This document shows positions 1 to 64,000 of a stretch of DNA of 64,000 bases, one piece after another. The translations under genes were made by a program, and so were the position numbers. How positions within the stretch are numbered: the stretch's first letter is position 1; each line of letters opens with the position of its first letter. Under the pieces are notes generated by a model. The model was not told the origin of the DNA. It made no database searches and saw only the letters and a list, made by a program, of their open reading frames with translations. Source of the DNA: Burkholderiales bacterium (GTDB lineage Bacteria > Pseudomonadota > Gammaproteobacteria > Burkholderiales > Burkholderiaceae_D); the NCBI GenBank assembly GCA_016177875.1, contig JACOUL010000026.1:1-64000 (forward strand), read 5' to 3'.

Positions 1-1
1 C

Positions 2-184
2 GTGACGCATTCGCTCAACAACGATCAGCGCCGCGTGCCGCTGCAGTCCACAACCTCGGACAACCGCAACTACACCCTCCAAATCCCCAGCGATCCGGGC
101 ATCGCGCCGCCAGGGTATTACATGTTGTTCGCCTTGAATGCCAACGGTGTGCCCAGTATCGCGAAGAGCGTGCAAATTCGATAA
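2..184 (+). CDS. Galactose-oxidase-like copper radical oxidase, C-terminal end only (partial, 5' end outside window)
   Basis: Only the last 60 residues are present; the reading frame is open to the window edge. The fragment begins with THSLNNDQRRVPL and continues through PGYYMLFALNANGVPS. These match from memory the C-terminal DUF1929/E-set domain of fungal galactose oxidase (ATHTVNTDQRRIPL and PGYWMLFVMNSAGVPS). The His in the THS motif corresponds to a copper ligand in that family. Such enzymes are secreted and oxidise alcohols or aldehydes to produce H2O2; the substrate cannot be judged here. The stop codon abuts the ATG of the cytochrome gene, so the three genes probably form one operon. 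Confidence 0.8.
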   Translation: MTHSLNNDQRRVPLQSTTSDNRNYTLQIPSDPGIAPPGYYMLFALNANGVPSIAKSVQIR

Positions 185-616
185 ATGGCTCCGCTGCGCG
201 CGTTTACCTGGTTGACATTGATCGGCACGCTGTTCGCCGGCTGCACGGCGCGAGCGCTGGAGGAACGCGGGCAAAAGATTTTCCGCGGTGAAGAGCCGGT
301 CGTCGCCAGACTGTCCGGCCACCACGATCCTTTGCCAGCACAAGTCGGTAGATGTATCGGCTGCCATTCGAAATCGCAGCGTTCTGGCGTCGATCAATTC
401 GCCCCGCTGCTGACGCGCTCCTGGTTGACGCAATCCCATCCGCGCCGAGGCGGTCCGGCATTTGCTTATGACCGTCAGGGCTTTTGCGCGACCATTCGCG
501 AAGGGATCGATCCGGGTCATGTCATCCTGCTGCGGGCGATGCCGCGCTTCGAATTGAATGACGAACAATGCAATGCCCTTTGGGCTTATTTAACAGGACC
601 GCAGAATGATCCATAA
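185..616 (+). CDS. Cytochrome c family lipoprotein
   Basis: 143 residues. The N-terminus is a lipoprotein-type signal ending in LFAGC (C20), so the mature protein is probably tethered at the periplasmic face of a membrane. A single haem-attachment motif CIGCH lies at residues 57-61, and M119 in RAMPRF is a plausible distal haem ligand. Two more cysteines (C101, C129) could form a disulfide. It starts directly after the oxidase stop and overlaps the SCO gene by 11 nt, which indicates translational coupling. A role as electron acceptor for the neighbouring copper oxidase is inference. Confidence 0.8.
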   Translation: MAPLRAFTWLTLIGTLFAGCTARALEERGQKIFRGEEPVVARLSGHHDPLPAQVGRCIGCHSKSQRSGVDQFAPLLTRSWLTQSHPRRGGPAFAYDRQGFCATIREGIDPGHVILLRAMPRFELNDEQCNALWAYLTGPQNDP

Positions 617-1187
617 GCGCCGCGATTTTATGAAGATGCTGGGCGGACTGAGCCTGATTGCAGCCCTGCCCCGCCATGCGCATGCTCACACGACAGTCGG
701 GCCGGTACAACCGCCCATTACTCTGCCGCCCATTTATGTGGTGCGTCACGACGGCAAACGCACTACCTTGCCGGACCTGTTGCGCGGCAAGGTCACCGCC
801 ATGCAGCTGATGTTTACCGGCTGCAGCGAAACATGCCCGCTGCAAGGTGCGCTATTTTCGGAAGTCCAGCGCCGCGTGCCGCAGTTGTCGAGCGGCCAAG
901 CGCAATTACTGTCGCTTTCCATCGATCCATTGGGAGACAATGCGCGCGCCATGCAAGATTGGCTGAGTAAATTCGGCGCCGGTCCTCAATGGGTAGGCGC
1001 GGTACCGGAGGCGAAAGAAATCAATAAGCTGAGAGACGCTTTGCAGCAAGCGAACGACAACCTGGGCGAACATACCGGGCAAGTATTTCTAATCGACCGT
1101 CAAGGCGTACTCCAGTGGCGCACCGAAAATCTGCCGCCGGTGGAGAATGTGGTGAGGCAGCTGACGCGGATGATTGCCGCGCGGTGA
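606..1187 (+). CDS. SCO1/SenC-family copper chaperone / thioredoxin-like protein
   Basis: 193 residues. The N-terminus contains KRRDFMKMLGG, a twin-arginine-like start followed by a hydrophobic stretch, so export is likely. The thioredoxin-fold domain carries the CxxxC copper site CSETC (C73, C77) and a downstream His (H156 in GEHTGQVFLID) at the position expected for the third Cu ligand. Known SCO proteins load copper into cytochrome oxidase or act as thiol reductants. Its place behind a galactose-oxidase-like gene suggests it metallates that enzyme, which is inference. No clear terminator is visible in 1188-1334. Confidence 0.85.
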   Translation: MIHKRRDFMKMLGGLSLIAALPRHAHAHTTVGPVQPPITLPPIYVVRHDGKRTTLPDLLRGKVTAMQLMFTGCSETCPLQGALFSEVQRRVPQLSSGQAQLLSLSIDPLGDNARAMQDWLSKFGAGPQWVGAVPEAKEINKLRDALQQANDNLGEHTGQVFLIDRQGVLQWRTENLPPVENVVRQLTRMIAAR

Positions 1188-1474
1188 CAACACGTGCGCC
1201 TGCTCATGCTGAGTGAGATCGATTTGTGAGATTCATTTGTTCCGTCGCCATTGCTTAACTTGCAACCAAATTCCACATGCGCGAACCCTTCTCTCTCCCT
1301 CTGTGGTGTGGTCTAATAGACCTTTCTCATTGATTTTTACCGGTAAAATTTTCACCCGCCGGCAATCTTGAAACCATGGCAATTTTCGATGGCGACGACA
1401 CGCCGTGGGCGGTGACGAAGCGAGTCTTTTCCGCCCGCTACCAAGCCCTGACCGATACGATCAGCCGGCGCATC

Positions 1475-2254
1475 ATGCATCGCACGCTGAAGATCGGTGT
1501 CTCGGCACGCATCTTTCATCCCGAGCCCGGCTCGACCGGTTTGCGCAGCAAGACTTTGCAATACCTCGAAGAGTCGATCGCGCATTGGGTCATGTCGCGC
1601 GATGTGATGGTGTTCATGATTCCGACTGTGAACGCGAACAGCCTCCTCCACCCAAGCAACATCCGTTTGCGCGATTACGCCAAGCATCTGGACGGCCTGG
1701 TACTGCAAGGCGGCGCCGACGTCTCGCCGCAGAGTTATTCATCGACGCCTACCCGGCCCGAATGGAACGGCGACCGCGCGCGCGACATGTATGAATTGGA
1801 ATTGCTGCATGAATTCTTCGAGGCGAGCAAGCCGGTGCTGGGCATTTGCCGCGGCTGCCAGCTGATCAACGTCGCATTCGGCGGCACGCTGTATCAAGAC
1901 ATCGCCTCCGATGTGCCGAATGCGATCGAGCACGTCAGCGCTTTATATGACAGTCATCGCCACACGGTCACCTTTCCGCAAGGTTCGACCCTGGCCGCGC
2001 TGTTTTCGAATCACGCCGAGCCGGTGGTCAATTCGATCCACCATCAAGCCATCAAAGACTTGGGGCGCGATCTGACGGTGGAAGCGGTCTCCGGCCCGGA
2101 CAACATCGTTGAAGCGATCCGCTATCGCAAGGCGCGCTTTGTCATGGGCGTGCAATGGCATCCGGAATTTCATCGCGCGCATGGCGCCGACCTTCTGGAT
2201 TGCACGCCTATACTGGATCAATTCTTGCGCGCGGCGCGCGAAACACGGTTTTAG
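1475..2254 (+). CDS. Class I glutamine amidotransferase-like hydrolase (peptidase C26, gamma-glutamyl-GABA hydrolase family)
   Basis: 259 residues from the chosen ATG. The frame is open to an ATG at 1376, but the conserved domain starts at LKIGVSARI just after 1475 and neither start has a strong ribosome binding site. The catalytic triad is visible: Cys in GICRGCQ (about residue 125) and His/Glu in QWHPEF (about 229/231). The family includes PuuD, which hydrolyses gamma-glutamyl-GABA. The nearby YbdK-type ligases form gamma-glutamyl bonds, so a linked gamma-glutamyl metabolism is plausible but inferred. A 14-bp palindrome, TTTTACCGGTAAAA, lies at 1335-1348 upstream. Confidence 0.8.
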   Translation: MHRTLKIGVSARIFHPEPGSTGLRSKTLQYLEESIAHWVMSRDVMVFMIPTVNANSLLHPSNIRLRDYAKHLDGLVLQGGADVSPQSYSSTPTRPEWNGDRARDMYELELLHEFFEASKPVLGICRGCQLINVAFGGTLYQDIASDVPNAIEHVSALYDSHRHTVTFPQGSTLAALFSNHAEPVVNSIHHQAIKDLGRDLTVEAVSGPDNIVEAIRYRKARFVMGVQWHPEFHRAHGADLLDCTPILDQFLRAARETRF

Positions 2255-2269
2255 GAGTGGTTAGCTCTC

Positions 2270-3037
2270 TTAACCGCTGATTTCTTTTTTCCTGGCATCC
2301 GACATGAGCACGAGAAGTTGCGTAAGCTTCCTCCCGAAGATTTTTTTTGAACGCACTGCACTGGGCTCGATGGCATCCGCAACATGGATGCCATGCCGGT
2401 CGGCCACTTTGCGGCCGGCATCGCTGAGCGCCATCGTCTCTATCAGCTTGATGTGACGAAGCGCTGCCGAGCGTTCGCCATTGGCCTGTTCATCGGTCGT
2501 GGCGACTTCATGCAAGAACCTGCGGACGACTTCGATGGCGCATCGCAATTGCATCTCCGATTTCTCACGCGCCTCCTGTTTTTCCTTGAGGCTGTATAGA
2601 TTGTCGAGCCGACTTTTCAGCACATGCAAGGGATGCATGACCCGAAACGATACTCCGCCTCTTTTGACCTCAATCGATGCGGCGCGAACCCTATCCGCGT
2701 CGGTACCGTGGATCTTGAAAACAACGTCCACATTGACTCGCTCGGCATCGGAAACGACCTTGATAGCTTGACCGACCAGGGCGGTAAGCGCCCGCGGCGA
2801 AGGAAAGATCGCCTTGCCCTCGATGGCATCGGCAAGTCTGTACACTACTTGCCGGTCGGCTGCGGTCAATGTCAGGAAATCGGTATCCCGGCTCACCGCA
2901 ACAACACGGGGCGGAAGCCTAACACCGTATCGAAGCATCCAGAATGCGAGCGCCTGGCCGCCGACCAGGACAAGATCATCGCCCGCTGCGCCAAGCAGCC
3001 TGTCCAGAAGAGCAAGCGGCGTGCACGCCTCATTCAT
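2270..3037 (-). CDS. Nucleotidyltransferase-fold protein (AbiEii-like putative toxin)
   Basis: 255 residues. Near the N-terminus VLVGGQALAFW is followed by RDTDFLT, the glycine turn and DxD metal-binding pattern of minimal nucleotidyltransferases. The spacing and context resemble AbiEii/AbiGii toxins. The usual GGS is GGQ here. It is translated from an ATG that overlaps the stop of the upstream ParD-like gene (TAATG), which is typical of toxin-antitoxin operons. The target (tRNA, nucleotide pool or protein) cannot be told from sequence. It could also be a non-toxic nucleotidyltransferase. Confidence 0.65.
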   Translation of the reverse strand: MNEACTPLALLDRLLGAAGDDLVLVGGQALAFWMLRYGVRLPPRVVAVSRDTDFLTLTAADRQVVYRLADAIEGKAIFPSPRALTALVGQAIKVVSDAERVNVDVVFKIHGTDADRVRAASIEVKRGGVSFRVMHPLHVLKSRLDNLYSLKEKQEAREKSEMQLRCAIEVVRRFLHEVATTDEQANGERSAALRHIKLIETMALSDAGRKVADRHGIHVADAIEPSAVRSKKIFGRKLTQLLVLMSDARKKEISG

Positions 3038-3339
3038 TACAGCTCAAGGCTATTTAATGCTTCAGGCGAGAAGTGCACGTCCATCTTTTTGACATCGGCC
3101 TTCTTAAAGACAAACAAGTCTTCCTGCCGCATTTTTCCGCCCTTGACTGCTTCTTCGTCCAGTGCATGTCCGCGCTTGATCATGGCGGCCATCAGCTCGT
3201 CGCCCGACATTTGCTTATCGAGCATCTGGCCAATCGCAGCCCAGAATTCGATTTGCTGATTAAGTGAGCGATGCATGAGTGCAGCAGCAGTCTGCGCCTG
3301 CTCATAAAGCTCGTCGGAGATGCGGATCGATTTAGCCAT
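3037..3339 (-). CDS. ParD-like antitoxin / ribbon-helix-helix DNA-binding protein
   Basis: 100 residues. The N-terminus MAKSIRISDELYEQAQ and the following HRSLNQQIEFWAAIG match the ParD-like family, which has a ribbon-helix-helix fold. The C-terminal half is charged and may wrap the partner protein. It is the first gene of a two-gene operon with the nucleotidyltransferase-fold gene. The perfect palindrome at 3348-3386 begins 8 nt upstream of the start codon and is the obvious candidate autoregulatory operator. No Shine-Dalgarno sequence is evident, so the message may be leaderless or nearly so. Confidence 0.7.
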   Translation of the reverse strand: MAKSIRISDELYEQAQTAAALMHRSLNQQIEFWAAIGQMLDKQMSGDELMAAMIKRGHALDEEAVKGGKMRQEDLFVFKKADVKKMDVHFSPEALNSLEL

Positions 3340-3347
3340 GTTTGAAC

Positions 3348-3386
3348 ATTAGCATATTTGTGGCAAATTGCCACAAATATGCTAAT
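3348..3386. promoter_or_regulatory. Perfect 39-bp palindrome, putative operator of the ParD-like/nucleotidyltransferase pair
   Basis: Two 19-nt arms are exact reverse complements around a single central base at 3367. The left arm reads ATTAGCATATTTGTGGCAA. It sits immediately upstream of the antitoxin-like gene on the minus strand, where an autorepressor would bind. It has no U-tract on either side, so it is unlikely to be a terminator. Confidence 0.6.
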
Positions 3387-3438
3387 AATATAAAGCGATG
3401 GCAATACGATCCTCTTCCGGCCAAACGAGCGCAAGCAC

Positions 3439-4560
3439 TCAAGAAACGGCGCGAAAGCGCCGGATGGCGAAGTCCACCATGCCTTCGGCGCTTCCCCGCT
3501 CGGCAAACGCCTTTCGAAGAAAATGCGCATCGCTGCCCTCGCGTGCGGCATTCGATAGATGCGCCAATGCATCGGCGCAATCCAGCGCTTCGGCATGGAC
3601 TTGCATTTTGTCCAGCGTCGCCAAGATGTCGTCACGCAGCGAAAGCGTCTCGTAAGTTTTAGGATGAACCAGCGTGCCCTCCAAACCGAACCGGCATGCC
3701 TGGAACCGGTTGTAGTTGTACACCATGTAGTCGTCTTCCGCCGGCGGCGGATCGCCGCGCTCCAAAAGGTAGCGGCACAAGGACTGCAAATAACAGGCCA
3801 GCGCCGCCGCGCGCTCGACCGTCAACGGCGTATCGCACACGCGTAATTCAATCGTGCCGTATTCCGGCTTGGGGCGAATATCCCAGTAAAAATCCTTCAT
3901 GCTGTTGACCACGCCGGTCTTTTCCATTTTCGCGAAAAAGTCGCTTTCGAACGCATCCCAGTGCAAGATGAAGGGCGCGCGCCCGGACAATGGAAATGCG
4001 AACACCGAATTCAATCGGGCGGAATTGAAGAGCGTGTCGCCGCCCTGCACGAACGGCGACGATGCGGACAAAGCAATGAAGTGCGGCAGATAGCGGTTCA
4101 AGGAATGCAGCAAGAACATCGCCTCGTCTCCAGAGGTGCAGCCTACATGCACATGCTGCCCAAAAATCGTGAACTGCTTAGCCAGGTAGCCGTACAGCGC
4201 GGACAGCTGCTTGAAGCGCTGCTTGTCGAAGATTTTTTGTTCGGACCACTTTTGGAAGGGATGGGTGCCGCCGCCGCAAATGCCGATGTTGAGCATGTCG
4301 GCAGCATTGACCAGCGTGTCGCGAATCAATTGCAATTGCTGCAGCAATTTGTCATGGCGGGTATGCACATCGGTACAGATCTCGATCATGCTTTCCGTAA
4401 TTTCCGGCGTGACGTTGCCAGGAAACGGCTTATGCCCGAGTAGATGCAGCAAATCGGGACTGGCCGCGGTGAGATCGAAATCGCTGAGGCTGACGAGCTG
4501 CAGCTCAAGCTCGACGCCGAGCGTGAGCGCTTCGGATTGTTGAAATGGCGGCAGCGGCAT
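3439..4560 (-). CDS. ybdK: YbdK-type carboxylate-amine ligase (glutamate-cysteine ligase 2 family), copy 1
   Basis: 373 residues, the usual length for the family. Motifs include GVELELQL near the N-terminus, [12 protein letters not shown] around residue 100, HVHVGC and [15 protein letters not shown], all typical of GCS2 ATP-grasp-like ligases that join glutamate through its gamma-carboxyl to an amine. E. coli YbdK has weak gamma-glutamylcysteine synthetase activity; the true substrate is unknown. The ATG lies 2 nt after the antiporter stop, so the two genes are co-transcribed. A close paralogue lies at 5867-6994. Confidence 0.85.
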
Positions 4561-4562
4561 GA

Positions 4563-5759
4563 TTAGGGCCTGTCATCAGTTTGGGAGTGCGGCGTTTCAC
4601 GTGCCAAAATCAATGCCCACTGCGTGATAATGGGTCCCAGCACGTCCATGAGCAAGGCCATCGCCGCCAAGGCGGTCAGCTCGTCGGCAATGCCGAGGCC
4701 GAGATGCCTGGCTTGCTCCAGCACCAGGATCACGAATACCGAAAGCGGCGCCAATCCCATCCCGGTCAACGCGCCCTTGCGCCACGAGATGCCGCTCACC
4801 CTGGCAAAAAGGGCTACGGCAATCGTCTTGATCGCAAAGCGCGCGCCGATCAGGAGCAAGGCAAGGCTTGCTCCCGTCGCCACCCGTTGCCATTTCAATG
4901 TGGATGCCGCGAATACGAACAGCAGCACGGTCAGCACGCCGCCCAGCGTGCCGAAATTCCGCTGCGCCTGAGTCAATGCGACGCGCCGGTGACGCGCAAC
5001 GAGCCCGAAGGTCAGGGTCGCGAGCAAGGGCGAAAGTTTGACGCTATACGTCACTGCCACCAGCAGAATCACGGCGATGGCAAACGCAACGGTCGCCTCA
5101 TTCGCGAGATTGCCTAATTGGCGCATCACAGCGGGCACCAGCACGCCGAACAATGCGCCAAGACCGGCGGAGACCAACACCACAAGCAGGCTGCTGGATA
5201 TTGCTTCCAACACGCTACCGGATGTTTGGAACACAAGGAGGCCTAGGATGACATTGAACGCGAATACGGCAAGCACGCAGTTCAACGCAGACAAATGCAC
5301 GATGCGTTCCGTCACTTGGCCGGAACTATGCTGTTCATTAATCACACGCATGATCGCCGCCGGCGAAGTGGCCATGGACAAGGAAGCAAGCAGCAAAGCG
5401 ACCAGCATCGTGGCGCCGTACCATTGCGCCACCAAATACACTGCCGCGAAGGTCGCCCCGGCTTCGACTACCCCGCTTACGCCGATCCACGGATTGGTGC
5501 GTAACCAGCGCAAATTAATGCGATAGCCGAGCTCAAACAGGATCAGCCCGAAGGCAATATGGGCAAGCAGCACGATGGGACTGCCTTCGACCCGCGCAAG
5601 CAGGCCGGTTTGCCCAGTAGCCAAAATAAAGCCGACCAGACCGTAAATACTGATGCGGGGCAGGCCTGTCCAGCGTGCGACAAACTCACCCGCAAGCCAG
5701 GCGACAACGATGGCAAACGGCCAGGCCAGATTGGAAGAAATCTGAAGTAGATCGATCAT
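4563..5759 (-). CDS. Cation:proton antiporter (CPA2 family), copy 1
   Basis: 398 residues, almost entirely hydrophobic, with about 12 membrane helices. The segment [14 protein letters not shown] and the following [11 protein letters not shown] match the CPA2 core of Kef/Nha-type exchangers. There is no C-terminal RCK/KTN domain, unlike KefB/KefC. The start is placed at the ATG encoding MIDLLQ because it aligns with copy 2; an in-frame GTG at 5780 has no ribosome binding site. It probably exchanges K+ or Na+ for H+ in the inner membrane. Coupling to the ligase gene is repeated in copy 2. Confidence 0.85.
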
Positions 5760-5866
5760 TGCAGTATCGATAGTTGGCACGAGGCGGACGATTCTACTGC
5801 AATTTCGTTAATTCCCTCTTAAGTTGCACTTGTGGCAACTCATGTCCTTACAAACATTAGGCGTTA

Positions 5867-6994
5867 TCAGGCGTTTTGATGTTCGCGAAAGCGACGGATC
5901 GCCGCGTCGACCATGCCCTCGGCGCTGCCTTGCTTGCCGAATTTGCCGCGCAGGAAGTGCGCATCGTTGCCCTGTTCCACCGATTGCGACAAATGCGCCA
6001 GCGCCGGCAGACAACCCAGCTTGTCCGCATACGGCACCATCCTGCCCAGCGTCGACAGGATGTCTTCGCGCAGCGGCAACATTTCATACGACTTAGGATG
6101 GACTATAGTGCCGTTCAAGCCGAAGCGGCATGCCTGGAAACGATTGTAGTTATAGACAAGGTAGTCGTCTTCTTCGGGAGCCGCTTCGCTGCGGTCGAGA
6201 AGATATTTGCAAAGCGTTTGCAAATAGCATGCGAGCGCCGCCGCGCGTTCGACCGTCAACGGCGTATCGCACACGCGCAGCTCGATGGTGCCGTATTCCG
6301 GCTTGGGACGAATATCCCAATAAAAATCTTTCATGCTCTTGACGACGCCGGTCTTCTCCATCTTGGCAAAATAATTTTGCTCGAATTCCTTCCAGGAGAG
6401 CATGAACGGCGCGCGCCCCGATAAAGGAAACGCGAATACCGAGTTCAAGCGCGCGGAACTAAACAGCGTATCGCGTCCTTGCACAAACGGCGAGGAAGCC
6501 GACAACGCAATAAAGTGCGGCAAATAACGATTCAAGGAATGCAGCAGGAACAATGCATCGTCGCCGCTCTTGCAACCGACGTGCACGTGCTGCCCGAAGA
6601 TCGTGAATTGCTTGGCGAGATAGCCGTACAGCGCGGACACCTGCTCGAAGCGCGGCTTGGAAAAAATCTTTTGCTCCGACCACTTCTGGAAAGGATGCGT
6701 GCCGCCGCCGCAAATACCGATGTTGAGCGTCTCCACCCCGCGCACCAGCGCGTCGCGGATCTGCTGCAGCTGTTTCAGCAATTCCGCATGGTGCGTGTGC
6801 ACGTCGGTGCAAATTTCGATCATGCTTTCCGTGATCTCGGGCGTGACATTGCCGGGAAACGGCTTCTTACCCAGGAGGTGCAGCAAGTCTGGACTGGCTG
6901 CCGTCAGGTCGAGATCGCTCAGATTGATCAGTTGGAGTTCCAACTCGACGCCCAGCGTCAAAGGCACGGAATGCTTAAATGGTTCTAATGGCAT
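5867..6994 (-). CDS. ybdK: YbdK-type carboxylate-amine ligase, copy 2
   Basis: 375 residues, very similar along the full length to the copy at 3439-4560, including [20 protein letters not shown] and [15 protein letters not shown]. Differences cluster in the C-terminal third. A strong ribosome binding site (GAGGAG) precedes the ATG, 10 nt after the upstream antiporter gene. Catalytic motifs are intact in both copies, so both are probably active. Function by family: ATP-dependent gamma-glutamyl ligation, possibly to cysteine or an amine. Confidence 0.85.
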
Positions 6995-7004
6995 GACACT
7001 CTCC

Positions 7005-8198
7005 TCACGCTCGATTTTCGGTGGGTGTTTCGCGTGCCCATATCAATGCGCATTGCGTAATAACGGGACACAAAACTTCCATGAAGAGCGTAATGGCCGC
7101 CAACGCGACCAACTCATCGATCAATGCAATGCCGAGATGACGAGACTGCTCCAACAATAAAATCACGAAAATCGAGATGGGCGCCATCGCCACGCCGGTC
7201 AACACGCCCTTTCGCCATGAGATGCCGCTGATGCGCGAGAAAACCGCAACGCCCAAAGTCTTGGTCGAAAAGCGAGCCGCGATCAACAGCAACGCGAGCC
7301 CCGCGCCGGCCTGCATGCGATGCAAATCCAATGTCGTTCCCGCAAACACAAACAGCAGCACGGTCAATACACCGCCCAGCGCGCCGAAGTTCCGCTGCGC
7401 CTGGCTCAAAGTCACGCGCCGATGACGCGCCACCAAACCAAAGGTCAGCGCCGCCAACACCGGCGATAGATCGAGGCTATGCGTCACCGCCACCAACACC
7501 ATCACCGCAATCGCAAAGGCAATCGTGCCCTCCTGCGCGAGATTGACCAATCGGCGCATGATCGCCGGGATAAGAATGCCGAACAATGCGCCGAGACCGG
7601 CGGATACCGCGAGCTCGATCAAGCTGCCCGATACGGCTTTGAAGACGTTGCCGGATGTTTCGAATATCCAGAAGCCGACCACGACTTTGAACGCAAAAAT
7701 AGACAGCACGCAATTCATTGCCGACAGATGCAAAATGCGTTCCGTGACTTGCCCCGAGCTTTGCTGCTCGTTGATCACCCGCATAATGACCGCCGGCGAA
7801 GTCGACATGGCCAGCGACGCCAATAGCAGCGCGACGAATGTCGTCGTCCCATAAAAATAGGCGACGGCATATACCGCGCCGAAAGTGCAAAGTGCTTCGA
7901 ACAATCCAGTCACGCCGATCCACGGATTGGCGCGCAGCCAACGCAAATTGATGCGATAGCCGAACTCAAAAAGAATCAGCCCGAACGCCACGTTGGCAAG
8001 CAACGCGACCGGGCTGTTTTCGGTATTGGATAAAAAACCGGCTTGATCGCTTGCCAAAGCAAATCCGATCAAGCCGTAGACGCTGATGCGCGGAAGACCC
8101 GTCCAGCGCGCCGCCATTTCCCCTGCAACCCATGCAATGGCGATGGCAAGCGGCCATACCAGGTTGGCAGGAATTTGAATGAAATCGAAGTCGATCAT
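7005..8198 (-). CDS. Cation:proton antiporter (CPA2 family), copy 2
   Basis: 397 residues, about 12 predicted membrane helices. It aligns end to end with the 4563-5759 protein and shares [30 protein letters not shown] and a near-identical central stretch around [10 protein letters not shown]. It also lacks a cytosolic RCK domain. It is first in its two-gene unit, with YbdK copy 2 following. The promoter presumably lies in 8199-8267, upstream of the terminator of the neighbouring lipoprotein gene. Confidence 0.85.
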
Positions 8199-8267
8199 GA
8201 TATCCCCTTAGTGCTCGATCAGAGCCGGTGCAATCTAACGCTGCTTACAAACTTTTATCTATTACAA

Positions 8268-8296
8268 AAGCCCCGCAGGCGTTGCCTGCGGGGCTT
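8268..8296 (-). terminator. Rho-independent terminator of the lipoprotein gene
   Basis: A 13-bp perfect stem (AAGCCCCGCAGGC with its complement) and a 3-nt loop. Read on the minus strand it is followed by TTTT, and it lies about 40 nt beyond the stop of the gene at 8335-9348. Confidence 0.8.
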
Positions 8297-8334
8297 ATGC
8301 CCAACTCATCCGCGGAGTTGAGATCCGTCTCCGA

Positions 8335-9348
8335 TTAGTTCAGCGGCGGCGGATTCGTGCGCAACTCTTCAAACGTGCTTCCGAGTGCGCTATTTGGGAC
8401 CAACATCGTCGCGGTTCGCCAGTTCGGCGTTGCCAGCAACATTCGACTATTACCCATGCCCGGTGCATAACCGAGGCTCCAATCACCTTGACCATTGCCC
8501 GGCCAATAATCGCCGCCGGTGTCCACCACGTATTTCGCATTGGCGCGATCGTCAGGTTTGTTCGCGTCATCCACCGCCAAGCGGAAGTCCATCGCAACAA
8601 ACACGGCGCGCACATCTTGCGGGGAGATGGTCACGCTGTTGCCGTAGCCGTGATGGAAGTTCGGATACTTCGGTTTGACGGAAATGCCGCCGGTCGATTC
8701 ATTACGTACGCCGCTGCTGCCGCCGGCGTAATTGAACGGGTACTGCCACATATCGACGCCCGGCGCCGACTTCACATCGAATTGTTTCCAAGTGCGGGTG
8801 CTTTGCGAGAAGACGTAGAAGCGCAGATTTTTAATTTGCACGCGGGTGTTGGTCGCCGCGTTGCCTTGCGCTTCAAATGCCGTGAACCAGGTCAGCACGT
8901 TGTAGCACCACTCGGGGCGATTGCCGGTCCACCAGCTGGGAATGTATTTGCCGGCCGGCGAATACATCGTGATCGCCGGGTTGTACTGCCACGAGTAGCG
9001 CGGATCGATCACCATCGCTTCGCTGGGCGAGCTCATATCCTTGATCGCTTGATCGATCGTGGTGCCCGCCGTATTGGCCGGCTGGGTCGATGTTGAAGTG
9101 GAAGTGGTGGTCGTCGGCCTCGGCGCGGTGGTCGCAGTGCCGGCGCCTGAAGACGAAGTGCCGCTGTTGCCGGCACTGCCGGAAGAAGTCGACATTCCTG
9201 ACGTCGCTGCGGCGACCGCGTCATTGGTTGCCTGTGAAATTTGTGCGCCATTCACCGCGGTAGGATCAATAGCGCCTCCGCCACCGCCGCAAGCGGAAAG
9301 AATGAGGGAAAAGGCCAGCATGGAAGAAGGATAGGCGATGCGTTTCAA
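8335..9348 (-). CDS. Secreted lipoprotein of unknown function with Ser/Thr-rich linker
   Basis: 337 residues. The signal peptide ends in the lipobox LILSAC (C20) followed by a run of five glycines. Residues about 50-95 are a low-complexity Ser/Thr/Pro linker. The rest is a Trp/Tyr/Asn-rich globular domain with YSWQYNP, NYAGGSSGVRNE and GDYWPGNGQGDW, suggesting an extracellular, perhaps carbohydrate-facing, beta-rich domain. I do not recognise a family. It is transcribed alone, with its own terminator at 8268-8296, and is divergent from galU. Confidence 0.75.
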   Translation of the reverse strand: MKRIAYPSSMLAFSLILSACGGGGGAIDPTAVNGAQISQATNDAVAAATSGMSTSSGSAGNSGTSSSGAGTATTAPRPTTTTSTSTSTQPANTAGTTIDQAIKDMSSPSEAMVIDPRYSWQYNPAITMYSPAGKYIPSWWTGNRPEWCYNVLTWFTAFEAQGNAATNTRVQIKNLRFYVFSQSTRTWKQFDVKSAPGVDMWQYPFNYAGGSSGVRNESTGGISVKPKYPNFHHGYGNSVTISPQDVRAVFVAMDFRLAVDDANKPDDRANAKYVVDTGGDYWPGNGQGDWSLGYAPGMGNSRMLLATPNWRTATMLVPNSALGSTFEELRTNPPPLN

Positions 9349-9715
9349 TCGTTACTCCTGATTTTCGAGCTGTTATGGGCTTGCATAACAACTTCCAAGT
9401 TGGCAGCATTTGCATCCGTCTTTGATCGGATGGAGATGCTGCTTAAAAAGAATGAAGAGAAAAGCTGGCGTGATGCGAACTGCCTCGGTCATTCGCGGAT
9501 TGCATTATTTTCCGGCCGGAAAGCGAGAGTACAGACCTTGCAGATTGGAATTAAGTTCCGATGAGATAGATTTTTTGGTCTTCTTAACGAGTTTTCTTAT
9601 GCATCAAACATCGAATTAGGGTTCCGCTTATCGATTTGACAGCAAGCAAATCCTCGCAGGCGCGCGCACGTTAAGGTTCATGCATGCCAACCGACGCTGT
9701 AGAGAGGACATAGCC
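9349..9715. other. Divergent intergenic region between lipoprotein gene and galU
   Basis: 367 bases without a convincing gene. TTGACA occurs at about 9636-9641 on the plus strand, but no good -10 follows at the normal spacing. The AGAGAGGA at 9701-9708 is the galU ribosome binding site. The short open frames here lack start signals and coding character. Confidence 0.5.
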
Positions 9716-10648
9716 ATGTATTCCAGAATTACTAAAGCTGTATTTCCCGTTGCCGGACTGGGCACGCGATTCTTGCCTGCTACAAAAGCAAGCCCAAAAG
9801 AAATGTTGCCTATCGTTGATAAGCCGCTCATTCAATACGCGGTAGAAGAAGCTGCCGCTGCCGGCATGACGGAAATGATTTTCGTCACCGGCCGCAACAA
9901 ACGTGCAATCGAAGATCATTTCGATAAGGCATATGAATTGGAAGCGGAATTGGAAGCGCACAATAAGCACGAACTGCTTGCCGTTCTGCAAACCATCAAG
10001 CCAAGCAAAGTGGAATGTTTTTATGTGCGTCAAGCCGAGGCGCTCGGCTTGGGACATGCCGTGTTATGTGCCGAACGCATGGTGCACAACGAACCATTCG
10101 CCGTCATCCTCGCGGATGATTTGCTGGATTCGAGCGTTCCGGTGATGCGTCAGATGACGCAATTGCACGCCCACCATCATTGCAGCGTGATCGGCGTCGA
10201 AACGATCCTGCCGCAGCAAAGCCGTTCCTATGGCGTCGTCGCTGGAACACCGGCCGCCGATCGCTTACTCAAATTGCACGGCATTGTCGAAAAACCGGCG
10301 CCGGAACAAGCGCCTTCTAATTTAGGTGTAGTCGGCCGCTATATCTTGACGCCGACTATCTTCGGGCACCTACGCACCATTCGTCCGGGCGCCGGCGGTG
10401 AACTGCAGCTAACCGATGCCATTGCCAGTTTGCTCAAGATGGAAGAAGTGCTGGCTTATCGCTTCGAAGGAACGCGATACGATTGCGGCAGCAAGCAAGG
10501 CTATTTGCAAGCGACGGTGCAATTCGCACTTAAGCACCCTGAAGTGAAAGACTCTTTCCGCGCTTATCTCGCAGGCCAGGGTCTGATCGCCGCCGACAAG
10601 CCCGCGAGCGTACCGCTTAAGCCCGTTCTTCACGCTTTGCGCGTATAG
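9716..10648 (+). CDS. galU: UTP--glucose-1-phosphate uridylyltransferase
   Basis: 310 residues from the ATG at 9716, chosen because AGAGAGGA lies 7 nt upstream and [19 protein letters not shown] is the canonical N-terminus; a start at 9680 would add 12 unconserved residues. The nucleotide-binding motif [19 protein letters not shown], the VEKPAPE segment and the sugar-binding GELQLTDAI are intact. It makes UDP-glucose, the donor for EPS and other glucans, in the cytoplasm. It is followed 11 nt later by a glycosyltransferase gene, forming an operon that can supply the polysaccharide pathway encoded downstream. Confidence 0.95.
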
Positions 10649-10659
10649 AGGATATCCGC

Positions 10660-11886
10660 TTGGGCACCCTGCTTTCGATTAACAACTATTACTATCGCCG
10701 CGGCGGCGCGGAAACGGTCTTCCTTGAACAGAATCGCCTGTTCGAGGAAATCGGCTGGAACATCGTGCCGTTCGCCATGCGTCACACGAAAAACGAGCCA
10801 TCGAAATGGGCACACTATTTTGTCGATGAAATCGAGTTCGGCGAGAACTACAACTTCGCGCAAAAAGCGGTGCGTGCGCAGAAAATTACATTTTCATTCG
10901 AGGCGCGCCGCAATATCGTGCGCTTGCTGAAGGAAGTTCGTCCCAGCATCGCCCATGCGCACAATGTCTATCATCACTTGTCGCCATCCTTGTTCGGCAT
11001 CTTGAAATCGCATGGCGTTCCCACTGTAATGACCTTGCATGATTTAAAACTGGCATGCCCGGCATACAAAATGCTTACGCACGATGGCATATGCGAGCGT
11101 TGCAAGAGCGGCTCGATTCATCATTTGCTCATGCAGCGTTGCATTAAGAATTCATTTACTTTAAGCGCCGTCGTCATGATGGAGACCTCCGTGCATCGCT
11201 TATTGGGTTGTTACTCCAAAGGCATCGATCGCTTTGTGGTGCCGAGCCGCTTCTATCTCGACAAGATGGTCGACTGGGGCTGGCAGCGCGAACGTTTTAC
11301 CCACATTCCGAATTTTGTCGACACCGAACATCTGCAGCCGCATGGCGAGCCAGGAGAAGCATTCGTGTTCATGGGCAGGCTCGGTCCGGAAAAAGGCCTG
11401 GCCACGTTGATACGCGCCGTCGCAAAGGCCGGCGTGAAAGCGCGGATCGTCGGCACCGGTCCGGAGGAAGAGAAACTGCGCGTCTTGGCTCAAAAAGCCA
11501 ATGCCGATGTCGAGTTCCTGGGTTATCGCTCCGGCGAAAATTTATTCGACACCATACGCTCCGCACGCGCCTTGGTACTGCCGTCGGAATGGTACGAGAA
11601 CGCCCCCATGAGTGTGATGGAAGCCTATGCCCTGGAACGCCCGGTGATCGGCGCGAACATCGGCGGCATTCCGGAATTGGTGCGCGCCGGCGAAACAGGC
11701 GCTCTGTTCGAAAGCGGCAATCATGAAGAACTCGCCGAACGCCTCAGCGACTTCGCCGCCAAATCCGCGAGCGACATCGCGCGGATGGGCAAGGCGGGAC
11801 GCGCATGGATGGAACGAGAATTCACAGCCGACCAATACCGGCGGCGCCTGTTGGACTTGTATTTTGAAATGGGAGTGGCGGCATGA
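10660..11886 (+). CDS. Glycosyltransferase family 4 protein
   Basis: 408 residues. It starts at TTG, with AGAGGA at 10647-10652 as ribosome binding site; the first residues GTLLSINNYYYRRGGAETVF are the typical N-terminal GT4 beta-strand and glycine loop. The C-terminal GT-B half has FMGRLGPEKGL, VGTGPEE and ENAPMSVMEAYALERPVIG, the EX7E-type donor-binding region. The acceptor and sugar are not predictable. It overlaps the next glycosyltransferase by 4 nt (ATGA). Confidence 0.88.
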   Translation: MGTLLSINNYYYRRGGAETVFLEQNRLFEEIGWNIVPFAMRHTKNEPSKWAHYFVDEIEFGENYNFAQKAVRAQKITFSFEARRNIVRLLKEVRPSIAHAHNVYHHLSPSLFGILKSHGVPTVMTLHDLKLACPAYKMLTHDGICERCKSGSIHHLLMQRCIKNSFTLSAVVMMETSVHRLLGCYSKGIDRFVVPSRFYLDKMVDWGWQRERFTHIPNFVDTEHLQPHGEPGEAFVFMGRLGPEKGLATLIRAVAKAGVKARIVGTGPEEEKLRVLAQKANADVEFLGYRSGENLFDTIRSARALVLPSEWYENAPMSVMEAYALERPVIGANIGGIPELVRAGETGALFESGNHEELAERLSDFAAKSASDIARMGKAGRAWMEREFTADQYRRRLLDLYFEMGVAA

Positions 11887-13046
11887 AGAAACCGTTGCAT
11901 ATTATGTGGCTTGGCTTGCGCGGATTTCCGAATGTGCAGGGCGGCATCGAAAAACATGCCGAACACCTTTGCCCTTGGCTGACGCAATTGGGATGCGATG
12001 TGACCGTGATTGTTCGCGGACCGTACCAGCCGACAAATGTCGGTTCGGAATGGCGCGGCGTGCGTTTTGTTTCGATATGGTCGCCGCGTTCCAAGAACCT
12101 TGAAGCGCTGCTGCACACCTTTCTTGGCGTGCTTTACGCTGCGATCAAACGGCCGGACATCTTACATATTCAAGCGATCGGCCCCGCGCTATTGACGCCT
12201 TTAGCGCGTCTCGTGGGGCTACGTGTCGTGGTAACGCACCATGGCCCCGATTACGACCGGCAGAAATGGGGCAAGACGGCAAAAGCCGCGCTGCGCTTGG
12301 GCGAATACTTCGGCATGCGATTTTCTCAGGCGCGCATCGCGATTTCCGAAGGCATACGCCACCTCGTGCGCGACAAGCATGGCATGCATTGCGCATTGAT
12401 TCCTAACGGCGTCGACATACCCACGCCGGCAGGCAGCGCCGCCACGCCGGATAAATTCGGCCTAACGCCGAAGCGATATGTGCTCCTGGTATCGCGCTTT
12501 GTCCCGGAAAAACGCCACCATGATTTGATCCAGGCTTTCCGGCGCGCCGCCCTGCCCGGCTGGAAGCTCGCCTTGGTCGGCGCGTCCGATCATCCCGACG
12601 GATACACGCAATCGGTTTTGAAAGCGGCGGAAGCTTCGGGCAACGTGGTGTGCACCGGCTTTCAAACCGGCCAGGCGCTGCGCGAACTTTACGAGCATGC
12701 CGGCTTGTTTGTATTGCCGTCTTCGCATGAAGGATTGCCGATCGCGCTATTGGAAGCCATGAGCTATGGACTGCCGGCGATCGCCAGCGATATTCCCGCG
12801 CATTTGGAAATCGATTGCAGCGACATCGACTACTATCCTGTCGGCGACATCGATTCTCTCGCGAGCCTAGTGAAGCTTCGCGCGGAACAAACCTTGGAGC
12901 AAGGACGACGCGAACGCTTGCGCCAATTTGTACTGGATCGCTACAAATGGCGCGATGTCGCCGCACGCACCTACGAGATTTATAACGATGTGATTGCCGG
13001 AGGCGGACAGCTCTCGGCTAAGCATCCGGTCGAGAAGACGGTATGA
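11883..13046 (+). CDS. Glycosyltransferase family 4 protein
   Basis: 387 residues. The N-terminal LGLRGFPNVQGGIEKHAEHL is characteristic of GT4 enzymes of capsule and EPS pathways. The C-terminal half has LVSRFVPEKRHHDLI and SSHEGLPIALLEAMSYGLPAI, with the two glutamates of the EX7E motif. Translation is coupled to the upstream glycosyltransferase through an ATGA overlap. It ends 7 nt from a convergent gene with no hairpin between. Its position after galU suggests UDP-glucose or a derivative as donor, which is inference. Confidence 0.88.
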   Translation: MKKPLHIMWLGLRGFPNVQGGIEKHAEHLCPWLTQLGCDVTVIVRGPYQPTNVGSEWRGVRFVSIWSPRSKNLEALLHTFLGVLYAAIKRPDILHIQAIGPALLTPLARLVGLRVVVTHHGPDYDRQKWGKTAKAALRLGEYFGMRFSQARIAISEGIRHLVRDKHGMHCALIPNGVDIPTPAGSAATPDKFGLTPKRYVLLVSRFVPEKRHHDLIQAFRRAALPGWKLALVGASDHPDGYTQSVLKAAEASGNVVCTGFQTGQALRELYEHAGLFVLPSSHEGLPIALLEAMSYGLPAIASDIPAHLEIDCSDIDYYPVGDIDSLASLVKLRAEQTLEQGRRERLRQFVLDRYKWRDVAARTYEIYNDVIAGGGQLSAKHPVEKTV

Positions 13047-13053
13047 GCGTTTC

Positions 13054-13551
13054 TCAGAGATGAACTTCCTTCTCCATCGCCTTCATTTTTTCTTTGAAGG
13101 ACTTGTGCACCTTGAAGTGAAACGCGCGACCTTCAATGGTAATCGGCCGATAAGCCGGCTTCTCGGGCAAGCATGACTCGCAATACGGCAGCATGATGTG
13201 ATAGGTCAACTGGCGATACTTGCGCAAGCGCTTTCGGTACAAAGGCAGAAATGCCAAGCCGACTCCCAGCGTCAATACGGTAAAAATCATGAACGCAAAA
13301 TAAGAGTTCTCATCCAGCCGCCCGCCCAAATGCGAGTCGTAATGATATTCAAAGAGCTCCGTCTGCTCCGTTTCCGTACCGCATAACACGCAGCACGACG
13401 GTAGATCCTGGCCTTCGGTTATTTCAACGGCGGAATATTGGAGATTAGCTTCGGGCGCGTCCGCGGGATTCTTCCCGCACGCCGGGCAAGTGCCATCCGG
13501 ACGAAACATCACGAGCGCATAGCAATGTGGACACTCCGACAAGTTCATCAA
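13054..13551 (-). CDS. Zinc-ribbon membrane protein, unknown function
   Basis: 165 residues. Three Cys clusters are visible: CPHC...CPAC at the N-terminus (a classic zinc ribbon), CCVLC in the middle and CESC near the C-terminus. A hydrophobic stretch SYFAFMIFTVLTLGVGLAF forms one or two membrane helices between the second and third clusters. The C-terminal tail is Lys-rich. It may be a membrane-anchored metal-binding or redox-responsive protein. I do not recognise a named family. Confidence 0.7.
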   Translation of the reverse strand: MMNLSECPHCYALVMFRPDGTCPACGKNPADAPEANLQYSAVEITEGQDLPSCCVLCGTETEQTELFEYHYDSHLGGRLDENSYFAFMIFTVLTLGVGLAFLPLYRKRLRKYRQLTYHIMLPYCESCLPEKPAYRPITIEGRAFHFKVHKSFKEKMKAMEKEVHL

Positions 13552-13684
13552 CGATCCCTGGTGCTGTTTTATTTCTTGTAATAATGACTGATCACGTTAA
13601 TATTCTGGCGCACAATCCACGCAAAAGGGGCGGAAATTTACATCATGTGTGGTAATCACGACATGTGAGGAACATACGTCCAAT

Positions 13685-14020
13685 TTATTCGTATCGACTC
13701 TTGCACGTCTGAAGCGTCGGAAGATACGGCGCGACCACCTGCATTTCCTCCTCCGGGCGACGCGTCAGAGCGAAGTAAAAAGCCTGTTGCCATTCCGCTT
13801 GCGACAGGCTCGCTTTCATCCTCTCTATCATGCATGCACAGAGCGCGTCGACCCGCTCCACGGGATCGCCACGCTGCCGCCCTTTGTTCTTGCATCCTCT
13901 TTCGATTCCCATTTGATAGTGAGAGACTTGGCTTGCCGTCACTTGCTCCGGTGCTGTTTGTGCCGACGCGAAGCCCGTAACGGCCATTGCGGAAATGAGA
14001 AGAATGGCTGCAGCACGCAT
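13685..14020 (-). CDS. Small secreted Cys-containing protein
   Basis: 111 residues with a signal peptide cleaved near FASAQ (about residue 20). The mature protein has the pattern GC-x(n)-ALCAC-x(n)-C, with four cysteines suggesting two disulfides in the periplasm. The same pattern is seen in the gene at 14500-14811, so the two are probably diverged paralogues flanking an SseB-like gene. Function unknown. Confidence 0.65.
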   Translation of the reverse strand: MRAAAILLISAMAVTGFASAQTAPEQVTASQVSHYQMGIERGCKNKGRQRGDPVERVDALCACMIERMKASLSQAEWQQAFYFALTRRPEEEMQVVAPYLPTLQTCKSRYE

Positions 14021-14067
14021 ATCAATGCATTCTCGTATTGGAGGACAGTTTCACACTAGCTCGGTAC

Positions 14068-14490
14068 TCATTGCGAGCTTTTGAGCGCGTCGATCTGCAT
14101 TTGCTGCACGCGCGCCGCCGCCATTTCCAAGCCCACAGGCAATCCCGGATTGATGACGATGCCGAGTCCCGGCGCAATATACTTGATCAACCAGCTGAAA
14201 TCCGTCAGGAAAGCGAAGCAGAATTGCGGATAAAGCTTCACCCATTCGGTCGCGCGTTCCGGCGCGGTGAATAAGGCGATTACCGAATTCTCGCTTGCAT
14301 TGCTTAATACAAGCAGATTCGCCGTTTCATCCCAAGCGCCGGAGGGGCCGGGATCTTTATCCACCAGGAGGGCGATTTTCGACGTATTTAGCGTGTCTAA
14401 AAAATCGGCTGCGGACACTGTGCCCCGCTGTGCTTGGAGCAAGCAGGTTTCCAGATCGTTTAACGGTTCAAAAGAGGATGACAATTTCAC
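14068..14490 (-). CDS. SseB-family protein (N-terminal domain)
   Basis: 140 residues. The sequence starts with LEPLNDLETCLLQAQRG-type spacing, contains LVLSNASENSVIALFTAPERA and ends with the hallmark GLGIVINPGLPVGLEM. This is the pattern of the SseB N-terminal domain, found in many bacteria and annotated only as enhanced-serine-sensitivity-like. There is no signal peptide, so it is probably cytoplasmic. It lies 9 nt after the stop of the upstream gene and about 50 nt from the next, so the three genes may be co-transcribed. Confidence 0.7.
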   Translation of the reverse strand: MKLSSSFEPLNDLETCLLQAQRGTVSAADFLDTLNTSKIALLVDKDPGPSGAWDETANLLVLSNASENSVIALFTAPERATEWVKLYPQFCFAFLTDFSWLIKYIAPGLGIVINPGLPVGLEMAAARVQQMQIDALKSSQ

Positions 14491-14499
14491 TATTCCTAA

Positions 14500-14811
14500 T
14501 TAGAGCTTCAAATTCGGCACCCGCTTTTCGCAGCGCTGCAGCTTGTCCATGTTCCGTTTAATGACTGCCATGACGACCGCTTGGTCGTCTTGCAGCATGC
14601 GCGAATATTCTGCATCGGAAGCATTACCGGCGATGACGCCCGCATAGCAGTCGCAAAATTTCGCGGCATCGCCGGATGTATTCCCCTTCTGCATGGCGTT
14701 CTCGCTACAACCTTGAACCAAGCCCTTCTTGAACTCGTCCCGATTGGCCGCCACCGCGACACTGAGGTTCACCAGCAAGGCAACTGCAAATACGCTTCGC
14801 CACATATTCAT
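14500..14811 (-). CDS. Small secreted Cys-containing protein
   Basis: 103 residues. A signal peptide (MWRSVFAVALLVNLSVAVAA) is followed by a mature domain with GCSENAMQ, KFCDCYAG and a C-terminal RCEKR, four cysteines in the same order as the protein at 13685-14020. The pattern suggests a small periplasmic disulfide-bonded helical protein. It is first in the three-gene minus-strand group with the SseB-like gene. Function unknown. Confidence 0.65.
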   Translation of the reverse strand: MNMWRSVFAVALLVNLSVAVAANRDEFKKGLVQGCSENAMQKGNTSGDAAKFCDCYAGVIAGNASDAEYSRMLQDDQAVVMAVIKRNMDKLQRCEKRVPNLKL

Positions 14812-14930
14812 ATATCACTTTCCTTTATGGATTTGTGTGCACTTCGATTAACGTCCGCTCAGGAACGTTCACATAGTAAGAGCTTCTATCACAATGAAAC
14901 CGACCCGCCTGCCAGCCAAATGCGGTGTCT

Positions 14931-14985
14931 GCGTCGTTGCGCTCCTCGCCAAGGGGAGCCACCCTTGGCTCGTCGCGCGTCTAGC
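14931..14985. repeat. Hairpin-bearing dispersed repeat, copy 1
   Basis: The stretch starts GCGTCGTTGCGCTCCTCGCC, contains an 8-bp stem (GCCAAGGG at 14948-14955 with CCCTTGGC at 14962-14969) and ends CTCGTCGCGCG. A related element with the same flanks (GTTGCGCTCCTTGC ... GCGTCGCGCG) and a different stem occurs at about 55300-55346. It lies in the 250-base gap 14812-15061, which holds no gene. Confidence 0.45.
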
Positions 14986-15061
14986 ATCCATCCGCATGTG
15001 GCAGCCAGGCAAATCGGCCTCATTATGTTAGAAGCTCTAAATAATTTTGGCAGGTAAAACA

Positions 15062-15325
15062 TTATTGAACGCAAAGTTTGTCTTCAAGCTCAAAAATTTC
15101 GATGGTTCCCCATGGCCCAATCTTATCCCAGTTGTGTTGCCACACTCTGAACAAAGAAAAATCATCGGTTTGCATCAGCTGATAGCACAGATTTTCATCC
15201 TTTACACGCCAGCTATCCAAATACTCCAATCCATCAGGAAGCAACCGACCATGTTCCTCGAAATGGGCGTAAACACGCTCTTTCCATCCCGGAGAAAATT
15301 TCTCGATCACCATGTAGCGCTTCAT
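15062..15325 (-). CDS. DUF3303-like small protein
   Basis: 87 residues. The arrangement of YMVIEKF, GRLLPDGLEYLDSW, CYQLMQTDD and a final W-x3-W/IEIFEL matches my recollection of DUF3303, a family of small cytoplasmic proteins of unknown role with a ferredoxin-like dimeric fold. It has no signal peptide. It stands alone on the minus strand with gaps on both sides. Confidence 0.6.
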   Translation of the reverse strand: MKRYMVIEKFSPGWKERVYAHFEEHGRLLPDGLEYLDSWRVKDENLCYQLMQTDDFSLFRVWQHNWDKIGPWGTIEIFELEDKLCVQ

Positions 15326-15390
15326 CTAGCCCTCTTATTGTTATGCGAAATTCGACGGACATTTCCCTAGCGCGTCCGTGTCATGCTGAG

Positions 15391-15660
15391 CTAACCGGCA
15401 TGCCGGTTCCACCCCGGAACATTCACATAGTACCTGGTTGCCTTGCCCACGCCACGCGAAATCAATGCGCCTTTTTGCAAAAGCTCAGTCAAGTCGCGGG
15501 TTGCGGTCGCCTTGGACGCACCGCTTATTTTGCTGTGCTTCTCGGCTGTCATTCCACCGAGGAAACCATCATCGCCTGCATCCAGAAGCTTTTGCAGTGT
15601 CTTGCGTTGGCACGGATTGAAATCGTGGTGGACATGTACAGGTATGATTTTGCGGCTCAA
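15391..15660 (-). CDS. C-terminal winged-helix fragment of a Fic-family protein (likely remnant)
   Basis: 89 residues resembling only the C-terminal end of DUF4172/Fic proteins: NPCQRKTLQKLLDAG, then GMTAEKHSKISGASKATATR followed by DLTELLQKG, and a final RYYVN. Full proteins have an upstream FIC core (HPFxxGNGR) that is absent here. The start is 4 nt from the DUF1579-like stop, so there is no room for the catalytic part. It may be a decayed gene, or a reused stand-alone helix-turn-helix protein. Confidence 0.5.
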   Translation of the reverse strand: MSRKIIPVHVHHDFNPCQRKTLQKLLDAGDDGFLGGMTAEKHSKISGASKATATRDLTELLQKGALISRGVGKATRYYVNVPGWNRHAG

Positions 15661-15664
15661 CTGT

Positions 15665-16222
15665 CTATTCGCTCCTATTGATGCCGCTTACCGCAGCCCT
15701 TTTCGCGACAAGACTCGCCGACTTAATCCACGTTTTTCCTTCGTCGAAACTCATCCGGCTCTCCCATCTAAACTGCTTTTCCTCAATGTCGAAAAACCGA
15801 ATCCTGTTTTTAACGACGACACCGCTCGACGCTTTTCCGCATGCATCCAACAGCATTTCCCCGTCCAGCCATTGCCCATGCCACTCGGCGTTCCAAGCCG
15901 GCTGATGCGCCGCCAAACCGGTGATTTCCCAACGCCGGGTGGTTTCACAATAGGTTCTCAATGTCACCATGGAGGAGATCTCTTGACCGGTCGGCGCGTA
16001 GGCTTTGAAATCGTCCATCACTATGCGGCCTTGGTTGAGATATCTGGCGCTCCACATGGCCATGTATTGCATGAGCACATCGCCGTTTTCCTTGTAACGG
16101 CTGCCGATCACATCCCAATCGCCGATCAGAAAGTCGAACTGCCTGCTTTCCTCGGGCGGTCCTTGAAGATATCGTGCGACTTCAGGCGGTACTTGCGGCA
16201 CTTCTGCGCTTGCTTTTTCCAT
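15665..16222 (-). CDS. DUF1579-like protein
   Basis: 185 residues. FDFLIGDWDVIGSRY near the N-terminus and alternating hydrophobic beta-strands suggest the lipocalin-like DUF1579 family of unknown function. It overlaps the 3' end of the MerR-type regulator by 41 nt in another frame, so the two are co-transcribed from the promoter at 17280-17310. It may bind the same small molecule that the regulator senses, which is inference. Confidence 0.6.
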   Translation of the reverse strand: MEKASAEVPQVPPEVARYLQGPPEESRQFDFLIGDWDVIGSRYKENGDVLMQYMAMWSARYLNQGRIVMDDFKAYAPTGQEISSMVTLRTYCETTRRWEITGLAAHQPAWNAEWHGQWLDGEMLLDACGKASSGVVVKNRIRFFDIEEKQFRWESRMSFDEGKTWIKSASLVAKRAAVSGINRSE

Positions 16223-17246
16223 CGCTCGATCCTTTATTTTGGTACTGTGCCCATGCGCTTCGGATAAATTTTTCTGATTCAGGCCCGAGTATCGAGCCTG
16301 CTTGCAGAATCTCGTCGCGGCCGAAAGCCTCGATAAATTTCTTGCTTAGTGCCGCATCGTGATTCGTGGTCTCTGCGATCAAGCCGCGCCACTTATCGAC
16401 CGCTTTCGCGGAATTTTTGCTCTTCGTCGCGGCGCTCGCCTTGACGAGCTTTTTGAGCTTATTCGCGAGCGCGATCCATTCATCTTCCAAGCCAAGGCTT
16501 AGGATCTCCAATTCACGCTGCGTAAAATATTTGCGCAGCGCTTTGAGCCGAATATCGATCGCCTGATTTATGTAGAGAACGAGCTCCAGGCTGTCACCCT
16601 GCTTTCCTCTCGCAGAGGGCTCATGCAGATACATCTTTTCCCACCGCTTCATCAGATCGTAATCGCCATGCGTCATCAAAACACTCAGGTCCATCCAGCG
16701 GCGCGCAAGCGGCTGAACTTCAAGAGAAGCGGGAGGAAGCCCTCGTTGCATCGCCTTGCGTATGTCGGCGACCAAGGGCCTCCAGCGCTCTTCCGTCTGC
16801 CTTCCGCCTTCGAAAATCTTCTTCAGCTCGGACGCGCTAAAGTATTTTCCGTACATGCTCATGGACTGAAGCATGGCGAGCCAGTCCTGCATATCGGGCT
16901 CATATCCTTTGTTGAGACTGGATTGCACGAGTTTCAGACGCGAACAGAGTTCGCTCGCTTGTCGAACCTGGTACTCAAGCGCTGTAATTTGGCGTTGGAT
17001 AACGACGGGAAGCGGCTCTGTTTTGCCTGCCAACAGAGCGCTGATATCTTTCAAGGAAAGTCCGATCTGGCGCAGCGCTTGAATCGCAAGGAGGCGTGCC
17101 ACGTCGTCCTGGTCGTACAAGCGATAGTCTGCCTCGGTTCTGGCGGAAGGACTCAACAAGCCGATACCGTCGTAATGCCGCAGCATGCGCACCGACATGC
17201 CTGCGCGCTTCGCCAGCTCTCCTATCTTCAATAGCGCCATGCCCAT
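16182..17246 (-). CDS. MerR-family transcriptional regulator with large C-terminal effector domain
   Basis: 354 residues, much longer than simple MerR proteins. Residues about 5-75 form the winged-helix domain (LLKIGELAKRAGMSVRMLRH, ARTEADYRLYDQDDV), followed by a dimerisation helix. The 240-residue C-terminal part (WRPLVADIRKAM and KWRGLIAETTNHD) looks like two helical effector modules loosely of TipAS type. It probably binds a hydrophobic ligand and twists its own promoter, which has the characteristic 19-bp spacer. The start may be ATG at 17240 rather than 17246. Confidence 0.8.
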   Translation of the reverse strand: MGMALLKIGELAKRAGMSVRMLRHYDGIGLLSPSARTEADYRLYDQDDVARLLAIQALRQIGLSLKDISALLAGKTEPLPVVIQRQITALEYQVRQASELCSRLKLVQSSLNKGYEPDMQDWLAMLQSMSMYGKYFSASELKKIFEGGRQTEERWRPLVADIRKAMQRGLPPASLEVQPLARRWMDLSVLMTHGDYDLMKRWEKMYLHEPSARGKQGDSLELVLYINQAIDIRLKALRKYFTQRELEILSLGLEDEWIALANKLKKLVKASAATKSKNSAKAVDKWRGLIAETTNHDAALSKKFIEAFGRDEILQAGSILGPESEKFIRSAWAQYQNKGSSDGKSKRRSAASTA

Positions 17247-17279
17247 TCTTGCTCAGTCCAATTTTTCGAGATGAGCAAA

Positions 17280-17310
17280 AGTGTAAACCATGACATTGTG
17301 TCAGGGTCAA
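17280..17310 (-). promoter_or_regulatory. MerR-type promoter/operator with 19-bp spacer
   Basis: On the minus strand TTGACC (17310-17305) and TACACT (17285-17280) are separated by exactly 19 bp. The spacer carries the dyad ACCCTGACA/TGTCATGGT. An over-long spacer with a central dyad is the signature of MerR activators, and the site sits about 34 bp upstream of the regulator's start, so autoregulation is likely. Confidence 0.75.
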
Positions 17311-17330
17311 GCAGGAACCATGGAAACCGA

Positions 17331-18362
17331 TTAAGAAGCGCGAATTTTGATGGTGCGCGCATTTGCCGCGACGGCGCGCGCGCGCAGCTGACCGCAGCCG
17401 CCGTCGACTTCTTGCGCAGCCGAATCGCGCAAATTCGAAACGATGCCGTGCTGATGCAGAATGCGGACGATCATGCGGGCACGTTCCCATGAAGGGCGTT
17501 TGAAATCGAGATCCGGCACGGCGTTATACGGGATCATATTCAGCACCGCGTATTTTCCCTTCAGTAAAGCAATCATGCCTTCGACTTCATCGTCGCCGTC
17601 ATTAATGCCTTCTAAGAGTGTCCATTGGTATTGAATGGGGTACGCTGTCGCGCGGCTGTATGCCTCTCCCAGCTCCACCAATTCTTTCGGCGTCAGACGC
17701 GGCGCGCGCGGCAATAGCGTTTCGCGCAGCTCCGCTTTAGTGGTATGCAGAGACAAGGCCAAGGCCGGCTTGACCGGGTTCTGCGGCAGGCGTTCAAACA
17801 CGCGCTCGTCGCCGACCGTGGAAAACACCAGGCTCTTATGGCCGATATTGCCTTCGGCGCCGAGCAAATCGATCGCTTCCAGCACATTGTCCAAATTATG
17901 CGCAGGCTCGCCCATGCCCATGAAGACCACCTTTTTTACCGCGCGCCGGCGACGTGCCAGCACCACTTGCGCCACCATCTCACCGCTGGTGAGTTGGCGT
18001 ATCAATCCGCTGCGGCCGGTCATGCAGAACTGGCAACCGACCGCGCAACCGACTTGGCTGGATATGCATACGCCGTCGCGCGGCAGCAAAACGCTTTCCA
18101 CCATCTGACCGTCGTGCAGGCCCACCAGCAAACGTGCCGAACCGTCTTCGGTTTGATGGGTCGATATCAGTTTGACGATGCCATCGAGTTCCGCATCGAG
18201 CGCGGGAAGCCCTTCGCGCAGCGAAAGAGGAAAGTAGTCTTCCGCGCGCCGCCTGCCCTGTTGATGCGAACGCGCTTGCACCCAATCCCGCAACACGCGT
18301 TGTTCGTGTTCCGGTTTGGCGCCTAAATCGCGCAAGCGTCGGCGAATGGATTCGATTTGCAT
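17331..18362 (-). CDS. Radical SAM RNA methyltransferase, RlmN/Cfr-like
   Basis: 343 residues, shorter than typical RlmN (about 370-390). The radical SAM motif CAVGCQFC places its cluster cysteines at 106, 110 and 113. VFMGMGEPAHNLDNV and the C-terminal catalytic Cys in GGCGQL follow the RlmN/Cfr plan of C2/C8 adenosine methylation through a methyl-cysteine intermediate. FCMTGRSG replaces the usual FCSTGKQG, and NLRDSAAQEVDGG differs from the RlmN consensus before the catalytic Cys, so it may be a paralogue with another target. It is followed on the same strand only by the MerR unit. Confidence 0.75.
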   Translation of the reverse strand: MQIESIRRRLRDLGAKPEHEQRVLRDWVQARSHQQGRRRAEDYFPLSLREGLPALDAELDGIVKLISTHQTEDGSARLLVGLHDGQMVESVLLPRDGVCISSQVGCAVGCQFCMTGRSGLIRQLTSGEMVAQVVLARRRRAVKKVVFMGMGEPAHNLDNVLEAIDLLGAEGNIGHKSLVFSTVGDERVFERLPQNPVKPALALSLHTTKAELRETLLPRAPRLTPKELVELGEAYSRATAYPIQYQWTLLEGINDGDDEVEGMIALLKGKYAVLNMIPYNAVPDLDFKRPSWERARMIVRILHQHGIVSNLRDSAAQEVDGGCGQLRARAVAANARTIKIRAS

Positions 18363-18370
18363 TCGGCTAT

Positions 18371-18916
18371 TTAACGCGCTGCCTGCAGCGTCGTCAATTC
18401 AATCTGAACCGTTTCTTCGCCGGCGGAAAACCAGATCTGCCCATCTTGAATCGTGCATTGGACGGCCATGGTTCTTTCAGCCAGCCCGGCCATTTTCTGC
18501 GTGAGTTCTAAAGGAACATCGAACACGCTCAGATTGCTCAGTTTGGCGAAGCCGGAACGGTTTTCCTCGAACCACACGTCCACCGCTTTTCCGCCATAGG
18601 CATAAATCATTACTTTCTCGGACCGCCCGATCGCTTTGCGAATCAGCTTTTCATCGGGCAAGCCGACTTCGATCCACAGCTGGATGGCGCCGGTCAAATC
18701 TTTTTCCCACACGGCCGGCTCATCATCGGCGCTGATACCGCGTCCGAAGGCAAGCGATTCGCTCGCGTTACAAGCGAAAGCGAGCAGGCGCACCATCATG
18801 CGTTCGTCCGTCTCGGAAGGATGGCGCGCGATCGTCAACGCGTGCTGCCCATAGTAGTTGCGGTCCATGTCGGACACTTGAAGATCGGCTTTGTAGATGG
18901 TGGATTTAAGCGCCAT
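18371..18916 (-). CDS. yaeQ: YaeQ family protein
   Basis: 181 residues with the family hallmarks ALKSTIYKADLQVSDMDR at the N-terminus, HPSETDERMMVRLLAFA, and DEPAVWEKDLTGAIQLWIEVG. YaeQ has a restriction-endonuclease-like (PD-(D/E)xK) fold; a role in transcription elongation was proposed, but its biochemical function is not settled. It is first in a two-gene unit with the RlmN/Cfr-like gene, 8 nt apart. Confidence 0.88.
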   Translation of the reverse strand: MALKSTIYKADLQVSDMDRNYYGQHALTIARHPSETDERMMVRLLAFACNASESLAFGRGISADDEPAVWEKDLTGAIQLWIEVGLPDEKLIRKAIGRSEKVMIYAYGGKAVDVWFEENRSGFAKLSNLSVFDVPLELTQKMAGLAERTMAVQCTIQDGQIWFSAGEETVQIELTTLQAAR

Positions 18917-19136
18917 GGCTGCTGGTGATAAGGTTTGGACCCGCTATTGTACGGATTTAAGTGCGAGTCTTATCGCTCCCCCGCCCTTATGCCGATTCTT
19001 CAATGCCGCCCCGCACGCGCGAACAAGCGCTTCGTCTCGAAGCACTCAAAAAATTTAACAATGTCTTTGGGTTAAAAACGTTGTAATTTTGCCTTCTCTC
19101 TCTACAAGCAGGCATTTCCGCTGGCTAATCGGCCAG

Positions 19137-19166
19137 TTGCCGGATTAATATATTAACAATTATAAT
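19137..19166 (+). promoter_or_regulatory. Putative sigma-70 promoter of the PilZ gene
   Basis: TTGCCG at 19137-19142 and a perfect TATAAT at 19161-19166 are separated by 18 bp. The transcript would begin near 19173, downstream of the ATG at 19168, which supports the TTG start at 19204. Confidence 0.45.
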
Positions 19167-19203
19167 TATGTTTATTACAACATTTAACATTCCGGAGACA
19201 GCA

Positions 19204-19575
19204 TTGAAAAACGAGCTTGACCTCATTACCGCCCTCGAACAACGTAAAGCCGCGCGCAAGATTTTGCTCGGCCGCGCAGTATTTGCCTCTCCTGAACTCA
19301 CCGTCAGCACCGCTCTCACCATCGATCTTTCAACCGGCGGACTAAGCTTGATTTTGCCGAAAGCGCTCGTTGAACAACCGAATTGCGCCGTATCTTTCGA
19401 CGTGCCCTTACAGTATCAGCCGCAGCGCGTGCTGGTGAGCGGCCGCGTTATTTCCTGCCAAAGAAAAGCGCCGCAAAGTTATCGCGTCGGCGTTCAGTTC
19501 GTGCACGCCGACTGGGATAGTTTTGAAATGATCAGAATGGCGATCGATCACAATCTGCATGCAGCGATTGTGTAA
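19204..19575 (+). CDS. PilZ-domain protein
   Basis: About 123 residues from a TTG start with GGAG 7 nt upstream. An in-frame ATG at 19168 has no ribosome binding site and lies before the predicted transcription start. The PilZ pattern is partly visible: QRKAARKILLGRA (Arg-rich loop) and the D-x-S-x-x-G core as DLSTGGLSL, followed by GRVISC and YRVGVQF. PilZ domains bind cyclic-di-GMP. Its stop faces the end of the EPS operon, 8 nt away, so a role in EPS control is tempting but inferred. Confidence 0.78.
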   Translation: MKNELDLITALEQRKAARKILLGRAVFASPELTVSTALTIDLSTGGLSLILPKALVEQPNCAVSFDVPLQYQPQRVLVSGRVISCQRKAPQSYRVGVQFVHADWDSFEMIRMAIDHNLHAAIV

Positions 19576-19583
19576 CTCCGCTC

Positions 19584-21863
19584 TTATCTCGTTAGCTCAA
19601 AATAAGTCGTAGGACCATCCGGCAAGCGCGCTGTATCGAAAACGATATCCAGCAGCTTGCCGTTCTTTTTCAGCGGCAGTTCTGTTCCGCGCTCGCCGTT
19701 GAGTTTCAGCGCATACAGGCGCAATTTCTCCGGTTTGTCGTGCTTCAGCTGCAAGTGCACCTGCGACGTTTTCATCAGAACCGGTTTTCCGCCGAGCTTA
19801 TCGAGGATTTTTTCGGATGCGTCGGTAAAACTCATGCCGCTATTGCGCGCGTCGGTAGCCACAATAATCAAAATTCTGCCGCTCTTCTCCAATATCGCAC
19901 CGTCCAGCGACGAAGCCGCTATCAAGGCCGGCTCGGTGGATTCCTTCACCGCTAAGCGGGAGCCCGGCGCCGGCAGAACCTTATCGAAGGCATATGCTTC
20001 CGTCTTCTCGGTTATGACGCTCAATATGCCTGGCCGGACATCGAGCTTTATTTGGCCTGTGTCGCTTTCCATCAAACCGTCACGGATATCGCTCGCATTG
20101 CTCGTCGAGAGAATGCCGGCTTTTCTCAATTGCTTCACTCTTTCGTTCGCACGGTTTTCATCCTCGCGCTTAATCAAGGCGCCGGCCTTGCGGATGAATT
20201 TGTCGAACTTTGTGTTGTCGACCTTGTCGGGATGAATGAGCAAACTATTTTTCGCCAACGTCGTGCCGTCCGTATCCCATTGCACGCCTACTCCGGTGAG
20301 TAAGCCGAATTGATTGACGTCGCCCGGCAAAAACCCGATGCCGCTTTGCTTCTCGAACACGTAGTCCGGTGTGAGACGAACAAGAGTGCGATGTGAAGAC
20401 GGCTTGACGTCGCCACGCAAGAAAAGCAAGGCCGCCACGGTTTCCGACGCACGCGCAACGGGGTCGACACCGGCGCCGAATGGGTAAATAATTTGATGTC
20501 GATCGCCGCGCTTCCCGCCATATTCCAACTCGATCGGTCCGCTGGCATGCCGGCAAATCAAATCCCAGTTCTGCATAGCCGCGTAGGCTCCCGTCGCCAA
20601 GCCGGATTCATAGCGATAGCGATTCCAAAACGGCTGGTCGTATTCCGTCACCGCGAACGGCTTATTCCAATAGCGTCCGGCGGCAAGATCGCGGATGGCC
20701 GGCAAGCCTTCTTGCAGCGAACTGCTTTGCTTGATGCGGGTGCCCGGCGAGGCAAATCCTTGCGGTTCATCGAAATAGGCATGCGCCGTCACCAAATCAA
20801 GCTGCGCGCGGCTGGCGATATCCTGCACGGTGAACCAATTATCGTAGCCGGTGATGAATCCTTTGTAGCCGAGATTGCGCAGATAGCTGCGCATCCAGTG
20901 CAAGGTATTGGCTTGCGCGTCGAAATAAAAACGCTGGGCATCGGCCATACGCGGCGAAGCGTCCCATACGCGACGCGGCAGCTCCATCGGCGTGCTGGGG
21001 GGCATATCGCTCTCCCATTTCTTCATAACCTGGTCGACGTTGCCGTAGCGCTGCGCCAGCCAGCGTGAAAATTCGCGATTCAATGCGGCGCTGGGTTGAT
21101 GATGAAGCAGGCTGTTCAAGCCGCCTTCATTGACGGCTGTTACCGCCACCAACGCAGGGTCCCGCAGGGGTGCGAGTCCAGTATAGGGATTTTTTGCCGC
21201 TAAAAGCTTGTCGACCAAACGCCGCCAATGTTCCTGATCTTCTTTATTGAAATAAACGCCGAGTTTGACGTTGCGTTTGTCGGCCCAACGGTCCGGCCCG
21301 ACATCGCCATAGGCACCGTTCCACGACGTGAGCGCATCCAGCATCCAATAGATGCCCTCGCGTTTTAGGGCTGCCATGAAATAATGAAAGCGGTCGAGCT
21401 GCTCCGGGTCGAAATCGAAATCTTTATTGCGCCCATTCATCAAGACATTTTCGACGAAGTGAAAGCGCGCAAGATTATAGCCGTGCAATCGGAGCTGCTG
21501 CGCGTACCGGTCCGCCGTATCATGATCGGGGAATCCCTCCTCTATCCCCCATGGCTGTGAAGCACACATAAAGCGCTGTGCCTTGGCAGGCGTCTTGGCA
21601 AAGGCGAAATGGCCATCGGGCGTAGCAATGACGTGCCCATTTTTTCCGGCGGGACCCGGCGCAACCAGTGCGGAAAAATCCAGCGCATTGCCGGGGCGGA
21701 TGCTTAAGTCCGCATCCGTTACCGCACGCCATTCCGCTCTCGCCTTTGCCGGGAAAAATAAAAACAAGGCCAGTGCCAGCAACAGCTGGCCAAGTGCGAT
21801 TGCCAAGCCGATCTGCACCAGGGTCTTGCTGATAGCACGCCAAAATCGCATCGGCTGCCTCAT
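19584..21863 (-). CDS. Membrane-anchored glycoside-hydrolase-like protein of the EPS cluster
   Basis: 759 residues from the ATG that overlaps the upstream glycosyltransferase stop (ATGA); the open frame runs further upstream to 22298, but that part is antisense-like noise. A hydrophobic segment at about residues 15-37 (LVQIGLAIALGQLLLALALF) is a signal anchor. The following domain looks like a clan-A TIM barrel: NLARFHFVEN, acid/base candidate E246 in TAVNEGG, and nucleophile candidate E407 in VTEYDQPFWNRY. The C-terminal 250 residues are beta-rich. It is the last gene of the EPS operon and probably trims or releases polymer. Confidence 0.72.
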   Translation of the reverse strand: MRQPMRFWRAISKTLVQIGLAIALGQLLLALALFLFFPAKARAEWRAVTDADLSIRPGNALDFSALVAPGPAGKNGHVIATPDGHFAFAKTPAKAQRFMCASQPWGIEEGFPDHDTADRYAQQLRLHGYNLARFHFVENVLMNGRNKDFDFDPEQLDRFHYFMAALKREGIYWMLDALTSWNGAYGDVGPDRWADKRNVKLGVYFNKEDQEHWRRLVDKLLAAKNPYTGLAPLRDPALVAVTAVNEGGLNSLLHHQPSAALNREFSRWLAQRYGNVDQVMKKWESDMPPSTPMELPRRVWDASPRMADAQRFYFDAQANTLHWMRSYLRNLGYKGFITGYDNWFTVQDIASRAQLDLVTAHAYFDEPQGFASPGTRIKQSSSLQEGLPAIRDLAAGRYWNKPFAVTEYDQPFWNRYRYESGLATGAYAAMQNWDLICRHASGPIELEYGGKRGDRHQIIYPFGAGVDPVARASETVAALLFLRGDVKPSSHRTLVRLTPDYVFEKQSGIGFLPGDVNQFGLLTGVGVQWDTDGTTLAKNSLLIHPDKVDNTKFDKFIRKAGALIKREDENRANERVKQLRKAGILSTSNASDIRDGLMESDTGQIKLDVRPGILSVITEKTEAYAFDKVLPAPGSRLAVKESTEPALIAASSLDGAILEKSGRILIIVATDARNSGMSFTDASEKILDKLGGKPVLMKTSQVHLQLKHDKPEKLRLYALKLNGERGTELPLKKNGKLLDIVFDTARLPDGPTTYFELTR

Positions 21864-23089
21864 GACTCTTGCGGCCGTCGTTCGAAAAAACTGCGATACG
21901 ACGCTGCGACCTGCGACGCCAGCGCGTCGTAACTGCGCGCCTGCTTGACGTAGCGTTGGCCGGATTGCGCCATTTGTTCTCGGCGCGCGGCATCTTCCAG
22001 CAATTCCAAAACGGCTTCTGCAAATTCTTGCGGATCGAGCGTCACGCAAAGCCCTGCTTGGCCTTCCTTCACCACGTATGCTTGATCGGGATTGTCGTTG
22101 CCGACCACCGGCAAGCCGAGCGCCATGTATTCGATGGCTTTCGTAGGAGAGCCGCAATCGAGCAAGAAACCGCGCGGAATCGGCGACAAGCCGATTTCCG
22201 CGGCACGCACATATCGCCACGCGCGCTCGGTCGGCAACCATCCCGTCCAAAGAATGGAATCCATGACGCCGAGCCGCCAAGCTTCGTTCTTGAGCCAATC
22301 GCGGTGTTCTGCATCTTGCGTATCGCCCGCCAATACAAGCAAGACGCTGGGTACTTTCTCGCGCACGATGGCGAGCATTTCGAACAAGGTCTCGATATTG
22401 CGCGCCTGGTCAAGCGCACCGAGATAGGCCAAGGCGCGCCGTCCGTCCAAGCGCGGATCGTCGCTCGGTGCAATGCGTTCCGGTTGCGCGATTTCCAAAT
22501 CGACGCCCATCGGCACCGGCGTCATGCGTTCGTGCGGAATACCCTTCGCCGCCACGTCTTCACGCATTTGCTCGCTTTGCACGAAGATATGATCGGCGCG
22601 CGGCAGCACCACACGGTACAACAGCCATTTTCCTATCGTGCCTTGCAGCAGCGGAAAAAAATAACGCATGCCGGCACGCGGGCCGCGCGCCTTGGCGCGC
22701 GCGATCTGGCCTTCCGATTGAGGAAAGGACATCCAATAAAAAAAAGGGAGTTTTTTTATTTTGGCGGCAACCAAGGCAATCAGCGCGGCGATCGGCATGT
22801 CGCGCACTTGAATTGCATCGTAGCGTTCGCGGTCGGCGCCGGCCAGCATGCGCAAGTTATGCCAGGTTTTGGCCAAGTACTGCCCTGCGCGGCCGCGCGG
22901 CACCGCGCATAACAAGGCCTGGCCGCCGCCCCATTGCACGACCCGCGTCGCTTCGATGTCGTATTCCGTTACCAGATCGCTGGTAATGCCGATGCGCGGC
23001 AAGTATTTGCCGAACAAGACGGCGACATCCGGCCGAAAAGTCGGCCAGGATTCATGCGAAACGTAAAGAAGATGAATTTTTTCTTTCAT
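21860..23089 (-). CDS. Glycosyltransferase family 4 protein (EPS)
   Basis: 409 residues from the ATG at 23089, which overlaps the polymerase-like gene stop as ATGA; the frame is open upstream but without coding character. The N-terminus MKEKIHLLYVSHESWPTFRP and the C-terminal GDTQDAEHRDWL, GFLLDCGSPTKAIEYMALGL are GT-B features, with the EX7E-like region around SPTKAIEYMALGLPVVGND. The donor sugar is unknown. It lies mid-operon between the ligase/polymerase-like gene and the hydrolase. Confidence 0.85.
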   Translation of the reverse strand: MKEKIHLLYVSHESWPTFRPDVAVLFGKYLPRIGITSDLVTEYDIEATRVVQWGGGQALLCAVPRGRAGQYLAKTWHNLRMLAGADRERYDAIQVRDMPIAALIALVAAKIKKLPFFYWMSFPQSEGQIARAKARGPRAGMRYFFPLLQGTIGKWLLYRVVLPRADHIFVQSEQMREDVAAKGIPHERMTPVPMGVDLEIAQPERIAPSDDPRLDGRRALAYLGALDQARNIETLFEMLAIVREKVPSVLLVLAGDTQDAEHRDWLKNEAWRLGVMDSILWTGWLPTERAWRYVRAAEIGLSPIPRGFLLDCGSPTKAIEYMALGLPVVGNDNPDQAYVVKEGQAGLCVTLDPQEFAEAVLELLEDAARREQMAQSGQRYVKQARSYDALASQVAASYRSFFERRPQES

Positions 23090-24582
23090 AGGTAGGCGTA
23101 ATATTTTTTCTTTATCGCCGGCGCCGGCGGATGCGTGCGGCATAGGTAAGCGAGATATCCGAGCACCGCGGCGATGACGATTTGAAAAGCCTGCAGGTTG
23201 ACGCTGCTGTTGCTGTAAATAAGGAAGACCGCAAACACGGCAATTGCCGCCTGAATTGCCAAGGCATCCGCCCTCACCCACGCATCGAGCGCACGCCGCC
23301 AGAGTCGATTGGCGGCAACCCACGCCGACACCAAAATGCCGGCATACATGCCGGCACCGACCAAGCCCATATCCCACAGCAGAGTGGACAGCGTCGTGAG
23401 GTCGATGCCGTAACGCGGATAGTGCATGCCGATATGCCCGGAGAGCGGATTGTTCGCCGCCCAAAACGAGCTCCCGATGCCATGACCGAACAACAAACCG
23501 ACAGGATCGTGCCAGCCGTGGCGCTCCCACCAAAAACTGATGGCGGTAGAACGATTTAACAGCGCATCGCCATAACCCGTGGATTCCAGGTTGTAACTCA
23601 GCGTATTGGCGAGCACGTCGGCAAAATTCCCGCGTATCATCAGCGTGACATAGACCCAGCCGAGCACCGCGGTCAGAATCACGAGCACCAGCATGCCCGG
23701 CAGATAACGCAGTGGTGCCCTGAAAAAATCCTTGCGCATGACGATTGCCCCGACAAGCGGAAGCAGAAGCAAAACGACTTTGGTTTCGCCCAGGCCAAGC
23801 GGAATCAGGCAAAGAATGCCGAGCAAAGCCGTGCGCCAGCCGCTGAGCAGTCCGGCACGCCGCCGCGCCAATAGAAATGCAGTAACGATCAATAAAAACG
23901 CTGCCATTTCTGCATTGGCGCTTCCGCCATTCAAGTTGGCGCCGAAAGTGCCCGCTACCACGTCGGTCGCTTCACTGCCGGCTTGCAGCCCGCCTCGCAG
24001 CGGCACGAGAACCAGAAATTCGTACAGTGCAAAAGGCAGTTGCAACAAAGCGATCAATAAAAAAAGTTTTTGCCAGCGCTGCATATCGCTGGATGCGAAC
24101 GGCAACGCGGCTAGCGCGAACAGCAATCCATATGCCTGGAAGTAGCGCTTGAAACCGGCAATCAATTGGGAAAGCGAATACCAGTTCAAGGCAGTCGATA
24201 AAATCGCCAGCAGCACAAATAAAAGCGCCACCCAAACGAACACCGGCAAATGTTTTTGCCGCGTCATATGGACCAGCGCGAGCGGCCACAGCAAAAAAGC
24301 CAGGATCGAAACCGGCCATACCAAACGCATGTATTCCGGTCCTGCCAAGGAAAGCAAGGCGCCGGTGGCCAGGCTTAAAAAAATAACCAGCCAAATCAGC
24401 AAGCGCGGCGCGGTAAGAAGAAACGCGCCGCCCACCAGGCCGAGCCCCATGCCGATGACGACCGGATTCGCAGTCGTCGTCAGCAAGCCGAGGAATAAGG
24501 CGGCGAGCAGGAGCAAACCAATAAATATCGCGGGCAGCCGGGCTACCGGCGCACCTTGCAGTCTGGAATCCAGTAGCGTCAT
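23086..24582 (-). CDS. O-antigen ligase / Wzy-polymerase-like membrane protein
   Basis: 498 residues from the ATG at 24582, which overlaps the upstream stop as ATGA. At least ten membrane helices are visible. A large periplasmic loop follows GDALLNRSTAISFWWERHG and contains HDPVGLLFGHGIGSSF, typical of the Wzy_C (O-antigen ligase/polymerase) family, where an H/R-bearing loop near the GxG motif matters for catalysis. In an EPS operon with a flippase this is most likely the repeat-unit polymerase. Confidence 0.8.
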   Translation of the reverse strand: MTLLDSRLQGAPVARLPAIFIGLLLLAALFLGLLTTTANPVVIGMGLGLVGGAFLLTAPRLLIWLVIFLSLATGALLSLAGPEYMRLVWPVSILAFLLWPLALVHMTRQKHLPVFVWVALLFVLLAILSTALNWYSLSQLIAGFKRYFQAYGLLFALAALPFASSDMQRWQKLFLLIALLQLPFALYEFLVLVPLRGGLQAGSEATDVVAGTFGANLNGGSANAEMAAFLLIVTAFLLARRRAGLLSGWRTALLGILCLIPLGLGETKVVLLLLPLVGAIVMRKDFFRAPLRYLPGMLVLVILTAVLGWVYVTLMIRGNFADVLANTLSYNLESTGYGDALLNRSTAISFWWERHGWHDPVGLLFGHGIGSSFWAANNPLSGHIGMHYPRYGIDLTTLSTLLWDMGLVGAGMYAGILVSAWVAANRLWRRALDAWVRADALAIQAAIAVFAVFLIYSNSSVNLQAFQIVIAAVLGYLAYLCRTHPPAPAIKKKYYAYL

Positions 24583-26846
24583 GGCCGCGCCACCTCTCTT
24601 ACCGCCTGCAGGAACGCCGGCTCGATCCGATCCCACAGATAGGGTTCACCGCTTTCACGCGCCTGGCGCTTCATGCGCTGCAGCTCAGAGCGTTGTTGCC
24701 ATAGCGTTTGAATCGCACACGCCAAGCTCTTGCTGTCGTAGTTGAAGATCAAACCATTGCACCCCGGACGAACGTATTGCGTATGCGTGCGGATATCGCT
24801 CGCCAGCACCGGCAAGCCGGCAACCAGGTATTCGAATAGCTTGGTCGGCGGATTAAAACGCCACCATGGCTGGTCTTCCCAAAGGCACAAGCCGACATCG
24901 GCGCGCCGCAAGTGAGCGGGAATTGCGCTGCCTGCGATGCGTCCGTGCACAGTCACCGCATCGGCAATGCCGAGCTGTTCGGCATACTCGCGGCAATAGG
25001 CGCGCTCGGAATCGCTCGCACCGATCAGCGTCAAGCGAGCGATCGGCCCGGCGCCATTGGCGATTTTTAATGCTTCCAGCATGACGTCGCGGCCGCGCGC
25101 CTTGCTGACAGTACCGACGTAAATCAATTCCAATGGCGCATCCTGTTTTTCCAGAGGCAGCGCCAAAGCCGCTGAGTCGAAAGAAGGATCGACGCCCATA
25201 TAAATCAGCCGCATCCGTTGCGGCGGACAGCCGTGTTCAAGCAAATCTTCGCTATGCGCTTCGCCGATCGGCATCACCACGCTCGCACGCCGCGCCCCTT
25301 GAAACGCGAGCCAGCGGGAGATGAAGCGGATGGCGCGTTTAACGGGCGATGCGTTTTTTGACGCTTCGGCGAAATGGGTGGGATGTTCGTTCCAGTAGAC
25401 GGCGGTCGATACGCGGCCGGACAGCAAAGCCACCGGCGCAACCGAGGAATGCAGTAACACCGCGCAATGCGGCCGGCGCGCGCGGATGAAATTGCCGCAA
25501 TGCCAGAGGTAGTTCAGCCAGCCTTTGCGGCCATCACCCCCCGGCAGAATGACGTATTCCGCGCCTTCCACCTGCAACTCCGCTTGCGTCAAGGGAAAAT
25601 CGCTGACCACGACGAGGCGATAATGCTTCGCCAAGGCTTTCATGCGATAAGAAAAGTCGAGAAAGCCCGGCTGATCCGGGGCGAAGCGCGTGATGACCAC
25701 GCACTCTTTCGGCGGATGCGCGATAGATGCGATCGTCTGCAAAAATTCCGGCTCGATGCGATCCCATAAGTATTGCTGTCCGCTTTGGCTCGCGTGTTGC
25801 TTCATCTGCTCCAGTTCGTTCCGCCTCTCCCATAAGCGGCGCAAACCGTCGGCCAGACTGGCACTGTCGTATCGGCAAATCAAGCCGTTGTACCAATTCG
25901 AGAGATAAGCGGTATGCGTGCGGATATCGCTGGCGACAACCGGCACGCCGGCCGCCAGGCATTCGAATAACTTAGTTGATGGATTAAATCGCCACCAGGG
26001 CAAATCGGCAATGAAGCACAAGCCGAGATCGGCCCCGTGCAATAGCGCGGGAATCTCGTGGCCGGGGACGCGCCCGCGCACCGTCAGGGCATTGTCGATG
26101 CCCAGCTGTTTGGCGTAATCGTTGCAGTAATCGATTTGATCTTGGCTGGCGCCGACGATCGTCAGGCGCGCGATGGCGCCGTCGCGATTGGCGATCGCCA
26201 CGCCTTCAAGCATGACGTCCCGGCCGCGCAAGTGATTGAGCGTGCCGTTGTAAACCAATTCAAGCGGCGCGTCGATTGGACGTTGCGGCGATGGAAAATC
26301 GCGCAAAAAGGCGCGGTCCACTCCCATGTAATGCAGCTTGACGCGCTCCGGATCGCAGCCCATCTGGAGCAAATCATCGCGATGCGCCTCACCGATCGGC
26401 ATCACCACGGCGGCTCGCTTGGCGGCATCCATGAAAAGGAACTTCAGCGCCAGCTTGCGCGCCAGACGCTTGATGAACGGATGCCCCGGCGGAGAAGCGG
26501 TGAATCTGCTGGGATGCTCGTTCCAATACAGCGCTGTCGGCGTTTTTCGCACCAGCCAAGTCATCGGCGCGAGCATGGAATGCAGCAGCACCGCACACGC
26601 CGGGCGCCTTGCGCGGATGAACCGCGCGCTCGCCAGCAAATAACGTATCCATCCCACGCGGCCCATGTCGTAGGCGAGAACGATCGGCTCGACACCTTCG
26701 ATCGCAAGCTCCGGCTGTTGCAAAGGATAGGGGCTGACGACAATGGTTCGGTACGTACGCGCCAGCGCGCGGATGCGATAAGCAAAGTCAAGGTAGCCGG
26801 GCTGATCCGGAGGAAGCCAAGTGACGACGATGCACTCTTCCTTCAT
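24579..26846 (-). CDS. Double-domain glycosyltransferase family 4 protein (internal duplication)
   Basis: 755 residues made of two homologous GT4 units offset by about 378 residues. The first starts KEECIVVTWLPPDQPGYLDF, the second (K380) KECVVITRFAPDQPGFLDF. Each carries ALYWNEHP/AVYWNEHP, VVMPIGEAH, LRGRDVMLE/ARGRDVMLE and FNPSTKLFECLAAG/FNPPTKLFEYLVAG, so both donor sites look intact. The ATG overlaps the flippase stop (ATGA). Such a protein could add two sugars in succession, or one half could be regulatory. This is a fusion by tandem duplication, not a frameshift. Confidence 0.85.
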   Translation of the reverse strand: MKEECIVVTWLPPDQPGYLDFAYRIRALARTYRTIVVSPYPLQQPELAIEGVEPIVLAYDMGRVGWIRYLLASARFIRARRPACAVLLHSMLAPMTWLVRKTPTALYWNEHPSRFTASPPGHPFIKRLARKLALKFLFMDAAKRAAVVMPIGEAHRDDLLQMGCDPERVKLHYMGVDRAFLRDFPSPQRPIDAPLELVYNGTLNHLRGRDVMLEGVAIANRDGAIARLTIVGASQDQIDYCNDYAKQLGIDNALTVRGRVPGHEIPALLHGADLGLCFIADLPWWRFNPSTKLFECLAAGVPVVASDIRTHTAYLSNWYNGLICRYDSASLADGLRRLWERRNELEQMKQHASQSGQQYLWDRIEPEFLQTIASIAHPPKECVVITRFAPDQPGFLDFSYRMKALAKHYRLVVVSDFPLTQAELQVEGAEYVILPGGDGRKGWLNYLWHCGNFIRARRPHCAVLLHSSVAPVALLSGRVSTAVYWNEHPTHFAEASKNASPVKRAIRFISRWLAFQGARRASVVMPIGEAHSEDLLEHGCPPQRMRLIYMGVDPSFDSAALALPLEKQDAPLELIYVGTVSKARGRDVMLEALKIANGAGPIARLTLIGASDSERAYCREYAEQLGIADAVTVHGRIAGSAIPAHLRRADVGLCLWEDQPWWRFNPPTKLFEYLVAGLPVLASDIRTHTQYVRPGCNGLIFNYDSKSLACAIQTLWQQRSELQRMKRQARESGEPYLWDRIEPAFLQAVREVARP

Positions 26847-28405
26847 TTTTCCCTTTCCTTGCGCAGCAATTCTTTTAAGGTGTGAACATCGCCGGAATCG
26901 AAGGCACGCAATAGCAATATGGCAGCCGCAAATCCGAAAAGTGCCGTCAATCCTGCGATAAAAATTTGCGCAAGCGGCGCATCGACATGCGCTGCCGAAA
27001 AGTCCGCCGAAATCCAAGCCAAGCCGGTCGCGGCAAGCAACTTGGCGTGAAAGCGCCAATGCGGGCTGTAGTCGAATCCACGCGATCGCAGTCCGGCAAC
27101 GGCGACGCCGTTATTGACCATCTCATATACCAAGGGGGCAACGGCAATCCAGCCCGCATGTCCGCTTACGATCATGAGCGCAATCGCCGCGGCCATTGAA
27201 ATCAAGGCGCTCGCGCCGGAAATAGCCAGCACTTCGCTTTTACCGACCGCGTTGATAACGATTTGAATAATCGTGGCATGGCTGCCCAACGCAAGCTGAA
27301 GAATCAGCACCGGCAGTATCCATGCATGATCGGCATATCTCCCGCCGGTGAGCAAAGATGTCATTTGCGGCGCAACCGAGGCCAGCCAGGCGAGCGCCGG
27401 CATCAAGAGCAGCAAATTGACTTGGTACAGCAAGCGGTTGTGATGGCACAGCCGGCCAAAATCTTGGTCCTTGACGTAGCCGGCAATCAGCACCGGCTCG
27501 GCCAGATTCAACATGAATTGCAAAGGCAAATACTGTTTGATGCGGTCGATCAGATTGATGAAGAATCCGTACGCGGCCACGAATGGCGCAGCGAGTAAGG
27601 CAGCTGCCAGGACGATCATTGCCGATCCTTGCGGGAGCGCCGCCAACAAGTTATAGCCGTAATTGTTCAACGATAAACGTCCCACTTCACGCCACGGCGG
27701 CCAGCATTCCTTTGCCGGCGGCATATAACGGCCATTCGCAGCGCGCTTGCTCAAATAGCGCTGGACGACAACCGCCAAAATCAGCGATCCGATGCAATCT
27801 GGAATTGCCATGAGCCAGATCGCCTGCTCAAGACTGATTTCAGAATGCGTCATAATCAGCGCCAAAATCAATAGGAGGCGTCCGCCCCATTGCACGACCA
27901 TCACGCGCGTCAGCGTCTTTTGTTGAACCAGCGCTTGCATCACCGCCGAAAGCAGTTGAAACATGGCAGTGCCGACGATCAGGAAAATCGCCCCCAGCGG
28001 CATCTTGCCGACCAATCCGGAAAATTGCGCGGCGAGCTGCGGCCACGAGAAATACATGCCGGCTACCACCAGCGACATCACCGCTAAGCGCAGCGCAGTC
28101 GTCAGCCATATGAAGCGCGACAATTGCCGAGGCGGATGATGGAGATGCCCCTCCGGGATAAACCGCGTCAGCGCGCGCTCCATGCCGAGTCCGGCCAGCA
28201 TGCCGGCAATCACGGTCAAGCCGATAATCGCCGCATAACCCGCATAAGCAGGCACGTTCATATGCCGCACCAACAGAATGACGGTGGCGAAACCGGCAAT
28301 GGCGGACATGCCACGGCCGAGCAAGTAATGCAAAATGCCCTTGCGTACGTTAGCGCGCGAGTATGGTGAATCAATAAAAATTGACTCTGACCCCACTTGA
28401 TTCAT
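26843..28405 (-). CDS. Polysaccharide flippase (Wzx/MATE-like membrane protein)
   Basis: 520 residues with about 12-14 membrane helices and no signal peptide. ILLVRHMNVPAYAGYAAIIG and GLGMERALTRFIPEG near the N-terminus are typical of oligosaccharide flippases of the MOP superfamily, which move undecaprenyl-linked repeat units to the periplasm. The first 12 codons coincide with a GGGGTCAGAGTC repeat and lack a ribosome binding site, so the native start may have been disturbed or lies further in. It follows epsG by 10 nt. Confidence 0.82.
   Translation of the reverse strand: MNQVGSESIFIDSPYSRANVRKGILHYLLGRGMSAIAGFATVILLVRHMNVPAYAGYAAIIGLTVIAGMLAGLGMERALTRFIPEGHLHHPPRQLSRFIWLTTALRLAVMSLVVAGMYFSWPQLAAQFSGLVGKMPLGAIFLIVGTAMFQLLSAVMQALVQQKTLTRVMVVQWGGRLLLILALIMTHSEISLEQAIWLMAIPDCIGSLILAVVVQRYLSKRAANGRYMPPAKECWPPWREVGRLSLNNYGYNLLAALPQGSAMIVLAAALLAAPFVAAYGFFINLIDRIKQYLPLQFMLNLAEPVLIAGYVKDQDFGRLCHHNRLLYQVNLLLLMPALAWLASVAPQMTSLLTGGRYADHAWILPVLILQLALGSHATIIQIVINAVGKSEVLAISGASALISMAAAIALMIVSGHAGWIAVAPLVYEMVNNGVAVAGLRSRGFDYSPHWRFHAKLLAATGLAWISADFSAAHVDAPLAQIFIAGLTALFGFAAAILLLRAFDSGDVHTLKELLRKEREK
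28381..28394 (-). repeat. GGGGTCAGAGTC repeat fragment (REP-like) inside the flippase start
   Basis: The minus strand reads GGGGTCAGAGTCAA and encodes VGSES in the flippase N-terminus. I recall this string as a short repeat scattered through many proteobacterial genomes near REP-associated tyrosine transposases. Only this copy is present in the window, so the assignment rests on recall. Confidence 0.35.
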
Positions 28406-28415
28406 TCGGTAAAGT

Positions 28416-29294
28416 TTAAAAATCGACGAGCACCGATCCCACGACTTCCGCCCCGGTGCGCTTGATGCGTTCGCGTACTACGTTGACGTCGGCGATGTGG
28501 GTCGCATTGCGGTGCGCGACCAGCAAGACGCCGCCGACATGCGCGGTAATGGCAAGGGCATCGGCGCCGGCGGAGAACGGCGGCAAATCAAACAGAATGA
28601 CGCTGAAATGACGGCACAAATTTTGATACAACTCGCGGAATGTCGGACGGAACAACAGTTCCTGCGGATTCGGCGGAATCGTACCGGCAGGCAGCACGGA
28701 CAAGTCGTCGAAGTATTCGATGCGCGCAATCGCATTCATGCCGGCACGGCCAGCCAACATTTCCGACAAACCTTGACGGCTGCGTATACGAAAAATATCT
28801 TGTTGACGCGGACGGCGCATATTGGCGTCCACCAAAAGCGTTTGCTCGCCTAACTGCGCAAACACCACGGCCAAATTCGCGATTAAAAAACTGGTGCCTT
28901 CGCCCGGATTCATGCTGGCGACCGCAAGCGATCTGCGGCCGGCTGAGAACCAGCGCTGCAAGAGCTGGCTGCGAACACCGCGCAGCATCTCGGCTTCTTC
29001 GCCGAAAGGTTCATAAGCCGCAACTAATTCGGGCGGGTACTCGCCCTGCCCCGGCTGCAGATAGGAAAATCCGAACTGCCGCGCCAGAACCTGCTGTACA
29101 TCGACTTCCGATATCAATCCAAGACATTGCGCCGCTTCACCGAAGCGCATGCCCTGCTCGCGCTGCAATCGAAGCACGCGTTCGGCGTCGGTCGGCGTAA
29201 TTTTCCCTTGTTCGAGCAAAATGCGGCCGATGCTGGTATCGCGGTTGATATCCACCGGCAAAGTGGCGATCGTCGGAGGTACGCGCTGATTCAT
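28416..29294 (-). CDS. epsG: EpsG-type chain-length-determinant tyrosine kinase
   Basis: 292 residues from the ATG at 29294, preceded by AGGAAG; a GTG two codons earlier lies inside that spacer. Residues about 20-80 resemble the N-terminal domain of type II secretion/MshE ATPases (IGRILLEQGKITPTDAERVL). The C-terminal part is a BY-kinase/MinD-like P-loop ATPase: NPGEGTSF replaces the standard GEGKS/T Walker A (Lys to Thr near residue 136), the A' motif is VDANMR and Walker B is VILFDLPP. It normally partners the Wzz-like EpsF to control chain length, and it follows epsF directly. Confidence 0.85.
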   Translation of the reverse strand: MNQRVPPTIATLPVDINRDTSIGRILLEQGKITPTDAERVLRLQREQGMRFGEAAQCLGLISEVDVQQVLARQFGFSYLQPGQGEYPPELVAAYEPFGEEAEMLRGVRSQLLQRWFSAGRRSLAVASMNPGEGTSFLIANLAVVFAQLGEQTLLVDANMRRPRQQDIFRIRSRQGLSEMLAGRAGMNAIARIEYFDDLSVLPAGTIPPNPQELLFRPTFRELYQNLCRHFSVILFDLPPFSAGADALAITAHVGGVLLVAHRNATHIADVNVVRERIKRTGAEVVGSVLVDF

Positions 29295-29303
29295 GATCAC
29301 TTC

Positions 29304-30701
29304 CTAATTCGTCAAGAGCGGTCGGTTTGCATACAAAGCCGGTGCATTGAAACGGTTTTTCCGGCCCTGGTTCCAATCGATCACACCGAGTACCGGCGCA
29401 TCCAAAACGTCGACCAAATCGTTTGCAGTGCGCACGCGGCGATCGATCATTTCTGCCAACACACCGATGGCGATACCGAGCAATGCGCCGAGTATCCCCG
29501 CCAGGAATGTATTCAACATGATCTTGGGCGCAGCCTGCGTTGCCGGCGGTGTCGCGACGTTCAGTACCGCGACATCGGTTTGATTGGCCTGGCCTTCAAT
29601 GCTCGTTTGATTGAAACGCTGCGTTGCGCTGTCATACGCTTTTTGAGCGTTTTCGACTTCACGGATCAGCACCGATAATTCGTCGCGCGCACGATTCAGT
29701 TCAAGAACCTTGCTCTTTTGGGCGGCAAACGCGGCGCGCAATTCCGCCTCGCGCTGCTGCAAGATACGGGCATTGCTGGCAACGCTGCCCGAGATCGCGC
29801 CGATCTGGGCATTCAACTCCGCGCGCAATTTGTCCACTTCCGCCTTGGCGCCGATATAGGTCGGATGGTTGCGGCCGAGATTTTGCGAGGCTTGAGAAAA
29901 TTTCGCCTCGGCGCGCGCGAGCTCGGCTTTCAAGGTCTGAATCAAGGGATTAGCCACCACGTCGGGCGAGGCACCGCCGTTGTTCGCACGGCGGGAAGTC
30001 GCCTCCATCAATTGCGCTTGCGCTTGCACCAGCTGGCTGGATAATTCATTCAAGCGATTGGTTTCCACGTCCATGCGGGTATCCGCATTGACGATACCTT
30101 TTTCTTGCTGATATTTCGACAGCTTCTGCTGTGCCTGCTCCAAGTTCTGACGCAACATCTTGGCTTGCTCGTTGAAAAACCCCGAGACGCGCTTCAAGGG
30201 TTCTGCCTTGAGATGAACGGCAGTTTGCTGGTATTGACCCGCAAACGCATTGGCAACGGAAGCCGCGAATTTCGGATCGGAACCTTTGAACGAAACGTCA
30301 AGTACGCTACTTTCGCGCGAAGGAACCACTTCCAGATTCTTCAATAGCAGCTCCGCCAACCATTCACGAATCGTGCCGCGGCCATGGGTAGCTTCCAAGT
30401 ACTGTTCTTTGGCTTCCGGGTTATCCGCCAATTTCAACTCGTCAACAACCCGGGTGGCGACGTTCTTGCTGGTGATGATGTCGACCTGCGTCGGCATGTA
30501 TCCCGGCATAAGCTGTGCCGGCAGCGTCATGCCGGTTACCGGATCGACACCCTTGTAATTCAGCACCAATGAAGTCGTCGCCTTATACACCTTCGGTTGC
30601 AGCAAGCTGACCACAAATGCAGTCAGTACAGTAACCGCCACGGTCATCAAAATGATTTTTCGGCGGCCGCGGAGGACTTGCAGAAACTGGAAAAAATTCA
30701 T
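29304..30701 (-). CDS. epsF: EpsF chain-length determinant (Wzz/GNVR family)
   Basis: 465 residues. The N-terminal membrane helix ([19 protein letters not shown]) and C-terminal one ([20 protein letters not shown]) bracket a long periplasmic coiled coil at about residues 165-370, rich in Q, L and A. The N-terminal Wzz domain includes [13 protein letters not shown] and [14 protein letters not shown]. Such co-polymerases set polysaccharide length and contact the outer-membrane exporter. The stop lies 9 nt before the epsG start. Confidence 0.9.
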
Positions 30702-30721
30702 TGTCGTGCCCTATTTCCTTC

Positions 30722-31510
30722 TTAAAACAAACTTTCGCGCACGTAGACCACATCATCTACTTGCACCAAGTCGTCATGCTTTGCGGTGATTTCCGTCAAA
30801 TTACCGTCGGGGCCGCGGCGCTTGACGCGAATGCCGCGATCGGTGCCGCGCGGACTCAGACCGCCGCCCACCGACAATGCCTGCAATACAGTCATATTGC
30901 GCTCCAGCTTGTAGGTGCCCGGATGTTGCACCTCGCCATAGATGTAGAAGCGCGGTGCGCGTTCGACGAATACGACATCATTGGTTTGCAAACGCATGTT
31001 TTGCTTCAAATTACCTGATTTGACCATTGCAAAGAGATCGACCTCTTCTTTGGTTACCTTGCCGTTTCGCGTGCGAACAATGGTCACTCTGTCGCTGGCG
31101 TCCGGCGTCAAGCCGCCCGCCAGCGCGATAACGTCGGTTAAGCTGCGATTGCTTTCAACCGGATATTTGCCGGGCTTCGCCACTTGCCCCAACACCGATA
31201 CTTGCTGGCTTTGATTCTGTGCAACGGAGATGTTCACTTGCGGCTTCTTGAGATAGCCGCCGTTCTCCAGCAAGCCGGCGATTTTCTTTTCCGCGTTTAC
31301 CGGCGTCATGCCGCCGACTTTCACTTCGCCGATCAGCGGATAACTGATCGTGCCCGATTCAGTCACACGCGTCTCCAATGAAAGATCCGGCTGGCCGTAG
31401 ACCGTCACCTTTAAAACATCGCCTGGCCCCAGCGTCAAATCCGCAGCGCCGGCACTATTGACGAAGACGGCCATGGCTGTAGCCAACATCAATTTGAACA
31501 AGCTTTTCAT
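30722..31510 (-). CDS. epsE: Polysaccharide export protein EpsE (Wza-like, SLBB domain)
   Basis: 262 residues from the ATG at 31510, supported by AGGAGTT 6 nt upstream; an in-frame ATG at 31534 would overlap epsD and has no such site. A signal peptide ends near NSAGAAD. The export domain LGPGDVLKVTVYGQPDLS is followed by two SLBB repeats (VSVLGQVAKPGKYPVE and FYIYGEVQHPGTYKLE). It lacks a lipobox, unlike Wza. It should form or gate the outer-membrane export channel. Confidence 0.9.
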   Translation of the reverse strand: MKSLFKLMLATAMAVFVNSAGAADLTLGPGDVLKVTVYGQPDLSLETRVTESGTISYPLIGEVKVGGMTPVNAEKKIAGLLENGGYLKKPQVNISVAQNQSQQVSVLGQVAKPGKYPVESNRSLTDVIALAGGLTPDASDRVTIVRTRNGKVTKEEVDLFAMVKSGNLKQNMRLQTNDVVFVERAPRFYIYGEVQHPGTYKLERNMTVLQALSVGGGLSPRGTDRGIRVKRRGPDGNLTEITAKHDDLVQVDDVVYVRESLF

Positions 31511-31530
31511 GATGAGAACTCCTTTCACAC

Positions 31531-32418
31531 TCATCTGACTTCCGAAGCGGCATGGCCGGCTTCGTGCGTCAAAGGTTCTTTACCCGCAATGCGCGAGGTG
31601 GGTCGATTTAAATATTCCAATTTCGCGAAGGAGCGCAGCCGGGCAACTTCGGCGCGATTGAGCTCCTGCCTTCTGCGTTCCGTCAATTCGCGTTCGATGC
31701 GAGGCAGCGCCTCTTCCTTAGTAAGCGGGCTGGCCGAAATCCTATTGATTTCAACCACCAAAATATTTGCGCCATCAGACATCGTGAACGGCCGCTGGCT
31801 ATCCGCATCACGCAAGCGCGATAGAATTTCCGCAGGCAATTCCCCGCTTGTGCGTGAAAGACGATTGCGCATGTATGAACGATTGCGTCCTTCCAGCCAT
31901 GCGGCAACATCGTCGAGAGATTGCGCCGAGTCCACCGCCTCTTTCAATTGCGCATCCCCGCTTCCGGTGACCAAAAGCGTCAAGTCGACAATCTTTCTCT
32001 GTGAAAATTGCTCCGGATGCTTTTGGAAATATTCGTCCAACTCAAGCTGCGTAGGCTTACCTTCTTGCACGATCTTGTGATCAAGATAGGCGTCTGCCAG
32101 GATACGAGCTTGCGCCGCCTCAATTGCCATGCGCACATTGGGATTGCGATCAAGCTGCATACGCAGCGCTTCGCCTTGAAGTAATTGGCGGTCGATGATT
32201 GTTTCCAATAGCGCGCCGTCCGCGGCGTTACCGCTTTCATTCAAGTGAGCGGCTTGCAAATGGCGCACGGTAATCGCTTCGCCATTGATACGCGCAAGCG
32301 CTTGAATTTTTGCCGGGGAATTATCGCAACCGATCACTCCGATGCAGGCGACCGCAATGAATGTGCATGCAATCATGCGGCGGGTTTTCGTGGCTGCACG
32401 TATCCCTAAGCAGTTCAT
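31531..32418 (-). CDS. epsD: EpsD-family peptidyl-prolyl isomerase-like lipoprotein
   Basis: 295 residues. The signal has the lipobox VIGC (C31). A SurA-like N-terminal region (INGEAITVRHLQAAHLNE, IDRQLLQGEALRMQLD) is followed by a degenerate parvulin domain and a basic C-terminal helix. GAGG just upstream supports the start at 32418. EpsD proteins occur in XrtB/PEP-CTERM-type EPS loci; they probably assist folding of the outer-membrane components EpsE and EpsL. Confidence 0.8.
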   Translation of the reverse strand: MNCLGIRAATKTRRMIACTFIAVACIGVIGCDNSPAKIQALARINGEAITVRHLQAAHLNESGNAADGALLETIIDRQLLQGEALRMQLDRNPNVRMAIEAAQARILADAYLDHKIVQEGKPTQLELDEYFQKHPEQFSQRKIVDLTLLVTGSGDAQLKEAVDSAQSLDDVAAWLEGRNRSYMRNRLSRTSGELPAEILSRLRDADSQRPFTMSDGANILVVEINRISASPLTKEEALPRIERELTERRRQELNRAEVARLRSFAKLEYLNRPTSRIAGKEPLTHEAGHAASEVR

Positions 32419-32547
32419 ATCACCCTCAGTCGTTTGCCGGATCTCATTCCAATCAAACGATGGGCTTTCGTCTTCATGAAATGAGTGTTAGGAATTTAAC
32501 CGTTTATCGAATTCCCCTCGTTTGATTTCAGACAATTTCGGTGTGAT

Positions 32548-32590
32548 AAAAAAATCAGGGGAAGAAGCGGATGCTTCTCCCCCTGATTTT
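32548..32590 (-). terminator. Rho-independent terminator of epsL
   Basis: An 18-nt arm AAAATCAGGGGAAGAAGC and its complement (one mismatch) enclose a GGAT loop. On the minus strand it ends in seven Ts and lies 18 nt after the epsL stop. It separates epsL from epsD, so epsD probably has its own promoter within 32419-32547. Confidence 0.8.
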
Positions 32591-32607
32591 GGATAATTTT
32601 CGAGCGA

Positions 32608-33807
32608 TTAAAATTCGAGACGCGTGGCCAGGCTGGCGCCTTTATTGGTGAACGCCACGTTCGGCACATCTGAGCCCAAGGAATTGCGGAAAATCGACAG
32701 CATGATTCTCCAATTACGCGTCGGTGAATAAGTTAAGGTCGCGGTACCTGAATTGTAGGTATCTTGACGTGGGACGCCGGAGAGAGCGTAATCGCGATTC
32801 TGACGCTGCAGCTCCGCAGCCAGCCGCAGCTTGGCATCAAGCTCCCAATCTGCGGCAATGCCGACACCGTTGGTTAATGCATAAGCGGCAGTCAATTCAT
32901 TCGCCGCGCTTACTTCGCGCCAAATTGAGGGCTTGATTGTGATCTTGTAAGTGGCACGCCAAGTTGCATCAACGCGCGCATTGAAGCCGCTGAAGCTACG
33001 ACCCGCATCGTCTTTCCAGCGCACCCAGCCGCCCAAGAACTGCAGGTCGGTTTTACCGGAATATTTCCAGTCGACTTTACCCTTCAGTTCATCCTGATCA
33101 TAACTGCTGTTTGCAGCAGTGAGGCTGCCGCGCGCATGGCGATACACCAAGCCGATGCTGCTGCCGCTTCGCGCGAGATAATCTGCGCCGATCTCGATAT
33201 CGTTCACGGTACGTTCAGCGCCTAATAAAGCTGCAGCGGCAGGTGAAGCCGGATCGACGTCGTAGGTAAGACGATAGTGGCTTATGCCGCCATGCACTTT
33301 ATAGCTAGGATGAAATAACCAGCCGCCATTGACGTATTGGCGGTCCTGATTGCGCATATTCAGGTTCGCGGTGTGATATTCCTCGAACGGCGTCAGCGTG
33401 CGCGAGTGCGTTGCGCCGATATTACCGTCGACGTGGGAACCGGCACGCCAATTCCAATTGGCCGAAATGTCGTTGCCGGTGTAATCGAGATTGCTGAATC
33501 GATTGAAACTGGTGCGATTCAGATTGAGGTTGGCGGTGACCCGTTGCTGGCTGATCGTCTTATCCAAGATAAGACCCGCTTCAAGGCGGCGCGTCGTATC
33601 CGATGGTCTGGCGGTACCCGCGGCGGCGGCATCGTCCGTGATGCCGAGCACGTTGTCATTGTAAGAGAACGACGCGCCGACATAAGGCCGCAATACATCG
33701 CCTTCGTCAGCTAGTGCCGGTGCGGCCAGCAGCACGCTTGAGTTGAAAACCACGGCGAGCGTCCATTGCCGACGCCGAGCGGGAAGCGAAACGTTCTTAA
33801 GCCTCAT
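32608..33807 (-). CDS. epsL: EpsL-type outer-membrane beta-barrel of the EPS system
   Basis: 399 residues with a signal peptide cleaved near APALADEG. The remainder is made of alternating beta-strands rich in aromatic residues and ends in the sequence LATRLEF, whose C-terminal Phe is the outer-membrane barrel signature. The opening LRPYVGASFSYNDNVLGITD is typical of the EpsL family found with XrtB/PEP-CTERM EPS loci. It probably acts with EpsE in export. It is divergent from epsB, with 274 bp between. Confidence 0.88.
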   Translation of the reverse strand: MRLKNVSLPARRRQWTLAVVFNSSVLLAAPALADEGDVLRPYVGASFSYNDNVLGITDDAAAAGTARPSDTTRRLEAGLILDKTISQQRVTANLNLNRTSFNRFSNLDYTGNDISANWNWRAGSHVDGNIGATHSRTLTPFEEYHTANLNMRNQDRQYVNGGWLFHPSYKVHGGISHYRLTYDVDPASPAAAALLGAERTVNDIEIGADYLARSGSSIGLVYRHARGSLTAANSSYDQDELKGKVDWKYSGKTDLQFLGGWVRWKDDAGRSFSGFNARVDATWRATYKITIKPSIWREVSAANELTAAYALTNGVGIAADWELDAKLRLAAELQRQNRDYALSGVPRQDTYNSGTATLTYSPTRNWRIMLSIFRNSLGSDVPNVAFTNKGASLATRLEF

Positions 33808-34081
33808 AGCACCCTTCCAAAATGAGAAGTTGAAAACAGGGAAGATAAAAATTGCCCAATTTTAATAGCTTCTCAAGCTTGCCATTTCAGCATGGATCAA
33901 GTTCTTTGATATTACGCAAAGCAATTTGCCTCCAAGCTACGTGTATCCCGGACCATCTGTTGTTTTCTCTATGAGACGACTCGATTGAGACCGATCAAGA
34001 ACACCTGAATAAGCGAATTCCCCTTCTCGTTTTGCGATTATATTTTTTTCACACTAACCAGAAAGAGCGCTACGGGACCTC

Positions 34082-35488
34082 ATGAAAGACCTGCTCCTCA
34101 ACAATTCATCCCGTCTTGAACTCTCTATGCGGGTTGTCGATGTGCTCGCCCTTGTGGCGACGGCGCATATAGCGGGGCGACTGCATTTTCAACTCAGCCT
34201 CAATGAAACCGCGCCGATTCATACGGTGCTGCAATACCTCAACAGCATCCTGGCGTTTTTCTTGTTTTCGCAAATGGGTGTCTACGAATCATGGCGCGGA
34301 CGACCGATGTTCGCAATGTTCGGCAAACTGGCTGCGGCCTGGGGCGTGGTATTGCTGCTAGGCTTGTTCTTCAGCTTTCTCATTCATCATGCCGGCAATG
34401 TGTCGCGCTCCTGGCTTTTGTATTGGTATTTTTACGGCACGCTGCTCCTGATCGCCAATCGCATCGTCATTTATTCGACGCTGCGCACAATGCGGCGCAT
34501 GGGCATGAACAACAAGCGCGTGCTGCTCGTCGGCTATGGCAAGACCGGGCGCGAAATGCATCGGCGTGCGCTTAAGCACGATTGGTACGGTTACGCGGTG
34601 ACTGCCATTCACGCCGATGAAGCCGACTTGCGCGGTGTCGATCACCCGGAAATCGAGCGCATTGCCAAGCTTGAAGAAATTCACGACTATGTCGTGAAGC
34701 ACGAGATCCATGAAATCTGGATCACTTTGCCCATGGCTGCTTCGGCCAAGATGGTCGAGCTGCAATATCTATTGCGCAATGCCTTGGTTGATATACGCTG
34801 GGTGCCGGACACCTTGGGTCTACAGATGCTTTCCAATCGTATGATCGACTTCCTCGGCGTGACGGCGGTCGATTTGAATTGCCCGGTATCGGCCGGCTTG
34901 GGCGGCCTCGTCAAGGAAATATTCGACCGTGTGTTTGCCATGGTCGCGCTGATTCTTTTACTGCCTCTTTTTGCCGTGATCGCGATCCTGATTAAAACCA
35001 CCTCGCCGGGGCCGGTTTTCTTCAAGCAGCCGCGCTTAGGTTTAAACGGAAAAAAGATTGGGGTCTACAAATTCCGGAGTATGAAGGTACATCAAGAACA
35101 AGGCGTCATCACGCAAGCGACAAAAGACGATCCGCGCTTGACGCCTATCGGCGCTTTCCTGCGCCGCACCAGCCTCGATGAACTGCCGCAGTTCATCAAC
35201 GTGCTCATAGGCGACATGTCGGTAGTCGGACCGCGTCCGCACGCGCTTCAGCACAACGACAAGTACAAGGATTTACTTGAAATGTACATGCTGCGTCATC
35301 GCGTCAAGCCCGGCATTACCGGGTGGGCACAGATTCATGGGCACCGCGGCGAAACGGATACGGTCGATAAAATGAAGAAGCGCGTGCAGTTCGACCTCTA
35401 CTACATCAAGAATTGGTCGTTCCTGATGGATTTAAAAATTATCCTGTGGACCACCTTTAAAGGGTGGACCGGGTCGAGTGCCTACTAA
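34082..35488 (+). CDS. epsB: Undecaprenyl-phosphate glucose phosphotransferase (EpsB/WcaJ-like)
   Basis: 468 residues. Four to five N-terminal membrane helices, a Rossmann-like domain ([18 protein letters not shown]) and a final helix precede the catalytic bacterial sugar transferase domain: [49 protein letters not shown] and SVVGPRPHA. It starts EPS repeat-unit assembly by moving glucose-1-phosphate from UDP-glucose (galU product) to undecaprenyl phosphate. It lies opposite the main EPS operon. Confidence 0.92.
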
Positions 35489-36504
35489 AAGAGACAGTGC
35501 TCCGGTTTCTCTCCAATTTCAATTTTGAACTGGCCAAAGCGTGCATATCGCAACAGCGCGTCCCGCCGCCGCCGGGCCGCCCGTCCTTGGCTGAGGCACT
35601 GAATTATGCATGCTATTTTCCGGCCGTAAGCGCGATGCGGCTGCGCAGTAAGCGCGGCCATCCCCTGCAGGCAGAAACGCCGCCGTTTTGTTCCCGCCAG
35701 CCGGAGGCCATCAGCCTGCTTGCCTTGCGCGGAAAATTTAGACGCGCAACACCTCCGCCTACAGAGCGTCCGCATCCTGAAGGAATTCATGCCGTGCCGG
35801 GCGCTTCTGCACCGCGCGCTATCCGTTTGCCCCAGCCGCCCGCACCCGAATTTGACGACACGCCGCTGCCGTCCAGCCAAAGACGGCGCACGCCTGTCGC
35901 AGCGCTAAACGTCGCACTCGGCTTAGGCGTCGCCATCGTGGTCGGCCTGGCGATCGGACACAGCCGCGCATTCAAGCTGCCCATGCAGAACCTTGCAAAC
36001 GACAGCTTGCAAGTCGCCTCTTTACCGGAGCTACCCCCTTCGCCGACAATTTTGCCGCCGCCGAAGATGGATGCGCTTCTAGATCATGGAGACACGACCG
36101 CACCGGCGATTGCATCGGCGCCGCCTGCCCAAACACCGAAGCACATCGTACGCAAAAAGAAAAAACGCCGTACCGTACAAATGGAAGCGACAGCCGACAA
36201 TGCGCTATCGCGCAAAGCGACGAAACAGGTGCATTCAACTAGGAAAAAACGGGCGAAGCCTACCCCGGCGCCTACACGACCGAGCGAGCCTTATCCGGAT
36301 GAAATGCCCTCCTACACGGCCGCCCGTGTAGAGCCCACCACGCGTGCCGCATTGACGCAGTGTTTACGTAGAGATGGATTAATCAATCAAGAGCGTTGCA
36401 GATGGCGCATCTGCAATCATCGCTGGGGAAAACAAGGCTGTCCGAACTATGAGCAGCGTGGCGGACAGCCGCTCATCGGCGTGGTTGTCTCGAGAATAAA
36501 TTAA
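35464..36504 (+). CDS. Single-pass membrane protein with Pro-rich region and C-terminal Cys domain, unknown
   Basis: Up to 346 residues from a GTG that overlaps epsB by 25 nt; the true start may be later (an ATG lies at 35635). A disordered Pro-rich cytoplasmic region is followed by one membrane helix (VAALNVALGLGVAIVVGLAIG), a basic stretch with KKKKRR, and a conserved-looking C-terminal end CLRRDGLINQERCRWRICNH with a further Cys (QGC). The four cysteines may form disulfides in the periplasm. The 3' end overlaps the convergent HD-GYP gene by 4 nt. I do not recognise the family. Confidence 0.65.
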   Translation: MDRVECLLKETVLRFLSNFNFELAKACISQQRVPPPPGRPSLAEALNYACYFPAVSAMRLRSKRGHPLQAETPPFCSRQPEAISLLALRGKFRRATPPPTERPHPEGIHAVPGASAPRAIRLPQPPAPEFDDTPLPSSQRRRTPVAALNVALGLGVAIVVGLAIGHSRAFKLPMQNLANDSLQVASLPELPPSPTILPPPKMDALLDHGDTTAPAIASAPPAQTPKHIVRKKKKRRTVQMEATADNALSRKATKQVHSTRKKRAKPTPAPTRPSEPYPDEMPSYTAARVEPTTRAALTQCLRRDGLINQERCRWRICNHRWGKQGCPNYEQRGGQPLIGVVVSRIN

Positions 36505-37676
36505 AGCGCCGCGTCGTTGCCAAACAATTGATGCATGCCGAATCGGAGCACCGCATGCTCGCGGCTCACTGCCTCGATGACCGCGAAATTCGGCTTGCTG
36601 GTATCGCGTAGCAAGGGAATCGACAAGGGCTCGCCCCGCGCGCCGACAACCGACTGGACCATGATCGGTTTATCTTCTTTTGCCCGGGCAATCACCACGC
36701 CGATTTCACCGTTATGCAGCTTCACCATCGTGCCCGGCGGATAGTTGGTCAGCAAGCGCACAAAATAAGCGGCAATCAGGGGATCGCGCGGCTTTCCTCC
36801 CGCGAATAGGGCTTCGCGCATGGCGGCAGCCGGAATAAAAGTGCGACGGTACTGACGCTTGGAAACGCATGCGCAATAACGGTCGGCAAAACTTAAGATT
36901 TTCGTGGTCTGCGGAAGCGACTGGACTTCCTTGCCGTTCGGATAGCCGTTGCCGTCTTCATTTTCATGATGCTGCATCACATGCGCCAACCATTCCTGAT
37001 TATCGACCCCGGCTTGCTTGAGCAGTTCGACGCTGGCTTTGGGATGCGCCAAGATAAAGACGCGTTCGCTCTCGGCGAGCGGCTGCAACTTCACGAGGAA
37101 CGTATCCAATTGACGCAGCATGCCGACGTTCATGGTCAAAGCGGCCGCGACCATCGGCGTGATTTCTTCGGGCGTCTTTTGCATAGCGCGCGCAACCGAC
37201 AATGCCAAAATGGCGGTATCAACACCATGCCGCACCGAATAGTGAATATCGTCCTGATTGAGCAGAATGCTGGCAAGCGCAACGTCGGGATTGATATCGA
37301 CCGCCGATGCGATTACGCTTGCCACTTCCAAAAAATGCGCCTGAGCATTCTCTTCGGTTTGCAAACCGTAAAGCAAACGCTCCAGCCGCCGATTTGCCGC
37401 GTGGATTAAACGCATGGCCGAGGGAATTTCTTTCGGCTTCGGCGCAGGCGCTTCCTGCCGCGGAACGGCAGAGTGAGAAGAAACGCGGGTATGAACAAGG
37501 TTGTCGGCGAAATGCGCTTCAATAAGGAGGCCGCGATCCGCCATCTCCTCCAACTGCTCCTTGCTGTCGATCATCTTGCCTTTACGCAGGAGAAGATTGT
37601 GATCGAAATCGTAAACATTCCACAACAGCGGAGCGCCGATCGCAATGTCCGAAACTTCGATGGCTTTGAGATGCAT
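36501..37676 (-). CDS. HD-GYP-type protein with degenerate active site
   Basis: 391 residues. The N-terminal 130 residues are a DUF3391-like lead, and residues about 135-330 are an HD-GYP domain. HHENEDGNGYP (236-246) preserves the GYP motif and second metal region, but the signature HDxGK is MNVGM at residues 182-186, so the key His-Asp pair is gone. A C-terminal extension (MVKLHNGEIGVVIARAKEDK) is PilZ-like in feel. A true cyclic-di-GMP phosphodiesterase needs the HD pair, so this may be a sensor or an inactive scaffold. It is 8 nt downstream of the AAA ATPase gene. Confidence 0.8.
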   Translation of the reverse strand: MHLKAIEVSDIAIGAPLLWNVYDFDHNLLLRKGKMIDSKEQLEEMADRGLLIEAHFADNLVHTRVSSHSAVPRQEAPAPKPKEIPSAMRLIHAANRRLERLLYGLQTEENAQAHFLEVASVIASAVDINPDVALASILLNQDDIHYSVRHGVDTAILALSVARAMQKTPEEITPMVAAALTMNVGMLRQLDTFLVKLQPLAESERVFILAHPKASVELLKQAGVDNQEWLAHVMQHHENEDGNGYPNGKEVQSLPQTTKILSFADRYCACVSKRQYRRTFIPAAAMREALFAGGKPRDPLIAAYFVRLLTNYPPGTMVKLHNGEIGVVIARAKEDKPIMVQSVVGARGEPLSIPLLRDTSKPNFAVIEAVSREHAVLRFGMHQLFGNDAAL

Positions 37677-37684
37677 GGCAGTGG

Positions 37685-38638
37685 CTAAAACCCTATTTTT
37701 CGTTTTCCTTGATCGGGCTTGAGACGAACGTCATCCGGCGTCAATGCACTCCTGCCCGCGGCGACGGCGAATCCCAAACCGTCCAGCAATGCCTTACGCA
37801 TTTCGCGTGGGGATACTTCCGACATTTTATCTTTGACCGGCACATTCAAATCTTGATCGAAGGTTCTCAAGCGCAGCTCCTTCAACAAGCCGCGATAAAT
37901 GCGTTCCGCGATGGCCGCCGCTTGTTCGGTCGTCGGTGCCGGCACTTCATATACTGCCATACGGGAGAGCAAAGCTTCCGGTATGCCGCCGAGACTATTC
38001 GCGGTCAATACCCAAAACACCTTGCTGGCATCGATTTCCAAATCGATATATTCGTCGCGGAATGCGCAAGACGTTTCCGGTTCCAGCAATTGATACAAGG
38101 CCGCCAGCGGATCGGACTGCGTCGAGCCGGTCGCTTTCTCCACTTCGTCGAGCAATACCACCGGATTGGCGAAACGGCCGCGCACCAGGCGCTCGGCCAC
38201 CTTGCCGCATTTCGCACCTTTCCAGCTGGAAGAACTGCCGGTGATGATGAAGCCCGCCGACAACGCGTTCATGCTGATGAATTCAAATTCCGTGCCCAAG
38301 GCTTGGGCCAGGCGCTTGCCGAAATGCGTCTTGCCGACGCCCGGATCACCCAACAACAACACCGGCATCACGTTGAAACTGGCGCCGCCCGCCAAAGCCA
38401 AGCCGAGATAGCGGCGCAAATCGTCCAGCACTTCGCCGAAGTTCGGACAATCTTCATATAAATTGGAAAAGGCTTCGGTGGAGGAAGGAACGGTGACGAA
38501 GCGTTCGCTGCCTGCTTCCAGCATCGTCTCGTAAAACGCTTCCAGCTCGGCCGATTGATGCGCCTTTGCACGCTCCTGCGCGCTCTGGACCGCATTGAGG
38601 TCATAGATGGGATGGGGATGGGCAATGGTAATGGTCAT
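37685..38638 (-). CDS. AAA+ ATPase with Lon-like ATPase domain
   Basis: 317 residues, a single AAA+ module without a protease domain. Walker A LLGDPGVGKTHFGKRLA, Walker B VVLLDEVEK and sensor/arginine-finger region VFWVLTANSLGGIPEALLSR are all present. The closest pattern is the ATPase core of Lon. It may serve as a chaperone or remodelling factor. It is upstream of and probably co-transcribed with the HD-GYP gene. Confidence 0.75.
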   Translation of the reverse strand: MTITIAHPHPIYDLNAVQSAQERAKAHQSAELEAFYETMLEAGSERFVTVPSSTEAFSNLYEDCPNFGEVLDDLRRYLGLALAGGASFNVMPVLLLGDPGVGKTHFGKRLAQALGTEFEFISMNALSAGFIITGSSSSWKGAKCGKVAERLVRGRFANPVVLLDEVEKATGSTQSDPLAALYQLLEPETSCAFRDEYIDLEIDASKVFWVLTANSLGGIPEALLSRMAVYEVPAPTTEQAAAIAERIYRGLLKELRLRTFDQDLNVPVKDKMSEVSPREMRKALLDGLGFAVAAGRSALTPDDVRLKPDQGKRKIGF

Positions 38639-38848
38639 GATGCCGGCTCCTACCGCTATGCGAGAAAAGCATTAAAAAACGCACAATACCTGCAACGCTT
38701 TTCCTATGACTGTTAACGGAGTCCGCTGTAAAAATTGAATAGCTCAGCAGCAAGATTCCGCAATAAATTCAGCTTAGCAAATTATGAAAATTTACGCAGT
38801 GAGATATTCACGCTAATGTGCAGAATTCCAACGGTTTTCAGCGGCCGG

Positions 38849-39049
38849 CTATGCCGTTGTATTGATGTTTCGCCCTAAATGGGGAGGAAGATTGGAAGGT
38901 GTGGTGACCGGAGGGAGGGCTTCCAGGAGGCTTAATACCTCACTGCCTTGCGCTTCTAGGGCTTTTTTCAATACGGCGACGCTAACCGACTGCGCGGTCT
39001 TGACTTGTTCTATGCCAGTAGCAAGACTGGCAATTCCACCGACATCCAT
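38849..39049 (-). CDS. YjfB-like putative motility peptide
   Basis: 66 residues. MDVGGIASLATGIEQVKTAQ and AVLKKALEAQGSEVLSLLEA match the short YjfB family (putative motility protein), whose genes often sit near flagellar or chemotaxis loci. Here the neighbours are an AAA ATPase and the prkA operon instead. The 210-base gap 38639-38848 and the region 39050-39313 contain no further gene and probably hold divergent promoters. Confidence 0.65.
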   Translation of the reverse strand: MDVGGIASLATGIEQVKTAQSVSVAVLKKALEAQGSEVLSLLEALPPVTTPSNLPPHLGRNINTTA

Positions 39050-39313
39050 CGTGCCCTCCCGTCCGGATCACATTCATTAACGGCAGTCCGAACCTCGAAC
39101 TGAAGCGAGAATTGTGAACTCTTGTTTCGGAAGCGTTCGCTATCCTAGCGCTAGCGCAAATACTTCGCACATATCTTGCTACCTGTATCAAGCAGGGCCA
39201 TCCACCCGTGTGGGGTAATGAGTAAGAAACTCGTATTGAGAACATTCGGTGCTTTTGAATGTCCATCAATCAAATTCCCACGATTACGACGAGACGACGA
39301 CGAGAGGGATGCA

Positions 39314-41266
39314 ATGATGAATCAGGACAACACCGTTCAGAACGGCGAGCAACGCGAACACTTCTTGCAAAGCTTGGTTGCCTTCACAAAGAATCATCGG
39401 GCCGTGCATTGGTCCGGCACTCTGGAAGAATTTCTGGACAAGGTTCTTCCAGTCGATCCGCAAGGCGTAGCCCGCAATTCACATCAATATATTTGGGACA
39501 TGATCCGCTGGAGCCGGTCGGAAGACGAGGACGGCAATGTGCGCTGCAAGCTGTTTCAAGATGAATTATTCGGCGTCGATGAATCCATCGCACGCGTCAT
39601 GGATTACTTCAAAGCTGCCGCTGCCGGCTCCGAAGTCGGACGGCGTTTGCTCTTACTGCTCGGCCCGCCCTCCGGCGGCAAATCGACGCTGGTAATTTTG
39701 TTGAAGCGCGGCTTGGAGGAATATAGCTATACCGATGCCGGCGCCATGTACGCCATTGCAGGCTGTCCGGTGCATGAATCCCCGCTGCATCTCGTCCCGC
39801 ACACGCTGCGTTCCTCCTTCCGCGAAACCTTTGGCGTGGAAATCCACGGCGAAATCTGCCCCTATTGCCGCTCGCGTCTGGAAGAACAATACAAGGGCGA
39901 TTTCATGCAAATGCCGGTCGAGCGTATTTTCATTTCCGAAGCCGGGCGCGTCGGCATCGGCACTTATGCGCCGCACGACCCGACCACTGCGGACTTGGCC
40001 GACTTAGTCGGCTCGGTCGACTTGTCTAAAGTCGCGGAATACGGCGACGAAGGCGACCCGCGCGCCTGGTCATGGTCCGGCGCCGTGTATGCGGCAAGCC
40101 GCGGCATGCTGGAAATGATCGAGATCTTAAAGGTCAAGCGCGAATTCTTGTATCTGCTATTGACGCTGACGCAGGAAAAAAATGTGAAGGTCTCGCGCTT
40201 CCCGCTCATCTATCTTGATGAAACGATCCTTGCGCATACCAACTTGGCCGAGTTCCGCAAATTCTTGCAAGAGAGCGAAAACGAAGCCCTGCTCGACCGC
40301 ATGGTCATTATCCAAGTACCGTACACGCTGAATTACAAGGAAGAAGCGCGGATTTACAAAAAGCTGATTTCCTCCGCCGCGCCGGCCTTCCGCGATACGC
40401 ACCTGGATCCCCACGTCCTGCACGCGGCGGCCGTGTTCGCCACCCTCACCCGCCTGCATGAGATCGAGGAAAAAGAGGCTGAACTTAGCAAAAAAGTGCG
40501 CATCTATGCCAACGAAGATGTGGAAGGCGTCAGCCGCTCAGAAGCGGAAAGGGTGAAAGAGCGCATGCCGGAAGAAGGTTTATCGGGCGTGTCGCCGCGC
40601 TTCGTGATCAATGCCCTGTCCAACGCCATCATTCAATCCGATGCGCGTAGCCTCACCACCATGGATGTACTGCTGGCATTGAAGGATGCCATTGAAAACG
40701 ACGCCCGCATCGACCCTAAACGCAAACGCAAGTGGGTGGACTACTTGGTGCTCGCGCGCAAGTACTTTTACAACCGCTGGGTCAAGGAAGACGTGCACAA
40801 AGCATTGTTCGTTTCCTTCGAACAGGAGGCCCAGGATTTGCTGGATAAATACTTGGATGAAGTCGAGGCCACATTGGACAATCGCCAAGTGAAAGACCCG
40901 ATCACGAATGAAGAGCGCAAACCGGACGAGCGCTTCCTGCGCAGCGTAGAAGAAAAAATCCACATCACCGATTCCGGCAAACAGTCCTTCCGCCAGGAAG
41001 TGGTGCGCAAAGCGATGGGTGCCTACAAGCGCGGCGAGAAATTCACGCTCGATAGCCACGCCCAGCTGCATGACGCCGTACAGCAATATTTGTTCGAGCA
41101 GCGGCGCGACGTGCTGCGGCTGGTTAGCTCCAGCACGCGCCCCGATGAAGATGTGCGTCAAAAGATTTCGGTGGTCGAGCGGCGCCTGGTTGACGAATAT
41201 GGATATGACACTCACAGCGCGCGCGAGGCGTTGAATTATGTAACGACGCTTCTCGCGCAGGAATAA
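39314..41266 (+). CDS. prkA: PrkA-family AAA+ serine kinase-like protein (YeaG)
   Basis: 650 residues from the ATG at 39314 (GAGGGA at 39303-39308); an earlier ATG at 39176 has no conserved residues. The AAA domain shows Walker A LLGPPSGGKSTLV and a zinc-type CPYCRSRL insertion; the C-terminal part with KYFYNRWVKEDVHKALFVSF resembles a kinase-like/coiled domain. PrkA/YeaG proteins act in stationary phase and nutrient stress; whether they are kinases or AAA+ remodelling/protease factors is debated. It leads the three-gene prkA-yeaH-spoVR operon. Confidence 0.9.
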   Translation: MMNQDNTVQNGEQREHFLQSLVAFTKNHRAVHWSGTLEEFLDKVLPVDPQGVARNSHQYIWDMIRWSRSEDEDGNVRCKLFQDELFGVDESIARVMDYFKAAAAGSEVGRRLLLLLGPPSGGKSTLVILLKRGLEEYSYTDAGAMYAIAGCPVHESPLHLVPHTLRSSFRETFGVEIHGEICPYCRSRLEEQYKGDFMQMPVERIFISEAGRVGIGTYAPHDPTTADLADLVGSVDLSKVAEYGDEGDPRAWSWSGAVYAASRGMLEMIEILKVKREFLYLLLTLTQEKNVKVSRFPLIYLDETILAHTNLAEFRKFLQESENEALLDRMVIIQVPYTLNYKEEARIYKKLISSAAPAFRDTHLDPHVLHAAAVFATLTRLHEIEEKEAELSKKVRIYANEDVEGVSRSEAERVKERMPEEGLSGVSPRFVINALSNAIIQSDARSLTTMDVLLALKDAIENDARIDPKRKRKWVDYLVLARKYFYNRWVKEDVHKALFVSFEQEAQDLLDKYLDEVEATLDNRQVKDPITNEERKPDERFLRSVEEKIHITDSGKQSFRQEVVRKAMGAYKRGEKFTLDSHAQLHDAVQQYLFEQRRDVLRLVSSSTRPDEDVRQKISVVERRLVDEYGYDTHSAREALNYVTTLLAQE

Positions 41267-41275
41267 GGTAAACAA

Positions 41276-42445
41276 ATGAGCGGCCTCATCAGAATGTCGA
41301 TGGAAACGCCTTGGTACGACCTTTTCTCCAGGGGCGCACGCGATTGGCTGCGCCACAATGAAAAGGTGCGTGAAGGCGTGCAAGACAATCTCGCCAACCT
41401 GATCTCGGGGCCGGATCTGATTACCGGACCGCAAGACCAAACCGTGCACGTGCCGGTGAAATTGCTGGAGCATGCGCGTTTTCGTTTGTCGGATAATGCG
41501 TCCGACACGCAAACGGCGGCCGGCCAAGGCGCGGGCAAACCTGGCGATGTGTTACGCCAAATACCATCCATGCCGGGTGACGATGAAGGCGAAGGCGACG
41601 AAAACGAAGGCGAAGTCCGCCTCTTGATGGAGTTGAAGGTCGACGACATCATGGATTGGTTGTGGGAAGAATTAAAACTGCCCGACCTGGAACCGAGGCG
41701 TAAGGCCAACATTGAATCTGAAGATTACGTGCGCGAAGGCTGGGATAAACGCGGTGCACGGGCACGCTTGGACCGCAGGCGCACGGTCAAGGAAGCCATC
41801 AAGCGGCGTGCGATTCAGCCGAATGCCGTGCCGTTTTCCAATGAAGACCTGCGCTTTCGGCAATTGGTGCATCGAAAGAAACCGGCAACCAGTGCGGTCG
41901 TTATCTTTGCGCTCGATGTATCGGCCAGCATGACGGATGCCGAACGCAAGCTCGCCAAAACCTTTTTCTTTTTCGCGCTGCAAGGCATCCGGCGCAAGTA
42001 CGCCAAAGTGGAAACGCGCTTCGTCGCGCATACCACCCATGCCTGGGAATTCACGGAAAACGAATTCTTCCAAGTCACAGGCACCGGCGGCACCGGCGCG
42101 TCCACCGCCTTCAACTTGTCGCTCGAATTGCTGACGACCGAGTACGAACCATCGCAATACAACAGCTATTTATTCTACGCGTCCGACGGCGAAAACTTTA
42201 CCGAGGATCGGCTGCCCGCAACCGAAGCGCTCGGCAAATTATTGCAGGTGGTGAACTACGCCGGCTATGTCGAGACCACGCCGGGATCGCTGCGCACCAC
42301 GGAAACGGAAATGAAGATGATTTGCACCGCGCTGGAACGCGGCGGCGCCCCGATCGGCACCTGTATTCTGGCGCGCTCGGACGATGTATGGCGTGCGCTC
42401 CGTAAATTTTTCGTGCAGCAACCCGCCCAACACGAGGTCGCTTAA
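41276..42445 (+). CDS. yeaH: DUF444 protein (YeaH/YhbH family)
   Basis: 389 residues. Asp/Glu-rich stretch DDEGEGDENEGEVR and a C-terminal von Willebrand A-type domain with the MIDAS-like sequence ALDVSASMTDAE and TGGTGASTAF are typical of the YeaH/YhbH family. It is nearly always beside prkA and spoVR, as here, 9 nt after prkA. It may be a substrate or partner of PrkA in stress adaptation. Confidence 0.9.
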   Translation: MSGLIRMSMETPWYDLFSRGARDWLRHNEKVREGVQDNLANLISGPDLITGPQDQTVHVPVKLLEHARFRLSDNASDTQTAAGQGAGKPGDVLRQIPSMPGDDEGEGDENEGEVRLLMELKVDDIMDWLWEELKLPDLEPRRKANIESEDYVREGWDKRGARARLDRRRTVKEAIKRRAIQPNAVPFSNEDLRFRQLVHRKKPATSAVVIFALDVSASMTDAERKLAKTFFFFALQGIRRKYAKVETRFVAHTTHAWEFTENEFFQVTGTGGTGASTAFNLSLELLTTEYEPSQYNSYLFYASDGENFTEDRLPATEALGKLLQVVNYAGYVETTPGSLRTTETEMKMICTALERGGAPIGTCILARSDDVWRALRKFFVQQPAQHEVA

Positions 42446-43827
42446 TGTCAATCTCTGAAGAAAAGCTGAAGGAATATTCTGAGCGCATCGAACAGTTGGC
42501 AATCGACTTCGGATTGGATTTTTATCCGGTCGACTTCGAGCTGGTGCCCAACAACTTCATGATGGAAATTGCCGTCTACGGCTTGCCGGTGCGCATGCCG
42601 CATTGGTCTTTCGGCGTGCGCTATATCCATCAGCTGATCCAGCAAGGCATGGGACATTCACGCATCTTTGAAGTGATGTTCCCGGGCGATCCCTGCCATG
42701 CCTATTTGGTCAACAACAATTCGTTGCCGGAAAACACCTTGGTGGTGGCGCATGTTTTGGGGCATGCCGATTTCGCCAAGAACAATCATCTTTTCAAGCG
42801 CTTCATGGAAATGGCCGGCGGCCATGTATTGGAGCAAGCAGCAGCGCACGCGCATCAAATCGAATTGGCGTTGAACGAGTACGGCCAAGAGCGGGTGGAA
42901 GCCGTGCTCGACGCCGCGCTCGCATTGGAGCCTCATATCGACGTCAACCGCGACCTGCATCGCAGGCTGTATCCGCAACGGCGCGCGCAAGTGAACCAAG
43001 TTGCCGACGTCGATCCATTTCACCGCCGCTTCCAGCGTTTGCCTGGTGAGCCGCCCGTCCTGCGTTTAGAGCCGATCGAACAGCCGGCCGGTATTCCGCC
43101 GCGCCCCGAATACGATTTGCTTTGGTTTATCGCCAACTATGCGCCGGACATGGCAGGCTGGGAGCGTGACATTTTCCTCGCCGTGCGCGAAGAGTCATTC
43201 TATTTCTATCCGGTGTTTGCCTGCCAAATCATGAATGAAGGCTGGGCATCGTACTGGCACGCGCGCTTATTGCGCGAAGCGGATTTCCTGCCGCAGGATT
43301 TGTATCTGTCCGCCATCAAGGCGCACTCCGACGTCGTCCGCCCATTTGCCGCCGAACGCCAGCTTGCCTTGGCGGTCAACCCGTATCATTTGGGGTTTTC
43401 GATGTGGGAAAACATTATCGAAAAACACGGCCTCGATCAGGCGCGCCGCATCTGCCGTGAAGAAGACGACTTCAGCTTCATCCGCAATTATCTCGATGAA
43501 GAAATGGCGGAAAAGCTCGACTTGTTTGTATACGAATCGAATGGCGACGGCGAAATCCGCATCGCGGACCGCAATATCCACGCAATTCGCGAAGCCATCC
43601 TTGCGCCGAAGTTCAATTACGGTGCGCCGCGTATCGCCGCCACCCATATGCACCACGACGGCAGCCTTGAATTGACGCATGACTTCCAAAGCGACGGTCG
43701 CGGACTCGATATGGCGCGCGCTGAACGGGTCGTGGAATATCTCTCGCGCGTATGGCGCCGCCCGATTACGCTCCACACAGCCGACGACCGCGGCTATGCG
43801 CGCGATCTCGTCTCTAAGAAAAAATAA
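42445..43827 (+). CDS. spoVR: SpoVR family protein
   Basis: 460 residues, normal length. NEGWASYWHARLLREA, HADFAKNNHLFKRF and NPYHLGFSMWENI are family hallmarks. In Bacillus SpoVR affects spore cortex; in Gram-negatives (YcgB) it is stress related and does not imply sporulation. It starts on TAATG, coupled to the DUF444 gene. It is the last gene of the operon; no hairpin was seen after it. Confidence 0.9.
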   Translation: MSISEEKLKEYSERIEQLAIDFGLDFYPVDFELVPNNFMMEIAVYGLPVRMPHWSFGVRYIHQLIQQGMGHSRIFEVMFPGDPCHAYLVNNNSLPENTLVVAHVLGHADFAKNNHLFKRFMEMAGGHVLEQAAAHAHQIELALNEYGQERVEAVLDAALALEPHIDVNRDLHRRLYPQRRAQVNQVADVDPFHRRFQRLPGEPPVLRLEPIEQPAGIPPRPEYDLLWFIANYAPDMAGWERDIFLAVREESFYFYPVFACQIMNEGWASYWHARLLREADFLPQDLYLSAIKAHSDVVRPFAAERQLALAVNPYHLGFSMWENIIEKHGLDQARRICREEDDFSFIRNYLDEEMAEKLDLFVYESNGDGEIRIADRNIHAIREAILAPKFNYGAPRIAATHMHHDGSLELTHDFQSDGRGLDMARAERVVEYLSRVWRRPITLHTADDRGYARDLVSKKK

Positions 43828-43947
43828 TTAGGCCGCAAAACGAAAAATCGGCGCCCAGTATTCACTCAGGAAATTCAATAAGATATAGACGCAAATTACT
43901 GAATACGCCAAGAAAAAGGCCATAAGCCAAAGCGGATGTTCTTTCAT
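43828..43947 (-). CDS. Membrane micro-protein, 39 residues
   Basis: A short frame read by hand on the minus strand. It begins MKEHPLWLMAFFLAYSVICV and ends WAPIFRFAA, giving one hydrophobic helix of about 20 residues with a basic/charged N-terminus. GAGG lies 5 nt before the ATG. Its stop abuts the stop of spoVR. Size, helix and ribosome binding site fit the small single-pass membrane proteins known in many bacteria, but coding is not proven. Confidence 0.5.
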   Translation of the reverse strand: MKEHPLWLMAFFLAYSVICVYILLNFLSEYWAPIFRFAA

Positions 43948-44352
43948 GGCAGCCTCGCGCCTTCGTGAGTTAACGAATCCCTTTACCCGATTGCTCCCTC
44001 CCTGGTTTTATTTTTCCCTCTTATTTAGATTAGGGCATTTTTGTCGCGCCACAAGCGTAAAACGCAAGCTTCGTGCCGGTCGCGATGATCGGGGCTCCCC
44101 CATATTTCTGCACGGTCTATGCCCACTCAGGGATCCCTTACTCGTATTAGTACCGTCCGGAATTCAATTGACGTATTAATCATTAAATCGTTAGCATATA
44201 TGCAACAATCTCAATGCAGGCATTGAGATTTCCCTCCGCCTCTTACTAGATCTCTTCTCAGAGACGCACTAGCTAAATCCGAGACACTTTAGCGAATAGC
44301 GCTTGCCTTCGCGGGGCCGGCATTTCGTCAAATTTCTATTGCTGTTGGATTT
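43948..44352. other. Intergenic region before the M6 protease
   Basis: 405 bases. An open frame at 43946-44179 (+) has no ribosome binding site or recognisable domain. The part 44155-44230 is A+T-rich and may hold the protease promoter, but no clear -35/-10 pair stands out. Confidence 0.4.
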
Positions 44353-46722
44353 ATGAAAAATATAAACATGATCAATACGCTCCAAGCGCACCTGCGTGCC
44401 GTCTTGGTCGCGTCCGGTTTATGTGCCGTAACCGCAGGCGCATTCGCCGTCCCCGCGCGTCCCGTCCCGCTGACCTTGAAGCAGGCCAACGGCAGCTTGA
44501 TTCAGGCCCAGCTAAAGGGCGATGAATATCTGAATTGGATGGAAACATCCAACGGCGATGCATTCTTGTTCAATAAGAATTCACGGCGCTATGAATACGC
44601 CGTCGTGGGCAAAATCAACGGCAGATCAGCCCTGGTGCCGTCCGGCGTAGCAGTCGGCACGGGAGCAGTTCCGGCAATGGCTGCCACGCCCGGCGTTACC
44701 AATCGAGCCGCGCTGAACGCTTTATGGCAAGAAATGCGCAAGGCGCTTGAAGTCGTTAAACCGCAATCACAAAAGACAGCAACGACCGCCACGACGATTC
44801 AACCGAAATCGGCCGCCACGGCAAACATGACGCTGTCCGCAACCGTCAGCGGCACGACGCAGCAGGAAGTCCCCTTACTCGTTGTGCTGGTCGACTACAC
44901 CGACGACAAGATTCAAAGCGCGGACAGCACGTGGCAACAAAAGGTTTTCGGCGCAAGCGCAGGCACGGTCAACGACTACTATCGCGAAGTCTCCGGCGGC
45001 CGATTCAAATACACGCCTGTCTCCGAAACGCAAGGCACGGCCAACGATGGTGTCGTGCACGTGCAGATGAATTATGCCAACCCGATTCCCTACAACCAGC
45101 AAGACCCGCAGACGCAAATCATCATCCGCAATACCTTGATGGACATCCTGAGCAAGGCAGATGCATACGTGAATTTCGCTCAGTTCGATAAGAATGCCGA
45201 CGGCCAAGTCGATTCCAAAGAGTTGTCGGTCCTGTTTATTCTGGGCGGCAAAGAACTTGCCTACCGCGACGCCAAATATCCGGACTATCCTGCCGACAGC
45301 CGCGGCACATGGGGGCAGCGCGGCATGTTTTACCCTGAAAACCGCCCGGTCTATGACAACGTGCGCATTCCCGAATATGCAATCGTCGGCGAGCGTCATG
45401 GCGACCACGACGCAACCATCGGCGTCATGACGCATGAAATCGCGCATCTGACCTTCGACCTCCCTGATCTCTACGACCCCTGGAGCAACTTCACAACATG
45501 GGACTTGATGGCGGGCGCATGGGGTCAAAAAGCCGACGATACCTGGGGCGGCATGACGCCGCCGCACTTGAGCGCCTTCTGCAAGATCAAAGCGGGATTC
45601 ATCGCGCCGGCGGAAGTGGAACTAATGTACGCGCCGAACAATATGAGCCTGTACGCGCCGCTCAACGCATCCTACAACGCCATCAAAATCCTGACGAATA
45701 ACACCAGTGATTTCATGATCGCCGAACAGCGTCGCCTGGAAGGATACGACCGTGGCGTCACGATGGATTCCAGCTTGTATGGCCGGTACGGCGTGATGAT
45801 TTACCGCAGCGACGTCAACTACGTCAACCCGTATCCGATCTCCGTCGTACACCTCATGCGAGCCAACGGCTCCGACGACAACCGAGCGGGATTTACTCTG
45901 ACGGACATGTACTACACAGGAAACAACACGCGCTTTGCGCCCAATACCACGCCGAACTCCACCATCGGCGGTGTCAACGTGGGTGCAGTGGTCGAAAACA
46001 TTGCCGCTTCCAACGGCGTAATGACATTGACCATCCGACGCGATGATCCGAACGGATACAACTGCAAGCAATACGTCGCGACCAACAGCGCGCACGTCAC
46101 CGCCAACCGCGCTTACGGCACCACCTCGGGCACCTTCTACAAAACCACCACCTACTATGCCAAAGGTTCCAACCAGAACCTCGGTACCTCCGGCTCCACC
46201 AGCACGACATTGAAAGAAGGCCCTGCGGGATATTTCGTCAAGGGCAGCTGCCCGGCTAACCAAAAACCGGTCGTGCAGTCGATCACGCGGAACACCAACG
46301 CCAACATTACCGACGTGACCATCGCCGTGTCCGATGCGGAACGCGATCTCGTGCGCGTGGAATATCAACTCGATAACGGCACCTGGACGAAAGCGGCCGG
46401 CACCGGCAATCCGACCTCGGGTAATTTCTTCTACGTAGCGAAATTCGTCGGCCTTGCAAACGGCAATCACCAGCTTAACGCCCGCGCATTCGACGCCGCC
46501 GGCAACGTGAGCGCCGTGTACGGTCAATCTTTCACACTAGGGGCCGCAAGCTGTTATACCGCCACCAACAGCGCCCATGTCTCCGCCGGCCGCGCCACGG
46601 TGAAATACAGCTCGCTGTATTACGCCATCGGCTCGAACAATTATCTCGGCGGCAGCGGCACCACCACTTCGCTGCAATTGCAAAGCACGAACTACTGGAA
46701 GAAGGTCACCAGCTGTCCGTAA
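44353..46722 (+). CDS. Secreted M6-family metalloprotease (immune inhibitor A-like)
   Basis: 789 residues. A signal peptide (cleavage near AGAFAVPAR) leads a propeptide and an M6 catalytic domain with the zinc motif HEIAH at 361-365, followed by the expected DLPDLYD. An EF-hand-like calcium loop DKNADGQVDSKE lies at about 279-290. The C-terminus holds two copies of a Cys-bounded module of about 60 residues (571-634, 734-789; each with ATNSAHV near the start and SCP at the end), separated by an Ig-like domain (637-732). It should be an extracellular protease with surface or polymer binding. Confidence 0.9.
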   Translation: MKNINMINTLQAHLRAVLVASGLCAVTAGAFAVPARPVPLTLKQANGSLIQAQLKGDEYLNWMETSNGDAFLFNKNSRRYEYAVVGKINGRSALVPSGVAVGTGAVPAMAATPGVTNRAALNALWQEMRKALEVVKPQSQKTATTATTIQPKSAATANMTLSATVSGTTQQEVPLLVVLVDYTDDKIQSADSTWQQKVFGASAGTVNDYYREVSGGRFKYTPVSETQGTANDGVVHVQMNYANPIPYNQQDPQTQIIIRNTLMDILSKADAYVNFAQFDKNADGQVDSKELSVLFILGGKELAYRDAKYPDYPADSRGTWGQRGMFYPENRPVYDNVRIPEYAIVGERHGDHDATIGVMTHEIAHLTFDLPDLYDPWSNFTTWDLMAGAWGQKADDTWGGMTPPHLSAFCKIKAGFIAPAEVELMYAPNNMSLYAPLNASYNAIKILTNNTSDFMIAEQRRLEGYDRGVTMDSSLYGRYGVMIYRSDVNYVNPYPISVVHLMRANGSDDNRAGFTLTDMYYTGNNTRFAPNTTPNSTIGGVNVGAVVENIAASNGVMTLTIRRDDPNGYNCKQYVATNSAHVTANRAYGTTSGTFYKTTTYYAKGSNQNLGTSGSTSTTLKEGPAGYFVKGSCPANQKPVVQSITRNTNANITDVTIAVSDAERDLVRVEYQLDNGTWTKAAGTGNPTSGNFFYVAKFVGLANGNHQLNARAFDAAGNVSAVYGQSFTLGAASCYTATNSAHVSAGRATVKYSSLYYAIGSNNYLGGSGTTTSLQLQSTNYWKKVTSCP

Positions 46723-46742
46723 CGGCGACTCTTGATTGAAAA

Positions 46743-46770
46743 GATGTAAGCGTGGCGTCACGCTTACATC
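46743..46770 (+). terminator. Hairpin after the M6 protease, probable terminator
   Basis: Perfect 12-bp stem GATGTAAGCGTG with its complement and a GCGT loop, about 20 nt after the protease stop. No U-tract follows, so termination may be weak or factor-dependent. Confidence 0.5.
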
Positions 46771-46863
46771 AGGACGGCCAAAACTCCCACAGATCTATGG
46801 CAAAGTGGCCTGAGACAATCGGCCACAAAGTCCGAAGATTCAAATAAAGAGTGGCCGCCGCAA

Positions 46864-46917
46864 GCCCAACGCAGAGCTGACCCACGTAACGCGTGGGTGT
46901 CGAGCGACATGTTAAGC
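46864..46917 (-). mobile_element. Integron attC site
   Basis: Read on the minus strand it begins with GCTTAAC (RYYYAAC) and ends with GTTGGGC (GTTRRRY), 54 bp apart. The two 7-nt boxes pair fully with two G-T wobbles. Next come two 5-nt non-complementary spacers (ATGTC and TCTGC), then an inner stem GCT/GAC/CCACG with extrahelical C and AC bases on one side, and a TTA-containing loop. This is the full R-spacer-L layout of attC, and it touches the stop of the preceding gene. Confidence 0.7.
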
Positions 46918-46918
46918 A

Positions 46919-47272
46919 TTATGTACACTCCACTTCATTCGAGCAGCAAGGGCACACAGCAATCTTAGAGACCGAGATAACCAAGGCATTACAATGGCTG
47001 CACTTTCCGGACTGGCATAAGTGCTCCCAGTCCACGTGCTCGACCTCTGGAGCGACCAAACCCACAAGTTCGACATATGGTTCTTCATCTGTCTGACCTT
47101 CAAAACGCCCGAAGGCGGAAACGGCCAGACACCATCGGTCATATTGGAACTCACCATTGGGGTATGTCTTGTCCTCATTTCGTGACCGAAGAGCTTTATA
47201 GATTACTTCAATCAGCTCCCGTTCAGATAGCCCAGACAAGTTTTCTACTAGTTCAGAATGCGATGGCTTCAT
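46919..47272 (-). CDS. Gene-cassette protein with C-terminal zinc ribbon, unknown
   Basis: 117 residues from the ATG at 47272, three bases after a GTTAAGC core site; a longer frame to 47314 would cross that site. The N-terminal half is helical (SELVENLSGLSERELIEVI). The C-terminus has CSHC-x(n)-CPCC, a zinc-ribbon pattern. The stop lies directly at the attC R'' box. This fits a promoterless integron cassette gene. No function can be assigned, as is usual for such cassettes. Confidence 0.6.
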   Translation of the reverse strand: MKPSHSELVENLSGLSERELIEVIYKALRSRNEDKTYPNGEFQYDRWCLAVSAFGRFEGQTDEEPYVELVGLVAPEVEHVDWEHLCQSGKCSHCNALVISVSKIAVCPCCSNEVECT

Positions 47273-47275
47273 GAT

Positions 47276-47282
47276 GCTTAAC
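47276..47282 (-). other. GTTAAGC core recombination site at cassette 5' boundary
   Basis: GTTAAGC on the minus strand, matching GTTRRRY, immediately before ATC-ATG of the cassette gene. Recombination between the first G and T here and in GTTGGGC of the attC would excise about 420 bp containing just this gene. It may be the end of an attI, of another attC, or of a secondary site. Confidence 0.55.
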
Positions 47283-47608
47283 TTTAATTTCTGGAGTCTA
47301 TATTGTCTCTGCAACCTGGCAACCGCGCCACAAGCTTTTACGATTAGTTTAAGCCAAACCCGCTCGCAATCTATGTCTTCAGGCAGCTAGCTTCGTTTTC
47401 GTACAGTGTGAACACACCCACAAAATCCAGCACCACCGGATACGCGCCTCGATAAGCGAGCGACACTCTACGGCGACGCTGAGGGGTTGACGTAGGGATC
47501 AACCTTGTCCTGTTCCGCAGGATCGTTGCGGGTACAGACATCTCAGACTTCGAGTACGCAAATTACGTTTGCTTGTTCCATGTTGACCGGCTCTATGCGA
47601 GATCCTCG
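47283..47608. other. Non-coding region upstream of the cassette
   Basis: 326 bases with no convincing gene. It contains GCTTAAAC at 47354-47347 (minus strand), an imperfect R''-like box about 70 bp before GTTAAGC, but without a matching inner stem. A short hairpin GGTTGA...TCAACC lies at 47485-47504. No integrase reading frame is present nearby. Confidence 0.4.
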
Positions 47609-48019
47609 CTAGACTCTAGATACTAGAACCCTGAAATAAACCAGCTTGGCCGCAACGTAGAAAGCACCCAGCGTCGAAATCCACATGAAGATGATGGCGC
47701 CTTGACCCCAGGCATTCCATGCCCCGCTAAGACCGAAATAGGCCATCAACAATCCGGCACCGGCATTACTTGCGATCCCGGTGTGAATGATGGCGATTGG
47801 ATTGCCCCCTCGTTGAATGCCCCGAAGGCCTTCGTAGTAGCCGACCAAAAGGGCCAAATAAGCTGCGCCCAATAGACGGGCAAAAAGCATCGGCTCAGGT
47901 GACGGAACGCCCAATTGAATAAACCACGCTGCGGGAAACAGCAGTAAAGGGATGCACCAAAAAATCGCGGTAACGGCAATTTTAAGCTTAAGTAGTCTCG
48001 TCAGACCTTGCACGCACAA
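47609..48019 (-). CDS. Four-helix integral membrane protein, unknown
   Basis: 136 residues with about four membrane helices, for example IAVTAIFWCIPLLLFPAAWF and AIIFMWISTLGAFYVAAKLV, and a short glycine-rich loop YEGLRGIQRGGNP. There is no signal peptide. It stands alone between the cassette region and serA. I do not recognise a named family. Confidence 0.65.
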   Translation of the reverse strand: MCVQGLTRLLKLKIAVTAIFWCIPLLLFPAAWFIQLGVPSPEPMLFARLLGAAYLALLVGYYEGLRGIQRGGNPIAIIHTGIASNAGAGLLMAYFGLSGAWNAWGQGAIIFMWISTLGAFYVAAKLVYFRVLVSRV

Positions 48020-48104
48020 TCTCCATCAAATCGTCCGATAGCCAAGGACAGCCACGGCAAGCCGATTGAAAACTTATTGTAGCAGGCCGAAAAAATGCGA
48101 TTCT

Positions 48105-49304
48105 CTATACCAGATAACACCGTATCACCGCCGACGCGCTGCACAGCTTCGCGCGCAATTCCGGCGACACTTCTCCATCCACATCCGTTACCGCGTAGCC
48201 GATCGCGCCGCGCGTTTGCAATTGCTGGGCGACGATATTCAAGCCGTTGTTGGCGAACTCCGCATTGAGGCGCGCGATAACGCCCGGTTCGTTTTTATGC
48301 ACATGCAGGACGCGGCTTTTGACCGGCTTGTCGGTGTGCGGCACTTCGGGAAAATTCACCGACGAGCGCGTGGTGCCGGACTTCAGAAAGCGCGCCAATT
48401 TTTCCGCGACTTCTCGCCCGATATTTTCTTGCGCTTCTTCGGTGCTGCCGCCGATATGTGGCGTGAGAATGACATTGTCCAAGCTGCGCAGGGGCGAGAT
48501 GAATTCTTCTTTCTCATTGGCGGGCTCCGAGGGAAACACGTCGAGCGCGGCGCCGGCGATCATGCCTTCGCGGACGGTTTGATTGAGGGCGTCGATATCC
48601 ACTACTTTGCCGCGCGAGGCGTTAATAACGACGGCACGCGGCTTCATTAAGGCCAGGCGCTCCATGGTCAAAAGTTTTTCAGTCGCTGCTCCGCCCGGCA
48701 CATGAAAAGTCAACACGTCCGCTTGCCGCAGCAGTTCTTCCATCGACTTAAGCGGCTTGGCATTACCTAACGGCAGCTTGCTTTCAATATCAAAATAGCA
48801 GACACGCATACCAACGCTTTCGGCCAGGATGCCGACTTGCGAGCCGATATTGCCGTAGCCGATGATACCCAGCACTTTATTGCGCACTTCATAAGCGCCC
48901 TTGGCGACCTTGTCCCAATAGCCGCGGTGGGCACGCGCGTTTTTCTCGGGAATGCGCCTTAATAAAAGTATGGCTTCGGCGATGACCAATTCCGCGACGG
49001 AACGCGTATTGGAAAACGGCGCATTGAACACGGGAACGCCGAATGCGGTAGCCGCGGTGAGATCGACTTGATTGGTACCGATGCAAAAGCAGCCTATCGC
49101 ACGCAATTGCGGCAGCATGGTTAACGCCTCGGCGGCAATGTGCGTAGCGGAACGAATGCCGACTGCGTCTGCTTCGGCGAGCGCATCGATTAAGGAATTG
49201 CCCGATAGCGCAGTGGGGATTTGCTGCACGTCGGTAAAGCCGTGCTCGTGCAGATAATCCGCGGCGCTGGCATGAATTTTCTCCAGCAATACGATCTTGG
49301 CCAT
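48105..49304 (-). CDS. serA: D-3-phosphoglycerate dehydrogenase
   Basis: 399 residues. The NAD-binding motif VLGIIGYGNIGSQVG and catalytic residues in INASRGKVVD, EPANEKEEFISPL and TPHIGGSTEEAQ are present, and the C-terminal 80 residues form an ACT domain (VLHVHKNEPGVIARLNAEF) for serine feedback. It catalyses the first step of serine biosynthesis. A very strong ribosome binding site, AGGAGG, lies 6 nt before the ATG. Gene order and length match E. coli-type SerA. Confidence 0.95.
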   Translation of the reverse strand: MAKIVLLEKIHASAADYLHEHGFTDVQQIPTALSGNSLIDALAEADAVGIRSATHIAAEALTMLPQLRAIGCFCIGTNQVDLTAATAFGVPVFNAPFSNTRSVAELVIAEAILLLRRIPEKNARAHRGYWDKVAKGAYEVRNKVLGIIGYGNIGSQVGILAESVGMRVCYFDIESKLPLGNAKPLKSMEELLRQADVLTFHVPGGAATEKLLTMERLALMKPRAVVINASRGKVVDIDALNQTVREGMIAGAALDVFPSEPANEKEEFISPLRSLDNVILTPHIGGSTEEAQENIGREVAEKLARFLKSGTTRSSVNFPEVPHTDKPVKSRVLHVHKNEPGVIARLNAEFANNGLNIVAQQLQTRGAIGYAVTDVDGEVSPELRAKLCSASAVIRCYLV

Positions 49305-49377
49305 AGTAGACCTCCTTTCCTCTCAAGGAGAGTGAAATGAAGTAAAGTATTGTCATTATATTGAGCGTATCTAATTC

Positions 49378-50169
49378 ATGCTGTCCGCCGCCCCGCCTAC
49401 CGATAAAGCGAGTCTTGAAACGATTTCGGCCATTCGCCCCTGGGCGGAAGGACTGTATTCGTTCAAGACTAGCCGCCCGACTGAATTTCGTTTTACTGCG
49501 GGTCAATACGCGCGGTTGGGACTACAAGATGCCGCCGGCAATATGGTGTGGCGCGCGTATTCCATCGTCTCTCCGCCTCAGGCAAATGAGCTTGAGTACT
49601 ACGTGATCGATGTGCCGAATGGATTGTTCACCGGTCTCTTGCGCCAAAAGCGCGAAGGCGATTCGATCTGGGTGGAAAAGCAAAGCTACGGCTTCATGAC
49701 CGCTGAACGATTTACCGATGGCGACGACTTGTGGATGCTCTCCACGGGCACCGGTCTCGGCCCATTCGTCTCGATCTTGCAAGAGCCGTCGACATGGCAA
49801 AGATTTCGCAGTCTTATTCTTGTGCATTCGGTACGCCGCGCAAATGAATTTGCTTACGATGAATTTCTGCGGAAGCTCAAGAGTCAAACACCTTTCTCAA
49901 CGCTGCCCGCGCAATTGCATTTGGTACAAACTGCGACGCGCGACGTGCCTGAAGCAAGCGATCGGCTTCAAGGGCGCATCACAACGCTGTTGCTCGACGG
50001 CGAGTTGGAGCGGCACGTGGGCTTGTCATTGCAGCCGGAAACCGCGCGTGTGATGTTGTGCGGCAATCCGCAAATGATTGAAGATACAAGGAAAATTCTT
50101 CATGACCGGGGTATGCGTCCAGTAAGGCGTGCATTACCCGGCCAGTTTGTGACGGAAAATTATTGGTGA
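49378..50169 (+). CDS. fpr: Ferredoxin/flavodoxin--NADP(+) reductase
   Basis: 263 residues. The FAD-binding RAYSIVSPP, the NADP-binding STGTGLGPFVSI and the family-typical C-terminus VTENYW identify a bacterial Fpr. It shuttles electrons between NADPH and ferredoxin or flavodoxin in the cytoplasm, and related enzymes support oxidative-stress defence. It is divergent from serA. The next gene starts about 100 nt later. Confidence 0.92.
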   Translation: MLSAAPPTDKASLETISAIRPWAEGLYSFKTSRPTEFRFTAGQYARLGLQDAAGNMVWRAYSIVSPPQANELEYYVIDVPNGLFTGLLRQKREGDSIWVEKQSYGFMTAERFTDGDDLWMLSTGTGLGPFVSILQEPSTWQRFRSLILVHSVRRANEFAYDEFLRKLKSQTPFSTLPAQLHLVQTATRDVPEASDRLQGRITTLLLDGELERHVGLSLQPETARVMLCGNPQMIEDTRKILHDRGMRPVRRALPGQFVTENYW

Positions 50170-50276
50170 CTTTGCAAGGAATTTATTTGCAGGACGAATG
50201 ATGATTTGCATTGCCATGGAGCAATAAATGTCCTAGGCTTTGATTGTTTGGAAATCTAACTTCAGCAGACCCATTC

Positions 50277-50624
50277 ATGACATTCGAAGAAAAACGCGTC
50301 CATTTACGTAAAGCGCTGCAAACCGAAGGCTGGGTTGCGGATCCGCTCGGCAATAACTGGACCGCCATTCAGCTCTTGGACATTTCCATGGGCGGTATCG
50401 CCTTCATCAGCGAAGAAAATATGGCGGTGAACTCCTCCCGCATCTTTCGCTTTCACTTGCCGGGCAAAGACCGGCAAATCGATTTTATCGGGCGTATCGC
50501 CAATTGCAATCAGCATCAATATCTTGCCGGTTACCGCGTCGGCGCTCAATTTACGCGCATCGATGCCATGGATTTGATCATTGTCGAACGCTTTGTCGAT
50601 CACAAGGCGTCAGTATCGACCTAG
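50277..50624 (+). CDS. PilZ-domain protein
   Basis: 115 residues from the ATG at 50277; an upstream in-frame start at 50244 adds nothing conserved. KRVHLRKALQ and LDISMGGIAF give the R-rich segment and D-x-S-x-G-G core of PilZ, with GRIANC and YRVGAQFTRID as the closing strands. It probably binds cyclic-di-GMP. It lies just before another PilZ gene, with 34 nt between them. Confidence 0.8.
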   Translation: MTFEEKRVHLRKALQTEGWVADPLGNNWTAIQLLDISMGGIAFISEENMAVNSSRIFRFHLPGKDRQIDFIGRIANCNQHQYLAGYRVGAQFTRIDAMDLIIVERFVDHKASVST

Positions 50625-50658
50625 TTTGATGCAATTTTTGTCGTGTACAGGTAAAACG

Positions 50659-50985
50659 ATGAAACCTCCTGACCAGCGACTCTCCCCACGCAAGCCTTTG
50701 CGCGCACGAGGACTATTGACCCTCAATGGAACGCAACGTCTTCACGTCAATACCTTCGATATCGCGCCGGGCGGCATGGGCATCAGCCTCGGCGTCCAGC
50801 TACAGCCGGGGCAACGCTGCAATGTCGATTTCGCGATGTTCCATAACGGGAAGCGCTATCTTTTGCATGCGGAATCCAAGGTGTGCTACTGTGTTTGCGG
50901 CGGCAACGACGGCTTCAAGGCCGGCCTGCAATTCCTCGAAGTCGATGAGGATACGGTGACGACGCTCACGGAATTCATCAAGTAG
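50659..50985 (+). CDS. PilZ-domain protein
   Basis: 108 residues from the ATG at 50659. QRLSPRKPLRARGLL, FDIAPGGMGISLG and FKAGLQFLEVD show the PilZ pattern, with A in place of S in the usual D-x-S-x-G-G. The frame extends upstream to 50581, but that part overlaps the previous gene. Its 3' end overlaps the convergent acyl-CoA ligase by 8 nt. Confidence 0.78.
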   Translation: MKPPDQRLSPRKPLRARGLLTLNGTQRLHVNTFDIAPGGMGISLGVQLQPGQRCNVDFAMFHNGKRYLLHAESKVCYCVCGGNDGFKAGLQFLEVDEDTVTTLTEFIK

Positions 50986-52627
50986 GCAGCGTGTAATCCC
51001 GATACATTTCGCGTATCTTGTTCTTGAGGATTTTGCCGGTTGCGCCAACCGGCACAGAATCCGCAAAGACGATATCGTCAGGCGTCCACCACTTGGCGAT
51101 CTTTCCTTCGTAGAAGGCGAACAATTCATCCTTGCTTACTTCCACACCCGGCTTTTTCACCACGACCAGCAAGGGCCGTTCATCCCATTTCGGATGGAAG
51201 ACGCCGATACAGGCAGCGATTTGCACTGCGGGATGCGCCATGGCGATATTTTCAAGGTCGATGCTGCCGATCCATTCGCCGCCGGACTTGATGACGTCCT
51301 TGCTGCGGTCGGTGATTTGCATATAGCCGTCGGCGTCGATGGTTGCCACGTCACCCGTGGGAAACCAGCCGTCCTGCAGTACGTCGCCGCCTTCGCCCTT
51401 GAAATAGCCGCTGACGATCCAAGGCCCCTTGACCATCAGATTACCGAAAGTTTTGCCATCCCAGGGTAACTCATCGCCGGCATCGTCGACGATTTTCATA
51501 TCGACGCCATAGATCACATGTCCTTGCTTGGCCAATACGCGTGCTTGTTCCGCCTCGGGCAGTTTCATGTGCCGCGGCTGCAACGTGCAAGTCGTGCCGA
51601 GCGGGGACATTTCCGTCATACCCCAAGCATGTATCACTTCGATGCCGTATTGTTTTTTGAATTTGTCGATCATCGCCGGCGGGCAAGCGGCGCCGCCGAT
51701 GATGGTGCGCTTGAATGTCGAAAACTTCAGATTGTTTTCGCCCACATGATTCAGCAAACCGAGCCACACGGTCGGCACGCCGGCGGAAAAATTAACCTCT
51801 TCCTGCTCCATCAATTCATACAAGGACTTGCCGTCCAATGCCGGCCCCGGCAAGACTAGCTTCGCACCCACCAACGGCACCGAATAAGGCAAGCCCCATG
51901 CGTTGACATGAAACATGGGAACTACCGGCAATATGACGTCTTTTACGGAGATGTTCATCCCGTCCGGCAGTGCCGCGCCGTACGAATGCAAAACAGTGGA
52001 GCGATGCGAATACAGCGCGCCTTTGGGATGGCCGGTGGTACCCGAGGTGTAACACAAACTCGATGCCGAGTTTTCATCGAAGAGCGGCCATTCATAGGCG
52101 TCCGATTGTGCCGCGATCCAATCTTCATAGCAAAGCAAATTGGGGAGTTTGCCGGTCGGCGGCATATGCTCGCGGTCGCATAACATGACGTAGGTTTTGA
52201 TGGTGGCGCACGCAGGCGCAAAGCTTTCCACCAGTGGCAGGAAATTCATATCGAACAGCAGCACCTGGTCTTCCGCATGATTGGCAATCCACGCGATTTG
52301 ATCGGGATGCAGGCGCGGATTGATGGTGTGCAGCACCGCGCCCGAGCCGGATACGGCGTAGTACGCTTCCAAGTGGCGATAGCCGTTCCAGGCAAGCGTC
52401 GCTACGCGTTCACCCATTTGCACATCGAGTGATTTCAATGCATTGGCCAGTTGCCGCGCGCGGCGGTGGCAATCGCGCCACGTGTAGCGATGGATATCGC
52501 CTTCCACCCGGCGCGAGACAATTTCATTGGCGCCGAAGTAGCGGTCGGCGTGGCGGATGATGTGCGAAATCAGCAGCGGCTGGCTCATCATCTGGCCCAT
52601 CAAAGGGCTTTGCGGCAATTCGGCCAT
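50978..52627 (-). CDS. Long-/medium-chain fatty-acyl-CoA ligase (AMP-forming)
   Basis: 549 residues from the ATG at 52627, preceded by AGGAGA; the frame is open to 52759, but that part overlaps the selO start region and is not conserved. The AMP-binding P-loop [16 protein letters not shown], the motif [14 protein letters not shown], and the C-terminal [21 protein letters not shown] with GATGKILK (catalytic Lys) are intact. It activates a fatty or related carboxylic acid with CoA. Chain length is not determinable. Confidence 0.9.
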
Positions 52628-52706
52628 CTTGTCTCCTTTTTCAACGCTCGATGCGTTTTCTTCGATTCTGTCAAAATAACAGCACTCAAGGCAAGGACTG
52701 CTTTCT

Positions 52707-54209
52707 ATGAATGCTCCCGAGCAAATACCGGCCCGGCGTCTGGACCAACTTACTTTCAATCACTCGTTCGCTGCGTTGCCGCCGTCGTTTTACACGCGCC
52801 TGCAACCGACGCCCCTGCCCGACCCTTATCTAGTATGCGCCAGCGAAAAAGCGGCGGCGTTGATCGGCTTGGACCCGGCGGAGTTCGCAACCAAGCACTT
52901 TGCCGACGTTTTTTGCGGCAATCGAACGTTGGAAAACGCTTTGCCCTTGGCCGCTGTTTATTCGGGCCATCAATTCGGCGTATGGGCCGGACAATTGGGG
53001 GACGGACGGGCGATTCTGCTGGGTGAAGTCGACTCGCCCAATACCCGGCCTTCCGGCACGCTTGAATTGCAGTTAAAAGGCGCGGGGCTAACGCCTTATT
53101 CTCGTATGGGTGACGGCCGCGCCGTGCTGCGCTCTTCCATTCGCGAATATCTCTGCTCGGAAGCGATGGCGGGCCTGGGCATCCCGACTTCGCGTGCTTT
53201 GTGCGTGATCGGCTCCGACGCGCCGGTGTACCGCGAGCGGCCGGAAACCGCGGCGGTTGCCACGCGCATCGCGCCGACTTTCATTCGCTTCGGCTCGTTC
53301 GAGCATTGGTTCTACAATCAACGCCCGGATGAACTCAGGACGCTGGCGGATTACGTCATCGATCGTTTTTATCCCGAACTGCGCGACGCGGCGCAGCCCT
53401 ATCAGGCGCTGCTGCGCGAGGCGACTAAACGCACCGCGCATCTCATCGCACAATGGCAAGCCGTGGGCTTCATGCACGGCGTGATGAACACCGATAACAT
53501 GTCCATCCTCGGCATCACGCTCGACTATGGGCCATACGGTTTCATGGAAGCCTTCGACGTCAATCGCATCTGCAATCATAGCGACGCCAACGGACGTTAT
53601 TCCTACGGCATGCAACCGCGCATCGCGCACTGGAATTGTTATGCGCTCGGCCAAGCCATGCTGCCGCTGATCGGCGAAGTCGACGATGTTCGCGCCGCGC
53701 TGGACGGTTATGAACAAGAGTATCAAACCAAATTCGATATCCTGCTGCATGCCAAGCTCGGTCTGCGAGCCGACCAAGAGAACGATGATCAGCTCATCCA
53801 AGCGATGTTTGGGCTGATGCAAGCCAATCATGTGGACTTCACGCTGTTTTTCCGTCGCCTAGGGAACTTGCGCGTGGACGACAAAACCGGCGACGAGCCG
53901 CTGCGCGATTTATTCATCGACCGCGCCGCTTTCGATGCCTGGGCAGAACAATACCGGTCTCGCCTTCGGCAAGAGAATAGTATCGACCAAGTCAGGCGCA
54001 CCGCGATGAACGCCGTGAATCCCCAATACGTCTTGCGCAATTACCTTGCCCAAATTGCCATCGAAAAGGCGCAGAAAAAGGATTTCTCGGAAGTCGATCG
54101 CCTGCGTAAGGTTTTGGATGCGCCATACGACGAACAGCCGCAATCCCAGCAATATGCGGAGCTCCCGCCAGACTGGGCATCCCAAATCGAAGTGAGTTGC
54201 TCATCATGA
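52707..54209 (+). CDS. selO: Protein adenylyltransferase SelO (YdiU)
   Basis: 500 residues. [40 protein letters not shown] and [13 protein letters not shown] are the pseudokinase-fold hallmarks of SelO, which transfers AMP to protein hydroxyls. The last residues are SCSS, the bacterial counterpart of the C-terminal redox Cys/Sec motif. In E. coli SelO AMPylates redox proteins such as glutaredoxin. Its stop overlaps the msrB start, tying it to methionine sulfoxide repair. Confidence 0.93.
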
Positions 54210-54604
54210 TTACCAAAGTACGCAAGACCGACACCGAGTGGCAAGCCCAATTGCGCCCGATCGAATACCAGGTGACACGCCACGCCGATACCGAACGCGC
54301 CTTTACCGGCCAGTATTGGGATCATCATGAGCATGGGATTTATACTTGCGTGTGCTGCGGCACGCCCTTGTTCGAGTCCGATGCCAAGTTCGATTCCGGC
54401 TGCGGCTGGCCGAGTTACTTCAAGCCGCTGAATCCGGAACACGTTGCCGAGCGCGTCGACCGTTCGCACGGTATGATACGCACCGAAATCCTGTGCAACG
54501 TATGCGACGCCCACTTGGGCCATGTCTTTCCGGATGGTCCGAAGCCGACTGGTTTGCGTTATTGCATCAACTCGGCGGCGTTGCGCTTTGAACCAAAACC
54601 CTAA
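54206..54604 (+). CDS. msrB: Peptide-methionine (R)-S-oxide reductase
   Basis: 132 residues from the ATG at 54206 (ATGA overlap with selO). Zinc ligands are CVCC and CNVC; the catalytic Cys is in [20 protein letters not shown] is the substrate-binding motif. It reduces the R epimer of methionine sulfoxide in proteins. The coupling with selO implies joint expression in the oxidative stress response. Confidence 0.93.
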
Positions 54605-54614
54605 ACAAACGCCT

Positions 54615-55235
54615 ATGAAGTTTCTATTCGACTTTTTCCCTATCGCCCTCTTCTTCGGCATGTTCAAGTGGGGAGAAAGCCGCCCCGACGCCGCGCAGGG
54701 ACTGCTCAATCAGTACCTGGGCGGCTTCATCAACGGCGGCGTGATTGCAGTCGACCAGGCCCCTATCATGCTGGCGACAGCGGTTGCCATCCTCGCCACC
54801 TTCCTGCAAATCGGCTGGCTGCTCTTGAGGCGCAAAAAAGTGGATACGATGTTATGGGTGTCGCTCGCCATCATTACGATCTTCGGCGGCGCCACCATCT
54901 ACTTCCATAACGAAACCTTCATCAAGTGGAAGCCGACGGTTCTCTACTGGTGTATGGGTGGGGCGCTACTCTTTGCGCAGTTGCTTTTCAAGAAAAACCT
55001 GATTCGCTCCATGCTGGAAGCGCAGATCAGTTTGCCGGACCCGATTTGGACCAAGCTCAATCTTGCCTGGGGGCTGTTTTTTGTCGCCATGGGCATCATC
55101 AACCTCTACGTGGCGTTTAATTTCACGCTTTCCACGTGGGTGAGCTTTAAGCTCTTCGGCTTTACCGGCTTGATATTCGCCTTTGCGATTGGTCAAAGTC
55201 TCTTTTTGTCGAAATATGTAAAGGATACGCAGTGA
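54615..55235 (+). CDS. yciB: Septation protein A / YciB family inner-membrane protein
   Basis: 206 residues with five to six membrane helices. It starts [20 protein letters not shown] and has [22 protein letters not shown] and [16 protein letters not shown], typical of YciB/IspZ. In E. coli it affects cell-envelope integrity and septation. The start at 54615 is preferred to 54522, which overlaps msrB in another frame. It lies just upstream of the inverted repeat before bolA. Confidence 0.9.
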
Positions 55236-55237
55236 GT

Positions 55238-55404
55238 AGAACTCATTGCACAACTCCCAGGGCATGCGAAGGGTTCGCTCAAGAATCGACGCTGGACAGC
55301 GTTGCGCTCCTTGCGAATATGCAATGGCTATTCGACGCGTCGCGCGCCTTGCCAGCCCCGATTCTTGAGCGAACGCAAGCCCTGGGAGTTGTGAAATGAG
55401 TTCT
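55238..55404. repeat. Long inverted repeat enclosing the bolA ribosome binding site and start
   Basis: Left arm 55238-55295 and right arm 55348-55404 are largely complementary. Shared blocks are AGAACTCATT (ending in the bolA start), CACAACTCCCAGGGC, TGCG and TTCGCTCAAGAATCG, with one 5-nt insertion (AAGGG) and a few mismatches. The central 50 nt form a further hairpin (CGAATA/TATTCG) related to the repeat at 14931. The bolA SD sequence GGGAG (55384-55388) would be paired with CTCCC of the left arm in the transcript. Confidence 0.7.
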
Positions 55405-55674
55405 AATCGCGAAGACCGTATTCGCGCGCTGTTGACCGACGCTTTTGCACCTACCGAACTTCGCGTGGACGATGAATCCGCCTTGCATGCCGGACATGCC
55501 GGCGCGGCTTCCGGCGGTGGGCACTACCGATTGCGGCTGGTATCGTCCCGTTTTGAAGGAAAAAATCGTATAGAACGGCATCGCCTGGTATATGCATCCC
55601 TGGGCGAGTTGATGCGCACCGATATACATGCGCTTACAATTACCGCGCTAACGCCTTCGGAGCTTGGTTTATAA
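55396..55674 (+). CDS. bolA: BolA family transcriptional regulator / Fe-S-related protein
   Basis: 92 residues. LVSSRFEGKNRIERHRLVYA contains the conserved His/Cys-type ligand region of BolA (RHRLVYASLGELM). GC-rich GHAGAASGGGHY replaces the usual loop. BolA proteins bind monothiol glutaredoxins and Fe-S clusters and act in stress and morphology. GGGAG 7 nt upstream is the ribosome binding site and is part of the inverted repeat. Confidence 0.88.
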   Translation: MSSNREDRIRALLTDAFAPTELRVDDESALHAGHAGAASGGGHYRLRLVSSRFEGKNRIERHRLVYASLGELMRTDIHALTITALTPSELGL

Positions 55675-55711
55675 TCTCCCGGTTTTATTAACTTATCCCT
55701 AGGAATCAAGT

Positions 55712-56488
55712 ATGAATCGAAAATTCGTCCGTTTGCTGGCTGGTCTCCTCGCAGCTGCTGCAATTCCCGCGTTCGCACAAAACCTGGCGGTGGTTAATGG
55801 CAAAACCATCCCCTCTTCCCGCGCCGATCTGATGATCAAGCAAATGACCGCGCAGGGCCAGAAGGATTCGCCGGAAATGCGCAATATGGTCAAAGAAGAA
55901 TTGGTCAATCGCGAAATTCTGATGCAGGAAGCAGAGAAACAAGGTCTGGGCAATTCGGCCGAAGTAAAGGCGCAGCTCGACATGGCCCGCCAGTTGATCC
56001 TGATCCGCTCGCTGATCGACAACATGCGCAAGAAGAATCCGGTAACCGATGCCGAAATCAAGGCTGAGTACGACAAGTTCAAGGCTCAGGCAGGCGACAA
56101 GGAATACCACGCTCGCCATATCCTGGTGGACAAGGAAGAAGACGCTAAAGCGATCATCACCAAGCTCAAGGGCGGCGCCAAGTTTGAAGACCTGGCCAAG
56201 CAATCCAAAGATCCGGGTTCCGCTGCGAATGGCGGCGACCTCGACTGGAATCCGCCGGCAGCGTTCGTGAAGCCCTTCTCCGACGCAATGGTCTCCCTGA
56301 AAAAAGGCGAGATCACCGATACCCCAGTCAAGACCCAGTTCGGCTTTCACGTGATCAAGCTGGAAGACGTTCGTCCGGCCAAGATCCCGGCAATGGAAGA
56401 AGTGAAGCCGCAAATCACTGAGCAACTGACCCAGAAGAAACTGCAAGCTTTCCAGCAAGAGCTGAGGAAGAAAGCGACCGTCAAGTAA
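55712..56488 (+). CDS. Periplasmic parvulin-type peptidyl-prolyl isomerase
   Basis: 258 residues. A signal peptide is cleaved after AFA (about residue 22). A SurA/PrsA-like N-terminal helical region leads into a parvulin domain: ARHILVDKEEDA, GGDLDWNPPAAF and TQFGFHVIKLED. It probably folds outer-membrane or secreted proteins. The bidirectional terminator at 56500 separates it from the convergent VOC gene. Confidence 0.92.
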   Translation: MNRKFVRLLAGLLAAAAIPAFAQNLAVVNGKTIPSSRADLMIKQMTAQGQKDSPEMRNMVKEELVNREILMQEAEKQGLGNSAEVKAQLDMARQLILIRSLIDNMRKKNPVTDAEIKAEYDKFKAQAGDKEYHARHILVDKEEDAKAIITKLKGGAKFEDLAKQSKDPGSAANGGDLDWNPPAAFVKPFSDAMVSLKKGEITDTPVKTQFGFHVIKLEDVRPAKIPAMEEVKPQITEQLTQKKLQAFQQELRKKATVK

Positions 56489-56499
56489 TTTGACGCTTG

Positions 56500-56531
56500 A
56501 AAAAAATGGCGCTCCTCGGAGCGCCATTTTT
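56500..56531. terminator. Bidirectional rho-independent terminator
   Basis: AATGGCGCTCC with its complement around a 2-nt loop, with A and T runs on both outer sides, between the convergent parvulin and VOC genes. Confidence 0.85.
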
Positions 56532-56545
56532 GTTTCTGCATTCTT

Positions 56546-56917
56546 TTACTTCATCGAATGCAAACCGATCATATTGCCTTCGGTATCGGTCGCCAACGCG
56601 ATGAATCCATACTGGCCGATCGAAAATTTCTCCTTCTGAATTTGGCCGCCCGCATCTTTCACTCGAACGGCTTCGACCGCACAATCCTCGCACATGAAGT
56701 AAACCAGAACACTATTGGCGCCGGAGGGCACGCCTTCCATTTTTACCAAAGCGCCGGTCGCACCCATGCCGTCTTTGACCATGGGAAAACTCCACATCTC
56801 AATGCCCGGACTTTCCAGGCGCTCTAGCTTGTTCTGAAAAACAGACTCATAAAATTTCTTTGCGCGATCCATGTCTTGCACATAGATCTCAAACCAACCG
56901 ATTGGGTTGTTTTGCAT
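56546..56917 (-). CDS. VOC-superfamily (glyoxalase-like) protein
   Basis: 123 residues. The N-terminus GWFEIYVQDMDRAKKFYESV is the typical first beta-alpha-beta of VOC proteins, and the second half ends TDTEGNMIGLHS with a metal-type Glu/His arrangement. It could be a glyoxalase, a resistance protein or a PhnB/YdcE-like protein; the substrate is unknown. It sits alone on the minus strand. Confidence 0.82.
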   Translation of the reverse strand: MQNNPIGWFEIYVQDMDRAKKFYESVFQNKLERLESPGIEMWSFPMVKDGMGATGALVKMEGVPSGANSVLVYFMCEDCAVEAVRVKDAGGQIQKEKFSIGQYGFIALATDTEGNMIGLHSMK

Positions 56918-56991
56918 TCGTTTTCTCCTTGGTAGTCTTCCGAGAAATCAGTATAGGATGTGAAAAATTTTTCACATCCTTTTCCGAGTAT

Positions 56992-58047
56992 TTAGTTTTG
57001 ACATGGCAATTTCAGCCAGTCACGCAATTCCATCGATGGAAATGCCTTGTCTACTGCTTGTACGCCTTGCTTAACCCGCGTTATCCATCCCTTGCCGCGT
57101 TCCGTTAAATCCTGCCATGCTTCCTCTACTTCCCAGGGCCGGCGCTCCTTCAAAAGTGAAAGCAGGCATGCGGTCTGGACAATATCCTTATTGCTTTTCA
57201 CTGCGAATCCGCCACTTCTTTCTCCATATACCAAGAGCTTATGCAATGCATAACGCGCCGGATGCGGCACATTGACGACGACTGCACCGTCTGCACTGAA
57301 CAGCACTGTCTGCTGCACGTTCTCCAACGAGAACTCCATGAACTTCAAGGGCTGCAGCGTCACATGCAACTGCGGATGTTCGTAAGGCTTTTCGCCTTCA
57401 CGGTGCAAGGTCGTCAGAAAATCCAAGCGAAAATCCGGCTCGCGCGGATTAAGATAAGTCGCACCCGCTTTTGAAGATAAGCCGGATATCGGCAAAAATC
57501 CCATTTCAAGGGATTGAATCGCCTCGTGAGTATGCACCTCAATATCCGCAGGCAACGCCACCGCCAGATTTTTACCCGCATGCGCAAAATCGATATCCTG
57601 CGTCCGCGATGCATCTCCCCACACGACACCAAGCATGTTGCCGAATGCAAGAAAAGCGTGTGTTCCAATCAGTACGCCGCCTGCCCGAAAAAATCCGTAT
57701 TCCGAAAGGCGCCGAATCACCCGCAGTTGCCGCGACAATACTTCGGCGCATCCCAGTGAAATCGCCGAACGTGCCAATGCAACCAAGGCGGTGCCGGAAG
57801 AAGCAGCAGATTTCTTTTCCATTAATGCTTTGACGGCCTCGCTTTCGGGGCCGACAAAAATCTGCCGCAACCGGCCGGAGGGCTCAGTGTATTGGTAGTA
57901 CCAATATTTGTGGCCTTTCACCGTCTTCGGCGCAAAGGAACCGGACAAGTCGGCGACCGTGCGAAGATGCTCCGACGCCAAGGCAGCATCGAGCAATTGC
58001 GCATAGGCGGTTTGAGCCGTGAGTGACAGTTCGGTGTAGAAGGCCAT
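56992..58047 (-). CDS. GSU2403-type nucleotidyltransferase-fold protein
   Basis: 351 residues. A helical N-terminal region (YYQYTEPSGRLRQIFVGPES) precedes the nucleotidyltransferase core: GGVLIGTHAFLAFGN, then RTQDIDFAHAG with a D-x-D pair. The pattern matches from memory the NTP_transf_8/GSU2403 family, often found singly and sometimes linked to toxin or defence functions. It has its own regulatory array at 58048-58124 immediately before the start. Its relation to the AbiEii-like gene at 2270 is of fold only. Confidence 0.75.
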   Translation of the reverse strand: MAFYTELSLTAQTAYAQLLDAALASEHLRTVADLSGSFAPKTVKGHKYWYYQYTEPSGRLRQIFVGPESEAVKALMEKKSAASSGTALVALARSAISLGCAEVLSRQLRVIRRLSEYGFFRAGGVLIGTHAFLAFGNMLGVVWGDASRTQDIDFAHAGKNLAVALPADIEVHTHEAIQSLEMGFLPISGLSSKAGATYLNPREPDFRLDFLTTLHREGEKPYEHPQLHVTLQPLKFMEFSLENVQQTVLFSADGAVVVNVPHPARYALHKLLVYGERSGGFAVKSNKDIVQTACLLSLLKERRPWEVEEAWQDLTERGKGWITRVKQGVQAVDKAFPSMELRDWLKLPCQN

Positions 58048-58124
58048 GGTTATACTAGTTTTCTATTTTATTAGTATAACCAATTTTTGCGGTTATACTA
58101 GTATTTCTTAAAATTTAGTATAAC
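58048..58124. promoter_or_regulatory. Four GTTATACTA half-sites forming two inverted repeats
   Basis: GGTTATACTA at 58048-58057 and its complement at 58072-58081 form one dyad; GGTTATACTA at 58091-58100 and TAGTATAAC at 58116-58124 form a second with the same layout. The array directly abuts the start of the nucleotidyltransferase gene, as an operator for an autoregulator or neighbour-encoded repressor would. Confidence 0.65.
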
Positions 58125-58197
58125 TATCTTACCTAAAATAACGAGAGCTCCAGAGACAGGCAGGAACAAATGTAAGGAAAAAAACAGCATCCGACTC

Positions 58198-61100
58198 TTA
58201 TCCCACCCACTTCCGCGCATTGCGGAACATACGCATCCAAGGCGAATCTTCGCCCCAAGCATCAGGATGCCAAGACTGCTGAACCGTGCGGAATACGCGC
58301 TCGGCATGCGGCATCAAGACAGTGAAACGGCCGTCCGGCGTGGTCACCGAGGTAATGCCTTGCGGCGAGCCGTTCGGGTTGTACGGATAGGTTTCCGTAC
58401 GTTGGCCTTTATTGTCGACGTAACGCATCGCGACGATGGCTTGACTGACGTCGCCGGTCGCTGAGAAATTAGCGAAGCCTTCGCCATGAGCAACGGCAAT
58501 CGCGGTTTGGGTGCCGGCCATGCCCTCAAAGAAAATCGACGGTGAATCGGCCACTTCCACCATGGCGAAGCGCGCCTCGAATTGTTCCGATTTATTGCGC
58601 GTGAATTTCGGCCACGCTTGCGCGCCGGGGATGATGGATTTCAGATTGCTCATCATCTGGCAGCCGTTGCAAATACCCAGCGCAAAGGTGTCTTGGCGGT
58701 TGAAGAAGGCGGCAAATTGTTCCGCCAATTTGGCGTTGAAGAGTATCGTCTTGGCCCAGCCCTCGCCGGCGCCCAATACGTCGCCGTAGGAGAAGCCGCC
58801 GACCGCGATCGCGCCTTTGAAATCTTCGAGAGTGGCGCGTCCGGCGATCAAATCGCTCATATGCACGTCGACGGCGGTAAAGCCGGACTTATGCATCACA
58901 TAGGCGGTCTCCACATGCGAATTGACGCCTTGCTCACGCAGGATAGCAACCTTCGGGCGAGCACCGGTGGCGATGAAAGGCGCTGCTACATCGGCTTGCA
59001 TATCGAAGGTAATTTTCGGCGTCATGCCGGGATCGGCAGCGTCGAGAATGCGTTCGTATTCCGCATCGGCGCAGGCTGGATTGTCGCGCAAGCGGGCGAT
59101 GCGCCAGCTGGTCTCGCTCCAAGCGCGCTGCAAGTCGGTACGCGGCTGGTTATAGATGGTCTTAGCGTCGCGCATGATTTCGATAACGTCGCGATCATTC
59201 GGCTTGCCGATGATATGGCTGCATGCGCCGAGGTTGTAGGAGCGCAGCACATCCATGACTTCCGACTTTTGCTCGGCCTTCACCTGGATGATGGCGCCGA
59301 GTTCTTCATTGAACAGCGCGCGCAAAGTCATTTCATTGCGGCGCTCGGCAATTTGCATGGTCCAGTTCTTGACTTCGCCGCTGTCGAAGGCATGCTCGCC
59401 TTCCATCACGAGGATATCGACATTCAACGACAAACCGGTGCGGCCGGCGAACGCCATTTCGCACAACGCCGCGAACAAACCGCCGTCGGAACGGTCGTGG
59501 TATGCCAACAATTTTCGTTCGTTGTTGAGCTGCTGAATCGCGGCAAAGAATGTCTTCACATCTTGCGGATTATCGACGTCCGGCACTTCATCGCCGATTT
59601 GCTGCATGACCTGCGTAAGTGCCGATGCACCGATGCGGTTCTTGCCGCGCCCGAGGTCGATCGCGATCAGTACGGTTTCGCCGGCATCTTTACGAATTTG
59701 CGGCGTCAAGGCTTTGCGCACGTCGGTGACGGGCGCAAAGGAAGACACAATCAACGACACCGGCGCGGTGACGGATTTATCGCCTTCGTCATCCTTCCAG
59801 GTCGTGCGCATCGACAATGAATCTTTGCCGACCGGGATGCTGAGGCCCAACGCCGGGCACAACTCCATGCCGACGGCCTTGACCGTATCGAACAATGCGG
59901 CATCCTGGCCAGGCTGTCCGCAAGCCGCCATCCAGTTGGCGGAGAGCTTAATGTCGGAGATATCTGCGATCGGCGCGGCAGCGATATTGGTAATGGACTC
60001 GCCCACCGCCATGCGGCCCGACGCCGCGGCATTAATGACGGCAAGCGGCGTGCGCTCGCCCATCGCCATCGCTTCACCGCGATAGCCTTCGAAACTCATG
60101 GTCGTAACGGCGCAATCCGCAACCGGCACTTGCCAAGGGCCGACCATTTGATCGCGCACAGTGGTCGCGCCCACGGTACGATCGCCGATGGTGATCAAAA
60201 ACGATTTATCGCCTACGGTCGGCAAGCGCAGTACGCGCAGCGACGCTTCTACCAAGTCCATGCCTGTTAGATCGATTTTCGGCAATTCGCGCTGCACATG
60301 GGTGACGTCGCGATGCATCTTGGGCGGCTTGCCGAGCAAGACTTCCATCGCCATGTCGACCGGATTGTTGTTGTGTTCCGGGTCGATCACTTTCAGCTGG
60401 CGCTCTTCGGTGGCAGTGCCGACCACGGCGAACAGGCAACGCTCGCGCTCGCACATGGCTTGGAACAACGGCAAGCTTTCCGGCGCAATCGCGAGCACAT
60501 AACGCTCTTGCGATTCATTGCTCCAGATTTCCTTGGGCGCCAGGCCGCTTTCTTCCAGCGGCACCTTGCGCAAATCGAAGATGGCGCCGCGCTTGGCATC
60601 GTTGGTAATTTCCGGGAAGGCGTTTGACAGGCCGCCGGCGCCGACGTCATGGATAGACAGGATAGGATTGTCCTCGCCCATCGCCCAGCATGCATTGATC
60701 ACTTCCTGCGCGCGCCGCTGCATTTCCGGATTGCCGCGCTGGACTGAATCGAAATCCAGGTCGGCGGTGTTGGTGCCGGTCGCCATCGACGATGCGGCGC
60801 TGCCGCCCATGCCGATGCGCATGCCGGGACCGCCCAGCTGGATCAACAAGCTGCCGACCGGCAGATCAAGCTTCCTGGTATGCAGGGCCGAGATATTGCC
60901 GATGCCGCCCGCGATCATGATCGGTTTGTGATAGCCGTGCACGGTGCCGCCGACGTTCTGCTCGTAAGTTCGGAAGTAGCCGCCGAGATTGGGGCGACCG
61001 AATTCATTATTGAACGCAGCGCCACCCAACGGACCGTCGATCATGATCTGCAAGGGTGAGGCAATACGGTCCGGCTTGCCGTAGATCGTCGCTTTACCTG

Positions 61101-62202
61101 GTTCACGCTGTGCCAATGGTTCCGTCACGTCGCGCGCATTCTCCCAGGGTTGCACCGAATGCGTGATCATCAAATTAGAAACGGTGAATCCGGTTAAACC
61201 AGCCTTGGGCTTGGCGCCGCGGCCGGTTGCGCCCTCATCGCGGATTTCGCCGCCGGCGCCGGTCGATGCGCCCGGAAACGGCGAAATCGCGGTCGGATGA
61301 TTGTGCGTCTCGACCTTCATCAGGATATGGGTCAGTTCTTCCGATGCCTCATACACCCTGCCCTCGCCGCGCGGATAAAAGCGCGATACGGTCGCGCCTT
61401 CCATGATGGAAGCATTGTCGCTATAGGCCACCACGGTGCCTTTAGGCTGCAGCTGATGGGTGTTCTTGATCATGCCAAACAGAGACTTGTCTTGCTTGAC
61501 ACCGTCGATGGTCCAATCGGCGTTGAAAATCTTATGGCGGCAATGTTCGCTGTTGGCTTGCGCGAACATCATCAACTCGACGTCGGTCGGATTGCGCTTG
61601 GCATTCGTGAAGGCATTGACCAGGTAATCGATTTCATCGTCCGACAACGCCAAGCCCAAATCGGTATTGGCTTGCTGCAGCGCCGTCTTGCCGCCTGCGA
61701 GCACATCGACGAATTCAAGCGGCTTGGCGTCCAGCTCGCGGAACAGGCCAGCCGCATCGTTGGCGTTGCGCAGCACGGTTTCGGTCATGCGATCGTGCAG
61801 CAAGGCGGCGACCGCATCGGTATCGTCCATTTTTTTCGAGCCGCCCAGCAAGCCGGATTTCATTTGCACGAAATAAGCCACGCCGCGCTCGATGCGATGG
61901 ATATGCGCCATGCCGCAGTTATGCGCGATATCGGTCGCTTTACTGGCCCACGGCGAAATCGTGCCGAAGCGCGGAATCACCACGAATTGCTCGCCCTCCT
62001 CCGATCCGGCGAATGCATCGCCGTAAGTCAAAAGCGCTTTTAACTTGGCGATATCGTCGTCGCTCAGCGCGCCGGTCGAGTCGATAAAGTGCAGGTAGCG
62101 GGCAGTGACGCCGGCAACGGCAGCATTGGCATCGTGCAGTTGGGACAAAAGGCGCTGGGTACGAAAAGCGGACAGGGCATTGGAGCCCGGCAGGATCAGC
62201 AT
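58198..62202 (-). CDS. purL: Phosphoribosylformylglycinamidine synthase
   Basis: 1334 residues, the large single-chain form of proteobacteria. The AIR-synthetase-like ATP domains ([20 protein letters not shown]) and the C-terminal class I glutamine amidotransferase with nucleophile Cys in GICNGCQMM and the late PHAERVFR (His) are intact. It makes FGAM from FGAR using ATP and glutamine in purine synthesis. A large frame on the other strand (58582-59820) is its shadow. Confidence 0.96.
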
Positions 62203-62270
62203 GGCGAGAGCGGAAAAGAGGGAAATCGGAAGCCGTGATTATACCGCGCCGCGCCGGTTCATTCCTGGGA

Positions 62271-63953
62271 CTAATTGTAGAAAACGTAATTCTTGCCGAA
62301 CTGCCTTTTGCCCTTGAAATATTGGAAATAGCTACTGGACTGAAAATCTTTTAGATGCCGCTCCAGCACAACCACCACCACCTTTTTCCCTTGTGCTCTG
62401 GCGCTCAGTTCGTCGGCGGAGATCACAATATCGTTGCGACGCAATTTATTGCCCCAGAACAGGTCGTTGCTGCGGCTGTCCACCACGAACACCGGATGTT
62501 TTAGGTAAAACGGCAAGGACGATTGTTCTTCGAAGGTACGAAAAAGATAGACGCCGTGATTGGGCAATTCCGCGTGCAGAAAACGGGCGATTGGACGCGT
62601 CGAAACCTGAGGTTCCATCGCCAACAAAATGGTCATCAGCGCAGTGCCTATCCAGGCGGACACGCTGATGTACGCCACTACACCTTTGCCGCCAAATCGC
62701 AGCACGCCTAAAACGCTGATCACGCTTACCGCGAGAAGCCCCCACAGTACGACAATGAAGAACTGTTTTTGCGTTAAGCCGAGGACAATAAGCTCGCCCA
62801 CACCTTTGCCGGTTACCCAAATCACGATTAACCCGAGCACAGCGAAGGTCACGATCAACTTTCCCGGCAACGCACGAGCGAACGGCTTGAGCAAATTACG
62901 ATCGCTGAACGCTAGAGCAAGGTGAAACGCTGCAAACGGCATTACGGCGACCAAGTAATAGTTGGCTTTAGCGCTGGAAATGGAAAAGAAGGCGAGCGGC
63001 ATCAGCCATGCCAGCCACAGGAAACGCCTGAGCGATACATCCGACGCGCTGCCTGCGAAAGCATGCTTCTTCCCTAAGAGCACGAGAAGAAACAAAGACC
63101 AAGGAAAGAGGTAAATCACCATGCGCGGCAGGTAATACCACCACGACCCCGCGTAATAGTCGTGCGGCTCACGCTTGCCGAGAAAGCGCAGGACATGCTC
63201 ATTGACGAAATAAAACCAGGCGAAAATCGGTTCAGTAAGACTCGCCGCCACATGCCATGGCGCGGCGATAGCAAAAAACAGGAATAAGGCCCACGGCTCC
63301 AGAAACTTGAGACAGGCACGCCAACTTTCCGCAATCGAGCGCTGCGAAAAAATTATCCACGACAACGCAACCAAGCCGAACAAAATCAGCGCCACCAATC
63401 CCTTGGCTAACAATGCCAAGGCAAGAAAAGCATAGGACCAACGCAAGGCGGCGACCCGCTCGGTCGTGAGGTATAAATAGGCATGCATCAGGGCCGCCGT
63501 CAGCAAGGCAGTCAGCAGCATGTCGAACATCAAGACACGCGACATCGCCATCACCCCGATGCCGCTGACAAACATCAAAGCGCCAAGGCGCCCAACCTGC
63601 GGTTTGCCGACAACGCGGCCGAACCATACCAGCGAGGCGACGCAGCTCAGCGAAGAAATCGCCGGCACCAGACGCGCCGTCCATTCCGAGACGCCGAATA
63701 GTGCAAACGACAAGGCGGTCAGCCAATACAACAGCGGCGGCTTTTCCATGTAAGGCAAGCCGTTGAGATGCGGTATCACCCACATGCGCCAATCACCCGA
63801 GGCCAGCATCTCGCGCGGAATTTCGGCGTATAAGCCTTCATTGTTGTCAAGAATGGCCGGCGTTCCCAATCCGGCAAACACAAAGCCTCCGGCTGCCAAG
63901 AGAATGAGCCAAATCGGAATCGAAAATGGGGTATTTTGCGGAGGCGAATTCAT
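62271..63953 (-). CDS. Glycosyltransferase family 39 (ArnT/PMT-like) membrane protein
   Basis: 560 residues with about 12 membrane helices. The N-terminal periplasmic loop holds DNNEGLYAEIPREML, the acidic pair and E/R-type motif of ArnT/PMT enzymes, followed by YMEKPPLLYWL. A C-terminal soluble domain (VDSRSNDLFWGNKL) follows the last helix. It probably transfers a sugar from undecaprenyl phosphate to lipid A or another acceptor; 4-amino-arabinose is not proven. The start is near the window end, so upstream context is unseen. Confidence 0.85.
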   Translation of the reverse strand: MNSPPQNTPFSIPIWLILLAAGGFVFAGLGTPAILDNNEGLYAEIPREMLASGDWRMWVIPHLNGLPYMEKPPLLYWLTALSFALFGVSEWTARLVPAISSLSCVASLVWFGRVVGKPQVGRLGALMFVSGIGVMAMSRVLMFDMLLTALLTAALMHAYLYLTTERVAALRWSYAFLALALLAKGLVALILFGLVALSWIIFSQRSIAESWRACLKFLEPWALFLFFAIAAPWHVAASLTEPIFAWFYFVNEHVLRFLGKREPHDYYAGSWWYYLPRMVIYLFPWSLFLLVLLGKKHAFAGSASDVSLRRFLWLAWLMPLAFFSISSAKANYYLVAVMPFAAFHLALAFSDRNLLKPFARALPGKLIVTFAVLGLIVIWVTGKGVGELIVLGLTQKQFFIVVLWGLLAVSVISVLGVLRFGGKGVVAYISVSAWIGTALMTILLAMEPQVSTRPIARFLHAELPNHGVYLFRTFEEQSSLPFYLKHPVFVVDSRSNDLFWGNKLRRNDIVISADELSARAQGKKVVVVVLERHLKDFQSSSYFQYFKGKRQFGKNYVFYN

Positions 63954-64000
63954 GATTTATTTATGCGGAGCGGTTGGCATTTTCTCATGGATTTGTTCCA

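Follow-up and report, generated by a model that had tools for sequence, protein, structure and literature searches.

The window (the whole 64-kb stretch of DNA that was analysed) contains a genuine lone integron gene cassette. The favoured account of its position, to which a probability of roughly 60% is assigned, is that an integrase encoded on contig C27 of the same genome acted in trans to place the circular cassette in an attI-like site that is likely a diverged attI platform. The resident integrase was probably the enzyme that placed it; the action in trans, the common descent of the window site with attI copies, expression of the cassette gene and present activity are all inferred. With regard to the genus, there is strong anatomical evidence that each genome carries several attI platforms and that cassettes are exchanged between them, the activity itself being untested.

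The cassette and its attC site

The features of the locus, all on the minus strand, are given in window coordinates:

46870..47281, (-), the single cassette as a mobile unit of 412 bp, bounded by the two G^TT crossover points and delimited from the sequence
46864..46917, (-), attC of 54 bp, from the box-plus-fold scan and covariance models R1 and R2
46911-46917, (-), R″ box of attC, GCTTAAC
46864-46870, (-), R′ box of attC, GTTGGGC
Interior of attC, two 5-nt spacers; GCT-C-GA with one extrahelical base (C); hairpin ACCCACG/CGTGGGT; AGC
46919..47272, (-), cassette gene of 117 aa with a C-terminal CxxC...CPCC zinc-ribbon-like motif, seen by eye
47276..47282, (-), 5′ core box GTTAAGC, from the cassette's own attC and the exact reverse complement of R″
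47280..47324, (-), attI-like site of 45 nt ending AATTAAAG^TT, from a matrix of own-genome sites; not significant with attI profile R3
46743..46770, (-), terminator-like hairpin with a 12-bp stem, in the flank between the cassette and a convergent metalloprotease gene

Read 5′ to 3′, the cassette consists of a short leader, the 117-aa ORF, a single base following its TAA stop, and attC, with the GTTAAGC box three bases before the ATG. The 5′ GTTAAGC complements R″, while the present R′ box, GTTGGGC, pairs with R″ only via two G-T pairs, and this combination is interpreted as the scar of attC recombination at G^TT. Cassette C4b of the same genome has a like complementarity (GTTAGCT / AGCTAAC). 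The sequence GCTCGAC..CC / GGTCAG is common to the window attC and other attC sites of the genome. In single-strand DNA folding the attC as it now stands has an open R stem (bottom strand, -9.2 kcal/mol) and an unremarkable energy (z -1.21 and -0.91); once its original box is reinstated, as in the circular form, the bottom-strand R stem closes fully at -12.3 kcal/mol.

The window attC was the sole match of a box-plus-fold scan of the 64 kb. Covariance model R2, derived from 32 attC rows taken at 9 loci in 9 genomes and excluding the window attC (one row is from the window's own genome, and a few rows are weak), matched it over the full length of 1-59 at 34.0 bits (E 2.6e-5 over 64 kb), with 12.4 bits for the runner-up. 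The narrower model R1 missed the site under default filters and recovered it only once these were switched off, at 22.4 bits (E 1.3e-4 in 3 kb), and an Rfam gathering scan of the window gave no match. The earlier note had placed the gene, the GTTAAGC box and the 54-bp element correctly; the scan and R2 agree with its description of a complete attC with R box, 5-nt spacers, L stem and extrahelical base, and the R2 search is a covariance-model search of the kind that it proposed as a check. The locus has the two sequence hallmarks of an integron gene cassette, an attC with boxes, L stem and extrahelical base and a 5′ box that complements R″; for its presumed mobility the only pointer is indirect, the identical cassettes on two platforms of congener G004. 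With one attC, it does not meet the CALIN definition of IntegronFinder 2.0, whose default threshold is at least two attC without intI (in the part of PMC9024848 that was available), nor that of a complete integron with intI beside the array, intI being on C27.

As far as sequence comparison reaches, the cassette gene is an orphan. Its product matched no Pfam family at E ≤ 1 and only one NCBIfam entry far under cut-off (16 versus 150 bits), in keeping with the original description of a product without known function. No relatives were found in 399 genomes of the order examined, own genome aside, or in the genome_contigs, plasmids and viral_contigs collections with single-sequence queries, which reach only close relatives. 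A single-sequence structure model was unusable (mean pLDDT 45.6). The first cassette at the C15 attI of the same genome (L071 1-1290) encodes a small protein with CxxC pairs, as judged by eye. Convergent with the window cassette is a gene for an M6-family metalloprotease (44353-46722; TIGR03296, 123.9 bits), and for the hairpin between them one was found versus 0.9 expected in shuffles. The flanking DNA had no match in five congeners; serA searches in the same five were empty even at a laxer threshold and are uninformative on the empty site.

Integrase, attI copies and cassettes in the genus

The genome of the window (G000; 3.78 Mb, 55 contigs) has one TIGR02249 match over cut-off, an integron integrase of 456 bits at C27:334-1278; the contig ends 333 bp upstream of intI, beyond an attI and the first part of an ORF. 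Contig C30 (L043, 4069 bp) carries several successive tyrosine-recombinase-like frames at which the integrase profile stays below cut-off. Near the window cassette, tblastn with the genome's own IntI gave only a chance-level match (E 5.1) in 44-52 kb, in line with the statement in the earlier note that no integrase gene lies nearby. The note's reading of an orphan cassette therefore holds for a single cassette without adjacent intI, but an integrase gene is present on C27; given that gene and the attI-like insertion point, "orphan" describes a location and not necessarily a function. Integron integrases at E ≤ 1e-80 occur in 14 of 145 genomes of the family examined, including G000 and four of its five congeners. 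A second integron integrase is seen in congener G003 at C10:185-1123 (L017, L031), on a 3.1-kb contig.

An attI profile (R3) was built from seven sites, namely the five beside intI in G000-G004, C4a and C15, and six genomes were searched with the best 150 candidates scored in each and sites of 42 bits or more called strong. Strong sites number at least two in G001, three in G002, two in G003, three in G004 and four in G000, and four of the five relatives have at least two to three copies each, one of them beside intI. Among the strong sites, at least 14 in number, six lie away from intI in congeners and outside the training set, and C4:102261 of G000 is a seventh such independent site. The genome of the window has up to seven attI-like sites, the weaker ones being those on C39 (23.1 bits) and C11 (19.5 bits), both real-looking by eye, and a candidate on C20 (15.3 bits). 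In G005, which is 87% complete, no intI at E ≤ 1e-80 and no strong attI among the candidates scored were found.

The repeated attI unit in congeners is up to ~300 bp long, in two halves of ~150 bp. Homology among copies at different places typically begins near -300 (copies were compared up to GTT only), pairs involving G001 C11 having at most ~210 bp in common; within G000, C11 and C4a share 223 bp (79%) and C15 and C39 share 190 bp (81%). Some platforms are orthologous: G002 786k and G004 2472k are 86% identical over 4.5 kb upstream, and G002 4135k and G003 C70 78.5% identical over 2.7 kb including attI. No intI fragments were detected beside the dispersed copies within up to 2.5 kb on each side (less at contig ends), the only other IntI matches there (28-30% identity) being to a tyrosine recombinase in a ~2.47-kb insert of G002. 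The copies of this insert are ~96% identical, its recombinase is ~29% identical to IntI, and it sits beside the 786k, 144k and intI-linked sites (L104, L030/L064, L113), directly after two strong attI copies and 57 bp after a partial one.

A CTGT-N8-ACAG motif, which we take to be a LexA box, occurs without mismatch at -274/-275 of the attI beside intI in G001-G004. Of the relatives' six strong dispersed units, four likewise carry a perfect copy (G002 786k and 4135k, G004 2472k and 903k) and the other two (G003 C70, G001 C11) a copy with one mismatch. The four perfect copies match the motif at the intI promoter, and an SOS link may therefore exist at these platforms, though they lack intI. Within G000 the motif has one mismatch at C27, C4a and C11, a level attained by 7-12% of shuffles, and more than one at C4b, C15 and C39.

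Cassettes follow the attI-like sites with a consistent polarity. There were 51 attC matches (E ≤ 1) in 22 loci, 47 of them in 12 loci with an attI-like site that is strong in nine and weak or partial in three (G000 C11, G003 C64, G002 144k). All 47 are downstream of attI and on the same strand; "downstream" is partly by choice, since the analysed stretches mostly extend further in that direction, and the strand agreement is unaffected. The remaining four matches come from contigs C14 and C45, close to their ends; the attI search there reached 9.3 bits at best and detected no site. The last ~170 bp of these two contigs (L070, L072), next to the cassettes, are the same sequence, perhaps the start of an insertion sequence, and this common end is probably the cause of the array assembly break. 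At least 400 bp of downstream DNA is available at 10 of the strong copies; R2 attC matches are found at nine of the ten, and at the tenth, C4b, an attC was seen by eye. The match at G002 4135k is weak (18-21 bits), the first attC found at two G002 copies lies 4.8-5.4 kb away, beyond the insert, and the 717 bp at G000 C39 contain an ORF without a convincing attC (best 13 bits). Counts of attC across whole genomes are minimum values because the best 150 of 1482 candidates were scored in G000, the window attC not being among them; the attI search of the six genomes and the search that gave the attC loci of G002 were subject to a like cap.

Sharing between platforms is seen in G004, which is assembled as one contig with one intI. 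The first 405 bp after its 2472k attI are, base for base, positions 508-912 after its 903k attI; the identical stretch begins right after GTT and ends in the attC R′ box, and the next base differs. In addition, the intI array opens with 460 bp that recur unchanged inside the 2472k array. The three sites are separated by 1.57 and 1.30 Mb along the sequence, the identical 405-bp cassettes being 1.57 Mb apart. Some arrays that appear to lack an integrase could be split arrays, as draft assemblies break in or near them (C14, C15, C27, C39, C45, G001 C11 and C16, G003 C41 and C70). This objection does not apply to G004 or to the internal positions C4a, C4b, C11 and the window.

The proposition that all orphan cassettes occupy an attI fails, as at least three G002 attC loci, at 1.63, 1.69 and 3.27 Mb, have no recognisable attI; cassettes therefore land elsewhere too. 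The attC sites concerned (L137 5984-6618, L138 3200-3268, L139 3582-3651) are candidates for attG-type insertions.

The insertion point of the window cassette

The window cassette adjoins an attI-like site ending AATTAAAGTT, the same ending as that of the C27 attI. This 10-mer has 6 copies in 3.78 Mb, the C27 attI and the window junction among them, versus 8 copies in the genome for its reversed control. A 45-nt matrix of the C4a, C4b, C11 and C27 sites ranks the junction first of 127,912 window positions, and in 182 kb of own-genome DNA only 6 of 362,946 positions at least equal it: the four training sites, the junction and one other. True attI sites of the own-genome type score 34-54 bits in leave-one-out comparisons versus 17.8 at the junction, and with the 10-nt core removed the junction is equalled or bettered at 328 of 363,266 positions. 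Ungapped, the junction has 26/45 identities to C4a and 26/45 to C4b, and its 44/88 to C4a is the best in the window. The stretch from -90 to -46 shows no likeness to the genome's own attI sites, and there is no ungapped likeness to the C15 attI. Likeness over 45 nt to the intI-linked attI of relatives is weak, with 2174 (G002), 2181 (G001) and 152 (G004) positions as good. R3 gave no match at E ≤ 10 in the whole 64 kb, and 2.8 bits (E 2) at the junction in 15 kb with filters off. No unit-length homology (200-300 bp) between the junction surroundings and the other platforms was found by blastn. Upstream of the cassette there is no LexA-type box, the best candidate having two mismatches. As the top rank comes with a low score, dependence on the core and a weak R3 result, the site is termed attI-like, and its descent from attI is likely and unproven. 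On sequence evidence alone, a diverged copy of the dispersed attI platform would be the most likely target, given that attI sites with cassettes and without intI recur in this genome and its congeners.

According to the proposed mechanism, the C27-encoded integrase would have inserted a free circular cassette beside serA, at the attI-like site. It would have recombined the cassette attC, as a folded bottom strand, with the G^TT of the target; the 5′ end would then carry TTAAGC from the cassette, and the 3′ R′ box TTGGGC from the target.

The same enzyme may instead have used an ordinary secondary genomic site, in the manner of attG, the likeness to attI then reflecting enzyme tolerance and not descent. 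This possibility, which is doubtful and cannot be set aside, draws on precisely the weaknesses of the junction, namely the R3 score of only 2.8 bits, the faint likeness past the 10-nt core and the missing 200-300 bp unit, and on the non-attI cassettes of G002, such as that of L137 with its probable junction CGCAAG/GTTCGCC. It does not readily accommodate the first rank of the junction among window positions or the identities to C4a and C4b, and attG integration is spread over many loci (PMC12444791, as far as that source was accessible). Less plausible still is the remnant of a second, once complete integron that has lost intI and all but one cassette through decay; the attI-like stretch upstream of the cassette is in the right orientation for this, but there is no trace of intI in 44-52 kb or within up to 2.5 kb on each side of the other dispersed platforms, and the nearest ORF of any size upstream (136 aa) stops ~330 bp short of the junction. 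A chance palindrome beside an ordinary gene is already disfavoured to the point of being negligible, for although the unexceptional single-strand folding energy and the R1 miss under default filters would suit it, the margin of the R2 score over the next match, the exact complementarity of the boxes and the attI-like junction would not.

Proposed distributed attI platforms and known systems

Insertion by the resident integrase at a diverged platform would place the window cassette in a wider arrangement. It is somewhat better supported than not that several separate, partly orthologous attI platforms, up to ~300 bp long, depend on a single integrase gene in the Paucimonas lineage (on two such genes in one genome), every platform having cassettes of its own and cassettes moving from one platform to another; activity has not been tested. 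If true, the integrase-less arrays are working branches of one integron and not wrecks, and the window's lone cassette is an outlying or decaying branch. One enzyme with several entry sites would create several first positions at once, in varied chromosomal settings. Integrons are otherwise presented as a single integrase with one adjoining entry site, where mainly the first cassettes of one array are expressed (PMC9024848 and PMC11023631, in the portions available). The arrangement would also give attC clusters without integrase an origin that can be tested. In the open PMC literature, no account of multiple attI dispersed in one chromosome was found. Mobilisation in trans of CALIN cassettes by a functional IntI is already known (PMC12444791, PMC9668308, from partial texts); it is dispersed attI copies that are unreported in the literature searched, which was limited to open PMC. 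They could have escaped notice because IntegronFinder 2.0 does not detect attI sites outside class 1; such sites are poorly described (both from the accessible sections of PMC9024848).

The window locus resembles the CALIN and single-attC loci of the IntegronFinder classification in having an attC without a neighbouring integrase. It differs in that the cassette adjoins an attI-like site, and in the genus several integrase-less arrays begin at clear attI copies, whereas no attI is reported at CALINs in what could be consulted of PMC9024848 and PMC12444791. The Xanthomonas study of 2025 places CALINs at conserved places away from intI, and finds that attC clusters without integrase keep relatively conserved positions as opposed to scattered attG insertions (PMC12444791, partial text); attI copies at those cluster positions would account for the conservation. 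Sedentary chromosomal integrons are likened to the present system by attC sites that are alike within the genome, by the orphan gene and by the CTGT-N8-ACAG upstream of intI, perfect in G001-G004 and with one mismatch at C27. They typically have one attI close to the integrase (PMC9024848, in the excerpt available), whereas the genomes examined here combine several attI units with a single intI (two in G003).

Delta-attI cassettes likewise carry an attI portion outside its usual location, a partial attI replacing attC at the 3′ end of the cassette (PMC12901181, available in part). In the window, by contrast, the attI-like site is on the 5′ side and attC is complete. Integration of cassettes outside the integron by IntI, termed attG insertion, was reportedly demonstrated by Loot et al. 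in 2024. The attG is also described in the accessible portion of PMC12901181. A cassette integrated outside the integron by IntI is what the window locus would have in common with attG insertion, and the difference is that the window junction resembles the host's own attI.
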